Positions 1-64,000 of a stretch of DNA of 64,000 bases are shown one piece after another. The translations under genes and the position numbers were made by a program. Source of the stretch: Actinomycetota bacterium (GTDB lineage: Bacteria; Actinomycetota; Coriobacteriia; Anaerosomatales; Anaerosomataceae). A model generated the notes under the pieces. The model saw only the letters and a list, made by a program, of their open reading frames with translations, was not told the origin of the DNA and made no database searches. The stretch covers positions 186,001 through 250,000 of the forward strand of contig SBEH01000002.1 in assembly GCA_009668945.1 (NCBI GenBank). The letters are read 5' to 3'. How positions within the stretch are numbered: position 1 is the first letter of the stretch; each line of letters begins with the position of its first letter.

Positions 1-128
1 TCGGGGGGACCCTGTTCGTGAATCCCGGCAGCGCAGGCGGTCACAATCGCGACGGCCCGGGCGCCACCGCGGCGATCCTAGACCTATCGGGAGAGTCGCC
101 GTTCGCCCGTATCGTGGAGCTGCCGTAG
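1..128 (+). CDS. C-terminal end of a YfcE/MJ0936-type metallophosphoesterase (partial)
   Basis: An open frame enters from the left edge (first full codon at base 3) and stops at TAG 126-128. The 41 visible residues contain GGTLFVNPGSAG and end in a short beta-strand-like tail. The NPGS element is typical of the C-terminus of the small calcineurin-like phosphodiesterases of the YfcE/MJ0936 family, where it follows the last metal-binding histidines. The metal ligands themselves lie outside the window, so the assignment rests on this short motif. The gene converges with the isomerase gene that ends 22 bases further on. Confidence 0.5.
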   Translation, partial: GGTLFVNPGSAGGHNRDGPGATAAILDLSGESPFARIVELP

Positions 129-150
129 GCGCCTCGCGCGGGCGCGCGGT

Positions 151-1803
151 CTAGTCCGCGGCCGAGGCGACGTCCGCCGCCAGGAGTGCGAGCACGTCGG
201 GGTCGGTCGACGGCAGGTCGAGACGCAGCACCCTGCGGCCGTGACGCGCCAGCGTCACGAGGTCACCTTCGGCCTGTGCCCGGTGTAGTGCGGCGAGCGT
301 GTAGCGCTTCCCGGGGATCTCGAGGTCGGCGCGGTCTCGGGCGGTCACCAGAATGAACACGCCGCTATTCGGCCCGCCCTTGTGCAGTTGCCCCGTCGAG
401 TGGAGGTAGCGCGGGCCGGTCTCGAGACACACGGCCCTGCCGGATTCGCGTGACAGCCGCGCGCATGCACCGCGGAGCGGGCGGATGCGTGCATCGTCAT
501 CCGGCGCGTAGACGAGGAACGCGAGGTAGTCGCCGTCTTCTGCTGTGCTCACGGCCGCCGAGATCGCCGAGACCCGATCCGTCGGCGATTCGGGAGGAGC
601 CGCGAGTGCACCGGCGTACGTCACCCACGTGCCGCCGATGTCCAGCGTCGCGGGCGGGACATCTCGGGAGCCGCCTTCGAGGATCGCGTTCGTGGCCGAC
701 TTGGCCTCGGTGACTGCCAGCTCGTCGAAGGGATTCACGCCCATGAGCACGCCGGTGAGCGCCACGGCGTGCTCCCAGCGCACGAACTCGGCAGCGAGGT
801 CGAATACGTCGGTGACGGTGAGTTCGAACACCGGGTGGCCTGCGGCGACTTCACGAGACCACTCCGCGAGATCGGCATCGTCGGCGAAGCGGATCACCAC
901 GACGGCCCGGTCATTGCCGTAGTCATCCGGCTTCGGCAGCTGATGCTCGATGACCGGCACGACCCCCTTCCCGTCCTTGCCGAGCGATTCGGCCACGAGC
1001 TGCTCTACCCAGAGGCCGAATGGCCTAAAACGGTCCGACGTCACGAGGGTGAGCTTGTCGCGTCCGGCCTCCCGGGAGTCCGCCATCCACCCCGCGAGGA
1101 GGGCCGCCGGGTTCTCCTCGGCTGGCGCGGAGCATGCGCGCTCCATGGCCTGGGCGCGGTTGACAAGACTCGGCACGTGGATTCCGATGAGCGCCGCCGG
1201 CGCGAGGCCGAACATGCTCAGGGCCGAGTAGCGGCCGCCGACGGTCGCCGGTGCCGTGAGAGTCATCCGCATGAAGTCCCGCTGGCGCAGCTTCTCGAGC
1301 GGCGAACCCGGGTCCGTGATGACGATGCAGCGCCGCCCGACCTCGTGGCGGTCCATGCCGGCTCTGGTGAACCATGCGTGGATGATCGCGTAGAGCGAGA
1401 GCGGCTCGACGGTGGTTCCCGACTTGCTCGCGATGAGCAGGTACGTGTGCTCGGGATCGAGAGACTCGAGCAGCTCTGTGATCTGCACTGGCGAGGTCGT
1501 GTCGAGGACGTGGAGCTTCGGGAAGCCCGGGGCGGTCCCGATGATGCGCTCCATCACGAGGGGCGCGAGCGAGGAACCACCCATGCCCAGCAGCAGCAAG
1601 TCCGTGGCTCCTTCAGACGTGAGAGCATCGGTCAGCCCGTTGAGGAGCGGAAGGCGGCCCGGAGCCTTCTCGGCAAGGTCGGTCCAGCCGAGACGCTGCA
1701 TGATGGGAATGCGCTGGTCTATGTCATCGCTGAACAGCGATGCGTCTCTATCCTTGAGCCGACGGACGGCATCCAGTTCCACAAGACGCTCAAGCGCACC
1801 CAT
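151..1803 (-). CDS. pgi: Glucose-6-phosphate isomerase (stand-alone, TalPgi-type)
   Basis: A 550-residue cytoplasmic enzyme interconverting glucose-6-phosphate and fructose-6-phosphate. Sugar-isomerase motifs are plain: LLLGMGGSSLA (about 70-80) and IASKSGTTVEPLS (about 125-137), then GGRYSALSMFGL and a late EAKSATNAIL segment. Its overall sequence resembles the Pgi half of bifunctional transaldolase/Pgi proteins rather than the E. coli type, but no transaldolase domain is attached. It is the last gene of a long minus-strand run, 12 bases after the DMT transporter gene, so it is probably co-transcribed at the distal end of the hyp cluster. There is no evident functional link to hydrogenase maturation. 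Confidence 0.88.
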   Translation of the reverse strand: MGALERLVELDAVRRLKDRDASLFSDDIDQRIPIMQRLGWTDLAEKAPGRLPLLNGLTDALTSEGATDLLLLGMGGSSLAPLVMERIIGTAPGFPKLHVLDTTSPVQITELLESLDPEHTYLLIASKSGTTVEPLSLYAIIHAWFTRAGMDRHEVGRRCIVITDPGSPLEKLRQRDFMRMTLTAPATVGGRYSALSMFGLAPAALIGIHVPSLVNRAQAMERACSAPAEENPAALLAGWMADSREAGRDKLTLVTSDRFRPFGLWVEQLVAESLGKDGKGVVPVIEHQLPKPDDYGNDRAVVVIRFADDADLAEWSREVAAGHPVFELTVTDVFDLAAEFVRWEHAVALTGVLMGVNPFDELAVTEAKSATNAILEGGSRDVPPATLDIGGTWVTYAGALAAPPESPTDRVSAISAAVSTAEDGDYLAFLVYAPDDDARIRPLRGACARLSRESGRAVCLETGPRYLHSTGQLHKGGPNSGVFILVTARDRADLEIPGKRYTLAALHRAQAEGDLVTLARHGRRVLRLDLPSTDPDVLALLAADVASAAD

Positions 1804-1815
1804 GGCAAGTCTCCC

Positions 1816-2766
1816 TCAGTCCGACACGGCATCGGCCGCCGGAGCGGGCACTTCGATTCCCGATGCGGGTCCTATTCTAGCCACCAGCACGCCGCCTAGC
1901 ACCACCATCGCTCCGCCGATGAGCGTGGCGAGGGTCAGCGGCTCGCCGAGGAAGAGTGCGGCGAAGACGACAGCGCTCACCGGCTCGGCATACATCAGTA
2001 TGCCGGCGTGGTCGGCACGGATGCGACGGAGGCCGGACAGGAACACGAACCCGGTTCCCGCGGTGTGGACAACGCCGAGTGTGATGAGGGCCGCATAGGA
2101 GCCCGCGGAGGTCGGTCCGCCGCCGTGGGCGTACGAGTACAGCACGAGCGGGAGCAGCACAAGAGAGGCGACCCCGTACTCTCCAAGCATGAGTGCGCTA
2201 GAGGAGATGCCGCGGATGATCTTCTTCGAGCGCAGGAGCAGCGCGGCGTATGTGAACGCGGATGCGCCCGCTAGCAGCGCGCCGAGCGCCTGCCGTCCGC
2301 CGCCGAGGGCGAGTCCGTGTTGTGCGAGGATGACGATGATCCCACCGAGCGCGAGCGCCAGCGGCAGGACGATCCGGCGGTCGAACGGATCGCCGGTCAC
2401 CCAGGGAGTGAGCATGGCGACGAAGACCGGTCCGGTGTAGCCGAGGAGCTCGGCCGTGGCGACCTCGGTCAAGTCGAGTGCGGTCAGGAAGAGGAGCCAG
2501 TTCACCATGAGCAGCAGTCCCTGGGAGATCACCTGCCACCATTTGCGACGGCTGAGCGTTGCGAGTTCGCGCCAGCGGCCGCTTGCGAGCATCCAGACGC
2601 CGATGACGACAGTCGCGAACAGCACGCGGTAGAAGACCTTGACCCACGGGTCACCGTCCGCGGCGCGCAGCACGAGCGGGATCGTGCCCCAGACGATCCC
2701 GGTTGCCGCCACGCGCACGAGACCGGATACGCGCTCTCCGCGGGAAGCAGCGATGTCGTGCGGCAT
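1816..2766 (-). CDS. EamA/DMT-superfamily transporter
   Basis: A 316-residue integral membrane protein with about ten hydrophobic segments arranged as two EamA repeats. The first repeat begins with AATGIVWGTIPLVLR near residue 20 and the second with LGALLAGASAFTYAALLL near the middle. Members of this drug/metabolite family export amino acids, nucleosides or other small metabolites across the cytoplasmic membrane. The substrate cannot be read from sequence. It starts 6 bases after hypE stops, which suggests it is read on the same transcript, although no hydrogenase role is known for this family. Confidence 0.8.
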   Translation of the reverse strand: MPHDIAASRGERVSGLVRVAATGIVWGTIPLVLRAADGDPWVKVFYRVLFATVVIGVWMLASGRWRELATLSRRKWWQVISQGLLLMVNWLLFLTALDLTEVATAELLGYTGPVFVAMLTPWVTGDPFDRRIVLPLALALGGIIVILAQHGLALGGGRQALGALLAGASAFTYAALLLRSKKIIRGISSSALMLGEYGVASLVLLPLVLYSYAHGGGPTSAGSYAALITLGVVHTAGTGFVFLSGLRRIRADHAGILMYAEPVSAVVFAALFLGEPLTLATLIGGAMVVLGGVLVARIGPASGIEVPAPAADAVSD

Positions 2767-2772
2767 CGGGCG

Positions 2773-3783
2773 TCAGCAGATCCGGGGAAGCTGCTCGCCG
2801 ACGAGCATGTCCATGATGCGCGTCGCGCCGAAAGACGTCCGGACGTAGACCTTGCCGGCCGGCGATTCGGCAACCGCGCCGACGATCGCGGCATCCGCGC
2901 CGTACGGAGCGGCCTTCATCGCGGCGAGTGCGGCTTCGGCCTTCTCGGCGGGCACGACGGCGACCATCTTGCCCTCATTGGCCACCTGGAAGACGTCGTA
3001 GCCGAGCATCTCACACGCACCACGCACCTGCTCGTGCACGGGAACGCTCGTCTCGTCCACGGTGATCGAGACGCCGGACGCGCCGGCAAGTTCGTTCAGA
3101 GTGCTCGCGAGGCCGCCCCGCGTGGGGTCTCGGAAGCAGCGCACCTCGGGCGCGGCCTCGAGCACCGCGGCGACGAGCTTGTTCAGGGGTGCGGCATCCG
3201 TGCGGATGTCGGTGGAGAACGACAGGCCCTCGCGGGTCGAGATCACCGCGATGCCGTGGTCGCCCAAGGTGCCGGACAGCAGCACGACATCACCCGGCTT
3301 GCAGTGCGAGCCCGAGAGGTCGAGGCCGTCGGGCAGCACGCCCACGCCCGCAGTGTTGATGTAGCAGCCGTCACCGTGCCCGCGCTCCACGACCTTCGTG
3401 TCGCCGGTCACGATACGCACGCCCGCCTCTTCGGCCGCGGCGTGCATCGAGACTATGATGCGCCTGAGCTCCTCGACCGGCATGCCTTCCTCCAGCACGA
3501 AGCCGACGGAGACGTAGAGCGGTGCGGCTCCCGAGGTGGCGACGTCGTTCACTGTGCCGCAGATCGCGAGCCTGCCGATATCACCGCCGGGGAAGAACAA
3601 CGGGTGCACGACGTAGGTGTCGGTGGAGAACGCTAGCCGCGAACCGGGGAAGGGTAGCGCGGCCGCGTCGTCCATGCGCTTGAGGACGTCGTCGCCGAAC
3701 TCGGCCACGAACAGCTCCTCGATGAGCTCCTTCATCATCGTGCCGCCACTGCCATGCGCGAGCAGGATCTTCTCGGCGCGCAT
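2773..3783 (-). CDS. hypE: Hydrogenase maturation factor HypE
   Basis: A 336-residue AIRS-superfamily protein that dehydrates the carbamoyl group transferred by HypF to its own C-terminal cysteine, making the cyanide ligand of the [NiFe] centre. The glycine-rich N-terminus (AHGSGGTMMKELI), the DDAA segment and the ATP-binding AIRS core (TGDTKVVERGHGDGCYINT) are present. The protein ends in PRIC, so the essential C-terminal cysteine is intact. The gene lies 3 bases downstream of hypD in the order hypF-hypC-hypD-hypE. All visible family features are normal. Confidence 0.96.
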   Translation of the reverse strand: MRAEKILLAHGSGGTMMKELIEELFVAEFGDDVLKRMDDAAALPFPGSRLAFSTDTYVVHPLFFPGGDIGRLAICGTVNDVATSGAAPLYVSVGFVLEEGMPVEELRRIIVSMHAAAEEAGVRIVTGDTKVVERGHGDGCYINTAGVGVLPDGLDLSGSHCKPGDVVLLSGTLGDHGIAVISTREGLSFSTDIRTDAAPLNKLVAAVLEAAPEVRCFRDPTRGGLASTLNELAGASGVSITVDETSVPVHEQVRGACEMLGYDVFQVANEGKMVAVVPAEKAEAALAAMKAAPYGADAAIVGAVAESPAGKVYVRTSFGATRIMDMLVGEQLPRIC

Positions 3784-3786
3784 CCC

Positions 3787-4884
3787 CTACGCCTTCCCGT
3801 AGTCGGTGTAACGGTAGTACGCGGCGCAGCTGCCCTCTGAGGACACCATGCACGGGCCGATCGGATGCTCGGGCGTGCAACCGCGGCCGAAGAGCTTACA
3901 GTCGAAGGGCAGCGTGACCCCGCGCAGGACATCGCCGCACTGGCAGCCCTTGATCTCGCGCGGCTCGGGCGGGGTGCAGACAACGCGCTCGCGGGCGTCG
4001 TACTGCGCGAACTTGCTCCGGAGTGCGAGCCCGGTGCCAGGGATGACGCCGATGCCGCGCCACTCGGCGTCGCAAGGCTCGAAGGCCGCCTCGATCGCAG
4101 CCACCGCGGTGGGGTTCCCCTCGGCGTGTACGCCGCGACGGTACGCGATCTCGACCTCGGCGCGGCCCTCGGCGAGCTGACGGCTGAGCATCCACACGCC
4201 CTGCAGGACGTCGACCGGCTCGAAGCCGGTGATGACGCTCGCCACGCCATGCTCGCGCGCGAGGAACTCGTACGGTCCGGCGCCGATGATCGTGGAAACG
4301 TGCCCGGGCAGGATGAAGCCGTTGATCTGCACTTCGGGATCGTTCACCAGTGCGCCGAGCGCGCCGGGCACGGTCTTGTGGAGTGAGAGCGCCGACCAGT
4401 TGGGCAGCTCGCGCCGCGCGGCTTCGCGGATGGTCAGCGCGACGGTGGGCGCGGTGGTCTCGAAACCTACGCCGAGGAAGACCACGTGCTTCTCCGGCTC
4501 GTTCGCGGCGATAGTAAGCGAATCCAGCGGCGAGTAGACCACACGCACGTCGCGCCCGTCTGCCTTCTCGCGGGAGAGCGAGGAGTACGAGCCGGGCACC
4601 TTCATCATGTCGCCGAATGTAGTGAGCACCACACCCGGCTGGCGGGCCATCTCGATGGCGAGGTCGATGTCACGGTTGGCGGTCACACACACCGGGCAGC
4701 CCGGTCCCGAGAGCAGCGTGATCGTGTCTGGCATGAGGTCGCGCAGGCCGTGCTTGGCGATCGCCATAGTGTGCGTGCCGCAGACCTCCATGAGCTTCGC
4801 TGGCACGGTGGCCGTCTCGCGGATGGCATCCATGAGCCGTCCTGCGATCTCGGGGTCGCGGAAGCCGTCGAGTGTCGAGTTCAC
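3787..4884 (-). CDS. hypD: Hydrogenase maturation factor HypD
   Basis: A 365-residue iron-sulfur scaffold protein. With HypC it forms the complex on which the Fe(CN)2CO unit of [NiFe] hydrogenase is assembled. The conserved EVCGTHTMAIAKHG (Cys35) and GPGCPVCVT (Cys63 and Cys66) motifs are present, and the C-terminal region holds the cysteines expected for the [4Fe-4S] cluster (KGCQCGDVL, CKLFGRGCTPEHPIGPC). The start codon overlaps the hypC stop in an ATGA, the usual sign of translational coupling, which fits the obligate HypC-HypD complex. Confidence 0.96.
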   Translation of the reverse strand: MNSTLDGFRDPEIAGRLMDAIRETATVPAKLMEVCGTHTMAIAKHGLRDLMPDTITLLSGPGCPVCVTANRDIDLAIEMARQPGVVLTTFGDMMKVPGSYSSLSREKADGRDVRVVYSPLDSLTIAANEPEKHVVFLGVGFETTAPTVALTIREAARRELPNWSALSLHKTVPGALGALVNDPEVQINGFILPGHVSTIIGAGPYEFLAREHGVASVITGFEPVDVLQGVWMLSRQLAEGRAEVEIAYRRGVHAEGNPTAVAAIEAAFEPCDAEWRGIGVIPGTGLALRSKFAQYDARERVVCTPPEPREIKGCQCGDVLRGVTLPFDCKLFGRGCTPEHPIGPCMVSSEGSCAAYYRYTDYGKA

Positions 4885-5165
4885 GAGGCCGCAGCCCCAG
4901 GAGTCCTCGCGCCCGGCTCCAACTCGGCGGCGAGCTCGTCGGCGGACTTGATGCCCATCTGGCGGAGCATGGAGAGACTCTCCGCGGCGAACTCCTCGTC
5001 GACGACCTGGATCGCGAAGCCAGCGTGTACCAGCACGTGGTCCCCCACCTTGGCGTCTGGCGTCATCATCAGGTTCACGTGGCGCTTCACGCCGAGGATA
5101 TCGACCTCGGCCATCGCGTTCTCATTGGGCTGATCTACGATACGTGCGGGGATTGCGAGACACAT
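4881..5165 (-). CDS. hypC: Hydrogenase maturation chaperone HypC
   Basis: A 94-residue HypC/HupF chaperone that carries the iron ligand unit with HypD and delivers it to the hydrogenase large subunit. The start was placed at 5165 because the protein then begins MCLAIPARIV; Cys2 must be second for function, and AGGAGG lies at the right distance upstream (about 5171-5180). An open frame continues upstream but is not homologous. The C-terminal tail after about residue 75 is longer than in many HypC proteins and ends in an Ala/Pro-rich stretch. A gap of about 116 bases separates it from hypF. Confidence 0.93.
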   Translation of the reverse strand: MCLAIPARIVDQPNENAMAEVDILGVKRHVNLMMTPDAKVGDHVLVHAGFAIQVVDEEFAAESLSMLRQMGIKSADELAAELEPGARTPGAAAS

Positions 5166-5281
5166 TCGAGAGGACCTCCTCGTGCGGGATGCCAGCCGCG
5201 GTGAGCGGCACCTGCCTATGATAGCGGGACGCGCGTTCGTTGCCGAGTGCGACCGACCCGGCAATGAAGGCCGATCTTGCG

Positions 5282-7624
5282 CTACACCTCGTGACGTCTA
5301 GCCCAAGCGACGATCGCCTGGCCGTAGGAGACGCCGCCGTCGTTGGCGGGAAGCCGCGTGTGGGTGAGCGGCGTGAGGCCGGCATGCCTCAGGCCTTCCA
5401 CCGCGCCCGATAGCACGAGCCGGTTCATGAACACGCCGCCCGATAGTGCCACATGCGTGATGCCGAGCGCCGGGGCGATGCGCGCACACGCGTCTGCTAT
5501 CGCCGCTACCACGGCCCGATGGAAGCGGATCGAGACGACGGCGGCTGGGGTGCCGGAAGCGAGGTCGTCGAGTACGGAGCGGATCACCGGCTCGCTGTCG
5601 ACCACGACGGTGCCAGGCCCGTCCTCGATGATGCCGAACGCGTACGCGCCTCTTGCGAGGTAGTGGGCGAGCGCCTCGAGTTCGATGGCGGCCTGACCCT
5701 CGTAGAGCGCGTCGTCGCGCACGCCAGCGAGCGCGGCAACCGCGTCGAACAGCCGGCCCATCGAACTCGTGCGTGGCGTGTTCAGGCCGTGCGAGATCAT
5801 CCCGAGCACGGTCGTGCGCTCGTCGTGCGGCATGCGTCCGAGCAGGGCTGCGGCACCGGGGTGTTCGAGTAGCCCGAACTCGACGAGCACGCCGAGCGCC
5901 ATCCGTGCGGGCCTGCGGATTGCCGCGGCGCCTCCGGGGAGCGGTACCGTTCGCAGGTGCCCGGCGCGCTCGAAGTCCGCCCAGTCGGCGGCTAGCCACT
6001 CTCCGCCCCAGATGGTGCCGTCGGTTCCATAGCCTGTGCCGTCGAGCGCCACGCCGAGGACGCGCTCGCGTACGCCGTGCTCGCCCGTCACGCTCACGAC
6101 ATGCGCATGGTGGTGCTGCACACCTATCGTCGGCAGGCCGAGTGAGAGCGCGTGCTTGGTGGAGAGGTACTCGGGATGCAGGTCGTACGCGACTATCTCC
6201 GGCCGCACGCGGAACAGCCGTTCGTAGAGCTCGATCGTCTGCTCGTAGCTCTCGAGGGTCTCGGCGTTCTCCATGTCGCCCATGTGCTGCGACACGAAGG
6301 CGTTTGTCCCTGACAGCAGGCAGAACGTGTTCTTCTGCTCCGGGCCGCAGGCGAGGATGTCGACATCGCTTGGCTCGGGCGCGGGGAGCGGGAAGGGAGC
6401 GTACCCCCGCGCGCGCCGGAAGAACTCGGCGCCCACCTGAGGTGTATGGCGCATCACCGAGTCGTCGTAGCGCGAGTAGATTCCGCGGTCGTGCATCAGG
6501 AACGCGTCTGCGATGCTGGAAAGTCGTCGCAGCGCCTCGGCGTTGCCCGTCGCGATGGGCTCCTCACTCCGGTTTCCCGAGGTCATCACGAGCGGTCCGC
6601 CGAACGCCTCGAGCAGCAGGTGGTGGAGCGGCGTGTACGGCAGCATCGCGCCGAGCTCTCGCAGGCCGGGCGCCAAGGACGGCGCCAGCCGGCGCTCACC
6701 GCTGAGCATCAGGAGCACGATGGGCGCGCTCGGGCCGGTGAGCAGCGCCTCTTCTTCGGTGGAAACCGCGCAGTGCTCGCGCACCGCTTCGAGTGACGGC
6801 ATCATCACCGCGAGCGGCTTGCCCCAACGCATCTTGCGCTCGCGCAGTCGCAGGACTGCCTCGTCGTTAGCCGCGTCGCACGCGAGCTGGAACCCGCCCA
6901 GGCCCTTCACGGCGAGGATCGCGCCGTCGCGGAGCAGACGCACGGCCCCGTCGATGATCGCCCCTGCGCGGTCGCGCTCACAATCCGGATCCCGGTGTGC
7001 GCGTGGCACAACCTCGCGTTCGGCGGTCCAGCGCCATTCGTCGGGCGCTCCGTCGGCGTTCAGGTACAGCCTCGGCCCGCATCGGAAGCAGGCGTTCGGC
7101 TGTGCGTGGAAGCGGCGATCCGCCGGGTCGGCGTACTCGGCGGCGCACTCGTCGCAGAGTGGGAAGTCGCGCATCGTGGTGAGCGGCCGGTCGTACGGCA
7201 CGTCCGCGATGATCGTGAAGCGCGGTCCGCAGTTCGTGCAGTTCGTGAAGGGATAGCCGAGGCGCCGGTCGGCGGGGTCGCGGAGCTCGGCGGCGCACGC
7301 CTCGCAGGTGGCAATGTCCGGGGAGACGAGCGTCATCGCGCCCTCCACCACCTCGGAGGAGACGATCACGAACTCCCGGTGCCCCTCGGGGTCGACCTCC
7401 TCGGCCACGATCATCGAGATGGCTGACATCGGTGGAGATTCATCTTCGAGCGCGCTGATGAACATGTCTATGACGCGGGACTCGCCCTCGGCCAGGATGA
7501 ACACGCCCTCGGAGGTGTTCTTCACCCAGCCCGTGACGCCAAGTCGGGTGGCCAGGGTGTAGACGAAGGGCCTGAAGCCCACGCCTTGAACCACGCCGGT
7601 TGCGTGCAGTGATACCGCGCGCAC
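5282..7624 (-). CDS. hypF: Carbamoyltransferase HypF
   Basis: A 780-residue multidomain enzyme that uses carbamoyl phosphate and ATP to carbamoylate the C-terminal cysteine of HypE. Domain order: acylphosphatase-like (1 to about 90, with GVVQGVGFRPFVY), two zinc-finger elements (CEACAAEL...CTNCGPRF and CDECAAEY...CFRCGP, about 105-190), a YrdC-like domain (about 200-390) and a Kae1-like carbamoyltransferase domain with VQHHHAHVVSV. Length and order match full-length HypF. It follows the zinc-ribbon/HEPN-like gene by 4 bases. Confidence 0.95.
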   Translation of the reverse strand: MRAVSLHATGVVQGVGFRPFVYTLATRLGVTGWVKNTSEGVFILAEGESRVIDMFISALEDESPPMSAISMIVAEEVDPEGHREFVIVSSEVVEGAMTLVSPDIATCEACAAELRDPADRRLGYPFTNCTNCGPRFTIIADVPYDRPLTTMRDFPLCDECAAEYADPADRRFHAQPNACFRCGPRLYLNADGAPDEWRWTAEREVVPRAHRDPDCERDRAGAIIDGAVRLLRDGAILAVKGLGGFQLACDAANDEAVLRLRERKMRWGKPLAVMMPSLEAVREHCAVSTEEEALLTGPSAPIVLLMLSGERRLAPSLAPGLRELGAMLPYTPLHHLLLEAFGGPLVMTSGNRSEEPIATGNAEALRRLSSIADAFLMHDRGIYSRYDDSVMRHTPQVGAEFFRRARGYAPFPLPAPEPSDVDILACGPEQKNTFCLLSGTNAFVSQHMGDMENAETLESYEQTIELYERLFRVRPEIVAYDLHPEYLSTKHALSLGLPTIGVQHHHAHVVSVTGEHGVRERVLGVALDGTGYGTDGTIWGGEWLAADWADFERAGHLRTVPLPGGAAAIRRPARMALGVLVEFGLLEHPGAAALLGRMPHDERTTVLGMISHGLNTPRTSSMGRLFDAVAALAGVRDDALYEGQAAIELEALAHYLARGAYAFGIIEDGPGTVVVDSEPVIRSVLDDLASGTPAAVVSIRFHRAVVAAIADACARIAPALGITHVALSGGVFMNRLVLSGAVEGLRHAGLTPLTHTRLPANDGGVSYGQAIVAWARRHEV

Positions 7625-7628
7625 GCGT

Positions 7629-8282
7629 CTACTTCCCGTGGTGGCCGTCGGCCACGAACCGGTTGTTCAGCAGCACGAACAGCTGGTACGACTGGTCGAG
7701 AAGACCCATCGCGTCGTTGCCCATCGACGGCTGCAGCGTCTCGCGCGCGCCGTTGAACGGCGAGTCGTGGATGAACGCGTTGCGCGCCTCACGCAATTGT
7801 CGCCAACGGTAGGGGAAGTCCCGGTAGCCGAGTTCCGCCGCGGCTTCCTCGAACTCCTCTGCCGCGAGCGCGGGGAAGAGCTTGCCGATGCGCGTGCCGA
7901 TGGCACGCTGAGTGTCCATGACCATCCGGCGCAGCGGGAGGTCAGCGCCGTGGGCGTCCATGATCCGGTCGAGTATGTCCTCGAGTGAGGCCTCGAGCAG
8001 TGCCATCACGAGGATGACGACAATCTCGTGATCGCCCTCGCGATTGTACTGCCGGATGCGTGCATCGAGCCGTCGGATGCGTTCGGTGGGATACTTGCGC
8101 CGCTCCGTGCCGCTCGCGTCGCACTTCGGACAGGGATGCTCGTGATCCAGGAACGAAGGATCCGCGGTCAGGTAGCCGCAGACGGGACACTCCCAGTAGA
8201 TCGGCGCCTCATCGGTCCGTGGGGCGAACACCGTGCGGTTAGGCGGTTGATAGACCTGGGTAGCATGGCGCTTCTTGCTCAT
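7629..8282 (-). CDS. Zinc-ribbon protein with a HEPN-like helical domain, function unknown
   Basis: A 217-residue protein starting at ATG 8282; the longer open frame upstream has no coding character. Residues 30-56 form a zinc ribbon with pairs C32-P-V-C35 and C51-P-K-C54. The rest is mostly helical and contains LREARNAFIH, where R167-x4-H172 matches the catalytic Rx4-6H motif of HEPN-domain RNases. Families with that signature act as toxins, RNA-processing enzymes or nucleotide-binding helpers. It sits between the nickel transporter ATPase gene (26 bases upstream) and hypF (4 bases downstream), so it is probably co-expressed with hydrogenase maturation. The HEPN assignment is inferred from motif and helix content only. 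Confidence 0.6.
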   Translation of the reverse strand: MSKKRHATQVYQPPNRTVFAPRTDEAPIYWECPVCGYLTADPSFLDHEHPCPKCDASGTERRKYPTERIRRLDARIRQYNREGDHEIVVILVMALLEASLEDILDRIMDAHGADLPLRRMVMDTQRAIGTRIGKLFPALAAEEFEEAAAELGYRDFPYRWRQLREARNAFIHDSPFNGARETLQPSMGNDAMGLLDQSYQLFVLLNNRFVADGHHGK

Positions 8283-8308
8283 GAGCCGATTGTAGCAGCC
8301 ATGGCGGG

Positions 8309-9058
8309 TCAGCCTCTCATCGCCCTCACGGCCCAGGGGAGTTCGAGCCCGTGGGCGTGCAGCAGTGCTTCGTCGGTGAGGATGTCTTCGCGAGCGCCCA
8401 CAGCGACGATCCTTCCGCCGTCGAGTACGGCTGCGTCCGAGCAGAGCTCCCACGCGATGTCCATGTCGTGTGTGGCCATGAGCGCGGTGGTGCCGAGTGA
8501 CTGGAGGAGCGCTACCATGTGCCGGCGGGCGCGCGGATCGAGGTTGGCGGTCGGCTCGTCCAAGACGAGCAGCTTCGGCCGCATCACGAGGACGGTCGCC
8601 AGCGCCGCTCGCTTGCGCTGCCCGAAGCTCAGGTGATGACCCGGGCGGCTGGCAGCGTCTTCGAGCCCGACGTCGTGGAGCGCGCGGTGCACGAGTTCGT
8701 CGGTCTCGGCAGCCGACATGCCCATATTGCGCGGGCCGAACGCCACGTCCTCGTAGAGGGTCGTCATGAACAGCTGGTCGTCCGGATCCTGGAATACCAG
8801 CCCTACGTCCCTGCGCACGTCGCGCACGGTATCGTCGGCGACCTCGCGTCCGCTCACGCGCACCGACCCCGACGAGGGCCGCAGGATCCCATTCAGGTGC
8901 AGCAACAGAGTCGACTTGCCCGCGCCGTTGGGACCGAGGAGTGCGAGCGACTTGCCCTCGTACATCGAGACCGTTGCGCCGCAGAGGGCCTCGGTGCCGT
9001 CGGGGTACCGGTAGCCGACATCCTGGAGCTCGATCAGCGGGGTCGTTGCGTCGCTCAC
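8309..9058 (-). CDS. cbiO: ECF-type cobalt/nickel transporter ATPase (CbiO/NikO)
   Basis: A 249-residue ABC ATPase energising metal uptake with the CbiQ and CbiM subunits. Walker A is GPNGAGKS (42-49), the Q-loop lies in LVFQDPDDQLFMTT, the signature is LSFGQRKRAAL and Walker B is KLLVLDEPTANLD. The DPDDQLF segment is typical of energy-coupling-factor ATPases. It follows cbiQ by 10 bases. With hyp genes immediately downstream, nickel for [NiFe] hydrogenase is the likelier substrate than cobalt, but the sequence alone does not decide this. Confidence 0.9.
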   Translation of the reverse strand: MSDATTPLIELQDVGYRYPDGTEALCGATVSMYEGKSLALLGPNGAGKSTLLLHLNGILRPSSGSVRVSGREVADDTVRDVRRDVGLVFQDPDDQLFMTTLYEDVAFGPRNMGMSAAETDELVHRALHDVGLEDAASRPGHHLSFGQRKRAALATVLVMRPKLLVLDEPTANLDPRARRHMVALLQSLGTTALMATHDMDIAWELCSDAAVLDGGRIVAVGAREDILTDEALLHAHGLELPWAVRAMRG

Positions 9059-9068
9059 GCCTAACCTT

Positions 9069-9950
9069 TCAGTACAGCGCCAGGGCCGCGACCGAAAGCG
9101 CGGCCATCGCTACCAGGACGAACTCGGCGATACCTGGGCGCACCGCCGTGGCGACGGGCGGCACGCCGGTGTAGCCGCGCGAGAGCATGGCCGCGTAGAC
9201 GCGCTCGCCGCGCTCGTAGGAGCGCACGAAGAGATTGCCGGTGATACTGCCGAGTGCCCGCAGAAGCATTCGTCCGCTCACCCGCGGGGCGCGACTCGCG
9301 AGCGCCATCCGTAGCGAGTGCAGCTGGTCTCCAAGCACGCTGACGTAGCGCGCGATGAAGGCCAGCAACATCACGAAGACGGCGGGGACGTGCAGGCTGC
9401 GCAGTCCGCCGAGGAGGTCGGCAGTACGAGTGGTGGCGGACAGCAACAGCATGAAGCACGCCGAGAGCCAGGCCTTGCTGAGAATCCCCCAGGCGATCAT
9501 CCAGCCGTCGCCCGACCATGCGGCGGCAAGCCCCGCCGCATTCCACGAACCACCGCTTTGTTGCATGGGTGCGAGGAGCGCGATGGTGGCGGCTGCGGGA
9601 AGCACGACGAGGCTGCGGGCGAGCAGGCGGGTGAGCGGGAGGTGGCCAAGCACGCCAATGGCCGCGAGAAGCGCGCAGGTCAGCGCGAACTCGGCCAGCA
9701 TGAGCGGCGGGGTGCTCGCCACTCCGATCACGACCACCAGCGTAGCGATGATCTTGGCGCGCGCGTCGAGCGAGTGCAGCGGCGACACGATGTAGGTGAG
9801 AGCCTCGAACGAGGTGGTGTGCGCGTGCTGATGGATCGCCGGGCCCGGCTCGGTGCGGTGGTGGTGGGGGTGGACGTGCGCCGGAGCCCCGGCGTGTTCG
9901 TGCGCATGTCCGTGGAATCCGCGGTCATTGCCGGGCGCGTGATCGCTCAT
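9069..9950 (-). CDS. cbiQ: ECF cobalt/nickel transporter T component CbiQ with His-rich N-terminus
   Basis: A 293-residue membrane protein linking the ATPases to the substrate-binding CbiM. After an extension comes a CbiQ core with several transmembrane segments and the cytoplasmic coupling region (ASRAPRVSG...GNLFVRSYERGERVYAAMLSRGY). The first 45 residues are unusually rich in histidine (HGHAHEHAG, HVHPHHH, HQHAH), a composition expected for metal binding or buffering at the cytoplasmic face. The start overlaps the cbiM stop by 4 bases. Confidence 0.88.
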   Translation of the reverse strand: MSDHAPGNDRGFHGHAHEHAGAPAHVHPHHHRTEPGPAIHQHAHTTSFEALTYIVSPLHSLDARAKIIATLVVVIGVASTPPLMLAEFALTCALLAAIGVLGHLPLTRLLARSLVVLPAAATIALLAPMQQSGGSWNAAGLAAAWSGDGWMIAWGILSKAWLSACFMLLLSATTRTADLLGGLRSLHVPAVFVMLLAFIARYVSVLGDQLHSLRMALASRAPRVSGRMLLRALGSITGNLFVRSYERGERVYAAMLSRGYTGVPPVATAVRPGIAEFVLVAMAALSVAALALY

Positions 9951-10891
9951 CGCGTGTCCTCGACGTCGGCGCGGCGCGTGCGAGCCGCCGTGAGCGCGGC
10001 GTAGGCCAGCGCGCCGGTGATCGCGACGCCGACGATGCCGGCGAGGACGCCCGCGAGCGTCTCGTTCGCCACCCCCGGCACGACGTAGCCGGGCATCGCT
10101 CCGCCGATGCGTGACGTGGCCTCGAACGCGGCTCCGATTCGCCCGTAGACGTACTCCAGACCATCGGGGTTCGCCGAGGCCGCGAACGAGACGGTGACCG
10201 CCATGGCCGCAAGCACGCCGAGACCCGCGATGGCCGTCCAGGGCGCTTTCGTGGTGCGTTCGGCTTCGCCAGACAACAGGTCGGGTCTCACCGCGAGCAG
10301 GTAACTGACGAGCCCGGCGGTGACGGCGCCCTCACCGATGCCGATGAGCGCATGCCAGAACCCCATCGCCACCAGAGCAGCGCCGAGAGGCGCCCGGTCG
10401 GATAGCCACAGAAGGGTCCCGGCGGCCAGGGCGGCTGCGACACACGCTGCCCATGCCGCCGCGAACGAGCCGCCCACCCGGACTGCCCTGGCCTTCGAGA
10501 CACGCAGGGTAACACGGTAGATTGCGTGGCCGGTCAGTGGCGAGATGATCGCCATCGTGAGCAGGTTCGCGCCGAGCGCCGTGATGCCGCCGTCGGCGAA
10601 GATCACCGCTTGCACCGTCACCACCGCCGCCATGACGAGCATCGCCGGCCACAACCCGAGGACGATCGCCGCGGCGGCGCCGCCCGCGAAGTGACCCGAT
10701 GTGCCGCCGGCGACGGGGAAGTTCAGCATCTGGAGAGCGAAGATGAGGGCGGCGAGTACCGCCATGAGGACGATCGTTCCGTCCGAGAGCCGCTTGCGTA
10801 CCTTGCGCGCCGCGAGGGCGAGCACGCCGACGCTGCCCAGCCACGCGGGGATCCACGTGGGTGCTTGCAGCATGCCGTCGGGGATGTGCAC
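9947..10891 (-). CDS. cbiM: ECF cobalt/nickel transporter substrate subunit CbiM with fused PDGLE (CbiN-like) domain
   Basis: A 314-residue membrane protein. It starts MHIPDGMLQ; in the family the processed N-terminus and His2 take part directly in metal binding, so this start is secure. Residues 1 to about 205 are the CbiM/NikM core. Residues about 215-314 form a two-helix domain with PDGLEYVYGRIG, the PDGLE signature that takes the place of CbiN/NikN. It is therefore an MN fusion, followed by Q and O. It is read after the small gene at 10911-11159. Confidence 0.92.
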   Translation of the reverse strand: MHIPDGMLQAPTWIPAWLGSVGVLALAARKVRKRLSDGTIVLMAVLAALIFALQMLNFPVAGGTSGHFAGGAAAAIVLGLWPAMLVMAAVVTVQAVIFADGGITALGANLLTMAIISPLTGHAIYRVTLRVSKARAVRVGGSFAAAWAACVAAALAAGTLLWLSDRAPLGAALVAMGFWHALIGIGEGAVTAGLVSYLLAVRPDLLSGEAERTTKAPWTAIAGLGVLAAMAVTVSFAASANPDGLEYVYGRIGAAFEATSRIGGAMPGYVVPGVANETLAGVLAGIVGVAITGALAYAALTAARTRRADVEDTR

Positions 10892-10910
10892 GGGCCGCTC
10901 CCGCGGGTCG

Positions 10911-11159
10911 CTAGAGCAGCTCCACCGTCACGTCGTCGTGTGCGTGCGCGTCGAGCTTCGCGACCGCCACATCCAGCTTCTCACGTGCCTCGCCGAGCAT
11001 TACGGTGACCTGCGCGAGTTCGATGCTGGTCTCTGCGCGTCCCGCGTGGTCCGCCAGGTGATGCAGTTGTTCGAGATGCTCCTGGGAGACGGCAAGCGAG
11101 TCGTTCACCATCGCCACGGCGTGCTTCATCTGGCCGTTGTTCAGTCCGCCTTCACACAT
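10911..11159 (-). CDS. Small protein of unknown function at the head of the Ni/hyp gene run
   Basis: An 82-residue protein of amphipathic helical character (EHLEQLHHLADHAG, EAREKLDVAVAKL) with seven histidines and a single cysteine near the N-terminus (MCEGG). An AGGAG-like element lies just upstream of the ATG (revcomp of ctcct at 11163-11167). It precedes cbiM by 19 bases and follows the thioredoxin gene. I recognise no family. A soluble metal-handling or regulatory helper for the Ni/hyp genes is possible from its position, but there is no motif proving it. Confidence 0.6.
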   Translation of the reverse strand: MCEGGLNNGQMKHAVAMVNDSLAVSQEHLEQLHHLADHAGRAETSIELAQVTVMLGEAREKLDVAVAKLDAHAHDDVTVELL

Positions 11160-11204
11160 GGGTGCTCCTCAGACGATCGTCCGTACGTACGCTGGGGGAG
11201 AATC

Positions 11205-11528
11205 CTACAGCCAAGAGGCGAGTTCGTCGGCGAGACGCTTCTTCGGCATCGCACCGACGAGCTTCTTCACGACGCTGCCGTCTTTGAAGACGAGCAGCGT
11301 GGGGATGGACAGCACATCGAATCTGGTGGCGACAGCGGGATTCTCATCCACGTTGAGCTTCGCAACCTTGATCGCCGGGTGTTCGGCCGCTATCTCCTCA
11401 AGGACCGGCTCCATCATGCGGCACGGCCCACACCACGGCGCCCAGAAGTCGAGCAGCACGGGCTTGGCGCTCTCGACGACGTCAGCCTCGAAACTGGCGT
11501 CGGTCACATGCTTCAGGGTCTCGCTCAT
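11205..11528 (-). CDS. trxA: Thioredoxin
   Basis: A 107-residue cytoplasmic disulfide reductase with the classic active site [14 protein letters not shown] and the cis-proline segment SIPTLLVF. The start at ATG 11528 (MSETLK) was preferred over GTG 11537 because GGAAGGAG lies about 8 bases before the ATG, whereas the GTG overlaps that ribosome-binding site. It follows the thioredoxin reductase gene by 31 bases, giving a trxB-trxA pair. Both active-site residues are cysteine, not selenocysteine. Confidence 0.95.
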
Positions 11529-11559
11529 CAAAAACACTCCTTCCGGCGGTCTCTCGCGT

Positions 11560-12501
11560 CTAGCCGATCTGGCACGTACGTTCGTCGATGTACCTGAGTG
11601 CCTCGAACGCCGCCGAGGCTCCGCCGGATGCGGCCGTGATGACCTGCTTGAGGTCGGACACGGTCACGTCTCCCGCAGCGTACAGCCCAGGGTACGATGT
11701 GAGGCCGTTGTGGTCTATCTTCACGTATCCGTTCCCGTCCAGCTCGCAAAGGTCACGCACGAGATCGCTCTTCGGTTCCACGCCGACGAAGATGAAGACG
11801 CCGTCCAGGGGCAGGAACTCGTCCGGATCGCCGTTGGTCGCTTCGAGTCGAAGCCCGGTCACTTTCCCCTCGGCGCCTACGACCTCCACTGGAACACGAC
11901 TCCATTTGAGCGCGATCTTCTCGTTCTCGAAGCAGCGCTCCTGGATGCACTTGGTCGCTCGGAGCTCATCCCTACGGTGGATGAGGTAGACCTTCGCCGC
12001 GAACTTGGCGAGGAACATCGCCTCCTCCACAGCCGCGTCGCCGCCGCCGATGACCGCCACGGTCCTGTCGCGGAAGAGCGCGCCGTCGCAGGTGGCGCAC
12101 CACGACACGCCGCGCCCGGTGAACTCGGCTTCGCCGGGTATGCCGAGCCTGCGCGGCACGGCGCCGGTGGCGAGGATGACGGCCTTGGCGAGCGCCTGCT
12201 GTCCCTCGGCGTCGGTGAGGACGAAATCGAGTCCGTCGGGCACGATGGAATCTATCTGCGCGAACGTGCGGAACTCGGCGCCGAAGCGGTCGGCCTGCCG
12301 ATACATGAGGTCGCCAAGCTCGGCTCCGGACACCCCCTCGGGAAACGCCGGGTAGTTCTCCACGTGGTCGGTGGTTATGATCTGTCCGCCTGGAAGTGCG
12401 GTCTCGAACACGACGGTCTTCGCCCGCGCGCGCGCCGCGTATAGCGCCGCAGTCATGCCCGCCGGTCCGCCGCCGACGATTGCGATGTCGATCGCCTCCA
12501 C
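11560..12501 (-). CDS. trxB: Thioredoxin-disulfide reductase
   Basis: A 313-residue flavoprotein that passes NADPH electrons through FAD to thioredoxin. It shows the FAD-binding motif [18 protein letters not shown] at the N-terminus, the redox centre [11 protein letters not shown], the NAD(P)-binding [14 protein letters not shown], and a C-terminal GLYAAGDVT. The start is GTG 12501, sharing its G with the last base of the upstream TAG stop. An open frame continues further upstream, but that part overlaps the PIN-TPR gene in another frame and is not homologous to anything expected. Confidence 0.94.
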
Positions 12502-13640
12502 TAGCTGGATCCCTCGACCGGCATGTACGAGGCGTCGATGTCGACGGTGACTCCGGCCTCCACGGCCTCCTGCTTGATCTGCTGCAGGTTCGCGCGGGCA
12601 TCCGCGTCGATCATTGTGCTGTGCGGGTCGTTGGAGTCCTTCAGGAGGTCGACCACCGCCATGAACTGGCGTGCACCTGCCTCGTAGTCGGACCGTCCAC
12701 GCCAGTAGAAGACGCCGAGGTTGAAGTTCGCCTTTACGTGCGACGGGTTCGACTCGATCACGTGTGACGCTTCCTGGATAGCTCTGTCCGTCTCGCCTAT
12801 GTAGAAGTAGAGAACAGCCATGTCGGTGCGAACGTCCGCGTCGTCGGGCTCGGCGTTCAAGTACTTCGAGTAGTACTCGATGCCCTTCTGCGCGTAGGCC
12901 GCGCCGCCCGTCTGGTCGTGCATCGCGTAGTACGCGTTGGCCACCTGCTTCATGGCGCTGAGGTCGCCGGAATCCGATTCGAGCACGATCAGCCCGTCGA
13001 GCAGCGAGCGCTGCGTATCCGAGAGCATGTCCCGGAATTCGGTGGGGACCGCAGCGGCTCCGTTGCCACCGGCGCCTGTGATTCGCGAGGCGTACAACGA
13101 GAGCGCGAGGACGCCGGCGAAGACAGCGATCGCTATCGCCAGAATCGTGATCGGCGTCTTGTACCGCTGGAACCAGCGTATCGCGCGGGTGCCGACCGCG
13201 GCGTCGACCTCGGAGCGGCGCTCGACGTTGATGCCGTAGGTCTGTGCCTTGAGGAGCATGTTGAGGTCGTTCGTGACCAGTGTCAGGTCCTCGCAGCCTT
13301 CCGAACACGCCTGATAGGCGGTGGCCAGGATGCGGTCGTCGGCGTTTCGGGTGCCCAGGCCCTCTGGAAGTCCCGTGTCGCTATCCAGCTGCACGACGCG
13401 GATCGTGCCGCCGTCCGGAAGATCGATGCCGTCGACCAGGCTTCCCGATTCGGAGAACTCGAAGAGCATCCTCGAGACCTCCCGACCGCGGAACCGCAGG
13501 TCGGGGTCCACGCGGGAGACCTTCAGCTTGTCGATCTCGCCGAGAACGGTCTCCGGCACGATCACGTTGGCGTCCGGGTATGCCAGCAGCGCTCCCGGGT
13601 CGGAGAGCAGCACGTTCGTGTCCAGCACTACGGTGCGCAT
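12501..13640 (-). CDS. PIN-domain protein with a transmembrane segment and TPR repeats
   Basis: A 379-residue protein of unusual architecture. Residues 1 to about 150 are a PIN nuclease-like domain (VLDTNVLLSDP with D7, VLGEIDKLK with E35, ADDRILATA and LVTNDLNMLLKA), resembling the PIN domain at the N-terminus of PhoH-like proteins. One transmembrane helix follows (PITILAIAIAVFAGVLALSL, about 180-200). The rest is helical with TPR-like units (AYYAMHDQTGGAAYAQKG, NFNLGVFYWRGRSDYEAGA). The PIN acidic residues look intact, so RNase activity at the inner membrane face is possible. It begins 10 bases after the upstream exported-protein gene and overlaps trxB by one base. Confidence 0.75.
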   Translation of the reverse strand: MRTVVLDTNVLLSDPGALLAYPDANVIVPETVLGEIDKLKVSRVDPDLRFRGREVSRMLFEFSESGSLVDGIDLPDGGTIRVVQLDSDTGLPEGLGTRNADDRILATAYQACSEGCEDLTLVTNDLNMLLKAQTYGINVERRSEVDAAVGTRAIRWFQRYKTPITILAIAIAVFAGVLALSLYASRITGAGGNGAAAVPTEFRDMLSDTQRSLLDGLIVLESDSGDLSAMKQVANAYYAMHDQTGGAAYAQKGIEYYSKYLNAEPDDADVRTDMAVLYFYIGETDRAIQEASHVIESNPSHVKANFNLGVFYWRGRSDYEAGARQFMAVVDLLKDSNDPHSTMIDADARANLQQIKQEAVEAGVTVDIDASYMPVEGSS

Positions 13641-13650
13641 CGGCTGTCCT

Positions 13651-15606
13651 TCACTTCTTCTCGGCCGTCTTGCGTGTGCGGCCCCGGTCTTCCCGAATAG
13701 TATCAGCAACAGGGCTACCGACCCGACGCCGAATGAACACCAGCATCCCGGCCAGCACCACGACGACCATGAGAACAATGGCCAGCCGGTCGATGTACGA
13801 CGCCCGCACGTCGACCGTGGCTTCTGCGACTGTGATATCCCCCGCACGGACCGTAAGCTCGAGCGTGTCGTCCAGGCTGTTCCCGAGGTCCACCGGAAGC
13901 GTGAGGAAGTTCTGTGTCGGCTGAGCGACGATCTCCTGTGAAGTGACGGTGGAGCGCATCGACGCAGAAGATGCGGTGAGTGTGAGGCGTAGCTTCCTGC
14001 CCGTGTCGTTGATGAGCGTCAGAGGTACGTCCCCCTTGCTTCCCGAGAGCGTGACGTCCTTCGCGTCGAGACGGATCAACGCGAACTGCGCCGCCGCGAA
14101 GTCGTAGGCCTCGGCCATGCGCGCGAGGCCTTCCGCTTTCGCCGCTTCGTCGCCCTCGGACAGCATCCCGCTTTCGGCGACCAGCAACGCCCTGAGCGCC
14201 GATATCGCATCGGCATCTTGTGGGTCCACCGCCCCGACGTATCCGAGGACCGTCGACCTGCTGTCTGCTATGTCGGCCCAGTATTCCGGGTCACTGGGAT
14301 TGCCCGGCGAGGAGATGGTGCCCTGCCTGGTGCCGCTGTCCGAAAGGGACGCGATGTCCGAGAGCTCGAGCCAGTCCGCTTCGGCGATCCAGTCGAGGGC
14401 ATGCTGAACGTCGACGGCCGTGTTCGTCTTGCCCGATCCGACGTCAAGGAGCACCACCACGGGCCCGTCACCCATCCGGCTGAACAGGGCGTCGTAGAAC
14501 GCGTCCGCACCGGATCGGGCTCCGGCAGCTGCGGTCTCGTCGACGACGACCACCCTCGCGGCCGATCCCGCGACCGAGTAACACCCCGGGGTGGCGGTGG
14601 AATCCTTGGAGCGCATCGCGCCGCCCGACGCGAGTACGCAGGCGACGCCCCGCGCCTCCGCTGAGTCCAGCGCCTCACGCGTCAGCCCGCCTCCGAAGTA
14701 GGCGGCCGTGGTACCGGCCGACGGCCGCAGTACCTGGGCGTACGAGACGTCCGTCTGCGCCCAGTTGAAGGCCAGATCCCCTTCGGCGCCGAGTGCGCTC
14801 AAACCGGCGAGGTCCGGGAGGCCGTATGGGACGTCCACGAGTTCGATGGTGCCGGTCTCGACAGCGCTTCTGAGCGAATCGAGCATGCGCGCACAATGCA
14901 GCGGCTCGTCGGCGGTCGCGGGGACTGCGACTCCCGCGGTCGTCTCATACCCTGAAGCGGTTCTCGCCAGCTGTTCTAGGAGCACGGGGGGAACCGCGAG
15001 GCAGAGCGGCGCCCTGCGGGCGAGTGCGAGTTGAGCGATGAAAGCCAGGTCGTCTCGAAGACCGGTGTCGATAGCCGGGTCGCGGCTGAATCTCCCTGAC
15101 ACCGTCACAGCGGGTGTGCCGGTGACGCTTACGACGATCGCGACTGGAAGAGGTTCGGCGTCCGGGTCGAGCACGAGAAGACGACTCTCCGATGTCGTCG
15201 GGTTCGAGCCGGTGGCAAGGACCCGCACTTCGATAGGGTACCTTCCTCGCTCGAGTCCCAGATCCGCCAGATCGCGCTCGAAGCGAATCACGTGCTCGCC
15301 GGCTGGCAGGCCCGACCGCACCTCGGTCTTCTGGTATACGAGGCGGCCGGCAGGGCTCCGGAGCCTCACGCGTACTTCCAGGTACTCGGCAGGGGCCGCG
15401 GCGGCGACCGCCACGGAGAGGTCGAGCTTCCCGTCTGAAGTCACGGCCGCCACCGGCTGCCGGACCTCGATGCGGATCGCCTGCTCCGTAGCCGCGGGCG
15501 CTGCCGACGTCATCGGTGCAGCGAGGGCTAGCGCCGGCAGTGCGGCGAGTCCGAGAGCCGCCACCAGGGCTATGCGGGATACGTAGCGTAGGTCGTGCAG
15601 AATCAT
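13651..15606 (-). CDS. Exported, C-terminally membrane-anchored protein with deacetylase/glycosidase-like middle domain
   Basis: A 651-residue protein starting at ATG 15606, where it gains a signal peptide ([21 protein letters not shown]). Next comes a beta-rich region about 45-165, a middle region about 170-450 with alternating strands and helices resembling the (beta/alpha) barrels of polysaccharide deacetylase or GH57-like folds, a second beta-sandwich region, and one C-terminal helix ([18 protein letters not shown]) before a basic tail. The plan resembles the DUF6049 proteins of Actinobacteria, often found near envelope genes. No catalytic motif is convincing. It is divergent from lon and heads the run with the PIN-TPR and trx genes. 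Confidence 0.55.
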
Positions 15607-15728
15607 GCGAACATCCGATACGCTTGCCCGCTTCCGCGGGAGCGGCAGGAGGCATCGGGTACCATAGAGAAGTACCAGGGAGATTATCACACGACCTGCG
15701 ATGGTCATCGGCGGAGGGGAGGGCGGCG

Positions 15729-18056
15729 TTGTCGACCAAGGACGAACGGACTCACATACCGGACGTGCTGCCGCTCATACCGCTGCGCGATCTCATCGTC
15801 TTCCCCAATCTCGTAGTGCCGCTGTTCGTCGGGCGCGAGCGCTCTATTGGCGCACTCGAGCAGTCGATGCGCACCGACCACCTCGTGGCGCTCGTCACGC
15901 AACATGCCGCGGAGATACAGGATCCCGGACCCGAGGACATCTACGACGTGGGCTGTGTGGTCACGATCCTGCAGGAGCTGAAGCTCCCTGACGGCACGGC
16001 GAAGGCGTTGGTCGAAGGCGTGCAGCGCGTCCGCATCCTCGAGTACCTCGCCACCGATCCATATCTGACGGTTCGTGTTGAGGTGATCGAAGAGCCGGAG
16101 CGCGCCGACGTGGAAGCGCAAGCGCTCATGCGCAACCTGATCTCGGACTTCGAGAGCGCGTCGAACCTCGGCAAGCCTGTGCCGCAGGAGGTGCTGATCG
16201 CTGCTTCGGCCATCGAGGAGCCGGGACGGCTCGCCGACTTCGTAACGTTCCATCTCGCGCTGAAGGTCGAGGAGAAGCAGCAGATCCTCGAGGCGCTCGA
16301 CCCGAAGGACCGGCTGCGGAAGACCTCGGAGTTCCTTCGCAAGGAACTAGAGATCCTGGAACTCGGCAGCAAGATCCAGAACCGGGTGAAGGAGTCGATG
16401 TCCAAGAGCCAGCGGGAGTACTTCCTTCGCGAGCAGCTCAAGGCGATCCAGCAGGAACTCGGGCTGTTCGATGAGATGCAGGCCGAGGTCGACGAGTACA
16501 AGGACAAGATCGCGGCTGCGGGAATGCCCGAGGAGGTCGCCGAGAAGGCCCTCAAGGAGCTTGGCCGGCTGGAGAAGATGCCGCAGGCCGCAGCCGAGAC
16601 CGCGGTCATCCGCACGTACCTCGACTGGCTGGTCGGATTGCCCTGGCAGTCGAGCGATGAGGAGAAGCTGGACCTCATCGAGGCGCAGGAGATCCTGGAC
16701 GACGATCACTACGGCTTGGAGAAGGTCAAGGAACGCGTGCTCGAGTACCTCGCGGTGCACAAGCTCACGGACCACATGCGCGGTCCGATACTGTGCTTCG
16801 TGGGACCACCGGGCGTGGGCAAGACGTCGATAGGGAAGTCCATCGCGCGTGCGCTCAACCGCAAGTTCATCCGCATGTCGCTCGGCGGCGTCCGCGATGA
16901 AGCCGAGATCCGCGGGCACCGCCGCACGTACGTAGGGGCCTTGCCGGGTCGCATCATCCAGTCGATCAGTCAGGCGGGCACGAACAACCCGGTCTTCATG
17001 ATGGATGAGATCGACAAGGTCGGCGCCGACTTCCGCGGTGATCCAACCTCCGCTCTGCTAGAGGTCCTCGACCCCGAGCAGAACAACTCGTTCCAGGACC
17101 ACTACCTGGAGGCGCCGTTCGACCTCTCCGACGTCATGTTCATCACGACAGCCAACCTGCTGGACCCGATTCCGCCGGCGCTCAAGGACCGCATGGAGGT
17201 CATCCATTTCCCGGGCTACACCGAAGACGAGAAGCTGCACATCGCCCGCAAGTACCTGGTGCCCAAGCAGCTCAAGGAGCACGGCCTCAGGCCGGCCCTG
17301 CTGACGATCAGCGACAGCGCGATTCGCGAGATCATCCGCCGGTACACGCGCGAGGCCGGCGTACGCAACCTCGAACGCCAGATCGCCGCGATCTGCCGGC
17401 AGGTGGCGCGGAGGGTCGTCGAGGGGCATAGGGACAAGACCTCGGTCAACGGGAAGTCGGTGCACGGGTACCTCGGCCCCGAGAAGTTCACCTACGGACT
17501 GGCCGAGAAGAAGAACGAAGTCGGTGTGGCAACGGGCCTGGTGTGGACCGAGGTCGGCGGCGACGTCATCTTCATCGAGGCCACCAAGATGAAAGGCAAG
17601 GGCGGCCTGACACTCACGGGCCAACTGGGTGATGTCATGCGCGAGTCGGCGCAGGCAGCAGTGAGCTGGATTCGCGCCAACGCATTCGACCTCGGCATTG
17701 ATTCGGCCTTCGCCGAGGAGCTCGACCTGCATATACACGTACCCGCGGCGGCGATCCCGAAGGACGGGCCGTCGGCGGGCATCACGATGGCCGCTGCGCT
17801 CGCCTCGGTCCTCACCGGCACGAGGGTCCGGCGCGAAGTGGCGATGACGGGTGAGATCACCCTCCGCGGTCGCGTCTTGCCGATCGGTGGCCTAAAGGAG
17901 AAGCTCCTCGCGGCACACCGAGCGGGCATCAAGACGGTCCTCATCCCGAAAGAGAATGTGCGAGACCTCGAGCTGGTTCCGGAACACGTCCGCACGGAGA
18001 TGGAGATCGTACCGGTCGAGCGGATGGACGAGGTCTTGAGCCGGGCGTTCGCCTAA
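15729..18056 (+). CDS. lon: ATP-dependent protease Lon
   Basis: A 775-residue AAA+ serine protease degrading misfolded and regulatory proteins. It has the N-terminal LON domain ([21 protein letters not shown]), a coiled middle, the AAA+ module with Walker [10 protein letters not shown] and Walker [11 protein letters not shown], and the proteolytic domain with [10 protein letters not shown] (catalytic Ser) and [14 protein letters not shown] (catalytic Lys). The start was set at TTG 15729: it gives a normal Lon N-terminus and has GGAGGGGAGG at 15713-15722. The open frame upstream runs antisense to the exported-protein gene and is not coding. Confidence 0.95.
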
Positions 18057-18088
18057 TCGAGGGTCGTCTCCCAAGAACACACGTACAC

Positions 18089-18147
18089 ACGGTATGTCGG
18101 CGCGCCTTCACGCACCCTGGACAAGCAGCCCGTGGCCCTCATACCGT
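18089..18147. repeat. Inverted repeat downstream of lon
   Basis: The 8-base arms ACGGTATG (18089-18096) and CATACCGT (18140-18147) are perfect complements separated by 43 bases that include GC-rich sequence. This could be part of the lon 3' end, an operator, or chance. No U-tract follows, so it is not a standard intrinsic terminator. Confidence 0.3.
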
Positions 18148-18295
18148 ATCCGCCACAAGTAGGATTTGCCCCGACGGCGTACCGTTCAGCGTCGCCTTGC
18201 GACCGTTGGTCGCCGGTGCGAGTGCCGTACGTCACATCGGGTGTCCGACTGTGAGATACATCACTACTCTGGTGGAAAGAGGGAGAAGCAAGGGT

Positions 18296-18324
18296 TTGAC
18301 AACCGAGTAATGGCTCGTTAGGGG
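18296..18324 (+). promoter_or_regulatory. Possible promoter of the surface-protein gene
   Basis: A perfect -35 hexamer TTGACA (18296-18301) is followed after 17 bases by TAGGGG, a weak -10. If used, transcription would begin near 18331, inside the structured leader described next. A start further upstream is equally possible. Confidence 0.4.
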
Positions 18325-18382
18325 AGACGCGGATACGTCGGACATATCCACGGTCACCGGAGTCCGATGAGTAGCCAATGGT

Positions 18383-18420
18383 GAGACCGGCCCAACCAAG
18401 GGACGGTCTCGTTCTTTTCC
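18383..18420 (+). terminator. Intrinsic terminator-like hairpin in the surface-protein leader
   Basis: GAGACCG (18383-18389) pairs perfectly with CGGTCTC (18404-18410) and is followed by GTTCTTTTCC, a U-rich tract. It lies before the start codon, so it would attenuate the downstream gene. Confidence 0.55.
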
Positions 18421-18426
18421 GGACAG

Positions 18427-18461
18427 ACCGGCCCGAGTGCGGGCCGGTTTCGTCGTCTTTC
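18427..18461 (+). terminator. Second hairpin in the surface-protein leader
   Basis: A perfect 8-base stem ACCGGCCC/GGGCCGGT (18427-18434 and 18441-18448) with loop GAGTGC, followed by TTTCGTCGTCTTTC. It lies 28 bases before the AGGAGG ribosome-binding site. It may be a terminator or the alternative partner of the upstream copy of its own 5' arm. Confidence 0.45.
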
Positions 18462-18487
18462 GGGACATGTTGCGAGGAGGATCAGCA

Positions 18488-20377
18488 ATGAAGAACACAC
18501 TGTGGAGAAAAGTGCGGGGGCACGGCGCGGGGACGCGGTTGATGGCCGCGTTGATCGCGATCGTGTTCACCGTGGCCGTCACGGGGCCAGGCCTCGCGAT
18601 GGGCGCGTCGTCGGAGGGTGATCCGGCGCACGAGGAGGCTGTCAGCCTCCAGACGTTTGAAGGCGAAGACGAGGACGAAGACGAGGGCGAGGACGAAGAC
18701 GAAGACGAAGACGAGGGCGAAGACGAGGACGAAGACGAGGGCGAGGACGAAGACGAGGGTGAGGACGAAGACGAGGACGAAGACGAGGGCGAAGATACGT
18801 CGCCCGAGATCGACGTCACCAAGACTGCGGACCCGACGAGCGTGCCCGAAACCGGCGGTGACGTGGAGTTCACCATCACGGTCGAGAATATCGGCACCGA
18901 GGTCGTAACGCTTACGGACGCGGTGGACACCGTCTTCGGCTCCATCTCACTGTCGAACTTCGACAAGACCGTACTAGGCGTCGGCGAGATCGCGACCTAC
19001 ACCTTCACTGAATGGCTGCAGGGCGAGCCGAGTTCGCCTCACCGCAACGTCGTCACCGTGACTGCTCAAGGCAGTGAAGGCGAAGACGAAGGTGAGGACG
19101 AAGACGAGGACGAGGGCGAGGACGAAGACGAGGACGAAGACGAGGACGAAGGCGAAGACGAGGGCGAGGACGAGGGCACCGTCAGCGACTCTGACGATGC
19201 TGTCGTAGCCTTCGAGGACGTCTTGCCCGAAGTGGACGTCATCAAGTCCGTTGATCGGAACTGGATGATCATGCCGGGCGGCACGTTCCACTACTCCGCC
19301 CTGGTGATAAGCGACTCGACAGAGCCTGTCCAGATAATGTCGGTCGTGGACGATGTCTACGGAACCATCTACGAGTGGGCGCAGGGCGATCCAGAGATCT
19401 GGCTTGATCCCGAAGCCTCACACGAGTTCCTCTTCGACATCACCCATGGGGCGCCCGGTGTGTACGCAAACACCGTCACGGCCCTCCTATCCGACGACGA
19501 AGGCAATGCGGAGTCGGACACTGACTCCGAAGAGGTCGTCGTGACCGACCCGAAGATCCAGATAACCAAGACGTCCGACGCTCCCAGTGGCGGTTTCGCA
19601 CAGGGTGTGCCGACGCTCATCACGTATACGTACGTTGTCAAGAACATCGGCGACGTGACTCTGTTCGATGTGCTTGTGACCGATGACAAGCTAGGCGTGA
19701 TCGGCACGCTCCAAGAGCTGGCTGTGGGCGCCGAGCATACGTTCACCAAGAGCACAACACTCACCGACGGGGTCACCAACATAGCCACTGTCACGGCGAT
19801 GGACGAGCACGAGAATCAGGTCAGCGACATCGACGACGCGACCGTAGATGCATTCCTGCGGTTCACGGACATCGATCTTACCGTCACCAAGGATGCCGAT
19901 CGGAGCACCGCTAGGCCGGGTGATTTGGTCACTTACACGCTGACCTACTGGAACACGGGCGACAAGCCAGCGACGAACTTCACCATCGTCGACGACTTCG
20001 ACGAGCGGTACGCCGTGATCGTCAACGCTGCGGGCGGCGTGGTCGCAGGTGGCAAGATCACGTGGACGCTTGCAGGTCCGCTGACAGCGGCGGACGGCAA
20101 GAGGACCATCACCTACACCGCGCGCATCAACACCTCGATGCCTGACGGAACAACGAACGTGGACAACGTCGTTGTGATAACCCATCCCGACGACGCGGAT
20201 CGTTCGAACGACACGTCGGGCAGGCGCGTTGTAGTGAACGTGGGCGAGCCGTTCCTGCCCTTCACCGAGCCGTTCCTGCCCTTCACGGGTGCCGAGTATG
20301 TGCTGTTGCTCGGATTCGCCTTGGCCGCTGCGGCGATCGGACTGCTGCTACGGCTACGGACGAATATCGCAGCATAG
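18488..20377 (+). CDS. LPFTG-anchored surface protein with acidic repeats and DUF11-like domains
   Basis: A 629-residue exported wall protein; start ATG 18488 with GAGGAGG upstream. Signal peptide to about residue 38 (LMAALIAIVFTVAVTGPGLAMGA). Two low-complexity Glu/Asp/Gly stretches (about 58-103 and 198-232) separate four beta-sandwich modules of the DUF11/conserved-repeat type (starting at DVTKTADPTSVPETGG, VDVIKSVDRN, IQITKTSDAPSGG and LTVTKDADRSTARPGD). The C-terminus is a sortase signal: LPFTG (597-601), a hydrophobic helix and RLRTNIAA. A duplicated LPFT precedes it. A sortase gene lies 1.15 kb downstream. The acidic segments could bind Ca2+ or keep the modules apart; no ligand can be named. 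Confidence 0.85.
   Translation: MKNTLWRKVRGHGAGTRLMAALIAIVFTVAVTGPGLAMGASSEGDPAHEEAVSLQTFEGEDEDEDEGEDEDEDEDEGEDEDEDEGEDEDEGEDEDEDEDEGEDTSPEIDVTKTADPTSVPETGGDVEFTITVENIGTEVVTLTDAVDTVFGSISLSNFDKTVLGVGEIATYTFTEWLQGEPSSPHRNVVTVTAQGSEGEDEGEDEDEDEGEDEDEDEDEDEGEDEGEDEGTVSDSDDAVVAFEDVLPEVDVIKSVDRNWMIMPGGTFHYSALVISDSTEPVQIMSVVDDVYGTIYEWAQGDPEIWLDPEASHEFLFDITHGAPGVYANTVTALLSDDEGNAESDTDSEEVVVTDPKIQITKTSDAPSGGFAQGVPTLITYTYVVKNIGDVTLFDVLVTDDKLGVIGTLQELAVGAEHTFTKSTTLTDGVTNIATVTAMDEHENQVSDIDDATVDAFLRFTDIDLTVTKDADRSTARPGDLVTYTLTYWNTGDKPATNFTIVDDFDERYAVIVNAAGGVVAGGKITWTLAGPLTAADGKRTITYTARINTSMPDGTTNVDNVVVITHPDDADRSNDTSGRRVVVNVGEPFLPFTEPFLPFTGAEYVLLLGFALAAAAIGLLLRLRTNIAA
18662..18795 (+). repeat. Low-complexity GAC/GAR codon repeat (first block)
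   Basis: About 134 bases made of irregular tandem copies of GACGAG, GACGAA and GAGGGC codon pairs, encoding a run of Asp and Glu broken by Gly. The unit is always a multiple of three, so slippage would change repeat number without breaking the frame. Confidence 0.85.
19078..19178 (+). repeat. Low-complexity GAC/GAR codon repeat (second block)
   Basis: About 100 bases with the same GACGAG/GACGAA/GAGGGC units as the first block, placed after the first DUF11-like module. The two blocks are close enough in sequence for recombination, which would delete the intervening module in frame. Confidence 0.85.
20245..20286 (+). repeat. Two tandem 21-base copies duplicating the LPFT motif
   Basis: Two identical 21-base units (20245-20265 and 20266-20286) encode EPFLPFT twice, so the protein reads LPFTEPFLPFTG. 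Only the second copy has the Gly needed by sortase. The identity at DNA level implies a recent duplication. Confidence 0.85.
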
Positions 20378-20430
20378 CGTGTGTGCGCTTCGTTCCGACC
20401 GGATCGCACACAGGGGTCGCTAGGCTGCAA

Positions 20431-20471
20431 GGGGCTGCGTCTGCGAGAGCGGACGCAGCCCCCTACTTTTC
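20431..20471 (+). terminator. Intrinsic terminator of the surface-protein gene
   Basis: Perfect 11-base stem GGGGCTGCGTC (20431-20441) with GACGCAGCCCC (20452-20462), ten-base loop, then CTACTTTTCTC. It lies 53 bases after the stop codon. Confidence 0.85.
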
Positions 20472-20550
20472 TCGCCGCCGCTGCGGCGTACCCGAAGGGC
20501 CTCGCGAGTGTTGATGGCCGACCGCCACCCTAGATGCCGGTCCGGAGTAG

Positions 20551-20588
20551 GACGAGACCCCGGGGAGGGAGTGGGCCGGGGTCTCGTC
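20551..20588 (-). terminator. Strong hairpin downstream of the metalloprotease gene
   Basis: A perfect 13-base stem GACGAGACCCCGG (20551-20563) with its complement (20576-20588) and a 12-base loop, 20 bases beyond the stop of the minus-strand metalloprotease gene. No long U-tract follows on either strand, but position and strength suit a transcript end. It separates the convergent surface-protein and metalloprotease genes. Confidence 0.6.
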
Positions 20589-20608
20589 GGGGCGACTGCG
20601 GTGGAGGC

Positions 20609-21199
20609 TTACTTCGGGGGGACGCTCTCTCCCCAGTCGATGACGCCGTTGTCGCGCCAGTCGATGATGTGCCAGATCTCGTGGTTCAGGATCCTCGAGA
20701 GGCTTGCAGTGTGGGTCGGGCTGATCACGATGCGGCCTGACTGGTAGTACGCGATGGCCTGGCTGCCCTTGGCATCTCCGAAGCTCACGGTCGAACCGGC
20801 GAGGATCGGGTACTGCGCTATGAGCCCTGCGAGGATCGACTGCGCTTGCGCGGTCTCGTCTACAGCGGCCACCGGTGCGGCTGCGGCGGTGCTGCCGGTG
20901 CTGCCGGCACTGCCGGTGCTGACCGTGCGGGTGGTGCTCCTCTGGGTGGTGACCGGTGCGATGTAGGTCTCGGTCAGCGCCCTGGGGGTGAAGGTCAGTG
21001 TCGTGGTGCTGGCCGCGAGCGTCCCGGCGGCGGCGGTCGCGGAGAGCTTGCTCCGGAAGACCGGTGCGTCCGTGGCCGCCTGCGCGGTCACAGCGTTCGG
21101 GACCAGGCCCGCAACGAGGGTGACGGTGACAGCGACCAAGATCGTGGTCGCGGCGAAGCGGAGCGTGCGGCTCCTGCTCCAGGTGGTCTTGCTTGCCAT
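20609..21199 (-). CDS. Secreted HExxH metalloprotease-like protein
   Basis: A 196-residue exported protein; the start at ATG 21199 (MASKTTW, with AAGGGG upstream) gives a signal peptide ending near QAATDA (about residue 42). A Thr/Ser/Ala-rich linker (about 55-110) precedes a compact C-terminal domain with LNHEIWHIIDWRDNG: H173, E174 and H177 form a zinc-binding HExxH, and D180, D183, D188 and E191 offer a third ligand. The domain is small (about 85 residues), similar in scale to the catalytic end of small secreted proteases. The leader carries a c-di-GMP-I riboswitch. It converges with the LPFTG surface-protein gene, a plausible substrate. Activity is inferred from the motif. Confidence 0.7.
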   Translation of the reverse strand: MASKTTWSRSRTLRFAATTILVAVTVTLVAGLVPNAVTAQAATDAPVFRSKLSATAAAGTLAASTTTLTFTPRALTETYIAPVTTQRSTTRTVSTGSAGSTGSTAAAAPVAAVDETAQAQSILAGLIAQYPILAGSTVSFGDAKGSQAIAYYQSGRIVISPTHTASLSRILNHEIWHIIDWRDNGVIDWGESVPPK

Positions 21200-21234
21200 T
21201 CGGATCGCCCCTTGTCCGACTCCCTCGCGCACAT

Positions 21235-21274
21235 CGGCCCGACTCATCCCGTCAAGGTGCGGATGGTCGGGCCG
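21235..21274 (-). promoter_or_regulatory. Hairpin between riboswitch and metalloprotease start, possible expression platform
   Basis: A 9-base perfect stem, CGGCCCGAC with GTCGGGCCG (arms 21235-21243 and 21266-21274), lies between the aptamer and the ribosome-binding site on the minus-strand transcript. There is no U-tract. It could act with the flanking GTCCGA/TCGGAC elements to hide or free the ribosome-binding site. Confidence 0.45.
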
Positions 21275-21292
21275 TTACGAGTGGCTCGGACC

Positions 21293-21380
21293 TTCGGCAA
21301 TCCGGCTGTCATGGGAAGCAGAGGCTTCCTTTAGATCCGTGACTTTGCGAGGCTGGCCTTTCGGCCAGCTGTGCCTTTTC
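21293..21380 (-). ncRNA. Cyclic di-GMP-I (GEMM-I) riboswitch
   Basis: The minus-strand transcript upstream of the metalloprotease gene contains the GEMM-I signature in order. GGCACAGC comes first, then a P1b hairpin CTGGCC-GAAA-GGCCAG with the GNRA tetraloop. Next are CTCGCAAAGTCACGG and ATCTAAAGG, a variable hairpin GGAAGCCTCTGCTTCC, and ATGACAGCCGGATTGCCG, whose TGCC closes P1 with the initial GGCA. The match to GCAAAGYC, CUAA and GGNUUGCCG is close. The class binds c-di-GMP and controls expression of the gene it precedes. It lies about 95 bases upstream of the start codon; whether it is an ON or OFF switch is not clear. Confidence 0.88.
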
Positions 21381-21528
21381 GGGAGCGTTCCGATGTTCGC
21401 TTTTCAATCACTTACACTGTCCTTATCGGCACAGGGGCCGGTGACTTTAGACCGTTTGTGCGATTTGTCACACCATTCTTGTGCGGGTCGTCACAGCCCG
21501 AGCAGGGCGGAAGGGTGAGGCCGCGGGC

Positions 21529-22203
21529 ATGAGTCACTCCGCGCGCTGGAAACGGGCCGCCAGCAACGCGATGCTCGGCATCGCGCTCGGCTTGCTGTCC
21601 TACTACACGCTTACGACGCTGCTGACGGGGCTGGCACAACGCGACTTGAGGGGCGAGCACGCGGATGTCGCGGCGTTTGCCGCCGAGAACCCGTTCAAGC
21701 GCCTGGCGCCGCCCCCCGCGGGCGAACCTCTCGACTTCGAGGGCTGGGAGTCCGAGGACCTGCCGTACTGGGCATCGCTCCCCGAAGGCGAAGTCTTCGG
21801 CCGCATCGTGATCGAGAGCATCACGCTCGACGCGCTGATCATCAAAGGAGTACGCCCACAGGATCTCAGGCGCGGACCGGGATGGATCGACTACAGCAAC
21901 GTTCCGGGACCCACGGGCAATTGCGGAATCTCCGGTCATCGCACCACCTACGGTGCGCCATTCAGGCGGATCGACGAGCTGCAGCCGGGTGATACGATCG
22001 ACTTGTACTCGCCGTACCGGATGTACCGGTACGAGGTGGCCCGGACTCTTATCGTCCGGCCCGACCAGGTCGAAGTCGTCGCGTTCACCGAGAGCCCGAC
22101 GCTCACCCTGACGGCGTGTCATCCGCCGTATAGCGCCAGGTCGCGGATCATCGTGCAAGCCGACCTCGTCGAAGTCCGGCGGGTCGAAGACGAAGCGGAG
22201 TAG
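21529..22203 (+). CDS. Class E-like sortase
   Basis: A 224-residue membrane-anchored transpeptidase. One N-terminal helix (LGIALGLLSYYTLTTLLTGL) is followed by a sortase beta-barrel with GISGHRTTYGAPF (catalytic His137) and TLTACHPPYSARSR (catalytic Cys197; Arg204 or Arg206 as third residue). The TLTxCHPxYS form is closest to actinobacterial class E/D enzymes. ATG 21529 was chosen since GGAAGGGTGAGG lies before it; an in-frame GTG at 21481 would add a short basic extension. The LPFTG protein encoded upstream is the obvious substrate. It is followed after 10 bases by the epimerase gene. Confidence 0.9.
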   Translation: MSHSARWKRAASNAMLGIALGLLSYYTLTTLLTGLAQRDLRGEHADVAAFAAENPFKRLAPPPAGEPLDFEGWESEDLPYWASLPEGEVFGRIVIESITLDALIIKGVRPQDLRRGPGWIDYSNVPGPTGNCGISGHRTTYGAPFRRIDELQPGDTIDLYSPYRMYRYEVARTLIVRPDQVEVVAFTESPTLTLTACHPPYSARSRIIVQADLVEVRRVEDEAE

Positions 22204-22213
22204 GGAGCTACGG

Positions 22214-23155
22214 ATGCGCGTTGTCGTCACGGGCGGAGCGGGGTTCATCGGCAGCGGTCTGGTGTACGCGCTCGTAAGCGGAGGCTCCGAGGTCACCATC
22301 ATCGATGACCTCTCGACCGGTTCGATGGACAACGTGCACCCCTCGGCCGGCTTCCGGAGGCTCGATGTCACAGGACCGGACCTCAAGGATGCGCTGATTG
22401 GGGCAGCGCCTGACGTGGTCGTTCACCTTGCGGCGCAGGTCAGCGTCACGGTTTCTCTCGAAGACCCCGAGTTCGACCGGAGGGTGAACGTCGAGGGGAC
22501 GCGTGCTGTAGCCGAAGCGGCGGTCGCAGCGCGTGCCGGCCGCGTGCTCTTCGCGTCTTCAGCCGCGGTCTACGGCGATCCGGCGGAGCTTCCGCTGACC
22601 GAGGAGTCGCCGACAGCGCCGGTCGTGCCGTACGGCCGTTCGAAGCTCGAGGCCGAAGGTGTGCTCTCAGAGGTGTTGCGTCCCGCCGGCGTCGACTTCG
22701 CCTGCCTGCGCTTCGCCAATGTATATGGCCCGCGGCAGAAGGCCGAAGGCGAGGGCGGCGTCGTGGCGCAGTTCGCCTCGCGCATGTCATCGGGCGGGAC
22801 GCCGGTGATCAACGGAACCGGCAGGCAGACGCGGGACTTCATCTTCGTCGCCGACGTAGTGAACGCCTGCGTGCAGGCCGCCGAGTTCGAGGGCGTACTT
22901 GCACTACCGGGCGCGAGCGGACCCGCGTACAACGTCTCCACGGGAACTCCGACCTCGGTGAACATGCTCGCGGAGACGATGCGCGTCGCCATGCGCTTCG
23001 GCGGGACCATCGAGCACGGCGACCCTCGGTCGGGCGACGTGGAGGAAAGCGTGCTCTCGCCCGCGAAGGCCGCGTCGGTCTTCGGCTGGCACGCCGTCGT
23101 GGATCTGCCGACGGGAATCGGCGGCACGGCCGCCTGGTTCCTGCAGCGGCGATGA
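22214..23155 (+). CDS. NAD-dependent sugar epimerase (UDP-glucose 4-epimerase-like)
   Basis: A 313-residue extended short-chain dehydrogenase. The nucleotide-binding motif TGGAGFIGSGL is at the N-terminus, IIDDLSTG follows strand 2, and the catalytic elements are SSAAVYG and PYGRSKLEAE (Tyr-x3-Lys). The substrate-side segment NVYGPRQ is also present. These features fit UDP-glucose/UDP-GlcNAc 4-epimerases, supplying sugar nucleotides for envelope polymers. Exact substrate is not determinable. It is 10 bases after the sortase gene and overlaps the next gene by 4 bases (ATGA). Confidence 0.85.
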   Translation: MRVVVTGGAGFIGSGLVYALVSGGSEVTIIDDLSTGSMDNVHPSAGFRRLDVTGPDLKDALIGAAPDVVVHLAAQVSVTVSLEDPEFDRRVNVEGTRAVAEAAVAARAGRVLFASSAAVYGDPAELPLTEESPTAPVVPYGRSKLEAEGVLSEVLRPAGVDFACLRFANVYGPRQKAEGEGGVVAQFASRMSSGGTPVINGTGRQTRDFIFVADVVNACVQAAEFEGVLALPGASGPAYNVSTGTPTSVNMLAETMRVAMRFGGTIEHGDPRSGDVEESVLSPAKAASVFGWHAVVDLPTGIGGTAAWFLQRR

Positions 23156-23703
23156 GCGAATCCGCCGAGACGGCTGCCGAGGCGAAGCGTCTCGACGCCC
23201 TGTATCGCGCGAAGGCGCGCGTGGAGATCGATGCCGCCGAAGCCCTGGTGAAGGGCGCAAGCATCGTGCGGGGCCAGGGAGACATGCTCGCCTACGTGCT
23301 GCTCGTGAAGGGCGAACCCGGACCCGGTGACGTCGCCAAGGGCCGCGCGCTTGCCGGAGACGACGGTGCCGCGTTAGGGAAGGCGCTCGACGCGCTCGGT
23401 CTGCCGAAGGCGCGTTTCGCGTTCTGCACGAGGGTGGGCAGGAGCGCCGCTAAGCGGCTCGAGCGGCTTCGCCTGCTAACCGAAGCTGTCGATCCCCGAA
23501 TCGTCATCCTTCTCGATGAGGCGGCTGCCGACGACTTCGCACTAGCGTACGGAGTCGATCGCCCGGTGGCCGGGGAGCTCGTACGCGTGCTCGGGCGGGA
23601 CGTGCTCGCGACAAGCGGCTTCGAGGCTGCGCTGGCGGACGAGTCGCGCAAGCGTCAGGTATGGCGACAGCTCAAAGCGCTGGAGCGCGCGACAGAGTCC
23701 TGA
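23152..23703 (+). CDS. Possible uracil-DNA glycosylase-superfamily protein
   Basis: A 183-residue soluble protein whose middle resembles family 4/5 uracil-DNA glycosylases. VLLVKGEPGPGDVAKGRALAGDDGAALGKALDALG matches the GEAPG...GRPFVGxSG pattern in spacing but lacks the iron-sulfur cysteines and the exact catalytic residues (written here as two parts: VLLVKGEPGPGD, then GRALAGDDGAALGKAL). A later DPRIVILLDEAAA fits the central strand. The assignment is by overall pattern only. It is translationally coupled to the epimerase gene and ends before a strong terminator. Confidence 0.4.
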   Translation: MSESAETAAEAKRLDALYRAKARVEIDAAEALVKGASIVRGQGDMLAYVLLVKGEPGPGDVAKGRALAGDDGAALGKALDALGLPKARFAFCTRVGRSAAKRLERLRLLTEAVDPRIVILLDEAAADDFALAYGVDRPVAGELVRVLGRDVLATSGFEAALADESRKRQVWRQLKALERATES

Positions 23704-23708
23704 AGGCG

Positions 23709-23740
23709 CAACGGGCGCCCCAAGTGGGCGCCCGTTGCTC
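23709..23740. terminator. Bidirectional terminator between the UDG-like and ferredoxin genes
   Basis: Perfect 12-base stem CAACGGGCGCCC (23709-23720) with GGGCGCCCGTTG (23726-23737), five-base loop. It sits 5 bases after the plus-strand stop and about 20 bases beyond the minus-strand ferredoxin stop, so it can serve both convergent genes. The U-tract is poor. Confidence 0.7.
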
Positions 23741-23758
23741 GTCCGCTTGCGCGGGGTA

Positions 23759-23947
23759 CTAGTCCTCTTCGATCTCCGTGATTGCGCCCATCGGGCACTC
23801 CTCCATGCATGTGCCGCAGCCGGAACAGTCGTCCTCGTTGACCGGCTGGGCGACGTCATCCACGAGTTCGAGCACGCCCTCCGGGCACGAGTCGGTGCAG
23901 ATTCCGCAGCCGGAGCATTCGTCCTCGTCGATGATAGGTCGGGGCAT
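23759..23947 (-). CDS. 2[4Fe-4S] ferredoxin
   Basis: A 62-residue electron carrier with two complete cluster motifs, CSGCGICTDSCP and CSGCGTCMEECP, and an acidic C-terminus (EIEED). Length and motif spacing are those of clostridial-type bacterial ferredoxins, which serve low-potential reactions in anaerobes. AAGGAGAGCC precedes the ATG. It stands alone, divergent from the dnaK operon, so its partner enzyme cannot be read from context. Confidence 0.93.
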   Translation of the reverse strand: MPRPIIDEDECSGCGICTDSCPEGVLELVDDVAQPVNEDDCSGCGTCMEECPMGAITEIEED

Positions 23948-24068
23948 GGGGCTCTCCTTCGGTTCTCACGCCGCATCCGCGTGCGGCGGCTGGTACGTCG
24001 CGGCGCATGATACCGAAGGGCGCGGGCGTGTGTAAAGAGAGCAGCGGCGCGAGCTGGAGGCCGCTCGA

Positions 24069-24099
24069 CCCGAGGCGTTTCCCAAACGTGCACCTCGGG
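24069..24099. repeat. Hairpin between the ferredoxin and dnaK promoters
   Basis: CCCGAGG (24069-24075) pairs with CCTCGGG (24093-24099), and inside it CGTTT pairs with AAACG. It lies in the 299-base divergent spacer (23948-24246), which otherwise holds only the dnaK promoter region. No U-tract; function unknown. Confidence 0.35.
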
Positions 24100-24125
24100 T
24101 ATATGGTCGAGGCGTGATAAGAAAA

Positions 24126-24146
24126 CTTGACAATGTAGCACTTAGA
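24126..24146. promoter_or_regulatory. HAIR-like HspR operator over the dnaK promoter
   Basis: CTTGACA, seven bases, ACTTAGA matches the spacing of the HspR operator HAIR (CTTGAGT-N7-ACTCAAG) with the first half 5/7 and the second half 4/7 identical. It overlaps the -35 hexamer. HspR is encoded in this operon, so autorepression is expected. The match is degenerate. Confidence 0.5.
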
Positions 24147-24155
24147 TTTCATACT
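24127..24155 (+). promoter_or_regulatory. Promoter of the dnaK operon
   Basis: A perfect -35 TTGACA (24127-24132), a 17-base spacer and CATACT (24150-24155, 4/6 to the -10 consensus). The start codon of dnaK is about 90 bases further on. This is the best sigma-70-type promoter in the window. Confidence 0.7.
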
Positions 24156-24246
24156 CGGCGCTGCTGCCGACAGTCCGGCGGCACCCACGCGGTGACAGCG
24201 CCACTCCGGACACAGGGCCGGAGAGGATTCGAAAGGAGCACGACTC

Positions 24247-26133
24247 ATGGGCAAGATCATCGGAATCGACCTGGGTACCACGAACTCGGCGGTCGCGGTA
24301 CTCGAAGGCGGTGAGCCTGCGATCATCGTCAATGCCGAAGGCGATCGGACGACCCCGTCGGTCGTCGCCTTCCGCAAGGACGGCGAGCGCATAGTCGGCA
24401 AGGCCGCGAAGAATCAGGCCATCACCAACCCCGAGAACACCATCACCTCGATCAAGCGCTTCATCGGCCGCAAGTACGAGGAGACCACCTCCGAGCGCGG
24501 CACAATCGCTTTCGCGGTCTCCAAGGGCAAGGACGGCCGCTCGGTCGTGGACATCGAGGGCAAGCACTACACGCCCGAGGAGATCTCGGCGATGGTTCTG
24601 CAGAAGCTCAAGGCCGACGCCGAGGCGCACCTCGGCCAGCCGGTGACCGAAGCGGTCATCACGGTACCGGCGTACTTCAACGACTCGCAGCGCCAGGCCA
24701 CGAAGGACGCCGGCAAGATAGCTGGCCTCGATGTCAAGCGGATCATCAACGAGCCCACCGCTGCCGCCCTCGCGTACGGCCTCGACAAGGGCCACCAGGA
24801 CCAGACGGTCCTCGTCTTCGACCTCGGCGGCGGCACGTTCGACGTCTCGATCCTCGAGATCGGCGAGGGCGTCTTCGAGGTGAAGTCCACCAACGGCGAC
24901 AACCACCTCGGCGGCGACGACTGGGACCAGCGGCTCATCGACTGGCTGGCGGACAAGTTCAAGGCCGATCACGGCATCGATCTGCGGGCGGACAAGATGG
25001 CACTGCAGCGCCTCAAGGAGAAGGCCGAACAGGCCAAGATGGAGCTCTCCACTACGCAGACCACGCAGATCAACGCCCCGTTCATCACGGCGGACGCGAG
25101 CGGTCCGAAGCACCTGGACTACACGCTCACCCGCGCCGAGTTCCAGAAGATCACGAGTGACTTGCTCGACCGCTGCAAGAAGCCGGTGGAGCAGGCCATC
25201 AAGGACGCCGGCATCAAGGCAGCCGAGATCAACGAGGTCATCCTCGTGGGCGGCTCCACGCGCATGCCAGCGGTTCAGGAGCTCGTCAAGGGCATCACGG
25301 GCAAGGATCCGCACAAGGGCGTCAACCCGGATGAGGTCGTCGCGATCGGCGCGGCCATCCAGGGTGGCGTACTCGGTGGTGACGTCAAGGACATCCTGCT
25401 CCTCGACGTGACGCCACTGTCTCTCGGTGTGGAGACCCTCGGCGGCGTGATGACCAAGCTCATCGAGCGCAACACCACCATCCCGACCCGCAAGAGCGAG
25501 ACGTTCACCACCGCGGCCGACGGTCAGACGAGCGTGGAGATCCACGTGCTCCAGGGCGAGCGCGAGATGGCGGCCTACAACAAGACCCTCGGCAAGTTCC
25601 ACTTGATGAACATCCCGCCTGCACCGCGCGGCATCCCGCAGATCGAGGTCACATTCGACATCGACGCCAACGGCATCGTGAACGTGCACGCCAAGGACCG
25701 CGGCACCGGCCAGGAGCAGAAGATCACCATCACCGGATCGACGGCTCTCTCCGACGAGGAAGTCGACCGCATGGTGTCCGACGCCGAGAGCCACGCCGAT
25801 GAGGACAAGAAGAAGAAGGAAGAGGCCGAGGTGCGCAACACCACCGACAGTCTCGTCTACGGCACGGAGAAGACCCTAGCCGACCTCGGGGAGAAGGTTC
25901 CGGCCGACACCAAGAGCGACGTCGAAGCCGCTGTCGCCGAGGCAAAGAAGGCTCTCGAGGGCGATGACGTCGACGCCATCAAGACAGCCGCGCAGGCGCT
26001 GCAGGAGAAGAGCTACAAGCTCGCGGAGATCGTGTACCAGCAGGTCGCCGAGGAGCAGGCCGCTGAAGGCGGCACCGCGCCGGAGGGCGACGAGGAAGTG
26101 GCGGACTACGAGGTCGTCGACGGGGACGAGTAG
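24247..26133 (+). CDS. dnaK: Chaperone DnaK (Hsp70)
   Basis: A 628-residue ATP-driven chaperone. Signature motifs [32 protein letters not shown] and [17 protein letters not shown] are all present. The substrate-binding domain follows (about 380-500), then a helical lid and an acidic tail ending EVVDGDE. Like Gram-positive DnaK it lacks the insertion of the E. coli ATPase domain. GAAAGGAG precedes the ATG. First gene of dnaK-grpE-dnaJ-hspR-clpB. Confidence 0.98.
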
Positions 26134-26135
26134 CC

Positions 26136-26786
26136 ATGAATCCCCGTAGAGACGCCGATTCCGTCGACCCCGCTCGCGGGTCCTCGGAGCACCGCTCCGG
26201 CGGTGCTCCTGCGGAGCGCGCTCGCTCAGGTCGCGAAATCGGCCCCATCCCAGTCACCGATCCCGAGCTCCTCGATGACCTCGGTGCCGAGTACGAGTTC
26301 AGGGGCGACCAGCTCGAGGAGCAGCTCGAAGGTGCGCGGCGGGATGCCGCCGCGCACCTCGATACCGCTCAGCGGCTGCAGGCGGACTTCGACAACTACC
26401 GGAAGCGCGTAGCGCGCGACGCTGAGGACTCGGCGAAACGCGCCGGTCAGCGAGTGATCTTGGAGATGCTGCCCGCACTCGACAACCTCGAGCGCGCGCT
26501 CGCGCACGTGGAGGGCGGCGGCGAAGGCGCGCAGCTCACCGACGGTGTGCGCATGGTGCTGCAGCAGGTGCTCGACGTCTTCGCGAAGGAGGGTGCTGAG
26601 CGGATCGATCCGCTCGGCCAGGCCTTCGATCCGAACGAGCACCAGGCGGTCGGCAGGGTCGAGCGGCCTGACGTGCCTGAGGGCACTGTGGTGGACATGT
26701 ACCAGCCCGGTTACCGGATGCACGGCCGCGTGCTGCGGCCGGCGTCGGTGGTCGTGAGCACCGGAGGCCCGGCGCCGAAGGAGTAG
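26136..26786 (+). CDS. grpE: Nucleotide exchange factor GrpE
   Basis: A 216-residue cofactor that releases ADP from DnaK. An N-terminal charged, poorly ordered extension (1 to about 55) leads into the dimerising coiled coil ([16 protein letters not shown]) and the C-terminal beta domain with [19 protein letters not shown] and LRPASVVV. It begins two bases after the dnaK stop. The family residues contacting DnaK look intact. Confidence 0.94.
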
Positions 26787-26790
26787 GGCC

Positions 26791-27918
26791 ATGGCCGAGA
26801 GGGACTACTACGACATACTCGGCGTGCCGAAGACGGCGACGACCGACGAGATCAAGAAGTCGTTCCGCAAGCAGGCGCGCAAGCACCACCCCGACGCAGG
26901 CGGCTCCGAGGAGAAGTTCAAGGAGATCAACGAGGCGTACGAGGTGCTGTCCGACGACCAGAAGCGCAAGCAGTACGACGAGTACGGGCGCTACTTCGGC
27001 GGGAACATGCCTCCGGGCGGGGCCGGAGCGCCAGGTGGCTGGCCCGGCGGTGCGTATCCGGGCGGCGGCTTTCCCGGCGGGGCTCAGTACCAGACCGTCG
27101 ATATGGGCGATCTGGGTGACCTGTTCGGAAACCTCTTCGGCGGCGGCGGTGGCGGGCGGAGCAGGAGTGCGCACCGAGGCGCGGACCTGCAGTACGACCT
27201 CACGGTTTCTTTCGACGAAGCGCTCAGTGGCACGTCGACGAAGGTGGACGTGCGTCGCACCGAGACCTGTGCGGCGTGCAAGGGTTCGGGTGCGCGTCCC
27301 GGCACAAGCCCGGTCACGTGTCCTGCGTGCAACGGCACCGGGCACGTGAGCCAGGGGCAGGGTCTCTTCGGCTTCTCGCGCCCGTGCACCCGCTGCGGCG
27401 GAAGCGGCAAGATCGTCGAGGACCCATGCGCAGTGTGCAAGGGCAAGGGCTCGGTCGTGAAGATCAAGCCGCTCACCGTGAACATCCCGCCGGGCGTGAC
27501 CGACGGCGGCAAGTTGCGCTTCGCGGGCAAGGGCGAGCAGGGCTCGGGCGGCGCGCCCGCGGGCGATCTGTATGTGATCACGCACATGAAACCGCACAAG
27601 TACTACGCGCGTGACGGTGCCGATGTGCTTCTCGACCTGCCGGTCACGATCGTCGAGGCGTCGCTCGGTGCTGAGGTGACGGTCCCGGCGCCCGACGGCA
27701 GCAAGGTGAAGCTGAAGGTGGCGCCCGGCACCGTCGATGGGAAAGTGCTGCGCGTCCCCGGCAAGGGTGCGCCGAAGCTCAAAGGCAAGGGCAACGGGGA
27801 CCTCAAGGTCCGTGTGAAGATCGCAGTTCCTGCCAAGCTCACGGGCGAGCAGAAGGAACTGCTGCGCCGGTTCGAATCATCGCGCGACGAGGACGTACGG
27901 GCGCATATCGCGCACTAG
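26791..27918 (+). CDS. dnaJ: Chaperone DnaJ (Hsp40)
   Basis: A 375-residue co-chaperone that stimulates DnaK ATPase. The J domain is [10 protein letters not shown]...RKHHPDAGG with the HPD motif, followed by a Gly/Phe-rich stretch ([16 protein letters not shown]), a zinc-finger region with four CxxCxGxG-type repeats ([32 protein letters not shown]) and the C-terminal substrate domains. It starts four bases after grpE ends. All zinc ligands are present. Confidence 0.96.
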
Positions 27919-27932
27919 GAAGGAGTCCGGCC

Positions 27933-28346
27933 GTGGTAAGACAGCAGCGCGGGAGCGGCAAGGACAGGCCAGTCTACATGATCAGCGTGGCCGCCGAGCT
28001 CGCGGGCGTGCACCCGCAGACGCTGCGCATCTACGAGCGCAAGGCGCTCGTGCAGCCCACGCGGTCCCCGGGCGGGACGCGTCTGTACTCGGAAGCGGAC
28101 ATCGAACGTCTGCGGCTGATCCAGCAGCTCACGCAGGACGAGGGCGTGAACCTCGCCGGAGTCATGCGAATCATCGAGCTGCAGATCGAGAAGGAGCGGC
28201 TCGAGGCGCAGCTGGCCGAAGCCGAGGCCGCGGCATCGCGCGCCGAGCGCAAGCTGGCGAGTGAGATCAATGAGTTCCGGCGATCGATGCGCGCGGACAT
28301 CGTTCACGTGCCGCGCGGGGGGATCGTGAGGAGGGACGTGCGATGA
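27933..28346 (+). CDS. hspR: Heat-shock repressor HspR (MerR family)
   Basis: A 137-residue transcription repressor. The MerR-type DNA-binding domain reads [21 protein letters not shown], then [23 protein letters not shown], followed by a coiled coil ([20 protein letters not shown]) and a basic tail. In actinobacteria HspR binds HAIR operators with DnaK as co-repressor and shuts off the dnaK and clpB genes. A degenerate HAIR-like site lies on the dnaK promoter here. GGAAGGAG precedes the GTG start. Confidence 0.93.
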
Positions 28347-28411
28347 GCCGCGTCTCAGAGTCGCCCGATCCGCTGCGCGAGAGGTGCGGGCGCTTCGCCC
28401 ACGGGAGTTGA
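28343..28411 (+). CDS. Possible 22-residue leader ORF between hspR and clpB
   Basis: ATG 28343 overlaps the hspR stop (ATGA) and opens a 22-codon frame ending TGA 28411, six bases before the clpB start. Translation would couple hspR to clpB. No homology is recognisable, and the peptide is basic. It may be only spacer sequence. Confidence 0.3.
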
Positions 28412-28416
28412 GTGAC

Positions 28417-31020
<2,604 letters not shown>

Positions 31021-31068
31021 ATGGTGGCGCGGCGTTGCGGCCGGTGCCGGGAGAAGCTCAGCGGGCAG

Positions 31069-31338
31069 CTACTCCGCCAGTCGCTGCTCAAGATCACCGG
31101 CCAGGAACAGCGACACGCCGTCTTGTGCGTGCTCGTGCACGCGGAATGGCGTGTCGAGTGTCTTCAGTAGCCTGAGAATGTAGGTGAGTAGGTAGGCGAT
31201 GAAGCCGACCATCACCACGCCGAGCGATGCTGGTTCGATCACCGTGAGCAGCAGCAGGCTGAGTACAAACGACCACTCGCCGACATCCTCACACCGTCTG
31301 CCTTCCGGGCACGGGACATCTGCAACACGTGCTTGCAT
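31069..31338 (-). CDS. Small two-helix membrane protein of unknown function
   Basis: From ATG 31338 an 89-residue protein is read with two adjacent hydrophobic helices (WSFVLSLLLLTVIEPASLG and VVMVGFIAYLLTYIL) and a charged C-terminus (HEHAQDGVSLFLAGDLEQ). ATG 31386 is an alternative start that would overlap the divergent transporter gene; neither has a good ribosome-binding site. No family is recognised. Coding status rests on the continuous hydrophobic pattern. Confidence 0.45.
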   Translation of the reverse strand: MQARVADVPCPEGRRCEDVGEWSFVLSLLLLTVIEPASLGVVMVGFIAYLLTYILRLLKTLDTPFRVHEHAQDGVSLFLAGDLEQRLAE

Positions 31339-31384
31339 ACTGGCGCAGGAGTACTCACCTGCATGCTGTCTGGGGGCATAGGGC

Positions 31385-32668
31385 ATGAATACCACGTCTT
31401 CTGCGCGCGGCTGGACCGTGACACTCGCCGGTCTAGGGATCAACCTGGCTCTCGGCGTCTTGTACGCGTGGAGCGTCGTAGCGAAGTCACTCATCGCAGA
31501 GTGGGGGTGGACGGCCGGCCGGGCTAGCCTGCCCTACGCCATCGCAGTCGGCGTGTTCGCAATCTCGATGGTCTTCGCCGGACGCGCGCAGGATCGTCTT
31601 GGCCCCAGGGTCGTCGCGTCGTTTGGCGGTGCCCTGACGGGCGTCGGCATGATCGTCGCCAGCCTCGGCACTGAGACGAACGCGCTTCCCGTCCTCCTGG
31701 GCTTCGGCGTCATGGCGGGCGCTGGTATCGGACTCGGCTACGCGGCTGCGACCCCGGCTGCGGTGAAGTGGTTCTCGCCAGCCCGCAAGGGGCTCATCAC
31801 CGGGCTCGTGGTCGCCGGATTCGGGCTGGCAAGCGTCTACATTGCACCACTCACGCAGTGGCTGCTCGGCACATACGGCATCGCGATGACGTTCCGCGCC
31901 CTCGGCATCGGCTTCCTGGTCGCCACGGTGGGTCTCGCGCAGCTGCTCGTGAACCCGCCGACGGGCTACGTGCCGGAGGGCGCTGAGGCTGCGCCCGCCA
32001 AGGCGGTCGCGGGGACGGCTGCTGCAGCTGTGCCGGCTGCAACTGCGAAGCGTGACTACGACTGGCGCGAGATGGTACGCACGCCGCAGTTCGCGCTTCT
32101 CTGGCTCATGTACGCGTTCGCGGCGTTCGCGGGGCTGATGATCATCGGGCACATGGCCAAGATCGCCGCTTTGCAGATGCCCGGCACAGACCTCGGCTTC
32201 CTGCTAGTAGCGGTCCTTGCCATCGGCAACGCGCTCGGCCGCGTCGCGGCAGGCGTGGCGTCCGACCGCATCGGAGGGACTCGCACCATGCTGATCGTGT
32301 TCGTGCTCCAGGCGGCGATGATGGGGCTGCTCGCGCTGGCGGGGACGCCCGGGCTCCTTGTGCCAGTCGCAGCGCTCGTCGGTTTCGCCTACGGAGCGAA
32401 CCTGTCGCTCTTCCCGTCGACGACCACGGGGTACTTCGGCACGAAGCACATGGGAGTGAACTACGGGCTCGTGTTCACCGCGTGGGGCTTCGGCGGCGTC
32501 TTCGGGTCGATGACCGCCGGCACGATCGTCGACTCGACCGGCGGCTACGGGCTGGCGTACGCGGTGGCGGCGGGACTGTGCATCATTGCGGCCGGTCTCA
32601 CGTTCGCGACCAAGCCGCCTGCGCCGGCATCCGTTGCGAGCGGGGTGGAGATCCGCGCGGCAGCATAG
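31385..32668 (+). CDS. MFS transporter of the oxalate/formate antiporter (OxlT-like) family
   Basis: A 427-residue carrier with 12 hydrophobic segments. The N-terminal half has LGINLALGVLYAWSVVAK and AGRAQDRLGPR (the loop 2-3 motif), with a cytoplasmic Ala-rich linker near 200-215 and the second half starting at RTPQFALLWLMYAFAAFAG. The YAWSV element and overall pattern fit OxlT/L-lactate-type carboxylate transporters. The actual monocarboxylate is not determinable. It is followed by its own terminator. Confidence 0.82.
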   Translation: MNTTSSARGWTVTLAGLGINLALGVLYAWSVVAKSLIAEWGWTAGRASLPYAIAVGVFAISMVFAGRAQDRLGPRVVASFGGALTGVGMIVASLGTETNALPVLLGFGVMAGAGIGLGYAAATPAAVKWFSPARKGLITGLVVAGFGLASVYIAPLTQWLLGTYGIAMTFRALGIGFLVATVGLAQLLVNPPTGYVPEGAEAAPAKAVAGTAAAAVPAATAKRDYDWREMVRTPQFALLWLMYAFAAFAGLMIIGHMAKIAALQMPGTDLGFLLVAVLAIGNALGRVAAGVASDRIGGTRTMLIVFVLQAAMMGLLALAGTPGLLVPVAALVGFAYGANLSLFPSTTTGYFGTKHMGVNYGLVFTAWGFGGVFGSMTAGTIVDSTGGYGLAYAVAAGLCIIAAGLTFATKPPAPASVASGVEIRAAA

Positions 32669-32706
32669 CCGCGGCCCGGGAGATGCCGGGCTGCATGCTG
32701 CAAGAA

Positions 32707-32735
32707 GACGGGACCGGCCCGGTGCCGGTCCCGTC
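32707..32735 (+). terminator. Terminator of the MFS transporter gene
   Basis: Perfect 12-base stem GACGGGACCGGC (32707-32718) with GCCGGTCCCGTC (32724-32735), five-base loop, 38 bases after the stop. It is followed by GCGTGTTCGG, not a strong U-tract. The rest of 32736-32922 shows no clear structure. Confidence 0.7.
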
Positions 32736-32922
32736 GCGTGTTCGGACGAGCGGCGGTCATTCCACCGTCCGTCAAGGTCATTCGGGTGCAGGATACCGTT
32801 TGTCGGCGGTTCGCGGGATTCTGTCACCGGAGTGCCGCCTGTCAGCACGTATCTGTTGCCGCCTGGCGCGGGTGCCGATAGGGGAGTCAGATGATTCCTC
32901 GGCCGCGATGCCGCCGTAGGGG

Positions 32923-34623
32923 GTGATGACAGCGGAGACGAGCACGAACGAGTCGCAGCTGGCCGCTGCGCGGATGCTGAGCGATTCGGCTCGGGTCTCG
33001 GCGCTCCTTGAAGGGGCCTCATTCCCTGCTGCCCTCTGGTCGGGCTCGCAGCTGCGCTTCACCTGGACGAACGGCGTGTTCCGGGAGCTGCTGGAGGACG
33101 TCCGGCCTCAATGGGACCTGCTGGGCATGCCCGTGCGCGGGTTCCTCTCCGATTCGCGTTCCGCGTCGCGCTTCATCGACGTCGCGTACACGGGCCAGCC
33201 CATCACGGTCCCGGCATACGAGCACCGGGCATCGTGGGGCGAGGTCACGTACTGGCAGCTGTTGTACCTGCCGGTTCCGGGCCGCATCGGCGATCCGTTC
33301 GACGTGCTGCTGCTGGCGGTCGATGTGACGCCGGCTATCGCCGAGCGCTCCGCGCGGGACACGATCGCCGCGGACCTTCGTCGGGCGAGCAACCTCATCG
33401 ACGTGACGGTCCTCTCGTCGCTTGACGCAGAGGACATCCTCCAGCGTGTGCTCGTCGAGGCGACCGAAGCGCTAGGTGCCGACTGGGGTTGGATCGCCGA
33501 GCGTGAGGACTCCTGCTGGGTCTTCCGCAACGTGCACGGCTGGCCCGCCGAGATGACCGGTCTGCGCTTCGCCCAGGACGAAGTCTCGCTGCCGGCGCTG
33601 GCCGCGCGCTCGGGGCACGTGGTGATGGTTTCGCAGTCGGATGCGTCACGGCGCGAGCAGTTCGAGCTGCTGGTGAAGCACGACATCGGCGCATTCGCTC
33701 TTGTGCCGGTGAAGAGTCGGGGTGACGTGACCGGCGTGATGGGATTCTGCTGGGACGCCGACCTGCGCTTCGGCGACGCGCAGCGCGACTTGCTGCAGAA
33801 GATGGAACTGTCGCTGTCGCTCGCGCTCGAGAACGCGCGTCAGTACGCGAGTGAGCGCCAACTGACCCGCCAGCTCCGCGGTGCGTTCTTCTCCGCGCCG
33901 GCAGTGGTTCCCGGATTCGAGATGGGCCACCTGTACCACGCGGCGTCCGGGGTCTCGACTGTGGGCGGCGACTTCTACGACGTCATCCCTCTTGGCGACG
34001 GGCAGATCGGCGTACTCATCGGCGACGTTTCGGGCCACGGCAGTGAAGCCGTGGGGTTGACCTCGCTCGTGAAGAGCGCGGTACGCTCCGAGGTCCTCCG
34101 TCTGCCGTCGCCGCATTCGGTGATGGGTCACGCGAACGACCTGGTGCTCCATGGCGCTGAGCCGCACGAATTCGTCTCGGCGTTCTTCGGACTGATCGAC
34201 GGCCCGTCAGGGCATATGGCCTATAGCCTGGCTGGACATCCCGCTCCGGTGATCGTCCGTGCCGACGGCGCGCCCGTCATGCTGCCCCAGGACGGTGGCG
34301 TGCTCGGAGCGCTCGGCGGCATGCAGTACGAGAACCACGATGCGCGGCTCGAAGTGGGCGACCTGCTCGTGATGTACACGGACGGCCTAGTCGAGGCCCG
34401 CTCGCCGAAGGGTGAGGCGTTCGGCAACGACCGGCTTCTGGAGGCGTGCGCGAGCGTCGCGTCGGAGACTGCGGACAAGGTCCCTGAGTCGCTGTTCATG
34501 TCGGCGTTCAGCTTCGCCGAAGGCCGGCTGGCCGACGACATCGCCATCGTCGCGCTCCGCCGCGGCGAGCCCGCCGAGGGCTGGGGCCAGGGCCGCCTCG
34601 AGCTGGAGTCTGCTGTGGCGTAG
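32923..34623 (+). CDS. PAS-GAF-SpoIIE serine phosphatase
   Basis: A 566-residue soluble signalling protein. A PAS-like domain (about 30-145, with SGSQLRFTWTNGVFRELL), a GAF domain (about 160-310, with EALGADWGWIAE and FALVPVKSRGDVTGVMGF) and a PP2C-type SpoIIE/RsbU phosphatase domain (about 325-555) with metal-binding VGGDFYDVIPL, LIGDVSGHG and LADDIAIVALR. Such proteins dephosphorylate anti-anti-sigma factors in response to a signal sensed by PAS or GAF. No anti-sigma genes lie nearby. Start GTG 32923 or the adjacent ATG 32926. Confidence 0.88.
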   Translation: MMTAETSTNESQLAAARMLSDSARVSALLEGASFPAALWSGSQLRFTWTNGVFRELLEDVRPQWDLLGMPVRGFLSDSRSASRFIDVAYTGQPITVPAYEHRASWGEVTYWQLLYLPVPGRIGDPFDVLLLAVDVTPAIAERSARDTIAADLRRASNLIDVTVLSSLDAEDILQRVLVEATEALGADWGWIAEREDSCWVFRNVHGWPAEMTGLRFAQDEVSLPALAARSGHVVMVSQSDASRREQFELLVKHDIGAFALVPVKSRGDVTGVMGFCWDADLRFGDAQRDLLQKMELSLSLALENARQYASERQLTRQLRGAFFSAPAVVPGFEMGHLYHAASGVSTVGGDFYDVIPLGDGQIGVLIGDVSGHGSEAVGLTSLVKSAVRSEVLRLPSPHSVMGHANDLVLHGAEPHEFVSAFFGLIDGPSGHMAYSLAGHPAPVIVRADGAPVMLPQDGGVLGALGGMQYENHDARLEVGDLLVMYTDGLVEARSPKGEAFGNDRLLEACASVASETADKVPESLFMSAFSFAEGRLADDIAIVALRRGEPAEGWGQGRLELESAVA

Positions 34624-34677
34624 CCGTGCGTACCGCACGCAGCCGACGGGGATCCTGAAGGTGCCTTCTGGGCGGTC

Positions 34678-34707
34678 TTTACACCCTCGCATGCGCGGCA
34701 ATACAGT
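34678..34707 (+). promoter_or_regulatory. Promoter of the zinc-ribbon membrane-protein gene
   Basis: TTTACA (34678-34683), an 18-base spacer and TACAGT (34702-34707, 4/6 to -10), 39 bases before the start codon. Confidence 0.5.
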
Positions 34708-34745
34708 CATCACAGCCGCATCCGACTGCGAGGGGGCCTTGAACG

Positions 34746-35750
34746 ATGCTGTGTCCGAACTGCAATGCCGAGGTGCGCGAAGGCGCCGCGTTCTGCGGCT
34801 CTTGCGGAGCGACGCTGGGAGCTGCGGCCGCTGATGCGACCCGGCCGATGCCTCCCTCCGGACCGTCCCCCGAAGAGGTCGCGTACCAGCGGCAGATGGC
34901 CGAATACGAGCGGCAGAAGGCCGCGTACGACCAGGCGCAGTACGCGCAGCAGCAGGCCGCCTACCAGCAGCAGGCAGCATACAACGCGCAGTACGCGCAG
35001 CCCCCGGCTCCCGAGAAGAAGAGCAAGGCGGGCTGCATCATCGGCATCGTGGCCCTGCTCGTCTTCCTGCTCATCGGGTGCGGCGTTGGCGGGTTCTTCA
35101 TCTACAAGGCCGTCAAGGACAAGGCCAACCAGGAGGGCATTGTCGTGCCCGACCTGGGGTTCGATACCGACGGCTCCGCCGACGGTGACTCCGGCGACTT
35201 CGGCGGTGACAGCGGGCTTGACAGCTATGCGACCGCCGACGAGGCCGTGCAGGCGCAGCTCGACGCGAGCGGTGTGGGCGACTGGGTCTTCGATGTCGTG
35301 GACTACGGCGACGGCTATGCGAAGTACTGGGCCGGGCCGCCGAACAGCGAGTATGTCGACGAGATGTACGTGGAGCAGAACGCCGACGGCACCTGGTCGG
35401 TCATCGAGGTGTACAGCATCGGCTACGACGGGTTCAGCGACCCGGGCACGTCCGACGGCGGCGACCTGGCGATGCAGGTCGTATGGGACCACCTGACGGC
35501 TGTCTCGGAGGATCGCGGCCTGGACGCGCAGTCCTATACCGTGGACCCGTTCCGCTCAGACTCGGCGAGCGCGCAGGTCTCGGCGGGCGGGCTCGACTAC
35601 TTCGACGTCTACGGCTATAGCGAGGAGCCTGACGGGACGTTCTGGGTCCAGACCGTACAGTCCTGGTACGGCACCGAAGAGGGGTGGGAGTACTGGGTCG
35701 TTCTGACCGAGTCGGGCTACTACATCGCGGATATCCGCTTCATGGAGTGA
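34746..35750 (+). CDS. Membrane protein with N-terminal zinc ribbon, function unknown
   Basis: A 334-residue protein. Residues 1-24 form a zinc ribbon (CPNC and CGSCG pairs). Then comes a Gln/Ala/Tyr-rich stretch about 45-90 (QAQYAQQQAAYQQQAAYN), one transmembrane helix (CIIGIVALLVFLLIGCGVGGFFIY), an acidic Asp/Ser/Gly linker and a C-terminal extracytoplasmic domain of about 200 residues rich in Tyr, Trp and Asp with a repeated YWVVL/FWVQTV strand pattern. Zinc-ribbon-TM-repeat proteins of this type are common in this bacterial group, but I know no role. Confidence 0.75.
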   Translation: MLCPNCNAEVREGAAFCGSCGATLGAAAADATRPMPPSGPSPEEVAYQRQMAEYERQKAAYDQAQYAQQQAAYQQQAAYNAQYAQPPAPEKKSKAGCIIGIVALLVFLLIGCGVGGFFIYKAVKDKANQEGIVVPDLGFDTDGSADGDSGDFGGDSGLDSYATADEAVQAQLDASGVGDWVFDVVDYGDGYAKYWAGPPNSEYVDEMYVEQNADGTWSVIEVYSIGYDGFSDPGTSDGGDLAMQVVWDHLTAVSEDRGLDAQSYTVDPFRSDSASAQVSAGGLDYFDVYGYSEEPDGTFWVQTVQSWYGTEEGWEYWVVLTESGYYIADIRFME

Positions 35751-35755
35751 CCGGC

Positions 35756-36787
35756 GTGACCGGCCCACGGCGAGGTTTCGCGAGCGACAACGCCTCAGGC
35801 GCGCATCCTGCCGTGCTGGCATCGATGGCCGATGCCAGCGCCGGGCACGTGCACGCGTATGGCGATGACCCCTGGACGGAGAGGGCTCTCGCGCTGGTGC
35901 AGGATCACTTCGGCACCGGTGCTGAGGCGTACTTCGTCTTCAACGGCACCGGCGCCAACGTCACCTCGTTGCAGGCGATGATGCGCACGTTCGAAGCGGT
36001 CATCTGCCCGACGACGGCACACATCAACTCCGATGAGTGTGGCGCTCCTGAGCGCTTCACCGGCGGCAAGCTCATCGGCGTACCGACGCCCGATGGCAAG
36101 CTCACGCCGGAGCTCGTCGAGCGCGCCATCCGGGGGGTGGGATCCGAACACGCGAGCCAGCCGAGAGTGGTGTCGATCACGCAGTCCTCCGAGTACGGGA
36201 CGGTCTACCGGCGGGAGGAGATCACCGCGATCGAGGCCGTCTGCCGGGCGCACGGGCTGAGACTGCACGTCGACGGCGCGCGTCTTTCGAACGCCGCCGC
36301 CTCGCTCGGCTGTACGCTGGGTGAGGCCTGCGCCGGCGCGGATGTGGTGTCTTTCGGCGCGACCAAGAACGGTGCGGTGCTTGCCGAGGCTGTCGTCTTC
36401 CTTGACCCGGCGCTGGCTTCCGACTTCAAGTACGTGCGGAAGCAGAGCGCGCAGCTCGCCTCGAAGATGCGGTTCGTCTCGGCACAGTTCATCGCCTTGC
36501 TGGAGGGCGACCTCTGGCGTGAGAACGCCGCCCACGCGAATGCGATGGCTCGACTGCTCGCCGACAGGGTGCGCGGGCTGCCGGGCGTGCGGATCACTCA
36601 GCCGGTCGACGCGAACGAAGTCTTCGCGGTCCTGCCGCACGATGCGATCGCGCCGCTTCAGGACGAATTCGACTTCTACTCCTGGGATGAGCGTGCCGAC
36701 GAGGTGCGCTGGGTATGCAGCTGGGACACCACCGAGGGCGACGTACGGCGTTTCGCTGACGGGATAGCTTCGGCACTGGGCCGCTAG
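35756..36787 (+). CDS. ltaE: Low-specificity L-threonine aldolase
   Basis: A 343-residue PLP enzyme that cleaves threonine or allo-threonine to glycine and acetaldehyde. FASDNASGAHPAV at the N-terminus, GDDPWTERAL, the PLP-stacking region and the lysine site SFGATKNGAVLAEAV are clear. GTG 35756 was chosen because GGAG (35744-35747, at the end of the upstream gene) lies eight bases before it; GTG 35747 is an alternative. The first 5 residues are not conserved. It converges with the peroxiredoxin gene, with only 3 bases between the stops. Confidence 0.9.
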   Translation: MTGPRRGFASDNASGAHPAVLASMADASAGHVHAYGDDPWTERALALVQDHFGTGAEAYFVFNGTGANVTSLQAMMRTFEAVICPTTAHINSDECGAPERFTGGKLIGVPTPDGKLTPELVERAIRGVGSEHASQPRVVSITQSSEYGTVYRREEITAIEAVCRAHGLRLHVDGARLSNAAASLGCTLGEACAGADVVSFGATKNGAVLAEAVVFLDPALASDFKYVRKQSAQLASKMRFVSAQFIALLEGDLWRENAAHANAMARLLADRVRGLPGVRITQPVDANEVFAVLPHDAIAPLQDEFDFYSWDERADEVRWVCSWDTTEGDVRRFADGIASALGR

Positions 36788-36790
36788 CCG

Positions 36791-37258
36791 CTACTTCGCC
36801 GCAAGCTTCCGGATCGTCGCCACCACGTCGTCTGCGTGTCCTTCGACTTTCACTTTCGGCCAGACGTGCGCGACGGCGCCGTCGGGCGCGATCAGGAACG
36901 TGCTGCGCTTGGCGGTGACGCCGAGCACTTCGCGCGCGCCGTAAGCGTCGATCACAGTCTTCCCGGTATCCGGGATCATGGGGAAGGTCAGTTCGAACTT
37001 GTCGATGAACTTCTGCTGGATCTCGGGCTTGTCGGCACTCACGCCCACGACCAGGGCGTTCAGGGACTTCAGCTCGGCGGCGTGCGCCTCGAAGTCCTTG
37101 GCCTCGTGCGTTCAACCCGGCGTGTTCGCGCGCGGGTAGAAGTACACCACCACCCACCGGCCTAGGTGGTCGCTCAGAAAGAAGCGCTTGCCGCCGGTGA
37201 CTTCCGCGTCGATAGGCGGCGCGGGCTGTCCGGTTCTCGGCATGACGGGCTCAGGCAT
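36791..37258 (-). CDS. bcp: Selenocysteine-containing peroxiredoxin (Bcp/PrxQ-like)
   Basis: A 155-residue thiol peroxidase read through an in-frame TGA (37112-37114, residue 49). The sequence before is VVVYFYPRANTPG and after it THEAKDF; in Bcp proteins this is YPK-x-x-TPGCT, so the UGA replaces the peroxidatic cysteine exactly and selenocysteine is expected. The downstream half (VVGVSADKPEIQQKF, FLIAPDGAV) is a normal peroxiredoxin fold. The resolving cysteine five residues later in many Bcp proteins is absent (Lys), so it is a one-residue type. ATG 37258 follows GGGAGGG. Selenocysteine genes and tRNA-Sec lie about 20 kb downstream. Confidence 0.9.
37090..37106 (-). promoter_or_regulatory. 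Possible SECIS hairpin of the peroxiredoxin gene
   Basis: Five bases after the UGA, CGAGG (37106-37102) can pair with CUUCG (37094-37090), with one G-U pair, and loop CCAAGGA. The place suits a bacterial SECIS, but the stem is short and the loop lacks the usual apical GU, so the element is uncertain. Confidence 0.3.
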
Positions 37259-37357
37259 GGTCCCTCCCGGGGACGGCAACGACGGGTTGTATGTACCGCT
37301 GTCGGGACATGTTCCCGCTTCCGGCCGCGAGTATGCGGCAAGGTGTAGCATGACCGC

Positions 37358-37819
37358 ATGCGATTCCTGGTCGACGGCTACAATGTCACCAAGCGCGACC
37401 CCGCCACCGTGCATCTGCCTCTTGAGCAGCAGCGTGAGGCGCTCGTTTCGCGCCTTGCGGTGCGCGGGGCCGAGTTGCTGGGCGCAGGCGAGATCTCGGT
37501 CGTGTTCGACGGCGTGGCCGGCGCGGGCGCGGACTTCCGGCGCGGGCAGGTCGAGGTCCGCTTCTCGCGGGACGAGCCGGCGGACGATCTCATCGCAAGG
37601 CTTGCGTGTGCAGGTGCGACGGTGGTGACCTCGGATACGGGGTTGGCGGCACGCGTCCGTGGATACGGTGCTGAGGTGGCCGACTCCGGGGTGTGCTTCG
37701 AGGCGCGGAAGGGCAGCCGCCGGCGCGGGAGGTATCCAGCCGCAAGTACCGGACTTCCGCCGGGAGCGAACAAGGTGACCGAGGAGCTCAAGAAGCTCTG
37801 GCTGGATGGTGAGGACTGA
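37358..37819 (+). CDS. NYN-domain RNase of the YacP family
   Basis: A 153-residue protein beginning MRFLVDGYNVTKRD, the first acidic motif of NYN/PIN-like nucleases, followed by ISVVFDGVAGAGA, SRDEPADDLIARL and VVTSDTGLAARVR. These match YacP/Rae1, a ribosome-associated endoribonuclease in Bacillus. The catalytic aspartates appear intact. It overlaps the ribosome-binding region of the next gene and begins 99 bases from the divergent peroxiredoxin gene. Confidence 0.8.
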   Translation: MRFLVDGYNVTKRDPATVHLPLEQQREALVSRLAVRGAELLGAGEISVVFDGVAGAGADFRRGQVEVRFSRDEPADDLIARLACAGATVVTSDTGLAARVRGYGAEVADSGVCFEARKGSRRRGRYPAASTGLPPGANKVTEELKKLWLDGED

Positions 37820-37820
37820 C

Positions 37821-38576
37821 ATGCCCGGACTCGGCGTGATCGTGAACATCGTCGCTGTGCTCGCCGGCACGGCTATCGGGCTCGGGTTCGGTCGCCTGAT
37901 CAGCGAGCGGTTCCGGGCCATCGCGTTCTCTGCGATCGGGCTGGCGGTCGTCGTCATCGGAGCTGCTATCGCGCTCGGAGGGCTGCGGGACCTCGGCGAG
38001 ACGCGCCTGGGCGACTACTCGGCGCTGGTGCTCGTAGGCTCGCTAGTGGTCGGCTCGCTACTCGGCGAAGCCCTTGGGATCGAGCAGCGGCTCGAACGCT
38101 TCGGCGTGTGGCTGCAGGAGAAGACGTACAAAGCGCCGCTCCTGAGCCCCGGCAAGGCCGACCAACCCGGCGAGAAGGGCCACACCCTCGTGGAAGGCTT
38201 CGTGACGGCGAGCCTGCTCTTCTGCACGGGGGCGATGACCGTGCTCGGCTCGCTGCAAGACGGTCTCGGCGACCCGTCGCTGCTGTTCCTCAAGGCGCTG
38301 CTCGACGGCACTGCGGCCATCGCGCTAGCCACGACACTCGGGGCGGGCGTCGGGCTTTCGATCATCCCGATTCTCGTGCTGCAGGGGGGGATCGCACTGG
38401 GTGCGGGCGCGCTCGAGCCGCTCATAACACCCGCGGTCATCGCGGCGATCGAGGCGATCGGGGGCGCGCTAATCCTGGCGATCGGACTTGATCTCGCACA
38501 GATCAAGAGGCTGCCGGTGGGCAACATGCTTCCGGGCGTCTTCCTGGGCGCGGCGCTGGCGCTTCTCTTCGGCTGA
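37821..38576 (+). CDS. DUF554 family membrane protein
   Basis: A 251-residue integral membrane protein with six or seven hydrophobic segments. It starts MPGLGVIVNIVAVLAGTAIG, has LVVGSLLGEALGIEQRLE and VEGFVTASLLFCTGAMTVLG, and ends in the glycine-rich IGGALILAIGLDLAQIKRLPVGNMLPG. These features define the DUF554/YdfK family, thought to be a transporter, substrate unknown. The stop of the NYN gene lies one base before this ATG. Confidence 0.88.
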   Translation: MPGLGVIVNIVAVLAGTAIGLGFGRLISERFRAIAFSAIGLAVVVIGAAIALGGLRDLGETRLGDYSALVLVGSLVVGSLLGEALGIEQRLERFGVWLQEKTYKAPLLSPGKADQPGEKGHTLVEGFVTASLLFCTGAMTVLGSLQDGLGDPSLLFLKALLDGTAAIALATTLGAGVGLSIIPILVLQGGIALGAGALEPLITPAVIAAIEAIGGALILAIGLDLAQIKRLPVGNMLPGVFLGAALALLFG

Positions 38577-38606
38577 GATCTCGATGAGGCCAGCTCGGCA
38601 GGCCGG

Positions 38607-39263
38607 CTAGGCGCTCTCGCGCCAGCCCTTCACCGAAAAAGCGCTCGGGCAGAGTTCGGCAAGCGTGCACCGACCGCATATCGGGCGCTTGGCGTCGCAG
38701 ACGGTGCGGCCGTGTTCGATGAGCCGGTACGTGAGAGCGCCCCACTCCTCGCGCGGGAAGAGCGCCATCAGGTCGCGTTCGACTTTGTTGGTGTCCTGCT
38801 CGACGGAGAAGCCGAGGCGGTGCGACAGGCGGAAGACGTGCGTGTCCACCGCGATCCCCTCGGCCTTGCCGAATGCGTTGTAGAGCACGATGTTCGCTGT
38901 CTTGCGGGCCACACCGGGCAGCGTGAGCAGGTCCTCCATCGTGTCGGGCACGGTGCCCCCGTACTCGGCGACGATGCGTTGCGCCGCCCCCATGATGTTC
39001 TTCGTCTTGTTCCGGAAGAAGCCAGTGGGCCGGACGATGTCCTCGATCTCGTCAGGATCGGCAGCGGCGAGCGCCTCGGCGGTCGGGAAGCGGTCGAAGA
39101 GCACGGGCGTGACCTTGTTCACGCCGACGTCAGTGGTCTGCGCCGAAAGGATGACGGCCACGAGCAGCTGGAAGTCGTTCGCATACGCCAGGGCGATCGC
39201 CGCCTTCGGATAGAGCGTCTTGAGCCTTGCGTCAATCTCGGCGGCGCGCTTTCTCTCGGGCAT
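38607..39263 (-). CDS. nth: Endonuclease III (DNA glycosylase/AP lyase)
   Basis: A 218-residue base-excision repair enzyme acting on oxidised pyrimidines. Helix-hairpin-helix LLTLPGVARKTANIVL contains the catalytic Lys, the catalytic Asp is in AVDTHVFRL, and the C-terminal [4Fe-4S] loop CDAKRPICGRCTLAELC has the standard C-x6-C-x2-C-x5-C spacing. ATG 39263 follows GGGAGG; the longer upstream frame is not conserved. Confidence 0.95.
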   Translation of the reverse strand: MPERKRAAEIDARLKTLYPKAAIALAYANDFQLLVAVILSAQTTDVGVNKVTPVLFDRFPTAEALAAADPDEIEDIVRPTGFFRNKTKNIMGAAQRIVAEYGGTVPDTMEDLLTLPGVARKTANIVLYNAFGKAEGIAVDTHVFRLSHRLGFSVEQDTNKVERDLMALFPREEWGALTYRLIEHGRTVCDAKRPICGRCTLAELCPSAFSVKGWRESA

Positions 39264-39486
39264 GTGACCTCCCGGGTCGGATGCTCCAATCGTACCCGAG
39301 CCTGGAATCGCGGAAGCACGCACACGACGCGACAGGTGCCGCTTACATCTGGTTGAACGCAGCATGCGACGATCGCCCCGGTCCGCAGCCGAGGGGGGAA
39401 GTGCGGGCCGGTGGGCGGGCGTCCCTCCCGGCGCTGCCGCGCCGCTCCGCCGACAGCATCTGACATCAAGATCGATAGGAGGAGCG

Positions 39487-40218
39487 ATGAGGGGCTCGAA
39501 ACTGGGCATGCTGACGCTTGCCCTGATACTGGCGCTCGCGCCGGGCGTCGCACACGCCGCGGGCACCGGAGACGACCCGCGAGAGATCAAGGACAGGCCG
39601 AGCAAGGAGACCGCCCGCGTGGAGAAGGAGTATCGGCGCTGGTTGGCGGCGGGTTCGGCGCGGCCCGATGGCATTCAGCTCGCCGCGATCATCGGGGCTC
39701 CGTACCAGTACTTCTACACGCCGACGCATCCCCAGGAGCGGAGCTACTGGTGCGGTCCGGCAACGGCGCAGACCATCGACGACTACTGGGGAGAGACGGT
39801 TCCCCAGAGCAGCATCGCCGCGATGCTAGGGACGACGACCGCCGGGACCGTCTTCACGCGTATGGATGACGTGATCACCGCGCTCACCGGCGTGCCGTAT
39901 GTCGTGTCCGGCGCCTGCTACAGCACGGGCGACGTCTACTCACGGGTGCAGTACGGGCTGGAGTCCCGAGGACATCCGCTGGCCGCCGACGTACGCATCG
40001 TCGGCTCGGTCTGGAACAACTACGTCTACAACCATGACGGCCACATCATCCCGATCGAGGCGTTCGACTGGCGGAACATGACCGTCCGGGTCAACGACCC
40101 GTACAATGAGGCTGCGTCGCTGTCGGGCGGAGGCCAGACGCTCGGCCATCGGACGTATCCCGCGCACCAGGTCGCCGACGGCATTCTCAGGCACTTCCAG
40201 AAAGTGTTGGTGTACTAG
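39487..40218 (+). CDS. Secreted C39-like cysteine peptidase
   Basis: A 243-residue protein with a signal peptide (MLTLALILALAPGVAHA, cleavage near residue 25) and a papain-like domain of the peptidase C39 type. Catalytic Cys89 is in RSYWCGPATAQTIDDYWG, and the His is in NHDGHIIPIEAFDW followed by an Asp/Asn in VRVNDPY. These proteins cleave unknown extracellular peptides. ATAGGAGGAGCG precedes the ATG. It stands in its own unit with a hairpin terminator. Confidence 0.8.
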   Translation: MRGSKLGMLTLALILALAPGVAHAAGTGDDPREIKDRPSKETARVEKEYRRWLAAGSARPDGIQLAAIIGAPYQYFYTPTHPQERSYWCGPATAQTIDDYWGETVPQSSIAAMLGTTTAGTVFTRMDDVITALTGVPYVVSGACYSTGDVYSRVQYGLESRGHPLAADVRIVGSVWNNYVYNHDGHIIPIEAFDWRNMTVRVNDPYNEAASLSGGGQTLGHRTYPAHQVADGILRHFQKVLVY

Positions 40219-40227
40219 GAGCAAGGC

Positions 40228-40259
40228 CGGGGCCGGCGCCCGCCAGGGCGCCCGCCCCC
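40228..40259 (+). terminator. Terminator of the C39-like peptidase gene
   Basis: Inner stem GGCGCCC (40235-40241) with GGGCGCC (40246-40252), extended by GGGGC/GCCCC on the outside with a mismatch between. It is followed by CGTTAGG. Confidence 0.6.
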
Positions 40260-40280
40260 GTTAGGAAAGGAGGGTACGTG

Positions 40281-41489
40281 GTGCGAACTGCGTACGTCTG
40301 GCTGGCAATGACTCTATGCGCGGCGGTGTTGGCCGGCTGCATGCCGGACCCGGCGCCGCTAGGGAGCGGGTCGGATACCGAATCGAAACGCGAGATCGAG
40401 CCGTTCCCCGCTAGGCCGATCAATCCGGAGGCGATTCCATTCGACGAATTCCGCCTGCCGGAAAGCACGTACCTGAGCGACTACGACACGCGCTTTGCGG
40501 TGATGGTGGACTCGTGGGCCAACCGTGGCCTCAGCGCGATCGTGCTTCTGGACATGGACTCGGGCGTCTACGGTACGGTCTTGGCGGAACCGGTCGACGC
40601 GCGCGAGGGCTTCGCGGTCCTTACCGCACGATGCTCGAACACGTGGGTGGCGTGGGAGGAGTTGCGGGGTGACGAGCAGGGCGATCCGTGGAACGTCCGC
40701 TGGAAGCTGTACGCAGCTCCGATTCTCGACGGTGGTCCTGCGCTCGGCGACGCCGTACTGGTCGCAGAATCGATCACCTCGATCCGGTCGCGCCCCCTCT
40801 TCCAGGTGCTCGGCGAGAGGCTGTACTGGATGACCAACACGGCGCCCAACCCTGAGCAGGAGGGTGCGGTCTACGGCGCCTCGATCCAGGAGCGCGATCT
40901 TGCCACGTCCGCCGATCGCACGGTCGTCTCGAGCGATCGCACCATTCACACCTTCTACGTCCAGGCGGACGAGGTCATCTTCAGTGCGCGCGTGTCCCCG
41001 GAGGGTGTCGAGGAGCGAGTCACCGTGGTCGGGCTCTCCGACGGTGTCGAGCGCTTCACGCATGGGCTCGAGAACGGTGCGGCGCCGATCAGTCATTGGC
41101 CGACCTACTTCGAGCGCACGCTCGTTTGGGCGGAGTTGGATCCGCCGCTCGCGGACGTGCCGCACCTGCATGTGCGCACGCACGAAGGAAACGAATACCT
41201 CCTCTCGGATGCCGGCTCGGATCCCTGTTTCGTCGGGTCACGCCTTGTCTACGAGACGCAAGTTGCGAACGGGCCGGCGAACGTCCCCTGGCCGACCATC
41301 GAAGTTCTCGACGTCGAGTCTGGTGAACTGTACGTGCTGCTCGAGACCCCCGGGTCTGCGACGAAGCCGGGATTCACGATGATGCCGGGACAGCCGCGAG
41401 CAGAGAGTGTGCTGGTGGTCAGCGACACCGTGTTCGGTGCTGATGGAGTGCCGGACTCCGGCACCTGGATACGCCGCTACCGCTTCTAG
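40281..41489 (+). CDS. Lipoprotein with a beta-propeller-like fold
   Basis: A 402-residue exported lipoprotein with lipobox VLAGC, so Cys20 is the lipidated residue. GTG 40281 was chosen since AAAGGAGGG lies six bases ahead; GTG 40278 immediately before is an alternative. The mature part is all-beta, with repeated segments of the form strand-turn-strand ending in charged loops (SAIVLLDMDSGVYG, RLVYETQVANG, IEVLDVESGELYVLLE), as in TolB-like propellers. No ligand is evident. Confidence 0.65.
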   Translation: MRTAYVWLAMTLCAAVLAGCMPDPAPLGSGSDTESKREIEPFPARPINPEAIPFDEFRLPESTYLSDYDTRFAVMVDSWANRGLSAIVLLDMDSGVYGTVLAEPVDAREGFAVLTARCSNTWVAWEELRGDEQGDPWNVRWKLYAAPILDGGPALGDAVLVAESITSIRSRPLFQVLGERLYWMTNTAPNPEQEGAVYGASIQERDLATSADRTVVSSDRTIHTFYVQADEVIFSARVSPEGVEERVTVVGLSDGVERFTHGLENGAAPISHWPTYFERTLVWAELDPPLADVPHLHVRTHEGNEYLLSDAGSDPCFVGSRLVYETQVANGPANVPWPTIEVLDVESGELYVLLETPGSATKPGFTMMPGQPRAESVLVVSDTVFGADGVPDSGTWIRRYRF

Positions 41490-41607
41490 CGCTGCCGTAA
41501 CGCTGCGCGGTTTGACCCGCGCTTCCCGCGCGCCTACACTCGCGAAGTCGCCCGCCCCGGCATGCCGGATGCGGGCCCTTCGTGCTGTCCGGACGCTGAG
41601 GTGCTGC

Positions 41608-44600
41608 GTGACCGAGTTCTTCGCCGCCATACACCCGTTGCTTGCAGCCGAGCCCTCGGTCGCCCGCGCGCTCGCACGTCTCGACGCCGGTGAGGACTTC
41701 ACGCTCGCAGCGCCTGGACTCGTGCGGCCCGCGATCACCGCCGAGGTGGTGGCCGGGCGCACGCGCCCCACGCTGCTCGTGCTCCCGGGCGCGGACGCCG
41801 CCGAGCGCTTCGCGCGGCAGCTCGGCACGTACCTCGAGCACGAGCGCGTGCTCCTCTTCCCCGATCGCGCCGAACTCCCGTGGGACCGAACGGCGCCGGA
41901 CCTCGAGGCGGTCGGCGCTCGCGCTCGCGCGCTGCACTCGCTCGACAAGGGCCGCCCGGTAGTGGTCGTCGCCAGCGCGCGGTCGCTCTTGCGCGTTCTG
42001 CCGCCGCAGGGCTCGCACGTCTTCGGGCCGCTCACCCTCACGCCGGGCGTCACGCTCGACCTCGCCGAGGCGACGACTCGTCTGGTCCGCATGGGCTACG
42101 AGCGTGTCGACACCGCCAAGGAGCGCGGCCAGTTCGCCCTTCGGGGCGGCACGCTCGACGTCTTCGGCTCGGACGCGCCGTATCCGGTGCGTGCGGAGCT
42201 CCTCGGCGACGAGATCGAGACGCTCAGACGGTACCTGCCCTCCACGCAGCAGCACGTCGCGGACGCCGGACCCACCGAGATCTACCCGTGCCGTGAAGTC
42301 GCTCCGGGCAGCCGTGCGGGGCAGCATGCACGTCGTGCACTCGGCGAGGCGGCGCGCCAGAACGACACGCTCGCCCGTGATCTCGACCTGATTGAGCAGG
42401 GCGTGACCTTCAACGGGATCGAACAGTACCTGCCGCATTTCTACCGGGCTCGAGCCTCCGTGCTCGACTACGTGCCGCCGGGTGCGCTCGTCATCGTGGC
42501 CGAACCGCGTGCGCTCTTCGACGACCTCGTGCGTGCGCGTGGCGAGCTCGAAACGCGGGCGAACGCGGTTGCGCGCGAACTCACCGGGCTCTACTTCAAG
42601 CCCGCCGAGATCGACCTCGGCGGCCGACAGCGGCTGACGTTTCTCTCGATGCTGCGCACCGGTGGCGCCGCGGACGGCGAGGTCGCGGCGCGGCGGCCGG
42701 ATGTGGGCGGTCGCGAGGAGGCTTTCGCTGCGGGCCTGCGGTCGCTGCTCGACACCGGGTACCGGGTGGTTGCGGCGGTGCGGGACCGCCAGGGTCGCGA
42801 TCGCCTCTCGCAGGCGCTCGTCTCGGCGGGGATGACCGTAGCGGCGCTCGAACACGGAGGCGCGACACCGCAGGCCGGGCTTGTCGCACTGTCCGTTGCC
42901 GACGTACCCGCCGGCTACGTGCTTCCCGGAGCGCGTCTCGCAGTCGTCTCCATCGACGACGTCTTTCCGCGTGCCGCCGAACGCCGCAGGCAGGCAGCCG
43001 ACCCCACGAAGCTCACATTCGCTTTCGCGCCGGGCGACTACGTCGTGCACGAGATCCACGGCATCGCTCTCTTCCGCGACATCGTCCGGCAGGCCGCACT
43101 GGGCGCCGAACGCGACTACCTGCTTCTCGAGTACGCGAAGGGCGACAAGCTGTACGTGCCGGTGGAGCAGCTCGACCGTGTCACGCGCTACGTCGGGCCC
43201 GAGGGCACGGCTCCGCGGGTCACCCGGCTCAACACCGCGGACTGGAGCAAGGCGACCGGCAAGGCCCGCACGGCCGCGCGCAAGCTCGCGTTCGACCTGG
43301 TGGACCTCTACGCTCGCCGCGCGGCGGTCACGGGATTCTCGTACGCTGCCGACACGCCCTGGCAGCGCGAGATGGAAGCGGCGTTCCCGTTCGACGAGAC
43401 GCCAGACCAACTCGCCGCGATCGAGGACGTGAAAGCCGATATGGAGTCGGACCGCCCGATGGACCGCCTCGTCTGTGGCGACGTTGGCTACGGCAAGACC
43501 GAGGTTGCCATCCGTGCTGCGTTCAAAGCGACGCAGTCCGGCAAGCAGGTGATGGTGCTCTGCCCGACGACGATCCTCGCCCAGCAGCACTTCACGACCT
43601 TCTCCGAACGCTTCGCGCCGTTCCCCGTGCGCGTGGAGTTGCTCTCGCGCTTCCGCAGCAAGGCGCAGCAGGCGAGCGCGCTCGAGGGCTTCGCCACCGG
43701 GACGGTGGATGTCCTCATCGGCACGCACCGCCTGCTCAGCAGGGATGTGCTGCCGAAGGACCTCGGACTGGTGGTCGTGGACGAGGAGCAGCGTTTCGGC
43801 GTGGAGCACAAGGAGCACCTGAAGAACCTGCGCGAGCAAGTCGACGTGCTCACACTGACAGCGACGCCCATACCGCGCACGCTGCAGATGTCGCTTTCGG
43901 GCGTGCGGGACTTCTCGGCGATCGACACGCCGCCCGCCGATCGCTTCCCTGTGACCGTGCATGTCGGCGAGTTCGATGAGGACGTGATCTCGGGCGCCAT
44001 CCGCCGCGAGATCGACCGTGGTGGGCAGGTGTACTACATCTCCAATCGTGTCAGAGGCATCGAGCGCGTCGTCGAGCGCGTTCAGGCGGCGGTGCCCGAG
44101 GCACGTGTCGGCATCGGTCACGGGCAGATGTCCGAGCACCAGCTCGAGCGCGTGATGGAGAGCTTCTCGGCAGGGGAGATCGACGTGCTCGTGGCCACCA
44201 CGATCGTGGAGTCGGGCATCGACAACCCGCACACGAACACGCTCATCATCGACGACAGCCACCGGCTGGGCCTCGCACAGCTCTACCAGCTCAAGGGTCG
44301 TGTCGGGCGCAGTCACGTCAAGGCGTACGCGTACTTCCTGTTCCCGAGGAGCCAGGCGCTCACCGACCAGGCATACGAGCGGCTTACCGCGATCCAGGAG
44401 CACGCAGACCTGGGCAGCGGGATACGGGTGGCCATGCGCGATCTCGAGATCCGTGGCGCCGGCAGCTTGCTCGGCGCGGCGCAGTCCGGCAGCGTGAGCG
44501 CCGTGGGCTTCGACCTCTACGCCCAGATGCTCCGCGAGGCGGTCTCCGAGGTCCGTGGGGAGCCGCTGCCGGCCCATCCGGAGGTGCGCGTCGACCTGCC

Positions 44601-45030
44601 CGTTGCTGCCTATCTGCCCGAGGAGTACGTGCCCGACGTGGACGCCCGCGTGCTCGCGTACCGGCGCATCGCTGCCGCTTCGAGCCCGGAGGCGGTCGAG
44701 GGGATCGCCGCGGACCTCGCGTGCCAATACGGCGCGCCGCCACTGCCCGCGCGCGAGCTCCTTGCGATCGCGCGCATCAAGGTGTCGGCCGGCGAACTCG
44801 GCATCCAGTCGGTCTCGCTAGCGCGCCACAGGCTCACTCTCTCACCGGTGGAGGTCTCTGCCGAAGCGCAAGGCCTGCTCGCCGCGGAGGGCGCGGTCTT
44901 CGTCAGCCGCACGAGTTGTGTGCATTTTGTGCAATCTGGCGGGGAGGGCGCTTCGGCGGCGGCGATGCGGGCGCTCGGTGCTATACTCGGCGCAGTCCGA
45001 AGCCCGGCACGCGGCCGGGAGCATCCCTAG
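41608..45030 (+). CDS. mfd: Transcription-repair coupling factor Mfd
   Basis: A 1140-residue DNA translocase that removes stalled RNA polymerase and recruits UvrA. It has the UvrB-like N-terminal module (TLLVLPGADAAERFARQLG, FPDRAELPWD), the RNA-polymerase-interaction domain (FAPGDYVVHEIHGIALFRDI, about 470-530), the helicase motor with CGDVGYGKTE, DEEQRFGVEHKE and LTATPIPRTL, and the C-terminal TRCF domain. GTG 41608 gives a family-typical N-terminus; an upstream frame is longer but overlaps the lipoprotein gene. Length is normal. Confidence 0.96.
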   Translation: MTEFFAAIHPLLAAEPSVARALARLDAGEDFTLAAPGLVRPAITAEVVAGRTRPTLLVLPGADAAERFARQLGTYLEHERVLLFPDRAELPWDRTAPDLEAVGARARALHSLDKGRPVVVVASARSLLRVLPPQGSHVFGPLTLTPGVTLDLAEATTRLVRMGYERVDTAKERGQFALRGGTLDVFGSDAPYPVRAELLGDEIETLRRYLPSTQQHVADAGPTEIYPCREVAPGSRAGQHARRALGEAARQNDTLARDLDLIEQGVTFNGIEQYLPHFYRARASVLDYVPPGALVIVAEPRALFDDLVRARGELETRANAVARELTGLYFKPAEIDLGGRQRLTFLSMLRTGGAADGEVAARRPDVGGREEAFAAGLRSLLDTGYRVVAAVRDRQGRDRLSQALVSAGMTVAALEHGGATPQAGLVALSVADVPAGYVLPGARLAVVSIDDVFPRAAERRRQAADPTKLTFAFAPGDYVVHEIHGIALFRDIVRQAALGAERDYLLLEYAKGDKLYVPVEQLDRVTRYVGPEGTAPRVTRLNTADWSKATGKARTAARKLAFDLVDLYARRAAVTGFSYAADTPWQREMEAAFPFDETPDQLAAIEDVKADMESDRPMDRLVCGDVGYGKTEVAIRAAFKATQSGKQVMVLCPTTILAQQHFTTFSERFAPFPVRVELLSRFRSKAQQASALEGFATGTVDVLIGTHRLLSRDVLPKDLGLVVVDEEQRFGVEHKEHLKNLREQVDVLTLTATPIPRTLQMSLSGVRDFSAIDTPPADRFPVTVHVGEFDEDVISGAIRREIDRGGQVYYISNRVRGIERVVERVQAAVPEARVGIGHGQMSEHQLERVMESFSAGEIDVLVATTIVESGIDNPHTNTLIIDDSHRLGLAQLYQLKGRVGRSHVKAYAYFLFPRSQALTDQAYERLTAIQEHADLGSGIRVAMRDLEIRGAGSLLGAAQSGSVSAVGFDLYAQMLREAVSEVRGEPLPAHPEVRVDLPVAAYLPEEYVPDVDARVLAYRRIAAASSPEAVEGIAADLACQYGAPPLPARELLAIARIKVSAGELGIQSVSLARHRLTLSPVEVSAEAQGLLAAEGAVFVSRTSCVHFVQSGGEGASAAAMRALGAILGAVRSPARGREHP

Positions 45031-45044
45031 AGAAGGGTACGTCC

Positions 45045-45935
45045 GTGCGAACATTCCGCGGCATCGCCGTCGCCATTCTGATCGTCGCGCTTGTTGGCGG
45101 CATCGCCGGCTGCAACAAGGTGGACGCTGTCGCCAAAGTCAACGGCGACTACATCACCCGTGCCGAGTTCGACCGCATCTACACGCAGGTAGAGCAGCAG
45201 ATGGGCGGCGAGATCTCCGAAGAGGACGCGCTCGCCTACAAGAAGCAGCTGCTCGACATGATGATCGAGTCGGTTCTCATCACGCAGGAGGCCGAGAAGC
45301 AGGGCGCCGATCTCTCAGTAGAAGCCGTGAATCAGAGCATCACCGAACTCATGGGCGGAGAGACCGACCAGGCCGTCATCGAGGAGCAGGTCGTCGCGGC
45401 AGGCCTGACGATGGAGGACCTGCGCAAGAGCGTTCGAGACCAGCTCGCCCGCGACTTCATCAGTAAGAAGGCGTCGCAAGAAGCCAGCAGCGGCACGCTG
45501 CCCGAGACGTACTCCCTCCTCGAGCACATCCTTGTGGCCGACGAGGCGACCGCCAACGACCTGTACGCCCAGATAGAGGCTGGCGGCGATTTCGCTGCGC
45601 TCGCGGCGGCGAACTCGACCGATCCTGGCAGCGCCGCCGACGGCGGTAGCCTTGGCTGGTCGCCTACGACTGCGTACGTGCCCCAGTTCGCCGACGCCGC
45701 CGATGCGCTTGCGGTCGGCGAGGTCAGCAAGCCCGTGCAGTCTGACTACGGCTGGCACATCATCCGCAAGGTCGACGAGATCAAAGCCGGCGAACCGGTC
45801 GCCGACGCACCCGCAGAACTACAGGAGATGCTCTCCGCGAACGGTGCCGAGATCGCGCTGCAAGAGTACGTGAAGAGGCTGCGCGATGCGGCCGAGATCG
45901 AGTACCTCGACGAGACGCTCAAGCCCACAGAGTAG
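45045..45935 (+). CDS. PrsA/SurA-like foldase lipoprotein
   Basis: A 296-residue peptidyl-prolyl isomerase anchored outside the cytoplasmic membrane by a lipid on Cys23 (GGIAGC). The N-terminal helical chaperone part is of SurA_N type (VNGDYITRAEFDRIY), and the parvulin domain contains EHILVADEATANDLYAQI, GGSLGWS and GYGWHIIRKVD-like SDYGWHIIRK. GAAGGG precedes the GTG start. It follows mfd by 14 bases, the same order seen in many Gram-positives. Confidence 0.9.
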   Translation: MRTFRGIAVAILIVALVGGIAGCNKVDAVAKVNGDYITRAEFDRIYTQVEQQMGGEISEEDALAYKKQLLDMMIESVLITQEAEKQGADLSVEAVNQSITELMGGETDQAVIEEQVVAAGLTMEDLRKSVRDQLARDFISKKASQEASSGTLPETYSLLEHILVADEATANDLYAQIEAGGDFAALAAANSTDPGSAADGGSLGWSPTTAYVPQFADAADALAVGEVSKPVQSDYGWHIIRKVDEIKAGEPVADAPAELQEMLSANGAEIALQEYVKRLRDAAEIEYLDETLKPTE

Positions 45936-45972
45936 TCCCGCCGGGCGGATCTCGAGTACCTGGAGGGGGCGC

Positions 45973-48727
<2,755 letters not shown>

Positions 48728-48763
48728 GGGGACGGCCACACCTCGCCTCACAGCGGCAGGACT

Positions 48764-48803
48764 CCGGCCGCCGCTCCGAAGAAGGGCGGCGGCCGGCGCG
48801 CGT
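48764..48803 (+). terminator. Terminator after enolase
   Basis: Perfect 11-base stem CCGGCCGCCGC (48764-48774) with GCGGCGGCCGG (48786-48796), 11-base loop, then CGCGCGTTT. The ftsB-like gene has its own promoter beyond it. Confidence 0.65.
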
Positions 48804-48872
48804 TTCACGGCAGTGTTCGGGCGAGTCAATCTCGAGTTGATGTCGAGGGTTCTACTCGGCGCGATGCGGTGC

Positions 48873-48878
48873 TATCAT
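48873..48878 (+). promoter_or_regulatory. -10 element with probable leaderless start of the ftsB-like gene
   Basis: TATCAT (5/6 to -10) ends five bases before GTG 48884, so transcription would begin at or next to the start codon. No ribosome-binding site is seen, which fits a leaderless mRNA, common in actinobacteria. A -35 is not clear. Confidence 0.45.
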
Positions 48879-48883
48879 CTGGC

Positions 48884-49495
48884 GTGAGGGAATACCCTCG
48901 AACCACCGAACTCGCTGGCCTTGTCACACCACCGATTGCGCAGCTCATGGCCGCAGCACGAACGCAGAAGAGGGCATCAGCGAACGCCGGGAAGAGCGCG
49001 GCAGCACGCCGCTCAGCCTCCCGCGCGTCCTCCTCACGTACGCCGCGCACCACATCCGGCACTCGGACAGCCCGCACCGCGAGATCTTCCTCGCGGCGCC
49101 GACACACTGGCCGCCGCTCGAGCGGACCGTCGCTCGGAGGAGTGCGGCTCACGACGCTAATCGTAATCGCCGCTGTCGTTCTTGCCGCCTGGACCGTGTA
49201 CCCGGTCTTCCGCCTGCAGTACGAGCACCAGCGCGAACTTGACGCGCTGGAGAGCGAGCTCAGCGGACTAAAGGAGCGCAATGAGGAGCTTCGCGACGAG
49301 GTCGAGGATCTCAAGACCCCCGAGGGCGTCGAGCAGCTCGCGCGCGCGACGCTCGGACTAGTGCGGCCGGGCGAGGATGCGTACGTCGTCACCGGCGGAG
49401 CGGCATCTGAGACCTCCGCAACCGTGATCACCGCTGAAGAGGTCGAGGGGCCGCTGTGGCAGCGGGCACTCGACTCGCTGTTCGGTCTGAACTGA
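48884..49495 (+). CDS. FtsB/DivIC-like septum formation initiator
   Basis: A 203-residue bitopic membrane protein. A long basic, Ser/Arg/Thr-rich cytoplasmic N-terminus (about 25-90) precedes a single transmembrane helix (LTTLIVIAAVVLAAWTVYPVF) and a coiled coil (HQRELDALESELSGLKERN), then EGVEQLARATLGLVRPGE, the usual DivIC/FtsB ending. It would help assemble the divisome with FtsL and FtsQ. The start could also be ATG 48947. It overlaps the next gene by one base. Confidence 0.82.
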   Translation: MREYPRTTELAGLVTPPIAQLMAAARTQKRASANAGKSAAARRSASRASSSRTPRTTSGTRTARTARSSSRRRHTGRRSSGPSLGGVRLTTLIVIAAVVLAAWTVYPVFRLQYEHQRELDALESELSGLKERNEELRDEVEDLKTPEGVEQLARATLGLVRPGEDAYVVTGGAASETSATVITAEEVEGPLWQRALDSLFGLN

Positions 49496-50928
49496 TGGAC
49501 GAGGCGGCGATCGTCGCCTGGCAGCTCGGCCGGACTCCCCGCGGGCCCTGGCGCGTTGTGGCGCGCTGCACGCACGGGTATCCGATCTGCATCCTCACGT
49601 CGCCGATGATCGAGGGCGGAGAGCCGTTCCCGACGCTCTACTACCTCACGTGCCCGCACCTGGTCGCCGAGGTATCGAGTCTCGAGTCGTCCGGACAGCT
49701 CGAGGTGTGGCGGAAGCGGCTGGTGGACGACTTCGCGCTGGCCGCGCGTCTGCGCGACGCGGACGAGGAGTATCGCAAGCGCCGGGCTGCCGAGGCCGGT
49801 GGCGTCGATCCGACCCCGGGAGTCGGCATCGCGGGCCAACGGGGTGTGTTGGGCACGAAGTGCCTGCACGCGCACGTTGCCGCGACGCTAGCCGGAATCG
49901 GGGACCCGGTAGGCGAGGGCGTCCTCCAGGCCGTCGCGTCGCCTGAATGCGTCCGCGCGGAGTGTGCGGGAGAGAGCGTGCAGCCAACCGAGCGGCGCGC
50001 GGTCATCGACATCGGCACGGTCACGACGCGCATGCTGGTCGCGGATGTCACGGACGGGGCGATCCATGAGGTCGTGCGGCGGCAGACGATCACGCACTTG
50101 GGCGCAGGCTGGGCGCACACTGGACGGCTCTCGGCGGAAGGGATCGGCCGGGTCGCATCCGCCGTTCGCGAGTTCGTTACCGAGGCCGAGGCCCTTGGAG
50201 CGCAGCGCATCGCCGCTGCCGCCACCGCGGCCGCGCGAGACGCGGAGAACAGAGACGAGTTCTGCGAAGCGATCGCATCGGCAGGCGTGCGGCCCGAGAT
50301 CATCTCGGGAGACCGCGAGGGGTACCTCACCTTCCTCGGTGTTAGCTACGGCATCAGCAACGACCGCGTGCTGGTCGTGGACGTGGGCGGGGGCTCGACC
50401 GAGTTCGTGCTGGGCAGCTCCGGCCTGACCGCGGGCGAGCGTGTGGTCGAGATCGAGTTCGTACGCTCTGTCGACATCGGATCGCGCCGGGCGACCGAGC
50501 TCTTCTTGCGTTCCGATCCCCCGACGGAGGGCGAGATCGACGAAGCGGCCAGCTGGATCACCGATGAGTTGTGGGATGTCTTCTCGGCGATGCGCGGGAG
50601 ACCGCTCGAGATGGTGGCCGTAGCCGGAACCGCGACAAGCCTCGCGGCGATAGACTTGCGGCTCGACCCTTATGATTCCGACCGCATCCACGGCTACCGG
50701 CTGAGTGGGCGCTCGCTACTCGACATCCTCGAGCGTCTGGCGGCGATGACGCTCGAAGAGCGCAGACACGTGGTCGGCCTTGAGCCAGAGCGCGCGGGCG
50801 TGATCGTGGGGGGCGCGCTGATACTGCAGGCCGCCATGGCGTATGCTGGGCTTTCTTCGACGCTCGTGAGCGAACACGATATCCTCTACGGGATGGTGCT
50901 CGACCTCGACGGAGGGGGAGCTTCGTAG
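49495..50928 (+). CDS. DUF501-exopolyphosphatase (Ppx/GppA) fusion protein
   Basis: A 477-residue protein joining two genes that are separate neighbours in most actinobacteria. Residues 1 to about 160 are DUF501 (CTHGYPICILTSPMIEGGEPFPT, and CLHAHVAATLAGIGDPVG near 122-139; the first part written CTHGYPICILT and GGEPFPTLYYLT). Residues about 163-477 are a Ppx/GppA domain: AVIDIGTVTTRMLVADV (phosphate-1 loop), VVDVGGGSTEFVLG and AVAGTATSLAAIDL. The enzyme degrades polyphosphate or pppGpp. No stop or frameshift lies between. ATG 49495 overlaps the previous stop. Confidence 0.85.
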   Translation: MDEAAIVAWQLGRTPRGPWRVVARCTHGYPICILTSPMIEGGEPFPTLYYLTCPHLVAEVSSLESSGQLEVWRKRLVDDFALAARLRDADEEYRKRRAAEAGGVDPTPGVGIAGQRGVLGTKCLHAHVAATLAGIGDPVGEGVLQAVASPECVRAECAGESVQPTERRAVIDIGTVTTRMLVADVTDGAIHEVVRRQTITHLGAGWAHTGRLSAEGIGRVASAVREFVTEAEALGAQRIAAAATAAARDAENRDEFCEAIASAGVRPEIISGDREGYLTFLGVSYGISNDRVLVVDVGGGSTEFVLGSSGLTAGERVVEIEFVRSVDIGSRRATELFLRSDPPTEGEIDEAASWITDELWDVFSAMRGRPLEMVAVAGTATSLAAIDLRLDPYDSDRIHGYRLSGRSLLDILERLAAMTLEERRHVVGLEPERAGVIVGGALILQAAMAYAGLSSTLVSEHDILYGMVLDLDGGGAS

Positions 50929-50932
50929 TCGG

Positions 50933-51019
50933 AGCGGTGTATCCGAACTGGTACAGGAGGGGGCCTTAAAAGCCTCTGGCCGCAAGGCCGTGTGGGTTCG
51001 AATCCCACCACCGCTACCA
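50933..51019 (+). tRNA. tRNA-Leu (anticodon UAA)
   Basis: Acceptor arms AGCGGTG/CACCGCT, discriminator A and encoded CCA. Anticodon stem GGGGC/GCCTC with loop CTTAAAA puts UAA at 50967-50969. A long variable arm (GGCC-GCAA-GGCC) is typical of tRNA-Leu, and the T arm is GTGGG-TTCGAAT-CCCAC. It starts only four bases after the stop codon of the fusion gene, so it is probably processed from that mRNA. Confidence 0.95.
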
Positions 51020-51074
51020 GCGCGTTTTGACTCCGCGGCGCTGCCGCGGGTGAGACGGACTTACGGAGGACGGC

Positions 51075-51740
51075 GTGGCTGCCGAAGATGCGGCAGATCT
51101 ATACCAGGCATTCGTCGACCAGGACCCGGCCGCTGCCATCCAGGTCGTCGAGCGAGTGCGCACCTCGGGCATCGCGCAAGATGCGCTGTTCGATGCGTTG
51201 TACGCGCCTGCAATGGGACTCCTCGGCGGGGCCTGGGCTGCCGGGGGGATCGACGAGATCACCTTCACCCAGGCCGCGGTCGTCGCCGAGCAGGTCGCAT
51301 CCTTCGTGATGCCGGCGGTGGCGCGCCGGGACACGGGAGTGACGGTGGTTGTCGGCACGATGCACCGCGACCGTCACTCCATAGCACGGACGGTGATCGC
51401 CGCAACGCTCAAAGAGGCCGGCTACCGGGTGAACGACCTCGGCGTAGACGTGCGCCCGGCCGACTTCCTCGAGCGCGTCGAGGAGACCGGTGCGCGTATC
51501 GTGATCGTCTTCGCCGAGATCATGCAAACCGCGCGGGCGGCCGCGCGCGTGCGCGAGATGCTCGCTACCAACGGCCGCGACGACGTCGTGATGCTTGTCA
51601 GCGGCGGACCGTTCGCCGCTGATCCCGCGCTCGCCCGCGAGGTGGGGGCCAACGGGGTGGTGCCCGGCGCCGAGAGCGCGCTCAAGCTGATCGCCCGCGT
51701 CGCGCGCGATCGCGCCGCCAAAGCCGAGGCGGATGTCTGA
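51075..51740 (+). CDS. Cobalamin-binding-domain protein
   Basis: A 221-residue protein made of a helical cap (about 5-80, with GGAWAAGGIDEITFTQAAVVAEQ) and a B12-binding Rossmann-like domain (about 85-215) containing GTMHRDRHSIARTVIA and VSGGPFAADPALAREVGANG. This is the MtaC/methionine synthase-like module. The usual DxHxxG motif is D99-x-H101-x-x-A104, with Ala for Gly, but the histidine that ligates cobalt is present. No methyltransferase is adjacent, so it may be a corrinoid-based sensor or light-responsive regulator. GGAGG precedes the GTG. Confidence 0.8.
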   Translation: MAAEDAADLYQAFVDQDPAAAIQVVERVRTSGIAQDALFDALYAPAMGLLGGAWAAGGIDEITFTQAAVVAEQVASFVMPAVARRDTGVTVVVGTMHRDRHSIARTVIAATLKEAGYRVNDLGVDVRPADFLERVEETGARIVIVFAEIMQTARAAARVREMLATNGRDDVVMLVSGGPFAADPALAREVGANGVVPGAESALKLIARVARDRAAKAEADV

Positions 51741-52909
51741 TGGCAGGCCGGTCGACAGCGCTGCTCACCGCCGAGGAACTCGCCCGGCAGGGTGCCGTGA
51801 GCGCCGCCGTGGAGGCGTGCTACGAGGCGCTCGCCCTCGGTGACCGCGAGCCGCGCATACACGGACTCCTCGCGCATCTCATGCTCGAAGGCGACTTCTA
51901 CGACCAGGCGATCTCGGAGGCAACGAAGGCTATCGAGATCGATCCCGACTTCTCGGCTGCGTATCTCGCCCTCGGTCTGGCATACGACCGGCGCGGCGGG
52001 ATGTGGGATCAGTCGGTGCTCGTATGGCACGAACTCTCCGAGGTCGCGCCTGACCTTGTAACCGCGCACGTGCAGCTGGGCGAGGCGTATGCCGCCGCGA
52101 CATTCGAGGACGAGGCCGTCGAGAGCTGGAAGCGGGCGCTCGAGCTCGATCCGAAGGAAGCGCGCGCGACGTACAACCTCGCGATAGCGAGCCTGAAGCG
52201 CGAGGGCATGGCGCTTGCCCTTCCGCTCTTCCGGCAAGCCGGCGAGCTCGATCCGAGCCAGGACGAACTGTTCTTCAGCCTGCTCGGCGTGGGTGCCGTG
52301 CCGGACCATCCTATCGATCCGGCGAAAGTGAAGCCCACACGTACCGCGCGCCTGGGCGCAGCCGGACTGGCACTGAAGGCCGACGACCTCTTCGCGGCGG
52401 CCGACCTCGTGCGAATGGTGCTCGACGAGGACCCGGACGACCCGGAGGCGCTCGCGCTTTCCGCGTACGCCTACCTCAAGCAGGAGGCCGCGAACGAGTC
52501 GATGGCGTGCGCGATGCGCTCGCTTTCCCTCGACCCCGAGCTCGCGACGGCTCTGTACTGCCTCGGGGTCGTATACGCGCGCCGTACAGGCCTGAACCGC
52601 CACGCCGCCCGCGTCTTCATCGCGCTTGCGAAGCGCGCAGGGACGCAGGCTCTCGTGCACGTGCTGCTTGCCGAGTCGCTGCTGGGATTGCAGCGGTTCG
52701 AAGCCGCGAGCAAGGCGTATCGCCTGGGCGTCCGGCTCGACCCGGCCTGCGTGCGGGCCCGGTTCGGACTCGCGGCGTCGCACCTGACCGAAGGCCGTCA
52801 CGCCGAGGCGCAGTGGGAGATTCGGCGAGCCGCGTACTACGACACCAAGCGGCAGGGGCTGTTCTGGCGCCTGTACGACGAGTACGTCGGGGCAGGTGAT
52901 GACGAGTGA
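51740..52909 (+). CDS. TPR repeat protein
   Basis: A 389-residue soluble protein built almost entirely from tetratricopeptide repeats (AISEATKAIEIDPDFSAAYLA, AVESWKRALELDPKEARATYN, MACAMRSLSLDPELATALYC). These form a superhelical scaffold for protein partners. ATG 51740 overlaps the TGA of the B12 gene, and its own end overlaps the glycosidase-like gene by four bases. No signal peptide or catalytic domain. Confidence 0.85.
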   Translation: MAGRSTALLTAEELARQGAVSAAVEACYEALALGDREPRIHGLLAHLMLEGDFYDQAISEATKAIEIDPDFSAAYLALGLAYDRRGGMWDQSVLVWHELSEVAPDLVTAHVQLGEAYAAATFEDEAVESWKRALELDPKEARATYNLAIASLKREGMALALPLFRQAGELDPSQDELFFSLLGVGAVPDHPIDPAKVKPTRTARLGAAGLALKADDLFAAADLVRMVLDEDPDDPEALALSAYAYLKQEAANESMACAMRSLSLDPELATALYCLGVVYARRTGLNRHAARVFIALAKRAGTQALVHVLLAESLLGLQRFEAASKAYRLGVRLDPACVRARFGLAASHLTEGRHAEAQWEIRRAAYYDTKRQGLFWRLYDEYVGAGDDE

Positions 52910-54894
52910 GCGAGACGGCCAAGCCGAAGACCGGGACGAAGTCGGCGGCGAAGGGCGGTGGGGCGGCGCGCAACGCGAAGCAGGCCGCCAAGCCGGTGGC
53001 CGAGGAGACAGGCCCGCTGCGCAACCAGCTCTTCCCGATCGGCGTGGACTACTACCCGATCGATGACGAGAAGGCGTCGTTCTCCGACTGGTACGGCCGC
53101 GATCCCGAGGCCGATTTCGCCGCGATTGCGGAGCACCGCATCTCGCTCGTCCGCCTGTTCGTCTCATGGAAGGTCCTCGAGCCGCAGGTCGGACAGTACG
53201 ACGCCGATGCCGAGGACCGGCTCGGCGACCTGCTGGCAGCGGCGAAGTCGCACGACCTCAAGGCCATCGTCACGTTCTTCGCGGACGACCGGCTTGCCGA
53301 GATGAACGAACTGCCGTGGGCCAAGAAGCGCGACCCGCGCACTGACGACTACCTCATCCAGCGCGAGATCTCGCTGGTGCAGCGCCTCGTGAACCGGTTC
53401 CGCGCGGAGGGGGCCGTGTGGGCGTGGGAGCTCGGCAACGAGGCGTTCTTCGCCGGGTTCGAGAGCGAGGACGCGCTGCAGAAGTGGGCGACGGCGCTGC
53501 GGGACGCCATCCGCGAAGTGGACTCGGCCAGGACGATCATCCTGGCGTGCGACCCGGAAACGCTCGTGCGCGAATCGGGCGTGGACGCGCGTGTCGCGAT
53601 CGACGGCTTCGAATACGGAGTGAGTCACGTGACGGCGCCGTACCGTGCCTACGCCGCCGAAGGACCGCTCACGTACGGTCCGGCGACGTACCTCGACTCG
53701 TTCCTTCTCCGCGCCGCACTGCGCGACATCCCCGTGCTCGCCGATGGCGTGGGGATACACTCGCTCGAGGTGTCGGTGGCCGAAGAAGCGGCGTACGTCC
53801 GAACTGCCCTTTACTCCGCGCTGATGAACCGCGCTTCGGGCGTGACCCTGCGGCGCTGGCGCGATCTTGAGACCGAGAAGCGCGAGCCGTACTTCTGCGA
53901 CCCCTACGAGGTGCTAGTGGGCCTGAACGACGTCACCGGTGAGCCGAAACCTGTACTCGCCGAGGTGAAGAAGTTCGCGCGCGTGGCCGCCCGCCTCGAC
54001 CTGCGCGTGTACGCGCCGCAGCCCGAGCGTGCGGCGGTGCTCGTCCCGGCCGAGCGTTACGAGCCGCTGCCGTCGCTTACAGGCCTGTACGCGCCGAGGT
54101 CGTGCCTTCAGGCGTATACCGCCGCGAAGGAGGCGCACGTCCCGGTGACGCTCGCTCGCGAGGGCGACGAACTCGGCAGCTTCATGACGCTGTTCATCCC
54201 ATCGGCGGCTAGGCTATCGGCGCCCATGTGGGCGAGTCTGGCCTCGTTCGTACAGTCGGGAGGCTCGGTAGTGCTCTCCTACGGCGGCGGCGACGCCGAC
54301 CCGGCGCTGCGCGAGATCTTCGGCGTGGACTTCCTCGGGGACCACGGCGTGCGCCCGGTCTTGAGCTGCCGCATCGCGCAACCGGGGCTGCTCGGCGATC
54401 TGAGCGCCTTCGACGTGAGGCTCGACCTGCCGCACTACGCGCTCGTGGGTGGAGGCATGTCGACGGTGGTGGCCACCGACGCCACCGGCAGCCCGTTGCT
54501 GACGCTCAATCAATACGGCCAGGGCAAGGCCATCTTCCTCGCCGCGCCGCTCGAGCGCGCCATAGCGCAGAGCGACCCGTGGGCGGCGCCGGACGCGGTG
54601 CGCACGCTGCTGCGGACCGTGTACGGGTCGGTTGCCCGCGCCGCAGGCGCGGGGCCCGTCATCGACTGCGACGAGCCGAATGCTGAGATCGCGCTGTTCC
54701 AGGGCGAGGCGGGCGACGTGGTGTTCGTTCTCAACCACGCGGCCGAGTCCGTGACGGCCACGCTCACCGCCGAACGTGTGGTAGCCTCAGTCGTGGACAT
54801 CCGGGGTGGCGCGGCCGCAGAGGTAGGGGCCCGCGCGTTCGGCGTTCCACTTGGGGCGAACGCCGCCGTAGCGCTGCGTCTGGCCTACGGCTAG
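52906..54894 (+). CDS. Glycoside hydrolase-like protein, possibly catalytically altered
   Basis: A 662-residue protein without a signal peptide. After a Lys/Ala-rich head (1 to about 35) comes a (beta/alpha)8 barrel like GH5/GH42 enzymes (about 40-345), then a Rossmann-like domain resembling the GH42 trimerisation domain (about 375-560) and a small beta domain. The acid/base is visible in WAWELGNEAFF (N178, E179). The expected nucleophile Glu at the end of strand 7 is missing: the segment reads IPVLADGVGIHS, with D280 nearby. It might therefore bind rather than cleave sugars. It is coupled to the TPR gene through an overlap. Confidence 0.65.
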   Translation: MSETAKPKTGTKSAAKGGGAARNAKQAAKPVAEETGPLRNQLFPIGVDYYPIDDEKASFSDWYGRDPEADFAAIAEHRISLVRLFVSWKVLEPQVGQYDADAEDRLGDLLAAAKSHDLKAIVTFFADDRLAEMNELPWAKKRDPRTDDYLIQREISLVQRLVNRFRAEGAVWAWELGNEAFFAGFESEDALQKWATALRDAIREVDSARTIILACDPETLVRESGVDARVAIDGFEYGVSHVTAPYRAYAAEGPLTYGPATYLDSFLLRAALRDIPVLADGVGIHSLEVSVAEEAAYVRTALYSALMNRASGVTLRRWRDLETEKREPYFCDPYEVLVGLNDVTGEPKPVLAEVKKFARVAARLDLRVYAPQPERAAVLVPAERYEPLPSLTGLYAPRSCLQAYTAAKEAHVPVTLAREGDELGSFMTLFIPSAARLSAPMWASLASFVQSGGSVVLSYGGGDADPALREIFGVDFLGDHGVRPVLSCRIAQPGLLGDLSAFDVRLDLPHYALVGGGMSTVVATDATGSPLLTLNQYGQGKAIFLAAPLERAIAQSDPWAAPDAVRTLLRTVYGSVARAAGAGPVIDCDEPNAEIALFQGEAGDVVFVLNHAAESVTATLTAERVVASVVDIRGGAAAEVGARAFGVPLGANAAVALRLAYG

Positions 54895-54908
54895 GAGGCG
54901 AGGACCGC

Positions 54909-56267
54909 ATGCAAGACCCACAGCAGGACAAGCGTTCGTTTCTCTTGGAGTCGTGGCTTGAGTTCCACGACATCATCCAGAGCCACCCGGAGGTACGGCG
55001 CCTGCTCTTCGACCCGGTGACCGGACTGCCGACCACCCCGCTGCTCTTCCCACGCATCGAGTCGCTGATCGAGGACCGCGGCGAGGTCTCGTTGCTGTGC
55101 CTCAACGTGGTGAAGTACTCGCGAATCGAGGAGATCTACGGCTGGGAGGTCTTCGACGAGGTGATGTGCGAGGTCGCTTCGGTCCTGGAGCGCATCACCG
55201 GTCAGGAGTTGCGAGACTCGGACATGGTGGCCGAGCTGATGATCTCGGGCAACGCCTTCGTCGTGCTGTTGTCTCCGCCGCGCACGACCGAATCGATGTC
55301 CGGCGCCGCGCTGGAGGCCCTCGCAGTGCGGCTGGAGAGTCGCGTGCGCGAGGAGCTCGCACACGTGCTCGATCCGTCGATCTATCCCAAGTTCGGCTGC
55401 TACGTGGGGGCGGCCACCGCTCACCGCGATTCGAAGATGCGCCTCGAGCGGCTGGTCCACAACGCGCTGGAGGTGGCTCTCGCGCAGTCGGACTCTCGCG
55501 ACTTGCGCGACGCCCAGGCGCGAAAGGCGCGGCTCGAGGAGATCATCGCAGCGGGGAAGGTGCGCACGCTGGTGCATCCCATCTTGCGCCTCGACGACTT
55601 GAGTGTCATCGGCTACGAGGCGCTTTCCCGCGGTCCGGAGGGCGGCGAGTTCGAGCGGCCGGACAAGCTCTTCCGCATCGCCTACGATGCCGACCTCGTA
55701 GTCACTCTGGAGCGGTTGTGCCGAAGGCGCGCGTTCGAGATCGCAAAGGACCTTCCCGCGGGGCGGATGCTGTTCGTCAACATCGAGCCTGAGGCCGTCG
55801 CCGACCCGGAGCTGCGCGACATCATGTTCACAACCCTTGTCGCCGGTACGGGCGTGACCCCCGAGGACGTCGTCTTCGAGATCACCGAGCGCACGGCGAT
55901 CAACGATTTTGCCGCGTTTCGCGCCACGCTCGAGTACCTGCGCAGGCTCGGCTTCCACGTGGCCGTTGATGACGGAGGCGCCGGCTACGGCTCTTTGCAG
56001 TGTCTCGCCGAGGTGCGGCCCGAGTGGTTCAAGATCGACATGTCGCTCGTGAACGGCATCGACACCGATGACGTGCGGCGCAACCTCGTAGCGAGCATGG
56101 TGACGTTCGGCGAGCGCATCGGCGTGAAGCTCGTCGCGGAGGGCATCGAGACGATGGCCGAACTCGCCACACTGCGCGAACTCGGGGTCGAGTTCGGTCA
56201 GGGCTTCCTGTTCACGAAGCCGGTGGAGCCCTACCCGGCTGATGAGGACGTCCGACTGAAGCCGTAG
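54909..56267 (+). CDS. Cyclic di-GMP phosphodiesterase, degenerate GGDEF plus EAL
   Basis: A 452-residue cytoplasmic protein. Residues about 35-205 have the GGDEF fold, but the signature is replaced by MISGNAFVVLLS, so no cyclase activity is expected. The EAL domain (about 215-440) is complete: YEALSRGP, FVNIEPEA (Asn), FEITERT (Glu), VAVDDGGAGYGS (two Asp), WFKID (Lys), LVAEGIET (Glu) and FGQGFLF (Gln). It should hydrolyse c-di-GMP. It ends the run of B12, TPR and glycosidase-like genes and is 14 bases after them. A c-di-GMP riboswitch in the window shows the signal is used here. Confidence 0.9.
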   Translation: MQDPQQDKRSFLLESWLEFHDIIQSHPEVRRLLFDPVTGLPTTPLLFPRIESLIEDRGEVSLLCLNVVKYSRIEEIYGWEVFDEVMCEVASVLERITGQELRDSDMVAELMISGNAFVVLLSPPRTTESMSGAALEALAVRLESRVREELAHVLDPSIYPKFGCYVGAATAHRDSKMRLERLVHNALEVALAQSDSRDLRDAQARKARLEEIIAAGKVRTLVHPILRLDDLSVIGYEALSRGPEGGEFERPDKLFRIAYDADLVVTLERLCRRRAFEIAKDLPAGRMLFVNIEPEAVADPELRDIMFTTLVAGTGVTPEDVVFEITERTAINDFAAFRATLEYLRRLGFHVAVDDGGAGYGSLQCLAEVRPEWFKIDMSLVNGIDTDDVRRNLVASMVTFGERIGVKLVAEGIETMAELATLRELGVEFGQGFLFTKPVEPYPADEDVRLKP

Positions 56268-56382
56268 CGGGCGCGGGTCGGCGCGCCCCTCCGGTCTCTG
56301 AGAACGCGGCGGGCGGTGCTATCGCGCTTGTATCAGCTTCGATTATGCTCACTATGCACGTGGACGATTCATGGGAGCCGAC

Positions 56383-57411
56383 GTGGAGCCGATCCGTCTT
56401 ACGCAGATGTCGTCAAAGGCCGGTTGAGCCGCCAAGTGGGGTCCGGGTGACCTCGAGGCAGTCCTTGAACAGATGACACCGGGTGAGTCAGAGGACCTGC
56501 TCGTGGGCTTCGACACGTCCGATGACGCCGCCGTCTACCTCATGGGCGATCAGGCCGTACTGCTCACGGTCGACTTCTTCACGCCGATGGTCGACGACCC
56601 GTATGACTTCGGCCGAATCACGGCGGCCAACGCACTCTCCGACATATACGCGATGGGCGGCAGGCCGCTTGCGGCGATGAATCTGCTGGCGATGCCGTGC
56701 TCGCTTCCCCCCGAGGTGACCGCGGAAGTGATGCGCGGCGGCGCCGACAAGGTGCGCGAGGCAGGCGCGGTGATCGTCGGAGGGCACACCATCGACGACC
56801 AGGAGCCGAAGTACGGGCTCTCGGTGATGGGCGTGGCACGGCCCGAGGATGTGGTGCGCAACGTCGGAGCGAAGCCGGGCGACGTGCTTGTGATGACGAA
56901 GCAACTGGGCGTGGGCATCCTGAACACCGCGATCAAGCAAGGCCTTGAGACTGAAGACAGCCTCCGGGACGTGATCGAGAGCATGGCCCGCCTGAACCGG
57001 GCTGCCGCCGAGGCGATGCTCGAGGTGGGCGTGCATGCTGCCACCGATGTCACCGGCTTCGGGCTCGTGGGCCACGTGCGCGAGATGGCGTACGGAAGCG
57101 GGTGTGCGTGCGAGATCGAGCTTGCGAGCGTGCCGGTATGGCCGAAGGTTCTCGAGTACGCCGAGGCGATGGTCAGGCCGGGCAGGACCGCCGACGTGCT
57201 GGGGTACCTGGCGCAGTTCGTGACCTGGGGCTCCGCCACTCCGGCGTGGAAGGGCGTCCTCGCCGACCCGCAGACCTCAGGCGGGCTGCTCATGGCGGTC
57301 GAGCCCGCAGAAGCTGGCGCGCTGCTCGCCGCGCTTGAAGCGCGCGCGGAGCAGGCGGCGGTCGTTGGCAGGATGCTTGCCGGTGAGGCTGGCCGGATCA
57401 CAGTGGTCTGA
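56383..57411 (+). CDS. selD: Selenophosphate synthetase, itself a selenoprotein
   Basis: A 342-residue AIRS-family enzyme making selenophosphate from selenide and ATP. The catalytic Cys is encoded by TGA 56425-56427 (residue 15): IRLTQMSSKAG, then UGA, then AAKWGPGDLE, where the canonical form is CxCK-like with the essential Lys three residues on (K18). The rest is normal (VLLTVDFFTPMVDDPYDFG, AANALSDIYAMGG, GGHTIDDQEPKYG). GTG 56383 was chosen for its GGGAG at 56373-56377; ATG 56371 also fits. A strong SECIS-like hairpin follows the UGA. First gene of the selenocysteine locus. Confidence 0.93.
56437..56455 (+). promoter_or_regulatory. SECIS element in selD
   Basis: Stem UGGGGUC (56437-56443) pairs with GACCUCG (56449-56455), with two G-U pairs, and loop CGGGU containing GGU. 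The stem begins nine bases after the UGA and the loop 16 bases after it, within the usual distance for a bacterial SECIS that binds SelB. Confidence 0.7.
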
Positions 57412-57444
57412 CGCGCGGAAGCGTCCCCGGAAAGGACGGCGGCG

Positions 57445-57780
57445 ATGAAGGTCGTGTTCGTGAACTCGGAGCGGATCGGTGAAGGCGACGACGAGCTCGG
57501 CGCCAGGCTCATGGGGAGCTTCCTCTACTCACTCGCGCGGACCGACCGCAAGCCCGACGTACTCGTGTTGATGAATGGCGGCGTCCGGCTGGCGTGCAAG
57601 GACTCGAAGGTCCTGGATGATATCCGGCTGGTCTTGGCCGACGGCGTGAAGGTCTACTCCTGCGGAACGTGCCTCGACTTCTTCGGCCTGAAGGACGATC
57701 TCGCTGTCGGCGAGGTAGGGAACATGAACGACACTGTGGCGATGCTCATGGACGCCGAGGACGTGGTGAGTATCGGCTAG
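57445..57780 (+). CDS. YedF C-terminal-domain protein of selenium metabolism
   Basis: A 111-residue DsrE-fold protein matching the C-terminal half of Yed[45 protein letters not shown] and [14 protein letters not shown] (each shown as a short segment). YedF usually carries an N-terminal TusA/SirA domain that is absent here. The two cysteines in SCGTC could carry sulfur or selenium. It lies between selD and selA, 33 bases after selD, so a role in selenium supply is likely. Confidence 0.85.
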
Positions 57781-57819
57781 TCCAGCCCGGGCGCCCGCGC
57801 TGCTCGGCGCTCGGCTAGA

Positions 57820-59223
57820 ATGGCTCGCATGGATACCAGGGCCCTCCTCCGCGCGCTGCCCAAAGTCGACGAGCTGCTCAAGCGCAGCGACGTTTCGGCG
57901 CTTGCCGACCTGCACGGCCGCGAACTCACGCTCGAGGCGCTGCGCGAGGCGATCGATGCGACGCGCGCCGAGGTCCTCCGCGGTGTGGTGGCCGAGGTCG
58001 TCACCGACGACATCGTCGCGTGGGCGATGGGGCATCTGGCCGATGCCGCGAAGCCGTCGCTTCGAGCGGTCATCAACGCCACCGGCATCGTCGTGCACAC
58101 CAACCTCGGCCGCTCGCCTCTGGCCGACGAGGCCCTGGTGGCGGTCGCCGAAGTGGCCCGCGGCTACTCCACACTCGAGTACGACGTGGAAACCGGCGAG
58201 CGCGGCAGCCGGCACGTGCACGTGGAGGACCTCATCTGCCGCCTCACCGGCGCCGAGGCCGCGATGGCCGTCAACAACAACGCGTCGGCTGTGCTGCTGG
58301 GCTTGGCCGCGCTCGCGCGGCGGAAGGAAGCCATCGTTTCGCGCGGGCAGCTCGTGGAGATCGGCGGGAGCTTCCGAATCCCGGACATCATGCGCGAAAG
58401 CGGCGCGAAGATGGTCGAGGTCGGCACCACCAACAAGACGCACCTGCGCGACTACGAGGGCGCTATCACGCCGCGCACCGGGCTCATCCTCAAGGTTCAC
58501 TCGAGCAACTACCGCGTGGTGGGCTTCACCGAGGAGGTGCCGCTCGCCGATCTCGTGGCGCTCGGCGCCAAGCATGGCGTGCCCGTCTTCGAGGACCAGG
58601 GCTCCGGAGTGCTCGTGGATCTCGCGAAGTACGGCCTTCCCGGCGAGCCGACCATCGGCGCGGCGATCGCAGCCGGCGCCGACCTCGTCAGCGCGAGCGG
58701 CGACAAGCTCCTCGGCGGGCCGCAGGCGGGCATCCTGGCGGGCAAGCGCGAGATCATCGCGCGGCTCAAGAAGCACCCGCTTGCTCGCGCGGTGCGGCTC
58801 GACAAGATGACGCTCGCCGCACTCGAGGCCACGCTTCGGCTCTACCTCGACGAAGGCAAGCTCATCGAGCGCGTGCCCACCCTCCGTATGCTCACGATGC
58901 CCGCGACGGAGGTCGAGCGCCGCGCCGACAGCCTCGCCCGCGCGATCCGCAAGGCCTGCGGCGATGCGTACGCGATCGAGCTTGCGGCTGACGTCTCGCG
59001 GGCCGGTGGAGGAGCGCTGCCGATGGAGGACATCCCCACTACCGTTGTGACCCTCGCGCCCGCGCGCATCAGCGCCACCGCGCTCGAGCAGCGGCTCCGG
59101 CTCGGCGATCCCGCAGTCATCGCGCGCATCAGGGACGGCCGCCTGCTCCTGGACCCGCGCACCTTGCGCGCGGATGAGGAGCCCGAGGTCGTGGCGGCGC
59201 TCGCCGCGGCCGCGGGAGCGTAG
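57820..59223 (+). CDS. selA: L-seryl-tRNA(Sec) selenium transferase
   Basis: A 467-residue PLP enzyme converting seryl-tRNA(Sec) to selenocysteyl-tRNA(Sec) with selenophosphate. [39 protein letters not shown] and the PLP-lysine site [14 protein letters not shown] are present. Length matches SelA. The start may be ATG 57820 or ATG 57829 nine bases on; neither has a clear ribosome-binding site. It follows the YedF-like gene by 39 bases and precedes selB by 7. Confidence 0.96.
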
Positions 59224-59230
59224 GCGCACC

Positions 59231-61132
59231 ATGCCCTCGCTCGTACTCGGCACGGCCGGGCACATCGACCACGGCAAGTCCACGCTCGTGAAAGCACTCA
59301 CCGGCACCGACCCCGACCGCCTGCCGGAGGAGAAGGAGCGTGGCGTCACCATCGAGCTCGGCTTCGCGCAGCTCACGCTGCCGAGTGGGCGCACGATGGG
59401 CGTCGTCGACGTCCCCGGACACGAGCGCTTCGTGCGCCAGATGGTCGCCGGCGCCACCGGCATCGACGTGGTGCTACTCGTGGTAGCTGCCGACGACGGC
59501 ATCATGCCGCAGACGCGCGAGCATCTCGCGATCATCGATCTGCTCGGCATCCCCAAGGGCGTGGTGGCGATCACGAAGGCCGATCTCGCCGATGCCGACT
59601 GGCTCGACCTTGTCGCCGAAGAGGCGCGCGCGCTGCTCGTCGGTACCAGCATCGCCGGCGCGCCGATCGTGCCGGTATCGGCGCGCACGGGCGCCGGTCT
59701 GCCCGAGCTGCTCGCCGCTCTCGACGCGGTGGCCGATGAGGCCGAGAGCCGGCAGTCCAGCCTGCCCCTGCGTCTGCCGGTCGATCGCGTGTTCACCATC
59801 GCGGGCGCGGGTACGGTCGTGACGGGCACGCTCTGGAGCGGCACGGCGAAGCGCGACGATGCAGTCGAGCTCTACCCGAGCGGCAAGAAGGGCCGCGTCC
59901 GCAGCGTGCAGATTCACGGGCATCCGGCGGAAAAGGCGGTGGCCGGCAACCGCGTCGCGCTCAACATCGCAGGCCTGGACACCGGCGAGATCGCGCGCGG
60001 CGACATCGTGGCCGAGCCCGGCAGCCTCTCCGTGACCGACCGCTTCGATGCGCGGTTCACGTACCTCGCGAGTGAGGCGAAGCCCTTCGAGAGCGGCACG
60101 CGCGTGCACGTTCACCACGGCACGCGCGAGGTGCTAGGGCGCGTGCTGCTGATGGGGCAGGAGCATATGCGGCCGGGGGAAAGCGTGTTTGCGCAGATTC
60201 GGCTCGAGGAGCCGCTTGCGCCGCGCTACGACGACCGCTTCATCATCCGCAGCTACTCCCCGATGTGGACCATCGGTGGCGGCGTGGTGCTCGACGCGCT
60301 GCCGCTCCGCCGCACGACGCTCAAGCCTCACGAGCGCGAGCTGCTTGACGCGCTGGTCGCGCACGACCTCTCCGGCGCCGCACTCGGTCTGCTCGCGAGT
60401 CGCGGGCTACCGATGACGTCGGCGCAGGTGGCTGCGGCGATCGGCGTGCCTCGCGCGCAGGTTGCCGACGACCTCAACCGCGCGGCGCTCGAGCGTTTGA
60501 AGGTGGGAGGCGAGACGTACTTCACCGCCGCTGAAGCACAGGACAGCATCCTCGCCGCGATCGAGCGTGAGTTGGTGGCGTTCCACGACGCGAACCCGAA
60601 CGCCACGGGTCTCGGCACGGCGACGCTGCGCGACCGCGTGGACCGGCGTCTGGAGCCGCGGGTGTTCGACGCGCTCCTCGAGCTGGCGGTCGCGCGCGGC
60701 GCGCTCGTGCTAGCCGGGGGCGAGGCGCGTCATCCGAAAGCGGCCTCAACAGCGCTTGCCGCCGAGAGCGACGCCGCCGGGAAGCTGCTGGCGCTTCTGC
60801 GCGCACAGGCGCTCGCGCCCGGAACCACCGCAGAACTCGCGGCCGAGGCAGGCGTGGAACTCGGAATCGCGCGCAAGGTGCTGGGGCGACTGGCCGCCGA
60901 AGGCACGGTACTGCGCCTCGGCCCGGACCTCCACTTCGACGCTGGGGCGGTAGTGAAGGCCCGCGAGCAGATCGTCGGCTATCTCGGCGAGCACGGTACG
61001 ATCCTGGCGAAGGACGCGCGCGACCTGACCGGCTCGAGCCGCAAGTACATCCTGCCGCTGCTCGAGTACTTCGACGCGCAAGGCATCACCAAGCGTGACG
61101 GTGACGTCCGCACGCTCGGGAAGCGCGGGTAG
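59231..61132 (+). CDS. selB: Selenocysteine-specific elongation factor SelB
   Basis: A 633-residue translation factor carrying Sec-tRNA to UGA codons marked by a SECIS. The GTPase domain begins [19 protein letters not shown], with [12 protein letters not shown] and ITKAD. Beta domains 2 and 3 follow (about 180-345), and the C-terminal half is a series of winged helices (about 350-633, e.g. [17 protein letters not shown] and [18 protein letters not shown]) that read the SECIS. It ends 59 bases before tRNA-Sec. All GTPase motifs look intact. Confidence 0.96.
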
Positions 61133-61154
61133 ACCGGGGTCGCGCGACCGCGCG

Positions 61155-61183
61155 TTGACACCCCCCGCGCGCGTCGGGACAAT
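61155..61183 (+). promoter_or_regulatory. Promoter of tRNA-Sec
   Basis: TTGACA (61155-61160), a 17-base spacer and GACAAT (61178-61183, 4/6 to -10), eight bases before the mature 5' end of tRNA-Sec. This gives the tRNA its own promoter just after selB. Confidence 0.65.
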
Positions 61184-61191
61184 ACCGCCCT

Positions 61192-61288
61192 GGAGGCGGA
61201 TGGGGCCTGGTGGCTTCCGCGGTCTTCAAAACCGTAGTGGGACGTGAAGAGCGTCCCGGGTGTGTTCGATTCGCACGCGCCTCCGCCA
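61192..61288 (+). tRNA. selC: tRNA-Sec (anticodon UCA)
   Basis: A 97-base tRNA with the hallmarks of selenocysteine tRNA. It has a 7-pair acceptor (GGAGGCG/CGCCTCC) with an eighth G-G opposition. The D stem is extended to six pairs with a four-base loop (GGGGCC-TGGT-GGCTTC). Anticodon loop CTTCAAA puts UCA at 61226-61228, and the long variable arm is GGGACG-TGAAGAG-CGTCCC. T arm GTGTG-TTCGATT-CGCAC, G discriminator and encoded CCA complete it. It would read the UGA in selD and in the peroxiredoxin gene. Confidence 0.95.
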
Positions 61289-61373
61289 CACACCCCTCGC
61301 GTCGCGTAGTGCCGTCCGGCCGAACACGGTATCCTGTGACGTGCAGGCCATGCGCTGCGGCAGGGGGTCTCAC

Positions 61374-61613
61374 GTGGGAGAGTGCGCACTCAGACGACGC
61401 GTCCGCGAACTCGGATTCGAATGCGACGAGAACGATTGCGTCTTCTGGGCGCACCTCGGATGTGGGGACGGCACGGGACCTGCGCAATGCGCGATCCAGT
61501 ACTTCAGGCTCCTGGACGACAGCGGCAATGAGCTTGCCGAGTGGCTGCTTAGCCTGAAAGAAGAGCAGCTTGCCGAAGTCCTCGGCCTACGGCGTCTCGG
61601 ACTGGGGAAGTAG
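61374..61613 (+). CDS. Small cysteine-rich protein of unknown function
   Basis: A 79-residue protein read from GTG 61374, which has CAGGGGG at the right distance; ATG 61350 is an alternative, and a still longer frame would overlap tRNA-Sec. It begins VGECALRRRV and has Cys in GFECDENDCVFW, HLGCGDG and PAQCAIQYF, five in all, suited to binding a metal or cluster. The C-terminal half is helical and acidic (ELAEWLLSLKEEQLAEVLG). No family is recognised. It lies between tRNA-Sec and the ABC genes. Confidence 0.6.
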   Translation: MGECALRRRVRELGFECDENDCVFWAHLGCGDGTGPAQCAIQYFRLLDDSGNELAEWLLSLKEEQLAEVLGLRRLGLGK

Positions 61614-61633
61614 CGCCCGGAAGGGGGCCGCGG

Positions 61634-62311
61634 GTGACGGCACCACTTCTTGAGGCGCGCGGCTTGCGGGTCACCCGGATTGGCGACGCGGGGCCGCTCA
61701 AGGTCCTGGACGGCGCCGACTTCACGCTGGAGCGCGGAGAGGTCGTGGACGTACTCGGCCCGTCCGGCTCCGGCAAGACGACGTTGTTGCGTGCGCTGGC
61801 GTGGATGCTTCCCGATGCCGAGGGCGAGCTCTGGCTTGACGGCAGTGCCGCGGCCGAGATCGGCGCGCGCGTGTGGCGGACGCGCGTCGCTCTTGCGCCC
61901 CAGCGGACTGCGCTCTTTCCCGGGACGGTCGCCGACAATCTGCTCGCGCCCTGGCGTCTCAAGGTCCGCCACGACGCCGCGGGGCCCGATTCCGGCGCGC
62001 TGCGTCGCGCGCTCGACTCGGTCGGCCTCGACGACGTGGCGCTCGACCGCGATGCCGCGAAGCTCTCGGTGGGCCAGGCGGCACGCGTAGCGCTCGTGCG
62101 CGTCGGGCTCACGCGCCCGGACGTGCTGCTGCTCGACGAGCCGGATGCGAGTCTGGACGGGGACTCGGCGGCGCAGGTCGCGTCCGCTGTGGCGCGCTTC
62201 GCGGAGACCGGCGCGGTCGTGCGCGTGCGGCACCAGCGTCCCGACGGGACCGCCACACGGCGCGAGCGGCTGGTGGCCGGGAGGATCCACGGGGTGGGCG
62301 ACTGTGAGTGA
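61634..62311 (+). CDS. fetA: ABC transporter ATPase (FetA-like)
   Basis: A 225-residue ATPase with Walker A GPSGSGKTTLLR, Q-loop VALAPQRTALF, a weak signature LSVGQAARVAL and Walker B VLLLDEPDAS. It is paired by overlap with a FetB/YbbM permease gene, the pattern of the FetAB exporter that protects E. coli from iron overload. The signature lacks the usual SGG, as in this subfamily. GTG start 61634 follows GGGGGCCG. Symbol assigned from its partner. Confidence 0.78.
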   Translation: MTAPLLEARGLRVTRIGDAGPLKVLDGADFTLERGEVVDVLGPSGSGKTTLLRALAWMLPDAEGELWLDGSAAAEIGARVWRTRVALAPQRTALFPGTVADNLLAPWRLKVRHDAAGPDSGALRRALDSVGLDDVALDRDAAKLSVGQAARVALVRVGLTRPDVLLLDEPDASLDGDSAAQVASAVARFAETGAVVRVRHQRPDGTATRRERLVAGRIHGVGDCE

Positions 62312-63131
62312 GGCCGCAGGCGTCGTGACGATCGAGTGGCCGCAGCTGCTGCTGGCAGCGGGCTTCATGGTGGTCGTCGGGGTGATCTCGCTCCGGCTTG
62401 CGCTCGGGCTCGAGCGCGATCTTGCACTCGCCACCGCGCGCACGTACGTGCAGCTGTTCGTGCTCGGCCTCGTGCTGCGCTGGATGTTCGGAATCGACAG
62501 CCCCTGGCTCGTGCTGGCCATCCTGGTGCTGATGGTCGCGGCGGCTGCCCGGACGATCGTCCGGCGCGCGCCGGATGCCCCGAAGGGCATGCTCGGCAGT
62601 TCGTTCGTGTCGATGGCGCTCACGGGGTTCATCGTGACCTTTGCGGTCACGGGTCTGGTCGTGCAGGTGGAGCCGTGGTATCGAGCGCAGTATGTGGTGC
62701 CTATCGCGGGCATGGTGCTCGGCAACTCGATGAACGGCATCGCGCTCGCGCTCGAGCGCACGTTCGCGGATCTCGACGCGCGCGCCGATGAGCTGCTGGC
62801 GCTGGTCGCGCTCGGTGCGAGTCCGTGGGAAGCGGCAGCGCCGAGCGTGCGCACGGCTCTCACGGCGGCGCTCATCCCCACCATCAACTCGATGGCGGCG
62901 GCGGGCGTGGTGTTCATCCCGGGCATGATGACCGGGCAGATCCTAGCCGGCGCCGATCCGATGAAGGCGAGTGCGTACCAGATCGTGGTGATGCTGATGG
63001 TCTCCGCGGCCACGGCGCTCGGCAGCGTGCTGGCGGTGTTGCTGACGTACCACCGGCGTTTCAGCGCGTCGGGCGTGTTCATTGAGAGGGGGTTGCGCGA
63101 TGATATCGCCACAGCGAGGGCAGAGGAGTAG
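62304..63131 (+). CDS. fetB: FetB/YbbM (UPF0014) family permease
   Basis: A 275-residue membrane protein with seven hydrophobic segments. Diagnostic features are LATARTYVQLFVLGLVLRW, VPIAGMVLGNSMNGIALALE and LIPTINSMAAAGVVFIPGMMTGQIL, all typical of the FetB family (iron exporter in E. coli). GTG 62304 overlaps the ATPase stop by eight bases, so translation is coupled. The substrate is presumed to be a metal cation. Confidence 0.88.
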   Translation: MSEAAGVVTIEWPQLLLAAGFMVVVGVISLRLALGLERDLALATARTYVQLFVLGLVLRWMFGIDSPWLVLAILVLMVAAAARTIVRRAPDAPKGMLGSSFVSMALTGFIVTFAVTGLVVQVEPWYRAQYVVPIAGMVLGNSMNGIALALERTFADLDARADELLALVALGASPWEAAAPSVRTALTAALIPTINSMAAAGVVFIPGMMTGQILAGADPMKASAYQIVVMLMVSAATALGSVLAVLLTYHRRFSASGVFIERGLRDDIATARAEE

Positions 63132-63135
63132 CGCG

Positions 63136-63483
63136 ATGTTGGAGAACCGCTACATTCGGATCACGAACAACTTCCTGCACGACATGGCCACGGGCACCTG
63201 GGCGGCGTGTCTCGCAGTGCTGGTCGTCCTGTCGGGTCGGCTCGATGGCATGCCCGCCGAGGCGGCGGCTGCGCTCGGCGACGCGATGTCGCTGGTGTTC
63301 TGGATCCTCGTCGGCGCGCTTGCCACGGTGGTTCTCACGGGCGCACTGCGGCTCGCGTACTGGCGTCGCGAGAGTGCGCCGGAGGATCTAGCTGCCGTGC
63401 GAAGGTCGCTGATCACGAAGCACGTCGCGTTCCTGGTCATCTACGGTGGAGGTACCGTCTGGGCCTGGCTGCTGCTGCCGTAG
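63136..63483 (+). CDS. Small membrane protein of unknown function
   Basis: A 115-residue protein with three hydrophobic helices (MATGTWAACLAVLVVLSG, SLVFWILVGALATVVLTGAL and HVAFLVIYGGGTVWAWLLL) and a short N-terminal cytoplasmic stretch RYIRITNNFLHD. ATG 63136 has GAGGAG just ahead, at the end of the FetB-like gene, so it is co-transcribed with it. I recognise no family; the arrangement resembles small electron-transfer or copper-resistance membrane subunits only loosely. Confidence 0.7.
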   Translation: MLENRYIRITNNFLHDMATGTWAACLAVLVVLSGRLDGMPAEAAAALGDAMSLVFWILVGALATVVLTGALRLAYWRRESAPEDLAAVRRSLITKHVAFLVIYGGGTVWAWLLLP

Positions 63484-63554
63484 GTTGCCGCTCCTTCGGC
63501 GGGACCCTACACTATCCACGACCGCGACCGGCTCGCGGCCTATCGGGAGGCCTG

Positions 63555-64000
63555 TTGACCGCTTTCGAGCTCTATCTCAAGCGCAACCAGAAGAAGTTCG
63601 ACGCATACCTGGCGGAGTTCTTCGCCGACGGCACGCACGAGGACATGCGTCGGTATCTCTACGGTCTGCTCTCCGAGTACACCGCCAACGCCGGCAAGCG
63701 CCACCGCCCCCTCATCTGCGTGCTTGCGGCCGAGGCCGTCGGCGGCGACCCGAAGCGCGCGTGGAGCTCGGCAGCGGCGATCGAGCACTTCCACACCGCC
63801 GCGCTCATCCACGACGACATCATGGACTCCTCGCTGACGCGCCGCGGAGTGCCGTGCCTGCACGTGACCGAGGGCGACGCACTCGCGATCAACGCGGGCG
63901 ACCTGGCGCTGTCGCTAGTGACCGGGACGGTCGTGGAGGACGACAGCCTCGAGCCCGAGTGCCGGCTGCGCGTGTTGCGGGAGCTCGTGGACATGACGAC
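63555..64000 (+). CDS. Polyprenyl diphosphate synthase (N-terminal part)
   Basis: An open frame from TTG 63555 (GGGAGG four bases upstream) to the window end, 148 codons. It contains the trans-isoprenyl synthase elements NAGKRHRPLICVLAAEA and FHTAALIHDDIMDSSLTRRG: the GKRxRP pocket and the first aspartate-rich motif DDIMD with downstream RRG. It condenses isopentenyl units for quinones or undecaprenyl-type carriers. Chain length cannot be judged without the rest. A 71-base spacer separates it from the membrane-protein gene. Confidence 0.9.
   Translation, partial: MTAFELYLKRNQKKFDAYLAEFFADGTHEDMRRYLYGLLSEYTANAGKRHRPLICVLAAEAVGGDPKRAWSSAAAIEHFHTAALIHDDIMDSSLTRRGVPCLHVTEGDALAINAGDLALSLVTGTVVEDDSLEPECRLRVLRELVDMT

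Follow-up and report, generated by a model that had tools for sequence, protein, structure and literature searches.

The locus lies within a window – the whole stretch of DNA that was analysed – of 64,000 nucleotides, and comprises in order a c-di-GMP-II-GAG riboswitch, the gene for an LPFTG surface protein, a convergent gene for a secreted protease, the c-di-GMP-I riboswitch that leads it, and a sortase gene. An exported LPFTG protein, a convergent HExxH protease led by a GEMM-I element, and a sortase had already been named in the initial annotation; open reading frames, Pfam and Rfam confirmed them all.

The surface protein, hereafter the stalk protein (18488..20377, forward strand), is defined by its reading frame, its DUF7507/DUF11 domains in Pfam and a model of its C-terminus. 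It begins with a signal peptide and ends with LPFTG, a hydrophobic helix and a basic tail, and thus displays the features – signal peptide, LPXTG, membrane helix and basic tail – of a sortase-anchored surface protein. LPFTG occurs just once in the window's genome. The sortase that adjoins it (21481..22203, forward strand; Pfam PF04203, 7e-30) has a readable active-site His, Cys and Arg in SGHRTTYG and TACHPPYSARSR. It had been described as class E-like: the assignment to the sortases stands, and the class E model (NF033747) is indeed the best of the NCBIfam sortase classes, yet at 106 bits the match falls short of the cut-off of 160.

Two regions of the stalk protein merit attention as possible points of cleavage. 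The first is FLRFT (19853..19867, forward strand), the window's version of an x-FLPFT linker motif found before the last Ig domain, for which the column consensus in relatives is E-x-FLPFT. The second is the sorting signal with its conserved EPF prefix, EPFLPFTEPFLPFTG (20246..20290, forward strand), which conservation and the structure model mark as a candidate recognition site for the protease: the P and F that precede LPFTG are nearly invariant (n = 38 proteins), the EPF prefix is doubled in the window's protein, and in the C-terminal structure model the region is a low-confidence linker between the Ig domain and the membrane helix. Our candidate cleavage site is E-x-F-L-P-F-T, an exposed motif that flanks the membrane-proximal Ig domain. 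Pro-Pro pairs number zero in the protein, as expected from the earlier remark that it carries no obvious sites of this kind.

The protease gene (20609..21199, reverse strand) encodes a minimal HExxH protein, recognised through a family alignment, a fold model and its matches, with HEIWH at 20683-20669 and a signal-peptide-like N terminus. Its start is likely the ATG at 21199-21197, which stands behind AAGGGG, rather than the upstream ATG at 21247. Across a family of 39 sequences H81, E82, H85, D88, W97 and E99 (A1 numbering) are invariant, and the protein is presumably proteolytic; the fold model is uncertain at its C-terminal end, where the third zinc ligand is likely to lie. The family profile found no sequence relatives among PDB chain sequences, Pfam and NCBIfam, SprT being the sole metalloprotease family with a weak NCBIfam match (E 0.007 at best). 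Membership of the PPEP/M34 group was considered and rejected, the same searches giving it no sequence support; the suggestion that the protease looks unrelated to PPEP-1 is borne out in that no sequence relation is detectable. Among the fold matches listed, minigluzincins come first (Z 8.4) and lethal factor, an M34 member, reaches Z 5.5; PPEP entries are absent from these matches, which is no proof that the fold differs.

The arrangement is not peculiar to the window. Gene order is kept across the order Anaerosomatales (Coriobacteriia), in accord with the prediction that the elements would co-occur in relatives, and because it is conserved across this order-level group the objection that the initial annotation had raised against itself, a gene order not conserved, falls away. 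A c-di-GMP-I riboswitch lies upstream of 45 of 55 protease genes, on the same strand and 46-455 nt away; a GAG riboswitch is convergent to 28 of the 55 at a distance of 1.8-7.3 kb, and in no case is it otherwise oriented. Surface genes that adjoin the protease and are uncut by a contig end lack a GAG element just once. A few genomes have the protease with no adjoining riboswitch or surface gene. The window's genome encodes nine GGDEF domains and contains a single c-di-GMP-I riboswitch, while 14 control genomes contain neither RF01051 nor RF03169 above cut-off. No earlier description of the module was found in the open-access literature searched.

A critical issue is the direction in which each gene responds to c-di-GMP. 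The aptamer before the stalk gene (18316..18401, forward strand; Rfam RF03169, 46.3 bits, cut-off 40) had escaped the initial annotation. It is followed by an intrinsic terminator (18382..18420, forward strand; -18.5 kcal/mol) with a stem of 12 and then TTCTTTTCC, the 5' arm of which is the aptamer's 3' pseudoknot strand; the same overlap of terminator and pseudoknot is seen in 29 of 32 GAG leaders of the module. Given this shared strand, c-di-GMP should turn the adhesin ON: that the adhesin would be made at high c-di-GMP, through competition between terminator and aptamer, is well supported by the leader sequences. A terminator-like hairpin at 18425-18450 was also considered as the platform and rejected; in relatives the platform is the hairpin that shares the pseudoknot strand, and the one at 18425-18450 is therefore at most an extra element.

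The above presumes that the GAG variant binds c-di-GMP. Were it to sense another cyclic dinucleotide, the two genes would answer two signals rather than one signal in opposite senses. RF03169 is, after all, a variant family; the canonical c-di-GMP-II model missed the window's copy in a genome search, yet gave 61.9 bits to a cytochrome-linked copy (C11:377306); and no study of the variant's ligand was found in the open-access literature searched. Against this, Rfam classes RF03169 as a c-di-GMP aptamer, many GAG copies of the module also match the canonical model – some above its cut-off – and the AGGC core of the class I aptamer is kept in 36 of 37 leaders, the window's among them. This core, with G where cGAMP-type variants carry A, we take to go with c-di-GMP and not cGAMP. 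A second signal thus seems to us distinctly improbable, and c-di-GMP the probable ligand of both riboswitches.

The protease leader is more intricate. Its c-di-GMP-I aptamer (21293..21385, reverse strand, as are all elements of this leader; Rfam RF01051, 63 bits, cut-off 35) is joined just 5' of its core by a segment, X (GCGAACATCGGAACGCTCC, 21382..21402), that is able to pair with either of two partners: the Shine-Dalgarno and start region GGGGCGATCCGA (21200..21211) or the 3' arm of hairpin B (21235..21274). A further helix, A, connects a strand directly 3' of the aptamer (21283..21292) with a strand at 21214..21223. We judged by a swap test across relatives whether each pairing is specific to a leader's own sequence. 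It is so for helix A (z -7.1), for X with hairpin B (z -6.5), and, in 23 genera, for X with the Shine-Dalgarno region (p 2e-5 per genus, 5e-4 per family; control z -0.4). The two pairings of X are mutually exclusive, and both covary. RNAalifold, applied to a plain alignment, recovered the aptamer and hairpin B and missed X with the Shine-Dalgarno region because spacer lengths differ. Hairpin B was rejected as an intrinsic terminator: a T run follows it in only a few relatives (L108, L112, L114) and is absent in the window.

Segment X, which lies 5' of the aptamer, covaries with two strands, the ribosome-binding site and a competing partner, and we infer from this that c-di-GMP most likely turns the protease OFF, the direction of this class I switch being read from its pairings. 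The reverse would be a class I ON switch, with both proteins made at high c-di-GMP and the protease maturing, trimming or turning over the stalk during biofilm growth. Such a sign could be drawn from the window's unconstrained minimum-energy fold, in which the Shine-Dalgarno sequence pairs with the aptamer's 3' strand and would be freed by ligand binding, and also from the two alternative pairings of X, which make the sign dependent on folding kinetics. Yet pairing with the aptamer's 3' strand is rejected as the switch: it is not kept across relatives, and for the 25 nt that follow the aptamer no own-specific pairing to the Shine-Dalgarno sequence is seen. Moreover, sequestration of this sequence by X in the window's leader rises from 0.09 to 0.80 once the aptamer is formed, and the aptamer forms at a lower cost when the sequence is sequestered (3.8 versus 5.6 kcal/mol). 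Across relatives the mean shift toward OFF is modest (0.67 to 0.73), and in most of them the Shine-Dalgarno sequence is predicted to pair with X even when the aptamer is not forced. In C. difficile, riboswitches of class I act as OFF switches (PMC11477304). We consider a shared sign improbable, and the predicted expression platforms argue, as had been proposed, for opposite directions.

If the wiring is as described, then a key issue is the target of the protease. It might be another surface component – an anchored, S-layer or matrix protein, or the sortase – with the protease adjoining the stalk gene by virtue of a shared c-di-GMP surface regulon. Cleavage of the stalk is something that we infer, the sortase alone could read the EPF prefix, and paralogous proteases with no riboswitch or stalk neighbour exist (G028, G051, G071, G131). 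But protease and motif are kept together: the PFLPFTG motif and the protease co-occur in 44/50 versus 1/19 genomes (Fisher 1.3e-10), and in 38 of 55 cases the gene for the PFLPFTG protein is convergent to the protease gene at no more than 1.5 kb. The association nearly always persists, even unlinked, and in one genome (G031), where the stalk gene lies on a separate contig, it retains its GAG element and the protease its c-di-GMP-I riboswitch. The single LPFTG in the window's genome also speaks for the stalk, and opposite platforms would hardly be sensible unless protease and stalk protein opposed each other. Another target is unlikely, although it deserves to be kept in mind, and the stalk protein would be the substrate, cut at the motif described above.

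Computation shows the parts of the module to be present and conserved, the terminator to overlap the pseudoknot, and the protease leader to have two alternative pairings that covary. On this basis we propose, with a probability of roughly 0.6, a c-di-GMP-controlled module for attachment and release. At high c-di-GMP the GAG riboswitch would block formation of the terminator, the stalk protein would be made and then anchored to the wall by the neighbouring sortase, and the class I riboswitch would trap the ribosome-binding site of the protease in a stem so that no protease is produced. As c-di-GMP falls, transcription of the adhesin would stop and the protease would be translated and secreted. 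It would then cut the wall-bound stalk and so release it, the likeliest place being one of the exposed E-x-F-L-P-F-T motifs or a position beside it.

A broader claim seems to us evenly poised: that such a stick-or-release circuit evolved twice, here with a family of small secreted metalloproteases of Coriobacteriia, minimal in size and not described before, that carries the riboswitch class of PPEP-1, is regulated in the sense opposite to its substrate and cuts a new sorting-signal motif, E-x-F-L-P-F-T, while a strand 5' of the class I aptamer pairs in turn with the ribosome-binding site and with a downstream-hairpin decoy. If true, 'adhesin ON, its scissors OFF' would be a favoured c-di-GMP solution for Gram-positive surfaces, beyond one gut pathogen, and a largely uncultivated, little-studied anaerobic lineage would gain a concrete and testable lifestyle switch. 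There would also be a new protease family to name, together with its putative substrate, and a c-di-GMP-II-GAG riboswitch whose target gene is defined and whose expression platform can be read.

Among solved structures listed, the best fold matches of the protease are minigluzincins (selecase, abylysin, jannalysin; Z 8.4 and 7.6). These are zinc domains of about 105 residues, the protease domain having about 85; identity is 13-20%, and the Z scores are near a level reachable by unrelated folds. Minigluzincins are archaeal, and we know of no secretion signal or riboswitch associated with them. Similar scores are given by SprT-domain metalloproteases (6mdx/6mdw; Z 8.1-8.2, rmsd 3.7-4.9, identity 16-18%), which are intracellular DNA-repair proteins. 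The riboswitches, too, depart from the usual c-di-GMP-I and -II types, the GAG copy belonging to a variant class and the class I leader having, 5' of the aptamer, a strand that covaries with either of two partners.

The closest functional parallel is in C. difficile, where PPEP-1 (CD2830) is under a class I and the adhesins CD2831 and CD3246 are under class II c-di-GMP riboswitches, with opposite senses (PMC11477304). As with PPEP-1 and CD2831, a secreted metalloprotease with a class I riboswitch is matched to a wall-anchored adhesin with a class II riboswitch, the protease gene adjoins the adhesin gene (as the gene numbers CD2830/CD2831 indicate there), and release is expected close to the wall anchor. 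There are also differences. The protease has no detectable sequence relation to the PPEPs; the anchor is LPFTG and the window's stalk protein has no Pro-Pro pair; the adhesin is under the class II-GAG variant, not canonical class II; and the class I platform is predicted to sequester a ribosome-binding site, whereas that of C. difficile is a terminator. Finally, the host belongs to the Actinomycetota and not, like C. difficile, to the Bacillota, and its sortase gene is part of the module.

The three genes named in the initial annotation lie inside 4 kb of the window: an exported LPFTG protein (18488-20377, + strand), a convergent secreted HExxH protein (20609-21199, - strand) and a sortase (21481-22203, + strand). 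An Rfam scan supported the c-di-GMP-I riboswitch already placed ahead of the protease gene (RF01051; 21385-21293, - strand; 63 bits), the only copy in the genome, and revealed a second element that had gone unnamed – a c-di-GMP-II-GAG riboswitch (GAG; RF03169) leading the LPFTG gene (18316-18401, + strand; 46.3 bits). The genome contains three GAG copies, one of which (C11:377306) is better fitted by the canonical c-di-GMP-II model (61.9 vs 49.7 bits), and nine GGDEF domains above cut-off, which suggest that the organism produces c-di-GMP. A selenocysteine tRNA is also found in the window (61192-61284, + strand; 72.8 bits): selenoproteins are thus probably made, and some genes' TGA-terminated ORF calls may therefore be short.

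A survey of 298 genomes of the class showed relatives of the protease in 50, every one within one order; in the named genome collection they occupy 42 loci, nearly all in MAGs labelled Coriobacteriia, Anaerosomatales or Actinobacteria. Conserved co-occurrence among relatives, put forward earlier as a check, was borne out: a same-strand c-di-GMP-I riboswitch lies 46-455 nt upstream of 45 of 55 protease genes, a convergent GAG lies 1.8-7.3 kb from 28 of the 55, and in none of the 55 is a GAG found in any non-convergent orientation within 20 kb. Fetched modules keep the same order: a large gene (Lon in the window), GAG and LPFTG protein, then the convergent protease gene with its c-di-GMP-I leader, followed by sortase and epimerase. 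The order's 69 genomes include 45 with the PFLPFTG coding motif and none with the reversed pattern, and the motif lies convergent within 1.5 kb of 38 protease genes; where a locus with the motif beside the protease lacks a GAG match, the surface gene is cut by a contig end, except in genome G019. The motif accompanies the protease in 44 of 50 genomes, versus 1 of 19 genomes without the protease (Fisher 1.3e-10), a p value that overstates the evidence because related genomes are counted as independent. Stronger points are the constant orientation and the case of genome G031, where the stalk gene sits on a separate contig and retains its GAG while the protease retains its c-di-GMP-I: in this genome, functional linkage outlives physical linkage.

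G091 (locus L117) has two tandem protease genes (2655-3398 and 3830-4417), and G045 and G077 (L098, L099) two tandem LPFTG genes, each gene with its own riboswitch of the respective class. More distant second protease copies, lacking riboswitch and PFLPFTG neighbour, occur at G028:C25:2063, G051:C12:11543, G071:C11:2146 and G131:C113:3052.

The 3' pseudoknot strand of the GAG aptamer (GAGACCGGCCC) doubles as the 5' arm of a strong hairpin with a T-rich tail behind it, an arrangement seen in 29 of the 32 module leaders; the hairpin of the window has a stem of 12 and -18.5 kcal/mol (TTCTTTTCC). Ligand-stabilised pseudoknot and terminator are mutually exclusive, so ligand binding should permit transcription: c-di-GMP would stabilise the pseudoknot, block the terminator and turn the stalk gene ON. 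A second terminator-like hairpin (18425-18450, + strand) lies between this terminator and the surface-protein gene.

In the protease leader, segment X, immediately 5' of the aptamer, is complementary to the Shine-Dalgarno (SD) and start region. In swap tests, which lower but do not eliminate the effect of relatedness, own X:SD pairs were more complementary than swapped ones (-16.8 vs -13.6 kcal/mol, z -6.0, p 2e-5 at one per genus; p 5e-4 at one per family; p 4e-3 inside one family), and a control segment showed no own-specificity (z -0.4). Own-specific too were the pairing of X with the 3' arm of hairpin B (-27.7 vs -23.0 kcal/mol, z -6.5; p 5e-4 inside one family) and helix A, between aptamer and SD (z -7.1). 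X:SD pairing is nested with respect to helix A and the aptamer, whereas pairing of X with hairpin B crosses helix A, with the SD left free, which defines two exclusive states; RNAalifold on a plain alignment did not recover X:SD. Forcing the aptamer raised SD:X pairing (0.09 to 0.80 in the window; mean 0.67 to 0.73), and forming the aptamer is cheaper in the X:SD state (3.8 kcal/mol) than in the X:hairpin-B state (5.6 kcal/mol). We therefore read the switch as OFF, with a probability of roughly three in four: the c-di-GMP-bound aptamer would favour the X:SD stem, sequester the ribosome-binding site and stop protease translation.

c-di-GMP riboswitches also occur elsewhere. Canonical c-di-GMP-II elements precede secreted, multihaem (CxxCH-rich) cytochrome-like genes in the window's genome (G000:C11:377306-377389, L003) and in relatives (L078, L085, L093-L097), so extracellular electron transfer may also be c-di-GMP-controlled. 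A strong GAG at G000:C5:29708-29794 (L002; 60.6 bits), followed by a hairpin, has no clear same-strand gene; read-through would be antisense to an apparent cyclic-nucleotide-binding-type gene. Non-protease c-di-GMP-I loci (L035, L040, L041, L049, L052-L054, L057, L058) precede various mostly exported proteins, some recurring among genomes; those at L049, L053, L057 and L058 look similar.

Complete stalk proteins range from 421 to 2069 aa and carry SdrD_B, SpaA, DUF11 and DUF7507 domains. Their common C-terminal part is an Ig-like DUF11 domain between two motif copies, E-x-F-L-P-F-T on its N-terminal and E-P-F-L-P-F-T-G on its C-terminal side; a structure model (mean pLDDT 91) places each copy in a linker of lower confidence outside this domain, the C-terminal copy being located between Ig domain and membrane helix. 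In the window's protein, which as first noted has no Pro-Pro pair, EPFLPFT is doubled in tandem, and LPFTG is encoded once in the genome. The sortase, alone or together with the protease, may recognise the EPF prefix.

The catalytic domain of the protease is only ~85 residues, with invariant residues that include H81, E82, H85, D88, W97 and E99 (family alignment numbering); conservation points to E99 as the likely third zinc ligand. The switch had first looked unrelated to that of PPEP-1, and in the sequence tests the enzyme does not fall among the PPEPs: Pfam and NCBIfam contain no fitting family, and a sequence search of solved structures yielded no relative. The model (mean pLDDT 80, last residues uncertain) comprises a helix, three strands and the active-site helix. 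Its best fold matches are minigluzincins (selecase, Z 8.4; abylysin, Z 7.6), with a SprT-domain protease at Z 8.2, values that do not prove homology. Lethal factor, like PPEP-1 a member of M34, scored Z 5.5.

No earlier description of the module was found in the open-access literature searched. In Clostridioides difficile, a class I OFF riboswitch controls secreted PPEP-1, and class II ON riboswitches control CD2831 and CD3246, its wall-anchored substrates, such that falling c-di-GMP leads to adhesin shedding (PMC11477304). The Anaerosomatales module has the same wiring in riboswitch class and predicted sense, and by analogy would work likewise, with cleavage and sense putative; it differs in the family of the protease, in the anchor motif, in the likely rule of cleavage and in the platform of the class I riboswitch.
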